Source of the DNA: a virus
IMG/VR virus record: IMGVR_UViG_3300029319_000379
Span: 1 to 23,278 of that record
Reading direction: 5' to 3' (one strand)
Length of the DNA: 23,278 nucleotides
The notes under the pieces were generated by a model that ran no database searches, had not been told where the DNA came from, and was given only the letters and a program-made list of their open reading frames with translations. A program made the position numbers and the translations under genes. How positions within the stretch are numbered: position 1 is the stretch's first letter; each line of letters begins with the position of its first letter. Shown here piece after piece: positions 1-23,278 of the stretch.

Positions 1-200
1 AATGGTACGTCCGTAGTACCTGCCATAACGTGAGAGTCATGTGCGTTACACGCTAACTCTCGGATAACAGCACGTTCTTTGTTGCTGTATACTTTGTCTG
101 CGAACATATCAAGAATAAACGCTACGTCACCAATAGCAACATCACGCTGCTCAAAATCGCCAGAAAGAGTTACGTCTTGCGGTGCAGTTTCTAGTTTCAT
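1..200 (-). CDS. rIIA-like GHKL ATPase, N-terminal part (cut by window edge)
   Basis: The gene starts at the ATG at 198-200 and runs off the left end, leaving 66 residues. The visible part contains KVYSNKERAVIRELACNAHD, which matches the opening of T4 rIIA-type proteins (a helix with R-A-V-x-R-E-L-x-x-N-x-x-D-x-H). The E-L-x-x-N-x-x-D pattern is the N-box of GHKL (Hsp90/MutL/histidine kinase) ATPases, where Asn binds Mg2+. In T4, rIIA is a membrane-associated protein involved in lysis inhibition and exclusion by lambda rex; its biochemical role is unclear, so function here is inferred from family only. A strong promoter (240-267) lies just upstream, and its -35 overlaps the stop codon of the preceding gene. 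Identification of the N-box is confident; the rest of the protein cannot be seen. Confidence 0.8.
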   Translation of the reverse strand, partial: MKLETAPQDVTLSGDFEQRDVAIGDVAFILDMFADKVYSNKERAVIRELACNAHDSHVMAGTTDVP

Positions 201-239
201 CTAATCGTCCTTAATGTGGTTGGTTGGTCGTATGGCTTT

Positions 240-267
240 ATTATACCATACAATATCGGAATGTCAA
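240..267 (-). promoter_or_regulatory. early promoter for the rIIA-like gene
   Basis: On the - strand TTGACA and TATAAT are separated by 16 nt, with CCGATA inside the spacer. It belongs to the 13-member leftward promoter family of this window. The -35 overlaps the TGA of the upstream 58-residue gene. Confidence 0.8.
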
Positions 268-440
268 CGGGTAAACTTAAATAATTTTGAAAAAAAGTCT
301 CGCCGCTTTCTTTTCCTTGCTAAATTCTCGTGCAGATCAAGAAAATCTTCTACATCTTTTTTATTCCATAGTTTTTTACTTAGCTTTCCATCTTCGCTTT
401 GTACTGTCCAACTGGTATCTTTGTTGTATGTAACTTTCAT
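264..440 (-). CDS. small basic protein, unknown function (58 aa)
   Basis: This 58-residue frame starts at an ATG that overlaps the TAA of the previous gene by one base (TAATG), which implies translational coupling. The protein begins MKVTYNKDTSWTVQ and ends in a strongly basic, aromatic tail (RKRKRRDFFSKLF) that may form an amphipathic, membrane- or nucleic-acid-binding helix. The middle, KKLWNKKDVEDFLDLHENLA, looks helical. I do not recognise the family. It is the last gene of the leftward microprotein operon that begins near 1519. Its TGA lies inside the -35 box of the rIIA promoter, so there is no spacer before the next transcription unit. Confidence 0.7.
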   Translation of the reverse strand: MKVTYNKDTSWTVQSEDGKLSKKLWNKKDVEDFLDLHENLARKRKRRDFFSKLFKFTR

Positions 441-628
441 TAAAATCCGAGATCCTCCAAGTCTAGTTCTAGTTGCTCCATATTGAGATGAAACAACTCT
501 TCTTCTTCCAACATGCTAGAGTAAACGTCATCATAAACAAACTGTCGTAACTCATCCAATGTCATTCCATCAACAATGTAATCAGTCAACTTCTGAATCA
601 TCTTGTGGGTGGGTACTGTATCATTCAT
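440..628 (-). CDS. small acidic protein, unknown function (62 aa)
   Basis: A 62-residue, strongly acidic protein (MNDTVPTHKMIQKLTDYIVD..., ending in LELDLEDLGF). The start has a purine-rich GAGGAA ribosome site. It overlaps the preceding gene (621-821) by 8 nt, and its own stop overlaps the next start, so it is embedded in a coupled operon. Composition resembles its upstream neighbour: both carry the pattern 'L-x-D-x-I/V-D-G-x-x-x-x-x-L', which may reflect duplication. The charge would suit a protein inhibitor or DNA mimic, but nothing in the sequence proves that. The family is not recognised. Confidence 0.7.
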   Translation of the reverse strand: MNDTVPTHKMIQKLTDYIVDGMTLDELRQFVYDDVYSSMLEEEELFHLNMEQLELDLEDLGF

Positions 629-821
629 TATCTAATTCCTCAAGAGTATAATCTTCTGCATCTGAAACGGCACGATCAATGTCGTACTGATAGTCCTGAA
701 ACAATGACGTTTGAGCATAGTCTAGCAGGCAATCCATATCCCAACCGTCTATTACCAGTCTAGCAAGATTTTCAAGTCTGTCAACATTTAAATCTGTATC
801 TTTAATTTTTTCTTGGTTCAT
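621..821 (-). CDS. small acidic protein, unknown function (66 aa)
   Basis: I place the start at the ATG of MNQEKIKDTDL because GGAGATTGAAG lies directly in front of it; a longer in-frame extension to 854 has no ribosome site. The 66 residues are acidic. The core ENLARLVIDGWDMDCLLDYA resembles the equivalent stretch of the next gene (LTDYIVDGMTLDELRQFVYD), suggesting a paralogous pair. The start overlaps the upstream 32-residue membrane peptide by 20 nt. Function is unknown. Confidence 0.7.
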   Translation of the reverse strand: MNQEKIKDTDLNVDRLENLARLVIDGWDMDCLLDYAQTSLFQDYQYDIDRAVSDAEDYTLEELDNE

Positions 822-900
822 CTTCAATCTCCAATATTGTTCCCAGAATAACAAGTGACATCAAAAAACCTATCGCAGTCATCAAAATTATATTACTCAT
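802..900 (-). CDS. 32-aa single-span membrane peptide
   Basis: The ATG is preceded by a good ribosome site (GTGGAGATTGACG), almost identical to the one used by the next gene. The peptide has a hydrophobic stretch of about 20 residues (ILMTAIGFLMSLVILGTILE) followed by a charged tail, so it should insert in the inner membrane. It overlaps the downstream gene by 20 nt, as the other genes of the operon do. No family is recognised; the ribosome site and operon position are the main support for it being real. Confidence 0.6.
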   Translation of the reverse strand: MSNIILMTAIGFLMSLVILGTILEIEDEPRKN

Positions 901-915
901 CGTCAATCTCCACTG

Positions 916-1043
916 TTATATTTTCCCAATTACTGTCAAAAGACTTGCTAATTTGTTATCTGCTTCATGGAATTTGAATCCGTAAACATGTAGAGGATTA
1001 CTACTCTTCTTCTTCTTTTTTTTTTAGAAGCAGAAATAATCAC
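916..1043 (-). CDS. possible frameshifted small gene across an A10 run
   Basis: A GTG start overlaps the TGA of the upstream gene (GTGA). The zero frame reads VIISASKKK, enters an A10 run, and continues as a poor Arg-rich reading that stops at 948. A -1 shift within the A run (a slippery A-AAA-AAA type site) would instead join it to a protein-like frame containing SSNPLHVYGFKFHEADNKLA. That frame stops at 916, in normal position before the next ribosome site. The result would be about 42 residues. It may be a programmed -1 frameshift, polymerase slippage, a real decay event, or a homopolymer sequencing error. Coding status is uncertain. Confidence 0.35.
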
Positions 1044-1249
1044 GTCCAATCTTTCACCATGTCCTTATATTTGACTTTACCATACTTGTATCCGATTCCT
1101 GAGTTGGATATTACAGTATAATCTAAGGTTTCATCTTCTATTAATTCTTGAAGGTAATCGTATACATCACAGTCAAGAACCGTTTGCTCTTCGTCGCTTT
1201 CTCCATTTGGTGGATCAAACTCTAATTCAATTATTACTTTGTGGCTCAT
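1040..1249 (-). CDS. small acidic protein, unknown function (69 aa)
   Basis: Starts at MSHKVIIELEF with GGAGATTGAAG just upstream; a slightly longer reading from TTG is less likely. The 69-residue product is acidic in the middle (PPNGESDEEQTV) and ends with a more basic strand-rich part (YGKVKYKDMVKDWT). Alternating hydrophobic residues suggest a small beta-rich fold. It overlaps the upstream 51-residue gene by 23 nt. Unrecognised; part of the same coupled operon. Confidence 0.75.
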   Translation of the reverse strand: MSHKVIIELEFDPPNGESDEEQTVLDCDVYDYLQELIEDETLDYTVISNSGIGYKYGKVKYKDMVKDWT

Positions 1250-1382
1250 CTTCAATCTCCTCGACTAACATTAGCTGGTTGAACGCTTCAATTTCCACCA
1301 CTTCGTATTTCTTGCCTTGATGCTCGTACAAATCCCCTATACTATAGCCATCTTTTAAGTCAACATAATAAGTTTTGCTCAT
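1227..1382 (-). CDS. 51-aa hypothetical protein
   Basis: The ATG overlaps the upstream gene's TAA by one base, with GAGGACGA as ribosome site. The product begins MSKTYYVDLKDGYSIGDLYE and carries KKYEVVEIEAFNQL, reading as a compact beta-rich, mildly acidic microprotein. It sits between two other microproteins under the 1548-1575 promoter. Function is unknown; coding potential is supported by codon structure, ribosome site and overlap arrangement. Confidence 0.7.
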   Translation of the reverse strand: MSKTYYVDLKDGYSIGDLYEHQGKKYEVVEIEAFNQLMLVEEIEDEPQSNN

Positions 1383-1519
1383 TATTCGTCCTCGATTAGT
1401 AGTTCGATTTCACCTTTCTGTAATCGCTCGATGTACCAATCGACCGCTTGTTCACGGGCATCTTCTTCTGATTCTGCTTCAAACGCACAGCCCGATTCAA
1501 TATAAACGTAGTAAGTCAT
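1382..1519 (-). CDS. 45-aa acidic hypothetical protein, first gene of microprotein operon
   Basis: First gene after the promoter at 1548-1575, with an excellent AAAGGAGA ribosome site. The 45 residues start MTYYVYIESGCAFEAESEED and include AREQAVDWYIERLQ, a pattern (short strand, then 'A-x-S-E-x-x-A', then helix) common in small phage proteins of unknown role. It heads a chain of at least seven short genes running leftward to 264, most of them overlapping. Confidence 0.75.
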   Translation of the reverse strand: MTYYVYIESGCAFEAESEEDAREQAVDWYIERLQKGEIELLIEDE

Positions 1520-1547
1520 TGCTCGATCTCCTTTGGGTTATGCTTCC

Positions 1548-1575
1548 ATTATACAGTAGTTATCGGCTTTGTCAA
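1548..1575 (-). promoter_or_regulatory. early promoter of the microprotein operon
   Basis: TTGACA, 16-nt spacer containing CCGATA, TATAAT on the - strand; both hexamers are perfect consensus. It would drive all genes from 1519 to 264. Confidence 0.85.
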
Positions 1576-1604
1576 GTAGGAAGTTTAATATTTTTCAAAA
1601 TATC

Positions 1605-1880
1605 TCATTTCCAGAACATGAATATCTTAGACAGTAGACTTGTGCGTTTGGTTTTTTTTGAGTGGTTTTTTTGAGATTTATTTATTTTTTTAAATTCTTT
1701 GTTAATCTCGTTTACAGAGTCTCTTTTACGCCAGTCACTTAAATGCCTCATGTATTGACTATCTGACATATCATTACTGTTCCACACCATAGCGTTCTCC
1801 CGTTTAGTTTCTTCGTCATCTATTCCTAAAGTTTTACCATCTACAAATGGAAACTGGTCGCCTAGAGGTTTGTCGTTCAT
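1605..1880 (-). CDS. hypothetical protein with basic C-terminus (91 aa)
   Basis: The start MNDKPLGDQFPFVDG has GGAGATG upstream, but the -10 hexamer of its promoter (1892-1919) ends only 12 nt before the ATG, so the mRNA leader is extremely short or absent. Residues 1-45 are polar and acidic, with MVWNSNDMSDSQYMRHLSDW, and 46-91 are strongly basic (KKINKSQKNHSKKTKRTS), ending in a hydrophobic patch LLSKIFMFWK. This could be a peripheral membrane or nucleic-acid-binding tail. Not a family I recognise. Confidence 0.7.
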   Translation of the reverse strand: MNDKPLGDQFPFVDGKTLGIDDEETKRENAMVWNSNDMSDSQYMRHLSDWRKRDSVNEINKEFKKINKSQKNHSKKTKRTSLLSKIFMFWK

Positions 1881-1891
1881 CTGACATCTCC

Positions 1892-1919
1892 ATTATATGG
1901 TACGTATCGTCGTTATCAA
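1892..1919 (-). promoter_or_regulatory. early promoter for the 91-aa gene
   Basis: TTGATA, 16-nt spacer with ACGATA, TATAAT on the - strand. Its -35 starts 4 nt after the stop of the thioredoxin-like gene, another case of a promoter abutting a stop codon. Confidence 0.7.
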
Positions 1920-1922
1920 GCT

Positions 1923-2333
1923 CTACCTTAAATTTTTCTTTAGTATTTCCAAAAGTTTAGTTTTACTCAGACCGCCAGTTTTTCTGTCTATGATCGAATC
2001 TGCTCTTTTGAATACCATAGTTGGCAAGCGTTTTATCTTGTATTTTTTTGCAATTTCTTTGTCTTGGTCGTAATCATAAATCATAAAACTATATTTGTCC
2101 AGTTCTTTCTTGACTTCCTTGTCTTTGAACAGTAGTTTCATTTTTCTACAAGGGGGACACCAAGCGGCCCCAAAATACAAAAGTTCAGTTTTTATTTCTT
2201 GTTCTTGTGTTTTAGGTTCGTTTTGACTATTGCTTTCCTCAGTCTGGTACATTTTGCCCATATTTGGAGCAGATGACAGGCTGAACATTATAAGGCACAG
2301 TCCCGCTAATATTGATGGGGTTGTTCGTATCAT
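1923..2333 (-). CDS. exported thioredoxin-like protein
   Basis: 136 residues. Residues 1-21 form a typical signal sequence (MIRT, then a hydrophobic core, then SLSSAP), so the protein is probably periplasmic or membrane-anchored. A polar linker of about 25 residues follows, then a thioredoxin fold from about residue 47 with the active site W58-C-P-P-C62 and the conserved cis-proline at about residue 104 (KRLPTMVF). A CPPC centre is typical of TlpA/DsbE-like reductants or oxidants rather than the CGPC of cytosolic thioredoxin. The start has AGGAG. A phage periplasmic redox protein might help fold exported phage proteins or reshape envelope disulfides; that is inference. It is separated from the upstream zinc-ribbon gene by a short promoter-like region. 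Confidence 0.85.
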   Translation of the reverse strand: MIRTTPSILAGLCLIMFSLSSAPNMGKMYQTEESNSQNEPKTQEQEIKTELLYFGAAWCPPCRKMKLLFKDKEVKKELDKYSFMIYDYDQDKEIAKKYKIKRLPTMVFKRADSIIDRKTGGLSKTKLLEILKKNLR

Positions 2334-2364
2334 TATATCTCCTAAAATAGTTTAAGTGATATAT

Positions 2365-2376
2365 ATAATACACAAT
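2365..2376 (-). promoter_or_regulatory. TTGTGTATTAT-type promoter element (leftward)
   Basis: On the - strand ATTGTGTATTAT lies about 30 nt before the thioredoxin-like ATG. It matches the TGTG-TATWAT extended -10-like element found upstream of late + strand genes and lacks an obvious -35 at 16-17 nt. If functional, this leftward gene would belong to the late regulon. Confidence 0.4.
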
Positions 2377-2388
2377 TAGCCGATAGTG

Positions 2389-2556
2389 TTAGTTTTCAAA
2401 ACATTTTGAGGGTATAGTTTTAACAGAGTCTCTGACTGCTTTTTCGTGACACTCAGCACATCTGTATACCTTTCCTCTGTTGGTGGATAGAGGATAATAA
2501 TCAGTGGTTTTCTCCCCACAGTCTACACAGGTTTTTGAAATCTTTTTTTTGTCCAT
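2389..2556 (-). CDS. 55-aa zinc-ribbon microprotein
   Basis: A 55-residue basic protein with two CxxC knuckles, C10-V-D-C13 and C33-A-E-C36, about 20 residues apart, typical of a small zinc ribbon. The region between them (DYYPLSTNRGKVY) resembles zinc ribbons of phage HNH-associated and DNA-binding proteins. There is a weak AAGAG ribosome site. It lies upstream of the thioredoxin-like gene in the same direction. Zinc binding is inferred from the cysteine spacing; partner and role are unknown. Confidence 0.7.
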   Translation of the reverse strand: MDKKKISKTCVDCGEKTTDYYPLSTNRGKVYRCAECHEKAVRDSVKTIPSKCFEN

Positions 2557-3064
2557 AAAATAACTCTTTTCTTTTTTAAATTACTTAGCAGAGACAGATT
2601 AGTTATAATATAATAGCATAGAGATAATACTACAACACATACAAATATACCAAATACATACAGTAAAACAATAATAAAGTACAAGACATCGCATTTTTTA
2701 CCAATGTGAGATTTTGAGATTGAACCTGCTCCGCCCGCAATAAGTAATTATTTGTTTTTATTTGCAAAAAGTCGGCCCTAAAAGATAAAAATTAGCGTCT
2801 ATTATGCCCCAAGTTGAAACAATATGTTTGCATTTTGACTGAATATATGCTAATATAAGGTATATATGACTCAAGTACAAACACTAAATTACTTCAAACT
2901 CTTAATTGTATTAGTTTTTGGCAAGAAAGAAATAATATTGTTTGATTGCCTGCCCCAAGACCGCAAGGTCATGTATTGTGCATAGATTGCTGTTCATATT
3001 TTATGTTTGTGTATGTATAAAATGTATACTTGTCATACCTTAACTATCATAGGTTGGAGTTAAA
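2557..3064. other. intergenic region without a convincing gene
   Basis: About 500 nt of very AT-rich DNA between the leftward zinc-ribbon gene and the rightward gene at 3065. A hydrophobic reading on the - strand (2523-2684) lacks a ribosome site and an ATG and is not called. A perfect 4-bp hairpin with a GCAA tetraloop sits at 2959-2970. A weak rightward promoter, TTCATA-17-TATAAA, lies about 40 nt before the next gene. Nothing else stands out. Confidence 0.5.
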
Positions 3065-3382
3065 ATGAAATTAGATAAATTCAAGATTCTATGCGATGCT
3101 GATGTTAAATTTGGATCATCTAGGTACGGAGTAGAATCTATTAGTCTGTCGGAAAGGTGTGTCGATATATCTCAAGAATGGATAGATACATACAAAGATA
3201 ATTATGGGGCATTACTAAATAAAGATGTCAAGACTCTTAAAAAAGAATTAAAAGATTATATCCGCCCAAGAGCAAAGAAAGCTAAATTCATTCCCTCATT
3301 TATATGGTGGTGGATTGCAGGGCAAGTAATCAAATGGGTTGTTGATAAAGTAATAGAGTACATAATAAATAACCATACATAA
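3065..3382 (+). CDS. hypothetical protein with hydrophobic C-terminal helix (105 aa)
   Basis: The only rightward gene in the left arm. It starts with GGAGTTAAAATG. Residues 1-75 are polar with mixed charge (MKLDKFKILCDADVKFGSSR... ELKDYIRPRAKKAKF). Residues about 76-102 (PSFIWWWIAGQVIKWVVDKV) are a Trp-rich hydrophobic or amphipathic helix, suggesting membrane association. I do not recognise the family. Its isolation, opposite strand and flanking non-coding DNA make it look like an independently expressed insert (a moron-type gene). Confidence 0.7.
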   Translation: MKLDKFKILCDADVKFGSSRYGVESISLSERCVDISQEWIDTYKDNYGALLNKDVKTLKKELKDYIRPRAKKAKFIPSFIWWWIAGQVIKWVVDKVIEYIINNHT

Positions 3383-3494
3383 AAACATTCTCTGCTCCAA
3401 TTCTATTCGAGTAGGACAAAGGTAAGGATGTGTCGGTACTTATGTACATTTCCATACAAAATCTTATCAGAATATCTCTCTATGTCAAATAAAA

Positions 3495-3790
3495 ATTTGG
3501 TCAATTTGGCTGACTAGCAGCAATGGCAGCAATCTGTTAAGATAAGGAGGGACAAAGGTGCTATTTTCGCTGACTATCACCAATGCCCACAGTCTGGGAT
3601 GTTGAGGTGGGACAGTTGTCATTTTCGCTGACTATACGTTATCGTGCGGTTCTCTGGAAAGAAGGGGGGCGACAAGTCTCAAAGTGGCTGACTGTTGGAT
3701 ATCATGAGGTTCTCTGGAAAGTAGAGGAAGGACATCCCCGAAGAAAGTGGCGGATAAGATTGTGGCATGAGATTATAAATTATCCTAATA
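3495..3790. repeat. degenerate ~60-bp tandem repeat array (4-5 units)
   Basis: The core GCTGACT recurs at 3509, 3569, 3627 and 3687, with a fainter unit near 3750, giving periods of 60, 58, 60 and about 63 bp. Each unit also ends in a purine block around GGGACA (GGAGGGACA, GGTGGGACA, GGGGGCGACA, GGAAGGACA). GGTTCTCTGGAAAG is exact in units 3 and 4. A reading frame across the last units yields a 20-residue protein repeat (VLWK...), but the 58-bp unit breaks the frame, so I treat the array as non-coding or decayed. A leftward promoter at 3809-3836 points into it. Confidence 0.7.
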
Positions 3791-3808
3791 CTAGAAGGCC
3801 CTAGATAC

Positions 3809-3836
3809 ATTATACCATATACATCGACACATGCAA
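3809..3836 (-). promoter_or_regulatory. early-type promoter reading into the tandem repeat array
   Basis: TTGCAT, 16-nt spacer with TCGATG, perfect TATAAT on the - strand. No leftward gene follows; the transcript would cover the 60-bp repeat array. Confidence 0.55.
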
Positions 3837-3850
3837 GAATATACTTTACA

Positions 3851-3963
3851 TAAACCCTTATATAATAACTACTTACGACATCAAGATAATTTGCATTGAT
3901 TCATTGGCACAAAAGTTGCGGGCCCGTTTTTTCGTAAGTCCTTACATAGCAAGGGTTTACGTC
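3851..3963. repeat. dyad repeat pair (copies 1 and 2)
   Basis: Two copies of the 29-nt intergenic dyad, 3851-3879 and 3935-3963. Each is two 9-nt arms of the type TAAGTCCTT and AAGGACTTA separated by 7 nt and ending near ACGTC. The second copy has arms TAAGTCCTT and AAGGGTTTA. Here the pair is wider apart than elsewhere (84 nt start to start) and lacks the usual GCGGCGGGG core. Confidence 0.75.
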
Positions 3964-3988
3964 AACGCTCTGTAGCAAACGACATGCC

Positions 3989-4024
3989 AAAAAAAAGCCG
4001 CCCTCCCCCGAAGAGAAGAGCGGC
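3989..4024 (-). terminator. intrinsic terminator of the DUF932 gene
   Basis: On the - strand a GC-rich stem, GCCGC paired with GCGGC and extended inward by wobble pairs, is followed by eight T. It lies 31 nt after the stop at 4055. Confidence 0.85.
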
Positions 4025-4054
4025 AGCCACCCACACTCACGAAAATCCTATGAC

Positions 4055-4969
4055 CTATGACGCAAGGGCCAAAACCATTTTTTCGGCCTCGTTCACGGCA
4101 GGATCTTTGGCGGCTCGGAGAATCCGGTCGAACTCTCCCTTGAAACCGTCCTTGGCTTGTGCATCGTGCTGCACATAGCCTTGGATCGCGTTAAACGCTT
4201 CCCATGCGGAGACGGTATCGTCTTGCAGGGTAGGACGACCGGTACGAACACGCTCGCGGTTGAGACGCTTCCAGATCGCTTCTGTGCGATTCTGGTGAGT
4301 TGTGACAGCCCGAACACGTTGACCAGCAGCGGCAAGCGTCAACTGCTCGTCAGAAGGACGACCGTAGATCCTATCGAGAAACTCGACCATGCGAACCTCG
4401 CGGGATTCCAACTCCTTAGCAACCTCGACGAGATGCTCCCAACCTTCGGACAGTTTACCGAAAGTCTCGATGAGTTCATCCATCGCAGAACGCAAGCCGG
4501 ACGAATGGCGAATCTTGACACAAGTGCCAGAAACTCGACGCATCATCGCGAGATTGTTGCACGCATCGCGGTAGTATCCCATCGTACCGGTGAAGGCTTG
4601 ACCATCGTAACCCGCACGAATAATAATTCTCGGGAAGATGTTGTCAGCAGTCCCGTAGATGGACTTGCGTTCCGCGTGCGTTGGAGCAACGGAAACGTAG
4701 TGACCTTCACGCCAGTGGGTTTTGACCTCGATCTCACCATCAAAGGCATCACCAGCAGCATCGACCAAAGCACAAACGTCCTCAGTCTCATGCGGAACAT
4801 ACCGCTTGGAGATGGACTTCACCCCCTTGATGTAGCCGGTATCGGAACGGAACAGGCCATATTGATCGGTCGGCATGTTCTCAGGCCCATATAATGGGAA
4901 CTTGTCCACGCTGAAATTGAAAGCCTCGCGAACGGTCGAGGAAACGTCAGATGCTTGAATGTTGCTCAT
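4055..4969 (-). CDS. DUF932 family protein (phage/plasmid-like, TIGR03299 type)
   Basis: 304 residues. The C-terminal half has the signature of the DUF932 phage/plasmid family: NNLAMMRRVSGTCVKIRHSS, then a helical stretch, then the closing SAWEAFNAIQGYVQHDAQ, which corresponds to the 'xxxNAFNAVxxYxxHD' end of the family. The N-terminal part (FPLYGPENMPTDQYGLFRSD) matches the 'x-x-T-x-x-Y-x-x-x-x-x-x' substrate-like opening of such proteins. Function is unknown; members are found on mobile elements, often near recombination or ssDNA-binding genes. It has its own promoter (5017-5044), ribosome site AAAGGG and terminator, so it is a monocistronic unit. It is visibly more GC-rich than its neighbours, consistent with recent acquisition or high-expression codon choice. 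Confidence 0.85.
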   Translation of the reverse strand: MSNIQASDVSSTVREAFNFSVDKFPLYGPENMPTDQYGLFRSDTGYIKGVKSISKRYVPHETEDVCALVDAAGDAFDGEIEVKTHWREGHYVSVAPTHAERKSIYGTADNIFPRIIIRAGYDGQAFTGTMGYYRDACNNLAMMRRVSGTCVKIRHSSGLRSAMDELIETFGKLSEGWEHLVEVAKELESREVRMVEFLDRIYGRPSDEQLTLAAAGQRVRAVTTHQNRTEAIWKRLNRERVRTGRPTLQDDTVSAWEAFNAIQGYVQHDAQAKDGFKGEFDRILRAAKDPAVNEAEKMVLALAS

Positions 4970-5016
4970 GATTAAACCCTTTCAGTGAGCGACTCGAAAC
5001 AAAAACTTACTCTTTT

Positions 5017-5044
5017 ATTATAATATATAATCGGCAAATGTCAA
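5017..5044 (-). promoter_or_regulatory. early promoter for the DUF932 gene
   Basis: TTGACA, 16-nt spacer with CCGATT, TATAAT on the - strand, perfect hexamers. Confidence 0.85.
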
Positions 5045-5065
5045 TAGACAACTTTAATTACTTGT

Positions 5066-5293
5066 TCAATTTTCTTGGAAATCGTCCTCATCATCTCCAA
5101 ACATCTCCTTCCAGCAATCGTCGCACGTTTGAGAGACAAGCATTTCACGTTGTGCGATAGATAAAAACGGCATCGCATTCTGAATCAATTCGCCACTCTG
5201 CCAAGCCATGAAGCTATTCACAGGCATAGTGATTGACTCAACATTACCGCACAGTCGGCACTGAACAGACTTGGAAAGCATTGGGTTGTCCAT
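5066..5293 (-). CDS. small zinc-ribbon protein, paralogue A (75 aa)
   Basis: The start is set at MDNPMLSKSV because AAGGAG precedes it; an upstream in-frame ATG at 5326 has no ribosome site and falls in the promoter. The 75 residues contain C12-R-L-C15 and C57-D-D-C60-W, a split zinc ribbon. Between them lies FMAWQSGELIQNAMPFLSIA followed by QREMLVSQ. This layout (aromatic-x-x-W-x-x-G-x-x-I-Q-x-A-x-P-x-L, then R-E-x-L-x-S, then C-x-x-C-W-x-x-M-F) recurs in many phage microproteins of unknown function. A second copy with the same signature lies at 7097-7312. The acidic tail DDEDDFQEN is typical of both. Own promoter at 5318-5345. Confidence 0.8.
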   Translation of the reverse strand: MDNPMLSKSVQCRLCGNVESITMPVNSFMAWQSGELIQNAMPFLSIAQREMLVSQTCDDCWKEMFGDDEDDFQEN

Positions 5294-5317
5294 AAAATTT
5301 CTCCTTGTGATACTAAC

Positions 5318-5345
5318 ATTATACAATATATATCGGCACTGTCAA
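5318..5345 (-). promoter_or_regulatory. early promoter for zinc-ribbon paralogue A
   Basis: TTGACA, 16-nt spacer with CCGATA, TATAAT on the - strand, lying 41 nt downstream of dyad repeat copies 3 and 4. Confidence 0.85.
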
Positions 5346-5386
5346 GGATAAAACTTTAACTTTTGTTGAATTATTCTTAATTGACG

Positions 5387-5468
5387 TAAGTTGTTGGTAT
5401 CAAAGGACTTAGATCGCGGCGGGGAGGCTTCGCCCGTCGTAAGTCGTTACGGGCAAAGGACTTAGGGC
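5387..5468. repeat. dyad repeat module (copies 3 and 4) with GC-rich core
   Basis: 29-nt dyads at 5387-5415 and 5440-5468, 53 nt apart start to start, enclosing GCGGCGGGG and the small inverted repeat GGCTTCGCC. The right copy touches the stop codon of the gene at 5468. It lies between that stop and the promoter of the next leftward unit. Confidence 0.85.
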
Positions 5469-5806
5469 TACCACCAAGAAGTATAAACAACTTTGTAACC
5501 CTGCTCGATTGCTTCGGACGCATCGGCAATAAACTCTAAATCTTGTTCTTTGTAATAATCATCAGAATTATCACCAAAGAAGAAACCATCTGTATCCGGC
5601 AACTCTGCACCCTCAATAGATGCTTCAAGCTGCTCAAGATCCTCAAACGTCAACTCAACATCAACACAGTTGAATTGACCCTCTCCACCCTTCTCACGCC
5701 AAAGCTGTTCCATCCAGCCTTGAAGGTTAGGATGCTTACGCCAATAGGCGATTTCCTGATCTTCTTGTCCATCTTTACGAATAGATGCGTATTGGTCAAG
5801 TCCCAT
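5468..5806 (-). CDS. conserved phage protein of the MGLDQYA type (112 aa)
   Basis: The start is placed at MGLDQYASIRKDGQ, preceded by AGGAAAA; the longer reading upstream lacks a ribosome site. The protein has the layout of a widespread phage orphan family: an MGLDxYA opening, then AYWRKHPNLQGWMEQLW, a central GQFNCVDVELTFEDLEQLE, an LPDTDGFFFGDNSDDYYKEQ block, and the closing KVVYTSWW. Family members occur in T4-like and cyanophage genomes and have sometimes been mislabelled as phosphoglycerate kinase; no activity is established. Acidic, no signal or membrane segment. Probably co-transcribed with the gene upstream (5817-6269), whose stop is 10 nt before this ATG. Confidence 0.8.
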   Translation of the reverse strand: MGLDQYASIRKDGQEDQEIAYWRKHPNLQGWMEQLWREKGGEGQFNCVDVELTFEDLEQLEASIEGAELPDTDGFFFGDNSDDYYKEQDLEFIADASEAIEQGYKVVYTSWW

Positions 5807-5816
5807 TATAATTTTC

Positions 5817-6269
5817 CTAGCAAAAGATGTTGATTGTGGTTGGGTCAACGTAAAGATCAGCAAACGCCGCTGTCTCTAATGGTGATCCATCGTATTGATT
5901 GATGAATGTATCACAGGTGTATGGATTGTAGTAGGCTTTTTGCCAGTCACTCTTGCCTGCATCCACTTCGGCATCAGACTTCGCACCGTCAACAATCTTG
6001 TCGGCCTTACGAGTAGCACAAACATAACCCTCAACAAACGCATGTACGTTTTTCTTCTTCTCATCCCTGACTCTTTTCTGTCCAGCCTTGGACACAATGA
6101 ATTTACAATCACGCAAAGTTACATGGTCGGTATGACAACGAACCAATCCATCCTGTTTGACGCTGTAGCAATTTTTGTGGAGATTGCGGTATACCCGAAC
6201 CTTTTTGCTTGAGTCAATAAAATAGACAACTTCACTACTCTTCTCAACGTGTGGTTTAATCTTTAGCAT
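5817..6269 (-). CDS. conserved hypothetical phage protein (150 aa)
   Basis: 150 residues, ribosome site AAGGAAAATT before the ATG. The N-terminal part (VVYFIDSSKKVRVYRNLHKN) is strand-rich. A basic centre, KAGQKRVRDEKKKNVHAFVE, contains the 'K-x-V-H-A-F-V-x-G' element seen in a family of small phage proteins of unknown function. The C-terminus reads YYNPYTCDTFINQYDGSP and ends FC. No catalytic motif is evident. It is the first gene of a two-gene unit under the promoter at 6295-6322. Confidence 0.7.
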   Translation of the reverse strand: MLKIKPHVEKSSEVVYFIDSSKKVRVYRNLHKNCYSVKQDGLVRCHTDHVTLRDCKFIVSKAGQKRVRDEKKKNVHAFVEGYVCATRKADKIVDGAKSDAEVDAGKSDWQKAYYNPYTCDTFINQYDGSPLETAAFADLYVDPTTINIFC

Positions 6270-6294
6270 AATTTTCCTTTCGTGTTATACTCCC

Positions 6295-6322
6295 ATTATA
6301 CAGTATGTATCGTCAATTACAA
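6295..6322 (-). promoter_or_regulatory. early promoter for the 150-aa and MGLDQYA genes
   Basis: TTGTAA, 16-nt spacer with ACGATA, perfect TATAAT on the - strand. The -35 is weaker than in the other copies. Confidence 0.7.
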
Positions 6323-6398
6323 GGGGTCAACTTTAATTATTTTATAAAAACTCGCGTGCTAATTTTTATCACAAACTCAACAAGCTACCTTGGATGCA

Positions 6399-6433
6399 AC
6401 AAAAAACCCCCCGACTACCGAAGTAATCGAGAG
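6399..6433 (-). terminator. intrinsic terminator after the 70-aa gene
   Basis: On the - strand a 12-bp stem (5' arm CCTCTCGATTAC, 3' arm GTAGTCGGGGGG with G-U pairs) closes a UUCG tetraloop and is followed by six T. It lies 34 nt after the stop at 6467. Confidence 0.9.
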
Positions 6434-6466
6434 GCAACACGAAAGGAGGTCACGAAAAGCCACTCA

Positions 6467-6679
6467 CTAAAAAGCGAGATGACGTATGCGGGAAGTAATT
6501 CTTTTAAATTGATACGTTGAATAAGTTTTATTCTTGTAATCGGCTGGATTGTCGTGTTTGACTGTCATAAAAGTCTTTCCGACTCTTTCAACTTTTCCCT
6601 TTCGGGTTGTGCCGTTATAATCGAATTCGATGCGGTCATCGACAAGAACATTCGCCGGATTTGTAATGTATGCTGACAT
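6467..6679 (-). CDS. small beta-barrel-like phage protein (70 aa)
   Basis: The ATG is preceded by AAAGGAAAA. The 70 residues open MSAYITNPANVLVDDRIEFD, then TTRKGKVERVGKTFMTVKHD, and close with TYQFKRITSRIRHLAF. The alternation of strands and 'G-K-V-E-R-V-G-K-x-x-M-T-V-K' looks like a KOW/Sm-like small barrel that sets a residue pattern for nucleic-acid or protein binding; this is a fold guess. Basic C-terminus. Monocistronic, with its own promoter (6720-6747) and a strong terminator. Confidence 0.7.
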   Translation of the reverse strand: MSAYITNPANVLVDDRIEFDYNGTTRKGKVERVGKTFMTVKHDNPADYKNKTYSTYQFKRITSRIRHLAF

Positions 6680-6719
6680 CTTCGTTTTCCTTTGCTGTGA
6701 GTTGTTACGTTACACTTCA

Positions 6720-6747
6720 ATTATACAATATATATCGTCATTTTCAA
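6720..6747 (-). promoter_or_regulatory. early promoter for the 70-aa gene
   Basis: TTGAAA, 16-nt spacer with ACGATA, TATAAT on the - strand, 30 nt after dyad copy 5. Confidence 0.75.
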
Positions 6748-6777
6748 GCCTAATCTTGAAAGTTTTTTAATTTTCTC

Positions 6778-6806
6778 TAAGTCCTTATGTACTAAGGGTT
6801 TACGTC
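6778..6806. repeat. single dyad repeat (copy 5)
   Basis: A lone 29-nt dyad with arms TAAGTCCTT and AAGGGTTTA, 7-nt spacer, ending ACGTC. It lies beside a GC-rich stretch (CCCGCCCCGC) and the 17-mer at 6826. Confidence 0.75.
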
Positions 6807-6825
6807 AAAACCCCCGCCCCGCAGG

Positions 6826-6842
6826 GTGACACGTTAGGTCAA
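6826..6842 (-). promoter_or_regulatory. conserved 17-mer TTGACCTAACGTGTCAC, copy 1
   Basis: Exact copy of a 17-mer also present at 8970-8986 and 10248-10264. On the - strand it begins at the TGA stop of the 51-residue gene. TGAC and GTCA form a short inverted repeat. Unlike the other two, no GATAAT element follows it. Confidence 0.6.
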
Positions 6843-6994
6843 CAATCCGGGTCAAAATCGTGCCATTCCTGCATTTCATCCGGCTGACCATCATCTTCGT
6901 AGTCTTCCCACTGGTCACAATCACAACCGCCATCGTCAAACAAAACGATACAATCACAATCTTCGCAAACAAAAGAATCGTGGAAATTTTCCAT
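6839..6994 (-). CDS. 51-aa acidic cysteine-rich microprotein
   Basis: Starts MENFHDSFVCEDCDCIVLFD with AGGA upstream. Cysteines at 10, 13, 15, 24, 26 and 51 include CxxC and CxC pairs, so metal binding is likely. The rest is extremely acidic and aromatic (DQWEDYEDDGQPDEMQEWHD). Such DNA-mimic-like composition is common among phage inhibitors, but no target is indicated. It follows zinc-ribbon paralogue B in the same direction without a visible promoter, so the two are probably co-transcribed. Its TGA lies in the conserved 17-mer. Confidence 0.7.
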   Translation of the reverse strand: MENFHDSFVCEDCDCIVLFDDGGCDCDQWEDYEDDGQPDEMQEWHDFDPDC

Positions 6995-7096
6995 TTTAAA
7001 AATCCTAAACAGAGAAAAAAAGAGTTTGTGATAATTGAGTGATTACGACAGAGCTTATCAAACTCCACACCGCCGAAGCGGGACGGTCAAGGCGGT

Positions 7097-7312
7097 TCAA
7101 TCCTCTTCTGGAGGGAACATCTCATCCCAGCATTTTGGACAAATGCCAGAGATCAGAAGCTCACGCTGACCCGCATCAAGCGTTGGTAACGCTTCTTGGA
7201 TCAACATCTTGCGAGACTGCCAAGCGATGAAATTCTCGAAATCTACTTCGAGTTCATTCACCACCTCACACTTCTTGCAAGGAACCGCCACGACTGAGGT
7301 CATGGCAAACAT
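7097..7312 (-). CDS. small zinc-ribbon protein, paralogue B (71 aa)
   Basis: A 71-residue relative of the gene at 5066-5293. It keeps C12-K-K-C15 and C58-P-K-C61-W, the FIAWQS motif, IQEALPTLDAGQRELLIS and the WDEMF end with an acidic tail. The two copies share the whole signature and differ mainly in linker residues, so this is an old duplication within the phage. Two start codons are possible (residue 1 or 4) and neither has a clear ribosome site. The gene begins about 13 nt after the 3' end of the structured RNA (7325-7672) and may be expressed by read-through from its promoter. Confidence 0.75.
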   Translation of the reverse strand: MFAMTSVVAVPCKKCEVVNELEVDFENFIAWQSRKMLIQEALPTLDAGQRELLISGICPKCWDEMFPPEED

Positions 7313-7324
7313 GATTGTATTGTG

Positions 7325-7672
7325 GGCAGAGGCTTGCGGGAATCGAACCCGCCTTACACCGGCAACGTCTCACGCCTAAAGGTCATCCCCCGCTAAAGGG
7401 ATAGCGTTTAAACACTGTGTGACGCAGTAGCGTCCGGCTTGCTCCTTTGCGAAAAGCCCCATATGTATTGTTTGGGTGCTGAGAGGGTTCGTAATCGTCG
7501 CTCGGAAGCGTCACCTACCCTTTACCTCAGATTTCACCCGTTGTGTGGTGCGTATCTTGAATAGCTCGCCAGCTATACTCGCGACTTGGGCGAGGTTTGC
7601 GGGTCATGCCCTAGTTAAGCTGACCGGCTGAGATTGGCCGTCATCAAGTCGCCTCACAGACTCACTTAACAT
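7325..7672 (-). ncRNA. structured RNA with tRNA-like 3' end (tmRNA-like or novel)
   Basis: A strong promoter (7679-7707) precedes about 350 nt that hold no convincing gene but are GC-rich and highly structured. At the 3' end is a perfect T-arm, GCGGGTTCGATTCCCGC (7336-7352), followed by AAGCCTC (7329-7335). That can pair with GGGGCTT at 7454-7460 as a 7-bp acceptor-like stem, or over 5 bp with GAGGC at 7651-7655. Other elements are an 8-bp helix GCGACTTG/CAAGTCGC (7645-7652 with 7581-7588), nested GGGT/ACCC and CTGAG/CTCAG helices (about 7470-7545), and a hairpin at 7391-7406 whose loop can pair with 7386-7390 as an H-type pseudoknot. Pseudoknots plus a tRNA-like end suggest tmRNA, but no tag frame ending in Ala-Ala is visible, so identity is open. 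No canonical tRNA fits. Confidence 0.55.
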
Positions 7673-7678
7673 GTTATC

Positions 7679-7707
7679 ATTATATCATAATTATCGTCAT
7701 TTGTCAA
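7679..7707 (-). promoter_or_regulatory. promoter of the structured RNA
   Basis: TTGACA, 17-nt spacer with ACGATA, TATAAT on the - strand. The predicted start is around 7672, immediately before the structured region. Confidence 0.85.
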
Positions 7708-7746
7708 GGGGTATCTTGATCAAAATCAGAAAAAACAACCAAATTT

Positions 7747-7788
7747 TCAAAGATCAGTGTCAGGACTTATGAGAGCGTCCCAGTGCAT
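7747..7788 (-). CDS. possible 13-aa peptide with its own promoter
   Basis: On the - strand AGAGGA lies about 9 nt before an ATG opening MHWDALISPDTDL and a TGA. It is the only reading with a ribosome site between the promoter at 7819-7846 and the structured-RNA promoter. It could be a tiny peptide, a leader, or part of a small RNA. A T-rich stretch with TTTTTT follows. Confidence 0.25.
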   Translation of the reverse strand: MHWDALISPDTDL

Positions 7789-7818
7789 CGGGTGCTTTCC
7801 TCTCTGCCTTACTCCCCC

Positions 7819-7846
7819 ATTATATAGTATTATCGGCATTTGTCAA
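7819..7846 (-). promoter_or_regulatory. early promoter with no sizeable gene downstream
   Basis: TTGACA, 16-nt spacer with CCGATA, TATAAT on the - strand, perfect hexamers. Only about 110 nt separate it from the next promoter. It may make a short RNA or read through into the structured RNA. Confidence 0.8.
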
Positions 7847-7898
7847 GGGGTCTATGCAATTAAAATAGAAATAAATCAAAAGTTTTTTGTAATTGATG

Positions 7899-7977
7899 TA
7901 AGTCGTTGGTATCAAAGGACTTAGGGCGGCGGGGCGGCCATTTTTCCCTAAACCATTGCCAGTAAACGACTTAGGAC
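7899..7977. repeat. dyad repeat module (copies 6 and 7) with GC-rich core
   Basis: 29-nt dyads at 7899-7927 and 7949-7977, 50 nt apart start to start, enclosing GCGGCGGGGCGGCC. The first copy shares TTGGTATCAAAGGACTTAG with copy 3. Confidence 0.85.
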
Positions 7978-8002
7978 AGCAAGAAGAACAGCACCCAATA
8001 AA

Positions 8003-8095
8003 TTACATAAATAAAATTTCATAAAAATCCCAAAAAATTATGCCAAGAATAAAAGACACAAAACAAAAAATTAATGCTTTTTTTTGATCACTCAT
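8003..8095 (-). CDS. 30-aa membrane peptide
   Basis: The ATG overlaps the stop of the upstream 89-residue gene (ATGAGTGA). The peptide starts MSDQKKALIF, has a hydrophobic span of about 17 residues (IFCFVSFILGIIFW), and ends DFYEILFM. A single inner-membrane span is likely. No separate ribosome site is obvious, so expression would rely on coupling. Another hydrophobic 24-residue reading (7948-8022) overlaps it in a different frame and is weaker. Confidence 0.45.
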   Translation of the reverse strand: MSDQKKALIFCFVSFILGIIFWDFYEILFM

Positions 8096-8357
8096 TTTCA
8101 TCATAATTCTCCAAACCTTGAGGTGATACTAATTTCTTTGGCAAAAAACCAGAGCCAGCAAATTGTTCAACTATATGACTAGTAACATCGCTATAAACTG
8201 AACCGTGATAAGCCTCGTCGATCATTTCCAAACTGTCGAGCATACTACTGTAACTTGACGGCAAATTATATTTAATCTTTGAAATGATTTTATTGCCCTC
8301 ACTATCCGGCAACCATCTCTCTAGCTCAACGTGCCAATAATAACTTTCTTCATTCAT
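8088..8357 (-). CDS. hypothetical protein (89 aa)
   Basis: 89 acidic residues beginning MNEESYYWHVELERWLPDSE. The opening aromatic and charged strand, then NKIISKIKYNLPSSYSSMLD, suggest a small alpha/beta fold. The start overlaps the stop of the upstream gene by 4 nt (ATGA type), so both are made from one mRNA under the 8790-8817 promoter. The family is not recognised. Confidence 0.65.
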   Translation of the reverse strand: MNEESYYWHVELERWLPDSEGNKIISKIKYNLPSSYSSMLDSLEMIDEAYHGSVYSDVTSHIVEQFAGSGFLPKKLVSPQGLENYDENE

Positions 8358-8761
8358 ACTTCTTCCTCTAAATCATCCGAGTCAATCAATCCACCATTTA
8401 CCATTCCACCCACAAGAGCCATTTGATTCCTGTGCAGTTGAATCTCATCCATCTCATTATCTGACCAATCCAAGCCACCATCTAAATCAATGAAATCACC
8501 ACGTTCATTAAATCTAGACTTTTCATCTACTTGATTCCTCAGTCGTTCAATGTTTCGCTGTTTGACCTGTTGACGCTTAACGTGTTCAGTCAAACCATCA
8601 CGCTTGTCACAAAGCTGATCTAAACGGGCAAGGGTGCGACAACCGCGAACATCATCGTGGAACTCAGCAGGAAGCAAGTGATTAGGAACCGTGATTGATT
8701 CCATGATAGCGGTACGGAACTCAGCAATCAGTTTGCCGGATGGTGTGTTTTCAAATTTCAT
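8354..8761 (-). CDS. hypothetical helical protein (135 aa)
   Basis: The start is set at MKFENTPSGKLIAEFRTAIM, which has AAAGG upstream; the longer reading to 8803 crosses the promoter. A central coiled-coil-like part (LDQLCDKRDGLTEHVKRQQV, then KQRNIERLRNQVDEKSRF) lies between a short N-terminal helix and an acidic C-terminus (DLDGGLDWSDNEMDEI... LEEEV). No motif is recognised. First gene of a two- or three-gene unit. Confidence 0.7.
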   Translation of the reverse strand: MKFENTPSGKLIAEFRTAIMESITVPNHLLPAEFHDDVRGCRTLARLDQLCDKRDGLTEHVKRQQVKQRNIERLRNQVDEKSRFNERGDFIDLDGGLDWSDNEMDEIQLHRNQMALVGGMVNGGLIDSDDLEEEV

Positions 8762-8789
8762 AATTAAACCTTTCGTTGTTGTTTCCTCT

Positions 8790-8817
8790 ATTATACATCG
8801 CATCGGCTATTTGTCAA
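8790..8817 (-). promoter_or_regulatory. early promoter, overlapped by the 37-aa membrane gene
   Basis: TTGACA, 16-nt spacer with CCGATG, TATAAT on the - strand. The whole -35 lies inside the C-terminal codons of the upstream 37-residue gene, whose TAG is in the spacer. Confidence 0.8.
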
Positions 8818-8920
8818 GGGGTAGTCCAAATATTTTTGCAATTAAAAGCAAAATAAATAAAAGAACGGGAACGACCACAAACGACATAAACTCATAATTG
8901 TATACTAAATCCATATCCAT
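8807..8920 (-). CDS. 37-aa single-span membrane peptide
   Basis: Starts MDMDLVYNYEFMSFVVVPVL with AAGGTTAAGA upstream. A hydrophobic span of about 19 residues (FVVVPVLLFILLLIAKIF) crosses the membrane, followed by GLPLDK. With its acidic N-terminus and basic C-terminal flank it should be a N-out/C-in span. It overlaps the promoter of the next gene. Function unknown; small phage membrane peptides of this kind include lysis regulators and exclusion factors, but nothing here decides. Confidence 0.6.
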   Translation of the reverse strand: MDMDLVYNYEFMSFVVVPVLLFILLLIAKIFGLPLDK

Positions 8921-8942
8921 TCTTAACCTTTCTTGTTAATGT

Positions 8943-8986
8943 CTTATATTTATATTATCGCATATGCCCGTGACACGTTAGGTCAA
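8943..8986 (-). promoter_or_regulatory. 17-mer copy 2 with GATAAT-type promoter for the membrane peptide
   Basis: TTGACCTAACGTGTCAC (8970-8986) is followed on the - strand by GCGATAATATAAATA. From CTAACG to GATAAT is 16 nt, and from GTGTCA to TATAAA is also 16. The same geometry recurs at 10248-10264, arguing for a distinct promoter or operator class. Confidence 0.55.
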
Positions 8987-9032
8987 TCTCAGGATCTTTT
9001 TTGTATTTTTGTCAAAGTATTTGGCATTTACC

Positions 9033-9114
9033 TAAACCCTTACCAGCAAAGGACTTACGTCGCGGCGGGGCGGCCCCGCAAGCCCTAAACCCTTACGGGC
9101 AAAGGACTTACGTC
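9033..9114. repeat. dyad repeat module (copies 8 and 9) with GC-rich core
   Basis: 29-nt dyads at 9033-9061 and 9086-9114, 53 nt apart start to start. Both have arms TAAACCCTT and AAGGACTTA ending ACGTC. Between them GCGGCGGGGCGGCCCCGC contains a 6-bp hairpin (GCGGGG/CCCCGC). The module begins 6 nt after the stop of the gene at 9120. Confidence 0.9.
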
Positions 9115-9119
9115 AAGAG

Positions 9120-9329
9120 CTAATCCCACTCCCTCAATGCGTAGTTTTCCCACTCTGCACCATACAGATCCGCAGGATCGGCGTATTCGTCGTCATGCAT
9201 ATCGTCAAGATCGGCATACGCCTCTGCCTCCTGCTCCTCCAGCCATGCGTTGTACTCTTCCCAATCAGCCTGCGTAGGCTCGGAAGCGGCAAGTTCGTCG
9301 GATTGAATTTGGTTGGTGAAATCGTTCAT
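9120..9329 (-). CDS. very acidic hypothetical protein (69 aa)
   Basis: 69 residues with an extreme Asp/Glu content and regularly placed aromatics (ADWEEYNAWLEEQEAEAYAD, then DADLYGAEWENYALREWD-like end). There are no cysteines and few basic residues. AAGGA lies upstream of the ATG. The composition resembles phage DNA-mimic or polymerase-binding inhibitors, but that is only compositional. Monocistronic: own promoter (9375-9402) and a dyad module directly after the stop. Confidence 0.7.
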   Translation of the reverse strand: MNDFTNQIQSDELAASEPTQADWEEYNAWLEEQEAEAYADLDDMHDDEYADPADLYGAEWENYALREWD

Positions 9330-9374
9330 AATGGAAAGTCCTTAAAAGAAAGAAACGTGATGTGTTATGCCCTT

Positions 9375-9402
9375 ATTATATATGATATCGACACAATGTC
9401 AA
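9375..9402 (-). promoter_or_regulatory. early promoter for the 69-aa acidic gene
   Basis: TTGACA, 16-nt spacer with TCGATA, TATAAT on the - strand, 42 nt after dyad copies 10 and 11. Confidence 0.85.
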
Positions 9403-9444
9403 GAGCTTCTTTACATAAAAAGCAAAAAAAACTTAGAATTGTCA

Positions 9445-9526
9445 TAAGTTCTTTAGTGGCAACGCTTTACGTCGCGGCGGGCAGGGGCCGAAAGTCCTAA
9501 GTGCTTACCCACAAAGGACTTACGTC
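9445..9526. repeat. dyad repeat module (copies 10 and 11) with GC-rich core
   Basis: 29-nt dyads at 9445-9473 and 9498-9526, 53 nt apart start to start, enclosing GCGGCGGGCAGGGGCC. Copy 10 is the most diverged (right arm AACGCTTTA). The right copy overlaps the stop of the gene at 9525. Confidence 0.85.
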
Positions 9527-9845
9527 AATCTGGCAATCGTCCCTCCACAATGCCACCGTGCAGAGCAAATTCACGCTCAAACACTTCGCGAGGGACGTAA
9601 GGGTACACGGTGTCGCATGGGTCTTTGAACTCTCCACCTTCCGCGTATTCCAGCAATTCCTTGCCGGGGATCATAGTAGGGAATCCACCCTCCATGTGGC
9701 TATGCGGTCCCGCATCTGTTCGCGGCGTGCAATAACTTCCCCAATCTCCAGCAGCCTGAACAGACATTGAGAAGCCATCGGCACAAACAATTCTTGGATT
9801 GTGAACTCTTCTGAAACTCTTGTGAGGGAATGCTGTGTCACGCAT
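9525..9845 (-). CDS. conserved phage protein with ADGFSMSVQA motif (106 aa)
   Basis: Starts MRDTAFPHKSFRRVHNPRIV with AAAGGTTT upstream. The core VCADGFSMSVQA, followed by GSYCTPRTDAGPHSHMEGGF and a tyrosine-rich VYPYVPREVFEREFALHGGI, matches a phage orphan family seen in many tailed phages, with the fixed order 'C-A-D-G-F-S-x-S-V-Q-A ... Y-C-x-P-R ... G-P ... E-x-G-F-P ... V-Y-x-x-V-P'. No function is established for it. About 120 nt upstream lies a promoter-like TAGACA-17-TACAAA. Soluble; no membrane segments. Confidence 0.8.
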   Translation of the reverse strand: MRDTAFPHKSFRRVHNPRIVCADGFSMSVQAAGDWGSYCTPRTDAGPHSHMEGGFPTMIPGKELLEYAEGGEFKDPCDTVYPYVPREVFEREFALHGGIVEGRLPD

Positions 9846-9923
9846 AATAAAAACCTTTCTTTAGTGTGTAGTGTATTGGGCCGCAGTTTTGATTACCTAG
9901 TATAACTTGCGGTTAAATTCCTA

Positions 9924-9964
9924 GAACCTAATTTATTTTGTATCGGTAGGATATCCGATTGTCT
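9924..9964 (-). promoter_or_regulatory. weak promoter-like element
   Basis: On the - strand TAGACA, 17 nt containing CCGA, then TACAAA. The -35 follows the stop of the upstream gene (9968) by two bases, as in other units here. An alternative -10, TATACT, lies further downstream. Confidence 0.4.
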
Positions 9965-9967
9965 AGC

Positions 9968-10192
9968 TTACTCGCAAGCAGTGCCGTACCGCTTGAAGTA
10001 GGCCATCTTTGCATCAAGCCGATCTTGAGGAACCTCACAAGCGGTCACTACTTCGCAAGCTGGGTAGAAATCGTTGTAATGGTAAACCATCTCACCGCTA
10101 TCGTTCTGATTGATGAAATCGGCAGGAACCTCAACGGCAGTCACTTCGCGACCGCTAAAGGGGCAAACATAAGTTACATCAAAACATTTCAT
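9968..10192 (-). CDS. hypothetical protein with cysteines (74 aa)
   Basis: The start is placed at MKCFDVTYVCPFSGREVTAV because AAAGGAAAA precedes it; a longer reading to 10225 is possible. The 74 residues contain Cys3, Cys10, a Cys in FYPACEVVTACEV and one near the C-terminus. The pattern VTYVCPFSGREVTAVEVPAD looks like a small beta-rich, possibly metal-binding domain. Its promoter region contains the conserved 17-mer (10248-10264). Family not recognised. Confidence 0.7.
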   Translation of the reverse strand: MKCFDVTYVCPFSGREVTAVEVPADFINQNDSGEMVYHYNDFYPACEVVTACEVPQDRLDAKMAYFKRYGTACE

Positions 10193-10217
10193 GACATTTT
10201 TCCTTTCGTTAGTGTTG

Positions 10218-10264
10218 TTTGTCATATTAGTATTATCGTCTATGGGTGTGACACGTTAGGTCAA
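10218..10264 (-). promoter_or_regulatory. 17-mer copy 3 with GATAAT-type promoter
   Basis: TTGACCTAACGTGTCAC (10248-10264) overlaps the TGA of the upstream 49-residue gene and is followed on the - strand by GACGATAATACTAATA, in the same spacing as copy 2 (16 nt from CTAACG to GATAAT). It should drive the gene at 9968-10192. Confidence 0.55.
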
Positions 10265-10410
10265 GAGTTAATAACTTTCTTTTGTTTTTCTTGAACAAAT
10301 TTAATAACGTCATCAATCTCTTTTTCCCATTCCGGCTTGTTTGCTATTTGTGCAGAAACTTTACCAGTAGCAAGAGCCATCAATACTTTGTGCAAGTCCA
10401 TGAGATCCAT
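10261..10410 (-). CDS. 49-aa hypothetical helical protein
   Basis: Starts MDLMDLHKVLMALATGKVSA with AAAGGAAAA upstream. The rest, PEWEKEIDDVIKFVQEKQKK, is helical. The opening 'D-L-x-K-x-L-M-A-L-A-T-G-K-V' followed by a two-helix pattern suggests a small helical bundle. The TGA lies in the conserved 17-mer. Own promoter at 10450-10477; this is the first leftward gene from the divergent control region. Confidence 0.7.
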   Translation of the reverse strand: MDLMDLHKVLMALATGKVSAQIANKPEWEKEIDDVIKFVQEKQKKVINS

Positions 10411-10449
10411 CGTGTTTTCCTTTTGTTGTTGTTAACTTGTTATGTCTCT

Positions 10450-10477
10450 ATTATACATAGATCGGCAGATTTGTCAA
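10450..10477 (-). promoter_or_regulatory. early promoter, first of the leftward arm
   Basis: TTGACA, 16-nt spacer with CCGATC, TATAAT on the - strand, perfect hexamers, 52 nt after dyad copy 12. Confidence 0.85.
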
Positions 10478-10529
10478 CCCCTCTGCACCCTAATTCCGAA
10501 AGTTTTTAAGAAATAATTTGTAGTTGTCG

Positions 10530-10558
10530 TAAGTTATTGCTACGTAAGGACTTACAAA
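10530..10558. repeat. single dyad repeat (copy 12)
   Basis: 29-nt dyad, arms TAAGTTATT and AAGGACTTA with a 7-nt spacer; unpaired, next to a CCGGGG-rich direct repeat. Confidence 0.75.
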
Positions 10559-10735
10559 AAAGCGCCGGGGTAGTTATTTATTCATTTTTGCACTTGACTT
10601 CTGCGCGGAAAAAAGCCGGGGTGGTTCAAACACAATTCGGTCAAATTTGTCAAATATGTCTTACCTAAATAGATCCGAATAGTCCATAAAGTTTCCCAAG
10701 TTTCGCTTTGAACCGTTCTTTTGTGTGCATATCGT

Positions 10736-10752
10736 CGTTTTTGGTGTATAAT
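10736..10752 (+). promoter_or_regulatory. candidate late promoter at head of the right arm
   Basis: CGTTTTTGGTGTATAAT: an extended -10-like TGGTG-TATAAT after a T-run, about 39 nt before the first rightward ATG. It shares GTGTATWAT with 17237, 19421 and 22603. No convincing -35 lies at normal distance. Confidence 0.55.
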
Positions 10753-10790
10753 AGTTTATAAGAACCAGTTTTTACAATAGGAGTTGTTGC

Positions 10791-11015
10791 ATGACACGTA
10801 AAAATAATAAAAACGTACAAAACATAGAAACGCAGTTGCGTGCCAAAAGCACGGCCCAACTAGATAGCTCGCTAGAGGGATTTAGGAATATTCCCGACCC
10901 GCCTGTATTCGATGTAAAAGCGTGGGGAGCAGGGCCCAATTCACCACCACACATTATAAACGGCGTCCCACAAACGGACGAAGAGGAACAAGAAGAGAAT
11001 GGAAAAACCGAATAA
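10791..11015 (+). CDS. hypothetical protein (74 aa)
   Basis: First gene of the rightward arm, ATG preceded by AGGAGTTGTTGC. The N-terminus is basic and polar (MTRKNNKNVQNIETQLRAKS), the middle is proline- and glycine-rich (NIPDPPVFDVKAWGAGPNSP), and the C-terminus acidic (TDEEEQEENGKTE). It looks intrinsically disordered. It overlaps the sigma gene by 17 nt, so the two are coupled. Not recognised. Confidence 0.65.
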   Translation: MTRKNNKNVQNIETQLRAKSTAQLDSSLEGFRNIPDPPVFDVKAWGAGPNSPPHIINGVPQTDEEEQEENGKTE

Positions 11016-11517
11016 CCTGACAGAAGATCAAGTAATAGAAGTAATTACGAAAGTGGCCAAGAAACTGGCCCATAAATTTGTCTTTGCCTCATATGATGTT
11101 GACGACATAGAACAAGAAGCATTTTTGATGGGTATAGAAGGACTAAAAAGATATGACTCATCAAAGCCCCTTGAAAACTTTATGTACGCACACATTAACA
11201 ATAGACTAAAGAATTTTAAACGAGATAATTACTACAGATTTGATTACGGTAACGCCCAAAAGATACAGGAACGCAAAAAGAGCATTCTTGAACCAATGGA
11301 CATTGCCGCACTATATTCGGTATCTACAGAAGATGAAACGCTAAGTAATGCCCAAATAACTGAAACCCTAGATCTTATAGATAGAAAACTTCCATCTGAA
11401 TTACGAGGTGACTATCTAAGACTCCAAACAAACTCTTCTTTGCCAAAAGGCCGCAAGGCCATAGTCATACAAGCCATAGAAGACATAATAAATGGAGATT
11501 ATGATGAAGAAGGGTAG
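10999..11517 (+). CDS. phage sigma factor, gp55-like late sigma candidate
   Basis: 172 residues. Residues about 20-78 carry a sigma-70 region 2: helices with YDVDDIEQEAFLMGIEGLKR, then the 2.3/2.4-like FMYAHINNRLKNFKRDNYYR. The protein is short, with no recognisable region 4 recognising a -35, as in T4 gp55-type late sigma factors that read only a -10-like element. The C-terminal part (about 120-172) is helical and ends acidic. It should associate with host core RNA polymerase and direct it to late promoters; the window's TTGTGTATWAT elements are the obvious candidates. The ribosome site is AAGAAGAGA. It sits upstream of the packaging and head genes, a common site for a late regulator. Confidence 0.75.
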   Translation: MEKPNNLTEDQVIEVITKVAKKLAHKFVFASYDVDDIEQEAFLMGIEGLKRYDSSKPLENFMYAHINNRLKNFKRDNYYRFDYGNAQKIQERKKSILEPMDIAALYSVSTEDETLSNAQITETLDLIDRKLPSELRGDYLRLQTNSSLPKGRKAIVIQAIEDIINGDYDEEG

Positions 11518-12298
11518 ATTGTCAAAAGAGGATATGTCTTTTATCGAGGCGAAAGCCGAGGTTCTTTCTCCAGAATCCATAGCAGAACATCTAGACAGAG
11601 ATCCAGATTCGATACGAGATTGGATCAAAAGAAATGTGGGATTCTCTGCTAGTCAAAAAAAAGAGGCTGCTGTTGCAAATGAGTTAAAAGAGAAGCCATA
11701 CTATAAAGAGCTTTCCAATCAGTTTTCTGGTGAAGAGTTGGATATGTTCGAGTTTCATTTCAAAAAGATGTGGAGTCAATTCAAAGACGATGTTTTTCAC
11801 ACAGAAGAAATGCAAATAATTGACACCATAAAATTAGAAATACTCATGAACCGTATACTCAAAAGCCAGCATGAGAATCAGCAAGAAATAATATTGGCTG
11901 AAAGACTGGTGCGAGAAGAGAAAAGTGTTGACAAGGATCAACGCGATATGGATGTGATTATTAATCTAGAGCGTCAGGTGGCCGTTCTGCGCGCTTCGCA
12001 GGAAACCCTATCCAAAGACTACAAAGACCTTCAGGCACGCAAGGCGACGATGCTGAAGGATCTCAAGGGCACCAGAGAGCAGCGAGTCAAAGCGATTGAA
12101 GATTCTAAATTAACATTCGCTTCTCTTGTTAAGAAAATTGCAACCGATCCTCAATACCGCAGCGACCTTGGAATCGAAATGGAAAAAATGAGACTGGCGA
12201 TGGAAAACGAGAAAGAACGATTATCAGAATATATATCCTTCAACGATGGACAAGTGGATCAACCATTTTTAACACCGGAAACCCTATCAGAGGAGTAA
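11501..12298 (+). CDS. terminase small subunit candidate
   Basis: Starts near 11501 (GGAG just upstream; an alternative ATG lies at 11492 or 11504). About 266 residues. The N-terminus (LSKEDMSFIEAKAEVLSPES, then IAEHLDRDPDSIRDWIKRN) fits a helix-turn-helix DNA-binding domain like those of TerS proteins. The remainder is long and helical with coiled-coil character (QQEIILAERLVREEKSVDKD; LERQVAVLRASQETLSKDYK), ending in an acidic tail. TerS binds the packaging site, forms a ring and feeds DNA to TerL. Context supports this: it lies upstream of the large terminase with the sigma factor before it. The call is by architecture and context, not by close family match. Confidence 0.55.
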   Translation: MMKKGRLSKEDMSFIEAKAEVLSPESIAEHLDRDPDSIRDWIKRNVGFSASQKKEAAVANELKEKPYYKELSNQFSGEELDMFEFHFKKMWSQFKDDVFHTEEMQIIDTIKLEILMNRILKSQHENQQEIILAERLVREEKSVDKDQRDMDVIINLERQVAVLRASQETLSKDYKDLQARKATMLKDLKGTREQRVKAIEDSKLTFASLVKKIATDPQYRSDLGIEMEKMRLAMENEKERLSEYISFNDGQVDQPFLTPETLSEE

Positions 12299-12299
12299 A

Positions 12300-12755
12300 A
12301 TGCTTAATTTTTCTGCGTGGCTTGCAATATGGATGTTTGTAATGGCTATAATGGAATATATGATACATAAACATACAATGCACAGAAGAAAGAGGTGGCT
12401 GCCAGACTGGATCTGGAAACACCACGCCATAGAACACCATAAAAATGAAAGAAACGATCTTAACATAGATCTACCAATTTACAACCATCTGATAGTTGGG
12501 AGTCCTTTGATATTGACCTCCTATTTTATCGGATTACCTTGCTTGTTGGCATTATTAAGCGTGTTTGTTTTTCATTCCTATACATGGACAAAACTACATA
12601 GAGGAATTCACGATTTAGAACAAAACTGGCTGATGAAAACAAGATATTATAAAAAAGCAAAAATACATCATGAATTACACCACAAACGACCCGGAAAAAA
12701 CTTCGGGGTGGTATTCTTTTTTACGGACTCTTTATTTAGGACGAGTATAAAATGA
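12300..12755 (+). CDS. fatty-acid-hydroxylase/sterol-desaturase-like membrane protein
   Basis: 151 residues with the histidine boxes of the integral-membrane di-iron hydroxylase superfamily: H23-K-H-T-M-H28, H41-H-A-I-E-H46-H47, FH92, H100 and H104, and H123-H-E-L-H-H128 followed by KRPGKNFGVVFFFTDSLF. Hydrophobic spans lie at about residues 5-22 and 63-92. Family members hydroxylate or desaturate fatty acids, carotenoids or sterols using O2 and a di-iron centre. In a phage it might alter host lipids or the lipid part of surface polymers; substrate cannot be told. GAGGAG precedes the ATG, and the stop overlaps the gmd start (ATGA), so the two genes are coupled. This is an auxiliary metabolic gene inserted between TerS and TerL. 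Confidence 0.8.
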   Translation: MLNFSAWLAIWMFVMAIMEYMIHKHTMHRRKRWLPDWIWKHHAIEHHKNERNDLNIDLPIYNHLIVGSPLILTSYFIGLPCLLALLSVFVFHSYTWTKLHRGIHDLEQNWLMKTRYYKKAKIHHELHHKRPGKNFGVVFFFTDSLFRTSIK

Positions 12756-13936
12756 AAAAGGCAATTATATTTGGAATAACAGGACAAGACGGAAGCTATC
12801 TCGCAGAATTACTTCTGGAGAAAGGCTATGAAGTAGTTGGAATAACGCGAAGAGTAAGTGTTGACACTCTTCAAAGAATTAGCCATATCCTGCCCCAAAT
12901 AAAAATTGTTGAAGGCGACATCACAGATGCGTTCAATGTGTCAAACATAGTAAAAGAATACGAACCCGATGAAATCTACAACCTTGCCGCACAATCCCAT
13001 GTTGGCACAAGCTTTAAGCAGCCTAGCCTTACTTGGGACGTAACCGCTGGTGGAGTTTTAAATATCTTGGAAGCAATAAGATATTCTGGCAGAAAAGACA
13101 ACATCAAATTTTATCAGGCCAGCTCTAGCGAAATGTTTGGAAAAAATTTCACGGAAAAAAAGATTCCGAGTATAGCACTGGAAAATGTCTTAGGTAGTAT
13201 CACCCTTGACGACAAATACTCAGATTCCGTGTGTGATCTTCATAAGTTTCAAGACGAGGAAACGCCGTTTGTTCCACAAAGCCCATATGCTATTGCAAAA
13301 CTAGCTGCCCACCACCTTGTTCGCAACTATCGTGATAGCTATGGCATATTTGCTTGTAGCGGTATTCTATTTAATCATGAAAGCGAAAGACGAGGAGAGA
13401 AGTTTGTTACCAGAAAAATTACTAAATGGATTGGAGAATTTGTAGCATGGATGCAAGAGAATAAAGGCTTTATTGATCTTTCTAGTCAAAAAGACAATAT
13501 AGTACTAAAAGACGAAGACACACTGCATGGAGGAATAGGAGATGTGCGACACTCTTTTCCTAAGCTAAGACTTGGTAACCTAGACGCCAAACGCGACTGG
13601 GGACACGCAGAAGATTATGTTAGGGGCATGTGGAAAATGCTGCAACAAGACTTTGCCGAGGATTATGTAATTGCCACAGGCGAAACTCATTCAGTCAGAG
13701 AGTTCTTGGGAATAGCATTTGACCATATAGGAATTTCTGACTGGAAACAATACATAGTCATAGACCCAGAGTTTTATCGTCCGGCGGAAGTGGACTACCT
13801 GCTAGGAATACCGGCAAAAGCAAACACCAAATTAAAATGGAAACCCAATATTTCATTCGCTGAATTAGTGCAGAGAATGGTGGAGAGCGATATTAATGAG
13901 ACGCAACTACGACGATCCGGCCTACAAAGCGTTTAG
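12752..13936 (+). CDS. gmd: GDP-mannose 4,6-dehydratase
   Basis: 394 residues. Extended SDR enzyme with the nucleotide-binding GITGQDGSY at residues 8-16, the catalytic S125-S-E127, and Y179-A-I-A-K183. Downstream come ILFNHESERRGEKFVTRKIT and GNLDAKRDWGHAEDYVRGMW, both hallmark Gmd segments, and a substrate-binding FYRPAEVDYLLG. It converts GDP-D-mannose to GDP-4-keto-6-deoxymannose using bound NADP(H), the first step to GDP-fucose, GDP-rhamnose or perosamine. It is longer than typical Gmd (about 345-375): about 35 extra residues lie between the catalytic Glu and Tyr (around 132-168) and about 30 before RLGNLDAKRDWGH (around 230-265). The second-half loop after VREFLG is shorter. Likely used to supply a deoxyhexose for phage DNA or host surface glycans; no glycosyltransferase is in the window. 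Confidence 0.95.
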   Translation: MKKAIIFGITGQDGSYLAELLLEKGYEVVGITRRVSVDTLQRISHILPQIKIVEGDITDAFNVSNIVKEYEPDEIYNLAAQSHVGTSFKQPSLTWDVTAGGVLNILEAIRYSGRKDNIKFYQASSSEMFGKNFTEKKIPSIALENVLGSITLDDKYSDSVCDLHKFQDEETPFVPQSPYAIAKLAAHHLVRNYRDSYGIFACSGILFNHESERRGEKFVTRKITKWIGEFVAWMQENKGFIDLSSQKDNIVLKDEDTLHGGIGDVRHSFPKLRLGNLDAKRDWGHAEDYVRGMWKMLQQDFAEDYVIATGETHSVREFLGIAFDHIGISDWKQYIVIDPEFYRPAEVDYLLGIPAKANTKLKWKPNISFAELVQRMVESDINETQLRRSGLQSV

Positions 13937-14165
13937 GGTTGAGGTTTTAAAAAGAGATAAATTTACATGTCAGATGTGTAAAAAGAAAGGAAAAAGGCTT
14001 AGGTTGAATGTTCATCATATAATGAAATGGTCTTCGGCAGCCTCTTTAAGATACGATGTGGACAATGGTATAACTTTGTGTAAAAAATGTCACGAAAGCA
14101 TAACCGGCAAAGAAAGCCATTATATAACATACTTTATGGAACTAATAAAAAGAAAGAAAGGTTAA
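13896..14165 (+). CDS. HNH endonuclease
   Basis: 89 residues: C25-Q-M-C28, then NVHHIMKW with H40 and H41, N57 in DNGITLCKKCH, and C62-K-K-C65-H66. The order (CxxC, HH, N, CxxCH) defines an HNH nuclease with a structural zinc. HNH proteins beside terminases often stimulate TerL cleavage and are required for packaging in cos phages; this one could play that role or be a free-standing homing nuclease. It overlaps the gmd end by 41 nt in another frame, with GGAG 11 nt upstream of the ATG, which suggests translational coupling rather than a recent insertion. Confidence 0.9.
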   Translation: MRRNYDDPAYKAFRVEVLKRDKFTCQMCKKKGKRLRLNVHHIMKWSSAASLRYDVDNGITLCKKCHESITGKESHYITYFMELIKRKKG

Positions 14166-14168
14166 AAA

Positions 14169-14429
14169 ATGTTGAACAAAGAAGACGATAAGCCAAAAAT
14201 AGATCCAGTAAAAGCGGGTGTTTTAAAAGAAGTACCAGCGCCTGTTCAAAATCAAGCTGTAAAAAAAATTCAAGAATGGAAAACAGGAGATAAAATAATC
14301 TTAACTGATGTAGATGGATATCTGTTCAATGAGCTAAATGATAAATTTAAAAACGACAAAAGTGACCGTGGGTTTAGATTTGAGTATGATCAACTTAATA
14401 AAAAATTAATAGTAATGGATGATAATTAG
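14169..14429 (+). CDS. hypothetical protein (86 aa)
   Basis: 86 residues, AAAGG before the ATG, 3 nt after the HNH stop. The first 45 residues are polar with prolines (DDKPKIDPVKAGVLKEVPAP) and probably flexible. The second half (WKTGDKIILTDVDGYLFNEL; FRFEYDQLNKKLIVMDDN) looks like a small beta-rich domain. Not recognised. Lies between nuclease genes of the packaging region and abuts the ERCC4 gene. Confidence 0.7.
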   Translation: MLNKEDDKPKIDPVKAGVLKEVPAPVQNQAVKKIQEWKTGDKIILTDVDGYLFNELNDKFKNDKSDRGFRFEYDQLNKKLIVMDDN

Positions 14430-14939
14430 ATGCCGAACTATACGGTTATAAAGGACACAAGAGAGCAAGACGGATGGACCTTTTCATCCTATGACAAGTG
14501 TGACGGTATGGAGATTAACACACTTCATACCGGAGATTACACGATGAAAGGTTTTGAAGATGTTGTATGTATTGAAAGAAAAGCTTGTGCTTCTGAAATA
14601 GCCATGAATTTAGGGCGCAAAAAGAAACCATTTCAAGCAGAGATGGAAAGAATGAAGGATTATAATTTTTCATTTATTATTTGCGAATTTGACATGGACG
14701 ACCTCTTGAAATACCCGGAAGGGTCTAGGGTTCCAAAAAGCGCTAGATCTAAGGTGCGTGTTACTGGCAAGTATTTGCTTAAGTGCTTACTAGAATTTCA
14801 AATTTGGTATGATACCAAAATTATTTTCTGTGGCAATAAAAATAATGCTTTTTTGGTGTGTAACAGTCTTTTTAAAAGACTCAACGAACTTTTTCATAAG
14901 AGGTACGAAGATGGCGGGAGGCAAGAAACTACCTACTAA
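14430..14939 (+). CDS. ERCC4 (XPF)-type nuclease domain protein
   Basis: 169 residues. The opening IKDTREQDGWTF, then LHTGDYTMKGFEDVVCIERK and PFQAEMERMKDYNFSFIICE, is the ERCC4 nuclease layout: 'D-x-R-E', 'G-D-Y', 'I/V-E-R-K-x-x-x' followed by a helical part with an arginine/lysine-rich face. The active site would be Asp and Arg-Glu of DTREQ, Asp of GDY and Glu-Arg-Lys of IERK. In many phages such standalone domains may resolve branched DNA before packaging, a role like T4 gp49; here that is inferred. The TAG directly precedes the start (gene to gene without gap). The 3' end overlaps the metallopeptidase gene by 29 nt. Confidence 0.85.
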   Translation: MPNYTVIKDTREQDGWTFSSYDKCDGMEINTLHTGDYTMKGFEDVVCIERKACASEIAMNLGRKKKPFQAEMERMKDYNFSFIICEFDMDDLLKYPEGSRVPKSARSKVRVTGKYLLKCLLEFQIWYDTKIIFCGNKNNAFLVCNSLFKRLNELFHKRYEDGGRQETTY

Positions 14940-15264
14940 AGCCTACGTGCTTGGTCACGAATATGAAATACAGGAAATGTCACAATCTCTTTTCAAAGAA
15001 AGAGAAGCGTATGGCGATTGCTGTAATGAGCAAAAAAGAATAAGGGTATATTGTGGCACTACAGAGTCTGTAATTAGAGACACGCTGTTGCATGAGGTAC
15101 TACATGCAGCATGGTGTCTTTTATATATACAGCAGTCGGAAGAAGAGGAAAAGATCGTTTCTAGATTGGCTACGCTTCTTATAGGTTTCTTTGATGACCC
15201 TAGAAACCTAAAAGTTAAGAATTTTATTTTAGGCAAAGGAAAAGAAGCCGCTCATGACAAATAA
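14911..15264 (+). CDS. HEXXH metallopeptidase-like protein (117 aa)
   Basis: The start is chosen at MAGGKKLPTKAYVLGHEYEI, preceded by AAGAGG; upstream in-frame ATGs have no ribosome site. Residues 60-67 read LHEVLHAA, giving H61-E-V-L-H65, the zincin motif. The layout is a short N-terminal strand segment with 'Y-x-I', a strand NEQKRIRVYCGT, the HEXXH helix, then an acidic loop and a final helical domain (SRLATLLIGFFDDPRNLKVK). This matches small phage proteins near terminase genes that are annotated as metallopeptidases of unknown substrate. Zinc binding is plausible; activity is not proven. Overlaps TerL by 11 nt. Confidence 0.75.
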   Translation: MAGGKKLPTKAYVLGHEYEIQEMSQSLFKEREAYGDCCNEQKRIRVYCGTTESVIRDTLLHEVLHAAWCLLYIQQSEEEEKIVSRLATLLIGFFDDPRNLKVKNFILGKGKEAAHDK

Positions 15265-17236
15265 CGTCAAGAAGATAGAAAATGCTTGGCTAGGAATAGA
15301 CGTAGACGAATCCAAGCTTTTTAACCCTATGGACTTCATAATGGAAGGTGCCGACAGGGAGGATATGCTAGAACGAATAGCTTGGCTCATGATACGGCCA
15401 GAGTACTTTTCATTTGTTTGTAAGTATATACTAAATATAGAACTGCTTCCGTTTCAATCTTTGCTACTATACGAAATGTGGAATAGAAAATTTCCCATGC
15501 TTATAGGCTCTCGTGGTATGGGCAAGTCTTTTATACTGTCGGTATATCCGATTCTCCGGGCTTTATTCATGCCAAGAAGAAAGATTGTCGTTGTTGGTGC
15601 TGCGTTTAGGCAGTCAAAAGTTTTGTTCGAGTATATGGATACTATATGGAAAAATGCGCCAATTTTAAGAGATCTGTGTGGCAGCAATAGTGGGCCAAGA
15701 AGAGACGTAGATAGGTGTGTTATGCATATTAATCAAAGCACAGTAACATGCCTGCCTCTCGGAGACGGATCAAAAATTAGAGGTCAAAGAGCCAATGACA
15801 TTATTGCAGACGAGTTCGCGTCTATACCCAGAGATATATTTGAAAATGTGGTTGCTGGTTTTGCTGCTGTTGCCGCCTCACCATCAGAAAAAGTAAAAAG
15901 CAAAGCAAAGGCTAAAAAAGCAAAAGAGCTTGGTGTTGATATTGAAGCTAAAGAAAGTATGGTTACAGAAAAGTCAAACCAAATTATACTTTCTGGCACG
16001 GCGTATTATGACTTCAATCACTTTGCAGAGTATTGGAAAAGGTATAGAAACATAATCAACAGCCAAGGAGATCCAACCAAGCTAAAAGAAGTGTTTGGCT
16101 CAGACGCTCCAATAGATTTCGATTGGACGCAATATTCTGTGATTCGTATGCCCGTTAACACTTTACCAGATGGGTTTATGGATGATGGTCAGGTAAGTAG
16201 AGCGAAAGCCACCGTACATTCTGGAATATACAATATGGAGTATGGAGCGTGCTTTACGACGGATAGTCAGGGATTCTTTAAAAGAAGTTTGCTAGAGGGT
16301 TGCACAACATCTCCAACTAAACCAGTAAATCTTCCTTCTGGAGAGGTTTCTTTTGAGGCGCTCCTAAAAGGTTCTTCAAATGAAAAATACATATTTGGTG
16401 TAGATCCGGCTTCTGAGGTGGATAACTTTAGTATTGTTGTTTTAGAGGTTAGAGACGACCATAGGCGTATTGTACATTGCTGGACGACAAATCGACAACA
16501 GCACAAAGACAAACTTAAATCAAAGATAGTAGACGAAGATGATTTTTATTCATATTGCGCAAAAAAAATTAGGCAACTAATGAAGGTGTTTCCTTGCTCC
16601 GAGATAGCTCTTGATGCTCAGGGTGGCGGTATTGCGGTTATGGAAGCACTTCACGACAAAGATAAAATACCAGAAGGTGAGGTTGCTATTTGGCCGGTTA
16701 TTGATGAGGACAAGCCTAAAGATACTGATAGTCATTCGGGGCTACATATACTGAAACTGTGTCAATTTGCAAAAGCGGATTGGCTAGCAGAGGCGAATCA
16801 CGGATTAAGAAAGGATTTTGAAGACAAAATATTGTTGTTTCCATTTTTTGATTCGGCAAGTATTGGATTATCTATTGAGCACGATAAGGCTTCTGGACGA
16901 AAATACGATACACTTGAAGATTGTGTAATGGAAATTGAAGAGCTTAAAGATGAGTTGTCTATGATAGTTATGACGCAAACAGCTACTGGTCGTGAACGAT
17001 GGGATACTCCTGAAGTCAAGGTTGCCGCTGGAAGAAAAAGCAGACTTCGCAAAGACCGCTACTCGTCTTTATTAATGGCAAACATGTCTGCCAGAAATTT
17101 CATAACCCAAAAGGGTGTTTCGGAATTCAATACAATCGGCGGTTTTGCTCAAAGAGACAGTAGTTCCAAGTTTGAAAACGAGCAACTTTATCACGGACCT
17201 TCTTGGTTTGCGGAAAAAATGCAAGATGTTTACTAG
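15254..17236 (+). CDS. terminase large subunit
   Basis: 660 residues. ATPase: GSRGMGKS (Walker A) at 85-92, IIADE (Walker B) at 183-187, and SGT coupling motif at about 247-249. Nuclease: RNase H-like, with FGVDPASEVDN starting near 381 (Asp384 as first metal ligand), and EIALDAQGGG near 450-459 (Asp454). It packages DNA into proheads using ATP and cuts concatemers. An unusual Lys/Ala-rich insert, KVKSKAKAKKAKELG (about 213-227), sits between Walker B and the coupling motif. It has GGAAAAGAAG upstream and overlaps the metallopeptidase. Downstream, a late-type promoter element lies just after its stop. Confidence 0.95.
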   Translation: MTNNVKKIENAWLGIDVDESKLFNPMDFIMEGADREDMLERIAWLMIRPEYFSFVCKYILNIELLPFQSLLLYEMWNRKFPMLIGSRGMGKSFILSVYPILRALFMPRRKIVVVGAAFRQSKVLFEYMDTIWKNAPILRDLCGSNSGPRRDVDRCVMHINQSTVTCLPLGDGSKIRGQRANDIIADEFASIPRDIFENVVAGFAAVAASPSEKVKSKAKAKKAKELGVDIEAKESMVTEKSNQIILSGTAYYDFNHFAEYWKRYRNIINSQGDPTKLKEVFGSDAPIDFDWTQYSVIRMPVNTLPDGFMDDGQVSRAKATVHSGIYNMEYGACFTTDSQGFFKRSLLEGCTTSPTKPVNLPSGEVSFEALLKGSSNEKYIFGVDPASEVDNFSIVVLEVRDDHRRIVHCWTTNRQQHKDKLKSKIVDEDDFYSYCAKKIRQLMKVFPCSEIALDAQGGGIAVMEALHDKDKIPEGEVAIWPVIDEDKPKDTDSHSGLHILKLCQFAKADWLAEANHGLRKDFEDKILLFPFFDSASIGLSIEHDKASGRKYDTLEDCVMEIEELKDELSMIVMTQTATGRERWDTPEVKVAAGRKSRLRKDRYSSLLMANMSARNFITQKGVSEFNTIGGFAQRDSSSKFENEQLYHGPSWFAEKMQDVY

Positions 17237-17248
17237 CTTGTGTATAAT
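17237..17248 (+). promoter_or_regulatory. candidate late promoter before the portal gene
   Basis: CTTGTGTATAAT immediately follows the TerL stop, about 49 nt before the portal ATG. It matches the TTGTGTATWAT element. Confidence 0.55.
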
Positions 17249-17296
17249 GGTATTGAGAGTAGCATTAACAGTAACATTGAATGGAGATTAATATAA

Positions 17297-19405
17297 ATGC
17301 CTAAGTCACCACTATACAGAACGTGGGATAGCGATTCCCAAAAACAAGATGCCTACTTGCAAACCTCTGATGCGATTGAGGCTTATGATGGAATCCAGAA
17401 GGCTGTAGCATACGGAAGAAGAACCAGCTACATAGACATAGAGCCAAACAGATCTGTAAGGACCGGCTTTCTTCGTCAAGACTACGATAACTTCCGACCG
17501 GGAGAATCTGTAGCCAACAAGCAAAAAAGAATCATTAAGCAGAGTATGCAGGCTTATGATAGGGTTGGCATTATTCGCAATGTTATTGACCTTATGAGTG
17601 ATTTTTCCTCACAAGGACTTACTTTAGTACATCCAAATAAAACTATAGAAAAATTCTATAGAAAATGGTTTACTCAGGTTGGTGGAATAGACAGATCGGA
17701 AAGATTTTTGAACTATCTGTATAGATGTGGAAACGTTGTTGTAAAAAGACGTACAGCAAAATTAAATCGCAAAAAAGAACTAGAGCTAAGACGTGCCGCA
17801 GGAGCGGATATTCAAATTCAAGATGTCAAGGTAAATCGCAGAGAGGTTCCTTGGACTTATGATTTCTTAAACCCTTTGGCTGTTGATGTAAGAGACTATG
17901 GCACGCAAGTAGTGGGCAAGCCTGAGTTTGTTTTAAATCTATCTAAATATACTTATGAGTCTCTTGTTAAAGGCACAAATACAAATAAAACAATATTTAA
18001 AACACTTCCAAACGACTTGCAGAAAAGACTAAGAGGTGGAGACAGAACCATTCCTCTCGATCAAGACAAAGTAAGTTTTTATCACTACAAAAAAGATGAT
18101 TGGCTGCTTTGGGCAAACCCTATGATATACGCCATTCTTGACGATATTGTTATGCTGGAAAAGATGAAGCTTGCAGATTTGGCAGCCTTAGATGGTGCCA
18201 TTTCAAATGTTAGACTTTGGACTGTTGGCGATTTAGATCATAAAATTATTCCAACAAAAGCCGCTATAAATAAGCTTCGTGACATATTGGCAAGTAATGT
18301 TGGTGGTGGAACAATGGATTTGGTATGGGGTCCAGAGCTTAAGTTTTCAGAAAGCCAATCCCAAGTTTACAAGTTCTTAGGTGCTGAAAAATATCAGCCT
18401 GTTTTGACTAGCATATACGCTGGCCTTGGAATTCCTCCTACGTTAACGGGAGCTTCTGCTAGTGGCGGATACACAAACAACTATGTATCGCTAAAAACAC
18501 TTATTGAAAGACTTGAGTACGGAAGAGAAATACTCTCTCAGTTCTGGAGACAAGAGATTGAACTAATTAGAAAAGCTATGGGGTTCAGATTTCCAGCAGA
18601 AATACACTTCGATTCAATTGTTCTTTCTGACGAGGCTACAGAAAAGAATCTGCTAATACAGCTTGCAGATCGAGACATTATATCCAGCGAAACCCTGCTC
18701 GAAAGATTTAGGGAACTTCCGGGTATTGAAAAAATCCGTGTCCGTCGTGAAGAAAGAGAGCGTGTAAATGATAAAAATACCCCCAAGAAGGCGGGCCCTT
18801 ATCATAATCCTCAACACAAGGATGACGTTGCTAAAATAGCACTAACCAAAGATGTGTTGGATTCCGATCAATACTTAGACAAGCTTGGCCTTCCTCCGGT
18901 TTCGGTTGAGCAAGAAGAGATAACTGAAACAGATAGTTTAAAGATGGAAAAAGAATACTCTCCAGAAAATCAAGGTGGACGACCCAGATTTTCCAGAGAC
19001 ACAACCAAGCGAAAACAGAAAAGAGTTCTGCCTCGCAGTGGTGATGCCACAACAGCAACTTTATGGGCTGTTGAGGCTCAGAACAAGATATCAGAGGTTT
19101 TGTCACCAATAGCCCTTTCGCACTTTAATAAGAAGAATGCCCGTAGCTTAAACAAGGCTGAGGTTGATCAGTTAGAGTATTTGAAGATGTGCATTCTTAC
19201 TGGCATGACTCCATATATGGAAATAACTCCAGAGGTTGTTAAGGACTTGCTAGACAGAGGCACAAAACCATCTAATGATTTCAGTTCTTTGGTTCAAGCA
19301 AAAGTTAACTCTTTCAAATCTGCAAACAACAAGCAGCCTAATAGTTCTGAAATGAAATATATACATGCTTCCGCCTTCGTAGAAATGTATGATTTTGACC
19401 AATAA
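17297..19405 (+). CDS. portal protein
   Basis: 702 residues, GGAG before the ATG. The central part with MIYAILDDIVMLEKMKLADL and, near residues 375-410, YAGLGIPPTLTGASASGGYT followed by a helix LKTLIERLEYGREILSQFWR is the typical portal layout (clip, stem, wing and crown). The 12-mer ring sits at one capsid vertex, takes the terminase during packaging and later the neck. It is larger than many portals: the C-terminus has an extra region rich in Lys/Arg and Gln/Gly (QGGRPRFSRDTTKRKQKRVL) and a helical end (LNKAEVDQLEYLKMCILTGM), probably extending the crown. It stands between TerL and the protease as expected. Confidence 0.9.
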   Translation: MPKSPLYRTWDSDSQKQDAYLQTSDAIEAYDGIQKAVAYGRRTSYIDIEPNRSVRTGFLRQDYDNFRPGESVANKQKRIIKQSMQAYDRVGIIRNVIDLMSDFSSQGLTLVHPNKTIEKFYRKWFTQVGGIDRSERFLNYLYRCGNVVVKRRTAKLNRKKELELRRAAGADIQIQDVKVNRREVPWTYDFLNPLAVDVRDYGTQVVGKPEFVLNLSKYTYESLVKGTNTNKTIFKTLPNDLQKRLRGGDRTIPLDQDKVSFYHYKKDDWLLWANPMIYAILDDIVMLEKMKLADLAALDGAISNVRLWTVGDLDHKIIPTKAAINKLRDILASNVGGGTMDLVWGPELKFSESQSQVYKFLGAEKYQPVLTSIYAGLGIPPTLTGASASGGYTNNYVSLKTLIERLEYGREILSQFWRQEIELIRKAMGFRFPAEIHFDSIVLSDEATEKNLLIQLADRDIISSETLLERFRELPGIEKIRVRREERERVNDKNTPKKAGPYHNPQHKDDVAKIALTKDVLDSDQYLDKLGLPPVSVEQEEITETDSLKMEKEYSPENQGGRPRFSRDTTKRKQKRVLPRSGDATTATLWAVEAQNKISEVLSPIALSHFNKKNARSLNKAEVDQLEYLKMCILTGMTPYMEITPEVVKDLLDRGTKPSNDFSSLVQAKVNSFKSANNKQPNSSEMKYIHASAFVEMYDFDQ

Positions 19406-19420
19406 TTACCAAAGATTTTA

Positions 19421-19435
19421 TTTTTTGTGTATTAT
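19421..19435 (+). promoter_or_regulatory. candidate late promoter before the protease-scaffold gene
   Basis: TTTTTTGTGTATTAT, 20 nt before the ATG, with GGAGG between. The T-run plus GTGTATTAT is identical to the element at 22603-22617. Confidence 0.6.
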
Positions 19436-19455
19436 GCAACGGAGGCTTTTATATA

Positions 19456-20961
19456 ATGAAAATATACGAATCTGAAATTAACGACGGCTTAGGTGACGTA
19501 CTATCCAAAGAGACAAGTATTGCTTGTTGTGGTATAGCTGAAACCTATAAACCAGAAACATCAGAAGAAGAAGTTAATAATCTAAAGAAGGTTATTGCTG
19601 AAAATTCTAATGAGGTTTCCGTTGCTCAGAACGAACAGCAAATAGATTTATACTATCTTAAGTCCATACTTGTAAGCACGGGATGGAATAAGAATGATGA
19701 CGTGTTTGATCCTAAAGAATTGTGGGACGCAAAAAACACACCAGAAGACAAACCGTTTAATTTCATGCACAATGAAAAAGATATTATCGGGCACATAACT
19801 GGCAATAAGGTGGTCGATTACAACGGAGAAGAAATTGACATTGAAAAAGACGATGTGCCAGACAAATTCAATATACTTACCACTTCTGTTATATATACTG
19901 AGTGGAGCGACATGGATCAAAGAAACAGAATGAATAAAATTGTTTCTGAGATCGAGGATGGAAAATGGTTCGTATCTATGGAATGCCTTTTTCCTGAATT
20001 TGATTATGCTCTAACATCTCAAGACGGTTCCACCAAGGTGGTTCCTAGAAATGAAGCTTCGGCGTTTTTGACAAAGCACCTAAGAGCTTATGGCGGAAGT
20101 GGAGAATATCAAAACTATAGAGTTGGCAGATTGTTAAGAAACTTATCGTTCTCTGGTAAAGGCTTGGTTTCCAAACCTGCTAATCCTCGTAGTGTAATTT
20201 TGGAAGGAAACGATTTTTTCGATGAATCGAAAGCAGAAATTTTAACTATATCCTCTATAAAGGAGAATACGATGAGTGATAATCACGACAAGCAAATCTC
20301 TGATTTGCAAAAAGAGCTTGCTGAAGCAAAAACCGCAAACGAAGCACTTCGAGAAAAGGTTGTAGCAGAAAAGCAAGCAGAATTTCAGGCTAAGGTTGAA
20401 GCTTTGGAGGCTGAAATCGCTGAAAAAACTGAAGCAAACGAAACTCTTTCTGAGTCTTTGAAGCAAGCTGAACAAGCTTTGGCTGACAAGCATGACGACA
20501 TGGAGAAAAAGATGAAAGAGCTTCGTGAAATGAAAAAGAAAGAAGCTATGATGAAGCGAAAAGCCCAGCTTGAAGAGGCTGGTCTGGAAGCTGAAGAGGC
20601 TGAAGCTACAATTGCTGACTTTAATGAAGTCGATGATGATACTTTTGATAAAGTTGTCGCATTGATGAAGAAGAAAGCCCTTAAGCACGCCGACAAGGAA
20701 GAAGAAGAGAAGGCGATGATGAAGAAGAAAAAGGCGATGATGAAGAAGGAAGAAGAGGCCCTTATGAAGAAAAAGGCTGAACTAGATGAGGAAATGGATG
20801 ACGCGGAAGCAAGTGCCGAAGCACTAGAGGAAGTTGAAGAATCTGTAGATGTTGCTATCGCAGAAGCTATTGGTGAAGAAGATCCATCCGATAATCTTCG
20901 CGCAGTTGCTAGCGAGTGGCTCGGCTCTATCCTACAATCCGTTCCCAAAGAAGACAAGTAA
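19456..20961 (+). CDS. prohead protease with C-terminal scaffold domain
   Basis: 501 residues. Residues about 1-265 form the protease: H105 in FNFMHNEKDIIGHITG and S174 in WFVSMECLF, consistent with herpes/phage maturation (S78/U35-type) proteases. From about 273 on, the chain becomes a long, charged coiled coil (EALREKVVAEKQAEFQAKVE, then KKEAMMKRKAQLEEAG), with Lys/Met-rich low complexity near 420-455, and ends with a small helical patch (NLRAVASEWLGSILQSVPKE). Protease and scaffold made as one polypeptide with a scaffold-only form is known from lambda-type phages (C/Nu3). GGAGG precedes the ATG. The protease would digest scaffold and itself during maturation. Confidence 0.85.
   Translation: MKIYESEINDGLGDVLSKETSIACCGIAETYKPETSEEEVNNLKKVIAENSNEVSVAQNEQQIDLYYLKSILVSTGWNKNDDVFDPKELWDAKNTPEDKPFNFMHNEKDIIGHITGNKVVDYNGEEIDIEKDDVPDKFNILTTSVIYTEWSDMDQRNRMNKIVSEIEDGKWFVSMECLFPEFDYALTSQDGSTKVVPRNEASAFLTKHLRAYGGSGEYQNYRVGRLLRNLSFSGKGLVSKPANPRSVILEGNDFFDESKAEILTISSIKENTMSDNHDKQISDLQKELAEAKTANEALREKVVAEKQAEFQAKVEALEAEIAEKTEANETLSESLKQAEQALADKHDDMEKKMKELREMKKKEAMMKRKAQLEEAGLEAEEAEATIADFNEVDDDTFDKVVALMKKKALKHADKEEEEKAMMKKKKAMMKKEEEALMKKKAELDEEMDDAEASAEALEEVEESVDVAIAEAIGEEDPSDNLRAVASEWLGSILQSVPKEDK
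20272..20961 (+). CDS. internal in-frame start: scaffold protein alone
   Basis: Within the protease-scaffold gene, AAAGGAGAATACG precedes an in-frame ATG at residue 273 of the long product, exactly where the protease domain ends. It would give a 229-residue scaffold starting MSDNHDKQISDLQKELAEAK. The ribosome site is as good as any in the window. An independent start would allow excess scaffold over protease, as in lambda Nu3. Confidence 0.75.
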   Translation: MSDNHDKQISDLQKELAEAKTANEALREKVVAEKQAEFQAKVEALEAEIAEKTEANETLSESLKQAEQALADKHDDMEKKMKELREMKKKEAMMKRKAQLEEAGLEAEEAEATIADFNEVDDDTFDKVVALMKKKALKHADKEEEEKAMMKKKKAMMKKEEEALMKKKAELDEEMDDAEASAEALEEVEESVDVAIAEAIGEEDPSDNLRAVASEWLGSILQSVPKEDK

Positions 20962-20990
20962 CCCAATTTTAAGAAAAAAGGAGATTCATA

Positions 20991-21497
20991 ATGGCTCTTA
21001 AATCAGATAGAAGTACACTCCAAACCGATATCTCGTTCTTCATGAATGAGGCTGCTACTAGAGGTGGTGTTGCCTGCCTCAGTACTGGAGGTTCGGGTGC
21101 GTCAATGGATAATGGTGCAGCTTTGGTAACTTATGCTGCAATTCCATCCGGTAAAATTCCAGTTGGCTTGCTTGTTAACGATATGGTCGATATTGACCTG
21201 ACTCGTCAGCACTTGAACCAACATAAAGATGAAGTTCAAAAAGGTGGTAAGGTCACTCTTCTCCAGAAGGGTTTCGTTGTAACTAATAGCATCGAAGGAA
21301 CCTCTCCTGTCGCAGGCAATTTGGCTTACGTGGCACACAGTGGTAATCTTTCGGCTTCCGACCTGTCAAATGATGACAGTGACGGTGACGGTAGAGCTAA
21401 GGTTGTTGGACGCTGGTTGTCTTCTGTCGATGAAGACGGATACGCAAAAGTGTTTATCGACCTTCCTAACACCAATCACCCTGAAGCTGCTAGCTAA
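20991..21497 (+). CDS. head decoration protein candidate
   Basis: 168 residues, AAAGGAG upstream. It starts MALKSDRSTLQTDISFFMNE and has the beta-rich segment ALVTYAAIPSGKIPVGLLVN, then KGGKVTLLQKGFVVTNSIEG, typical of small capsid stabilisation proteins placed between scaffold and capsid genes (position of lambda gpD). The turn motif 'I-P-S-G-K-x-P-V-G-L-L' followed by 'D-M-V-D-I-D-L-T-R' is shared with proteins named decoration or head-stabilising in siphoviruses and myoviruses. An acidic DDSDGDG loop may bind metal. No cysteine pairs; no signal. Confidence 0.65.
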   Translation: MALKSDRSTLQTDISFFMNEAATRGGVACLSTGGSGASMDNGAALVTYAAIPSGKIPVGLLVNDMVDIDLTRQHLNQHKDEVQKGGKVTLLQKGFVVTNSIEGTSPVAGNLAYVAHSGNLSASDLSNDDSDGDGRAKVVGRWLSSVDEDGYAKVFIDLPNTNHPEAAS

Positions 21498-21526
21498 ATA
21501 ACCCAATAAAAAAGGAGAACGTTAAT

Positions 21527-22531
21527 ATGTCTACTAAAAATCGACCCACACCCGAATTCATTGAGTTGCTCAAGCGCTCGGGTAGTTCTGATAAAATGGT
21601 CGCTGTAGCGGCCCAAAGAGAAATCGCCAAAGCGCTAGAAACGCCAATTCGCAAAGGTGTTCTGTTTGGTGATATTGTTACTAATATTTTTGAGGCCATG
21701 CCTCTAGAGCCGGGAGCTACACCGGAATTTCCTTTGGATCTTCTTGCACCCGGAACTGAAACGGAGCACATCGCTTATACGAATCCCGGAAACGGAAGAA
21801 TTCCTGAGCGACACGTTGAAGGTGACTACGTAATGGTTAACACTTACGGCATTTCAAGCTCGATTGACTTCTTGCTTAAATATGCTCGTGAGGCTAACTG
21901 GAATGTTGTTGCTCGTGCTATGCAGGTGCTAGAATCCTCATTCGTTAAGAAGATTAACGATGACGGCTGGCACACACTTCTGGCCGCTGCTGTAGATCGA
22001 AACATCTTGGTTTTCGATGCTGATGCTGCTGCTGGCCAGTTCACTAAGCGCTTGATTAGTTTGATGAAAACTGTCATGCGTCGAAATGGTGGCGGTAATG
22101 CTGCCACTGCTCCGGGTCGTCTTAGCGACCTGTACTGCTCGCCTGAAGCGATTGAAGATATTCGCAACTGGGGTATTGACCAGCTTGATGAAGTTTCTCG
22201 TAGAGAAATTTACACGGCTACTGACGATGGCCCAGCCATCACTAGAGTGTTTGGTGTCAATCTTCACGATGTCTTCGAGTTTGGCGATAACCAAGAGTAT
22301 CAGACCTACTTCACTAGCGATCTTGGTGGCTCTTTGGCCGCTGGCGATGTTGAGCTTGTGATCGGTCTTGATCAAGGTCCAAACGACAGCTTCGTAATGC
22401 CTGTTAAGAAAGAAGTTGAGATTTATGAAGACGAAGGTCTCCATAGACATCAACGACAGGGTTACTATGGTTGGGCAGAAATTGGGTTCGGTGTTCTTGA
22501 CAACAGAAGAGTTCTTGCGGGCTCCTTCTAA
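21527..22531 (+). CDS. major capsid protein
   Basis: 334 residues, AAAGGAG upstream. N-terminal helix (TPEFIELLKRSGSSDKMVAV), then EAMPLEPGATPEFPLDLLAP, a long spine helix region (WNVVARAMQVLESSFVKKIN), the DGWHTLLAAA segment and an A-domain-like LYCSPEAIEDIRNWGIDQLD. The C-terminal part ends in KKEVEIYEDEGLHRHQRQGY, then GWAEIGFGVLDNRRVLAGSF, a usual HK97-fold ending 'x-G-x-x-V-x-x-x-x-V'. It follows scaffold and decoration genes and has a strong terminator just after its stop, as expected for the most abundant transcript. Codons are markedly more GC-rich and biased than in upstream genes, consistent with high expression. Confidence 0.9.
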   Translation: MSTKNRPTPEFIELLKRSGSSDKMVAVAAQREIAKALETPIRKGVLFGDIVTNIFEAMPLEPGATPEFPLDLLAPGTETEHIAYTNPGNGRIPERHVEGDYVMVNTYGISSSIDFLLKYAREANWNVVARAMQVLESSFVKKINDDGWHTLLAAAVDRNILVFDADAAAGQFTKRLISLMKTVMRRNGGGNAATAPGRLSDLYCSPEAIEDIRNWGIDQLDEVSRREIYTATDDGPAITRVFGVNLHDVFEFGDNQEYQTYFTSDLGGSLAAGDVELVIGLDQGPNDSFVMPVKKEVEIYEDEGLHRHQRQGYYGWAEIGFGVLDNRRVLAGSF

Positions 22532-22557
22532 TATTTTTCACCGCTTATTAACCCTCG

Positions 22558-22589
22558 GGCTACCCTGTTTTTCGGGGTAGCCTTTTTTT
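22558..22589 (+). terminator. intrinsic terminator after the major capsid gene
   Basis: GGCTACCC paired with GGGTAGCC, a 9-nt loop and seven T follow, 27 nt after the stop. Confidence 0.95.
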
Positions 22590-22602
22590 GTATATATCCA
22601 CG

Positions 22603-22617
22603 TTTTTTGTGTATTAT
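22603..22617 (+). promoter_or_regulatory. candidate late promoter after the capsid terminator
   Basis: TTTTTTGTGTATTAT lies right after the terminator and 15 nt before the next start; identical to the 19421-19435 element. Restarts transcription for neck/tail genes. Confidence 0.65.
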
Positions 22618-22631
22618 TAATGGAGGTGGAT

Positions 22632-22850
22632 ATGTTTGGTATTACAGCTTTTTCTGAAGCAGCTTTTAGTGAAGTCAAAGTTTCTGAAAGTGTATTTCTT
22701 GGTACGCTACCGATAATATATTTTAACAACTCCACATTGACTTTTCCACTAAAAATAAACGAGATATCAAATTTTGACTTGACAATCAACAAGTTGCAAG
22801 AGCATCAGCTCTCAATAAACACAGTAATAAATTTTAATGAGGAGAGATAA
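22632..22850 (+). CDS. hypothetical protein, beta-rich (72 aa)
   Basis: The start MFGITAFSEAAFSEVKVSES has GGAGGT four bases upstream; an earlier ATG (22620) overlaps the promoter and lacks a site. The 72 residues are mostly beta (VFLGTLPIIYFNNSTLTFPL) with 'N-E-I-S-N-F-D-L-T-I' and 'Q-E-H-Q-L-S-I-N-T-V-I-N-F' stretches; repeated strand pairs suggest a small fibre- or plug-like structural protein. Not recognised; its late position indicates virion or assembly role. Confidence 0.65.
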   Translation: MFGITAFSEAAFSEVKVSESVFLGTLPIIYFNNSTLTFPLKINEISNFDLTINKLQEHQLSINTVINFNEER

Positions 22851-22852
22851 TA

Positions 22853-23152
22853 ATGGCTGAGTTTTCAATTACAATTTCAGATGATGACGTGGGAAGAGTA
22901 ATCACTGCAATGTGTGCAAATTATGGTTATACAGAAAACGTGCTTAATCCCGATTTTGATCCAAGTCTGCCTGAAGATCCAGACACAAACCCTCAATACA
23001 TTCCGAACCCAGAAACAGCATATCAGTTTGCGAATCGTATGACGCGAGATTATCTTATGAATAACACCGTTGCCTACGAATTAAAGGTGGAAAAACAAAA
23101 CGTTCCGAAGCCAACACCCCCAGATATCACCAATCCACACCTTGAAGACTAA
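22853..23152 (+). CDS. hypothetical structural-region protein (99 aa)
   Basis: 99 residues, GAGGAG upstream, 2 nt after the previous stop. The opening MAEFSITISDDDVGRVITAM, then CANYGYTENVLNPDFDPSLP, ends with a proline-rich stretch (VPKPTPPDITNPHLED). The 'F-x-I-T-I-S-D-D-x-V-x-R-V' opening and helix YQFANRMTRDYLMNNTVAYE are seen in small neck/tail-region proteins of several phages, without known function. Acidic, soluble. Confidence 0.65.
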   Translation: MAEFSITISDDDVGRVITAMCANYGYTENVLNPDFDPSLPEDPDTNPQYIPNPETAYQFANRMTRDYLMNNTVAYELKVEKQNVPKPTPPDITNPHLED

Positions 23153-23190
23153 TAGCGTTTTTTAGCTTTTAATATCTGGCAGGAGCGATC

Positions 23191-23278
23191 ATGGCACTTA
23201 AAGTAGCGGACAGAATAAAACAATTAACAACCAGCACGGGCACTGGCGATATATCGTTCAATGCAACGCCTGTAGGTT
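23191..23278 (+). CDS. tail/neck-region protein, N-terminal part (cut by window edge)
   Basis: ATG after a GCAGGAGCGATC ribosome site; 29 residues are visible: MALKVADRIKQLTTSTGTGD, then ISFNATPVG. The 'V-A-D-R-V/I-K-x-T-T-x-T-G-T-G' opening is common to the beta-sandwich head/tail adjacent proteins of many siphoviruses and podoviruses. The rest is missing, so no role is given. Confidence 0.7.
   Translation, partial: MALKVADRIKQLTTSTGTGDISFNATPVG

Follow-up and report, generated by a model that had tools for sequence, protein, structure and literature searches.

The virus DNA analysed here (the window, 23,278 nucleotides) encodes on its minus strand a phage RNA that ends in a tRNA-like structure. 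It is preceded by promoter sequences, it has neither a tag nor an anticodon, and it recurs in related phages, where its fold is kept by paired, compensatory base changes, which on comparative evidence mark it as a real RNA. We hypothesise, with a probability of roughly one half, that it is a stable tRNA mimic, matured by host enzymes and acting in trans without decoding.

Genomic context and promoters

The window belongs to a virus record of 27.6 kb, which carries terminase, capsid, sigma-factor-like and nucleotide-sugar epimerase genes. Against isolated phages, the best long matches of the terminase reach only 24–26% identity, and the phage group is therefore considered to be uncultivated.

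A strong promoter and a second one upstream of it had been claimed in the preliminary description; both are present and are sigma-70-like in their consensus. Transcription from the main promoter, which is identical in the related loci L001/L004, is predicted to start near 7672. The stretch behind the two promoters contains no convincing ORF and extends to 12 nt before a 71-aa ORF, the neighbour used as a handle for finding homologous contigs. Its parts are as follows, with L001 and L002 as the homologous loci used for comparison:

7819..7846, minus strand: upstream promoter, TTGACA-16-TATAAT with CGATA in the spacer (12/12 consensus match)
7679..7707, minus strand: main promoter, TTGACA-17-TATAAT with CGATA in the spacer (12/12 consensus match)
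7612..7671, minus strand: 5' leader, no conserved structure shown; the sequence is the same as in L001 except beside the motif
7555..7611, minus strand: GACCC RNA motif, 57 nt, three hairpins with conserved loops (CM R3, 75.9 bits)
7474..7539, minus strand: hairpin domain GGGTG/CACCC, CTGAG/CTCAG, GGGT/ACCC (L001 alignment and fold)
7325..7460, minus strand: tRNA-like structure, class I, 136 nt (comparison with L002; CM R2)
7454..7460, minus strand: acceptor-like 5' strand GGGGCTT, pairing with 7335-7329
7440..7451, minus strand: D-arm-like CGC-AAAGGA-GCA, loop GG, one C-A mismatch (L002 counterpart CGC-GUUGGU-GCG)
7434..7438, minus strand: 5' strand of the P2 stem, GCCGG, at the place of the anticodon stem, pairing with 7362-7358 (CCCCG/CGGGG in L002)
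7386..7406, minus strand: possible H-type pseudoknot, CGCTA/TAGCG and TCCC/GGGA (from the sequence; L002 match loose)
7336..7352, minus strand: T-arm GCGGG-TTCGATT-CCCGC (L002 counterpart GCTAG-TTCGACT-CTAGC)
7325..7335, minus strand: acceptor-like 3' strand AAGCCTC, then T-GCC; pairs with GGGGCTT
7097..7312, minus strand: 71-aa ORF with CxxC..CxxC, phrog_20898, beginning 12 nt past the tRNA-like end

The 5' leader could hold a leaderless ORF of 22 codons, MLSESVRRLDDGQSQPVSLTRA.

Promoters of the form TTGACA..CGATA..TATAAT are found at seven places in the window (9402, 7846, 7707, 5345, 1919, 1575 and 267), all on the minus strand. An imperfect palindrome, TAAGTCCTTTGATACCAACGACTTA, occurs in intergenic sequence at 5440-5464 and 7899-7923; it is also seen in several related loci, often next to GC-rich runs, and is a candidate operator or terminator. 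At L002 3347-3396 and in L007/L008, an inverted repeat GTGACC..GATGTGTCAC replaces the -35 box and is followed by GGACGATAATATA, a form that looks like a regulated phage promoter.

The class I tRNA-like structure

The preliminary description had noted a perfect T-arm with a TTCGATT loop, and a 7-bp pairing of its 3' strand with GGGGCTT. Both are confirmed: the pairing includes one G-U, and GGGGCTT is located 108 nt upstream of the T-arm. Resampling produces a perfect 7/7 partner at this spacing in 0.3% of sequences for the window and in 0.14% for L002. A 7-bp acceptor and a 5-bp T-arm with a TTCRANY loop are thus present as in a tRNA, but the anticodon arm with its 7-nt loop is not, a domain of about 70 nt standing there instead. 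The possible H-type pseudoknot sits in this domain. The window copy does not encode CCA (it reads T-GCC-CA), whereas L002 and most of the class II RNAs described below do. As to the G3-U70 pair of alanine identity, the G-U of the window copy is at pair 2 counted from GGGGCTT, and at pair 3 if an unpaired U-U is counted; it is absent in L002.

Gene finders and family models do not recognise this structure. ARAGORN reported no gene, in agreement with the earlier view that there is no canonical tRNA. Searches of Rfam, with GOLLD, ROOL and other phage RNAs included, gave no match at the gathering threshold, and at E ≤ 10 the sole tRNA or tmRNA match was the bare T-arm of beta_tmRNA, at 13.6 bits. 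No tag ending in Ala-Ala-stop was found in the six-frame ORFs or in the three frames of the RNA, again as had been reported. The folding energy is unremarkable (z -1.5 for 346 nt, z -1.35 for the 131-nt end), and the case therefore rests on comparison.

Two kinds of homologue are available. L001/L004, in a 126-kb contig, are near-identical to the window; their tRNA-like part is unchanged while surrounding blocks have been swapped, and in L001 it is near-perfectly identical despite indels in the flanks. L001 was not counted as an independent sequence, being so nearly identical. L002 is divergent in sequence and has the same plan, with a spacing of 106 nt compared with 108 in the window, and an acceptor ACCGGAT/ATCCGGT followed by an encoded G-CCA. 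MAFFT left the 5' acceptor strands unaligned, and for this reason the pairs were compared by hand in register. All 17 pairs of the acceptor, P2 and T-stem are kept between the window and L002, and nine of them are changed on both sides, including five of the seven acceptor pairs and two of the five T-stem pairs. The inserted domain aligns poorly beyond a few short stretches. When CM R2, built from the window and L002, was run across 70 related records, it matched only the window's own record, G001 and G002. Since this gives no third independent member, class I rests on two independent sequences. Pattern matches in L146 and L066 resembled chance or coding sequence and were discarded.

L001 (3956-3986) and L002 (3862-3892) also share a 31-nt stretch, GTGCCACGGGGGTACGTTAAAAATGCCCG and GTGCCACCGGGGTACTTTAAAAATGCCGG respectively, which resembles a small H-type pseudoknot and shows compensatory change. 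The window has no such stretch between the RNA and the 71-aa ORF.

Class II RNAs in related phages

Scans of the relatives for T-arms and for a D-arm pattern, and for L148 the model R1, identified a further set of tRNA-like RNAs, here called class II, with eight members (L088, L090, L136, L143, L092, L093, L126 and L148). They are about 155 nt long and mostly lie directly behind a TTGACA..CGATA..TATAAT promoter, and the tRNA-like structure itself is therefore taken to be the product. The plan consists of an acceptor, an invariant D-stem, a stem where a tRNA would have its anticodon stem, an inserted domain that carries a 7-bp hairpin, and a 6-bp T-stem. Nearly all end in G-CCA, and most encode CGCCA. 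The D-loop pairs with the variable region (GUAGG/CCUAC, AUAGG/CCUAU, GCAAG/CUUGC, GCAGG/CCUGC). In L092, L093 and L126, which are close relatives, up to two acceptor pairs are broken, which weakens the case somewhat.

For the seven sequences aligned, 94.9% of cells are paired, and 17 pairs, the pseudoknot between D-loop and variable region included, show two-sided change in 34 cells. The mean in shuffles was 11.7, none of 500 shuffles reached the observed value, and slid controls gave at most five cells. Pairings are thus kept through two-sided changes in the homologues of both classes. ARAGORN reports no RNA of either class.

A merger of the two classes is not supported. The window RNA scores 13.9 bits against model R1, which is no better than tRNAs, and no pairing of D-loop with variable region was seen in it. 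It is placed in a separate class I, outside class II.

In L143, a second tRNA-like RNA (about 8747-8900, minus strand), ending in ...CACCAGCACCA, stands directly before the class II RNA. The two are separated by TACAATAT, and spacers such as ACAATACA recur around these RNAs.

The GACCC motif and the modular transcript

The 57-nt motif at 7611-7555 consists of a GGG/CCC hairpin, GCAA, a bulged hairpin, a third hairpin and UUCAA. It was found in 22 of the 70 related phage records (for example L125, L132 and L093), with up to four copies per record, and it often begins right at the stop codon of a small ORF. An alignment of 22 distinct copies has 97.4% of its cells paired and two-sided change in 36 cells, compared with 6.7 in shuffles. 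One homologous gene end carries the motif in L141 but lacks it in the window, which implies gain and loss of the motif. Rfam gave no match for it, and no known ribozyme or riboswitch was matched even at E ≤ 10; INPHARED held no counterpart (one chance-level match), and no GTDB genome matched the degenerate motif pattern. The motif represents a new RNA element with strong covariation.

This bears on the preliminary description, which saw a structured RNA of about 350 nt. Its tRNA-like end stands. The single fold does not, because the GACCC motif occurs in other phages without the tRNA-like part, and such an independent, recurring motif means that the RNA is a string of separate modules. The nested helices described at 7539-7474 and the H-type pseudoknot at 7406-7386 can be drawn, but the latter is matched only loosely in L002. 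In the tip hairpin CGCTTCCGAGCG (7510-7499), L001 has a different sequence that is also able to form a hairpin. The proposed 8-bp long-range helix, GCGACUUG/CAAGUCGC, does exist, but other copies of the motif do not preserve it, and it competes with a covarying hairpin of the motif; the GACCC motif thus makes the helix improbable as a real element, and it is probably due to chance.

Possible functions

Two of the suggestions made earlier, a tRNA-like RNA with an upstream leader and a new class of phage ncRNA, are supported by the homologues with compensatory changes. We propose that the RNA would be a phage ncRNA made from its own promoters, ending in the 136-nt structure. It appears to keep the exterior of a tRNA (acceptor stem, D-like loop with GG, and T-arm), with a pseudoknotted domain that would replace the anticodon loop. 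It is probably released and protected by host RNase P, 3' trimming and CCA addition, which would yield a stable small RNA. During infection this RNA may then act in trans as a non-decoding tRNA mimic that keeps a tRNA-binding protein or the ribosome occupied. Such a mimic is favoured because the parts known to tRNA-maturation and tRNA-binding proteins are kept, and the decoding part is gone.

The main rival is a signal for processing in cis, by which RNase P and the 3' tRNA nucleases would split the leader from the mRNA of the 71-aa ORF, leaving an excised piece without function. This fits the window, where that ORF starts only 12 nt after the tRNA-like end on the same strand, but not class II. 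In most class II RNAs only a few nucleotides of leader follow the promoter, and a promoter of its own precedes the next gene, so that there is little to separate by cutting; in L088 the RNA is even downstream of the 71-aa gene. Cutting also needs no pseudoknotted domain. We therefore judge this explanation unlikely, although it deserves more weight than the others.

A further candidate is a decoy reduced to the tRNA-like domain, which would compete with the host tmRNA for SmpB or EF-Tu. Precedent comes from mycobacteriophage DS6A, which has a tmRNA relative of this kind (PMC4131195), and from a similar molecule that inhibits tmRNA (PMC11915505). The window RNA, however, has neither the D-loop of tmRNA nor its GGAC-T-stem signature, Rfam detects the T-arm only, and a decoy would also inhibit the permuted tmRNA of a phage that bears the same RNA. 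By analogy with DS6A it is conceivable, with rather poor odds.

A decaying tRNA surrounded by chance structure would account for the ordinary folding energy and for the failure of ARAGORN to report a gene. It is very improbable given the two-sided compensatory changes in both classes, the strong dedicated promoters, and the near-perfect identity of the tRNA-like part in L001 amid surrounding indels.

Phage tRNAs with introns are known, and the insert occupies the position of tRNA introns in a molecule that keeps its D and T arms, which might suggest a decoding tRNA whose anticodon loop is interrupted by an unusual intron. This is hardly credible, since a group I intron would be longer than the insert of about 70 nt and none is matched in Rfam, and the D-loop of class II pairs with the variable region, unlike that of a normal tRNA.

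The divergent or degraded phage tmRNA that had also been suggested has the least chance of all: a length of about 340 nt, the T-arm, the acceptor-like pairing and the tmRNA genes of relatives speak for it, but there is no tag and no tmRNA D-loop, the 5' acceptor strand is about 130 nt and not about 340 nt upstream of the 3' end, and the tmRNA models RF00023, RF04321 and RF01849-51 stay below gathering with 13.6 bits of 84, on the T-arm only, the window's own record being without a match to RF00023. Permuted tmRNAs are already known from marine phages (PMC9004378), and the 126-kb phage with the near-identical RNA has an ordinary one elsewhere (L175 2582-2780, G001 22582-22780; RF04321, 84.3 bits), with the tag ...ADENLALAA-stop. 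Its T-arm region reads UGCGG-GGCAGUA-CCGCA, which is not a TTCRANY loop, and ARAGORN misses the gene. Two other related phages have a standard tmRNA (VEENFALAA) or a permuted one (GVENYAMAA), with four tRNAs each, and the latter phage also carries a class II RNA (L090/G024). Since these phages have separate tRNAs and tmRNA, the tRNA-like RNA is neither.

Comparison with known systems

GOLLD, ROOL and other large ornate phage RNAs are likewise structured phage RNAs of unknown role, but the window RNA is far smaller and has no Rfam match. tmRNA (RF00023, RF04321) is closer, having a tRNA-like domain, another domain in place of the anticodon arm, and pseudoknots, and occurring in the same phage group. 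The window RNA differs in lacking the tag, the D-loop and the T-stem signature, and in having acceptor strands about 120 nt apart. The DS6A RNA is also a tagless phage tRNA-like RNA, with little beyond the tRNA-like domain and a recognisable derivation from tmRNA (PMC4131195, PMC11915505); here, by contrast, a pseudoknotted domain is present and the tmRNA signature is absent.

The molecule nearest in kind is T4 RNAC (species 1 RNA, rnaC; NC_000866 70908-71046). RNAC and RNAD are stable RNAs of unknown role (PMC3014915, PMC9697503). Like the window RNA, they are phage-encoded, about 140 nt long and not tRNAs, and RNAC has a T-arm, CCGGG-TTCGAAT-CCCGG, near its 3' end together with a long folded insert. 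Unlike the window RNA, it lies in a tRNA cluster and has no clean 7-bp acceptor with the annotated 5' end. INPHARED, T4 included, shows no DNA similarity to the window RNA or to class II, and any kinship would be one of structure.

Phage tRNA-like RNA is a known kind, of which class I and class II are two new classes. They offer a comparative handle on phage tRNA mimics, and demonstrate that tRNA and tmRNA gene finders, and Rfam, miss RNAs that have consensus promoters and compensatory changes. The same transcript also bears a new, well-supported 57-nt motif, found repeatedly after stop codons in related phages. More tentatively, these RNAs may form a family of anticodon-less mimics that have a fast-evolving insert and target the translation machinery or tRNA-directed defence in trans, with T4 RNAC as a distant counterpart. 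If so, an RNA that has been an orphan for decades would gain a class and a testable role.
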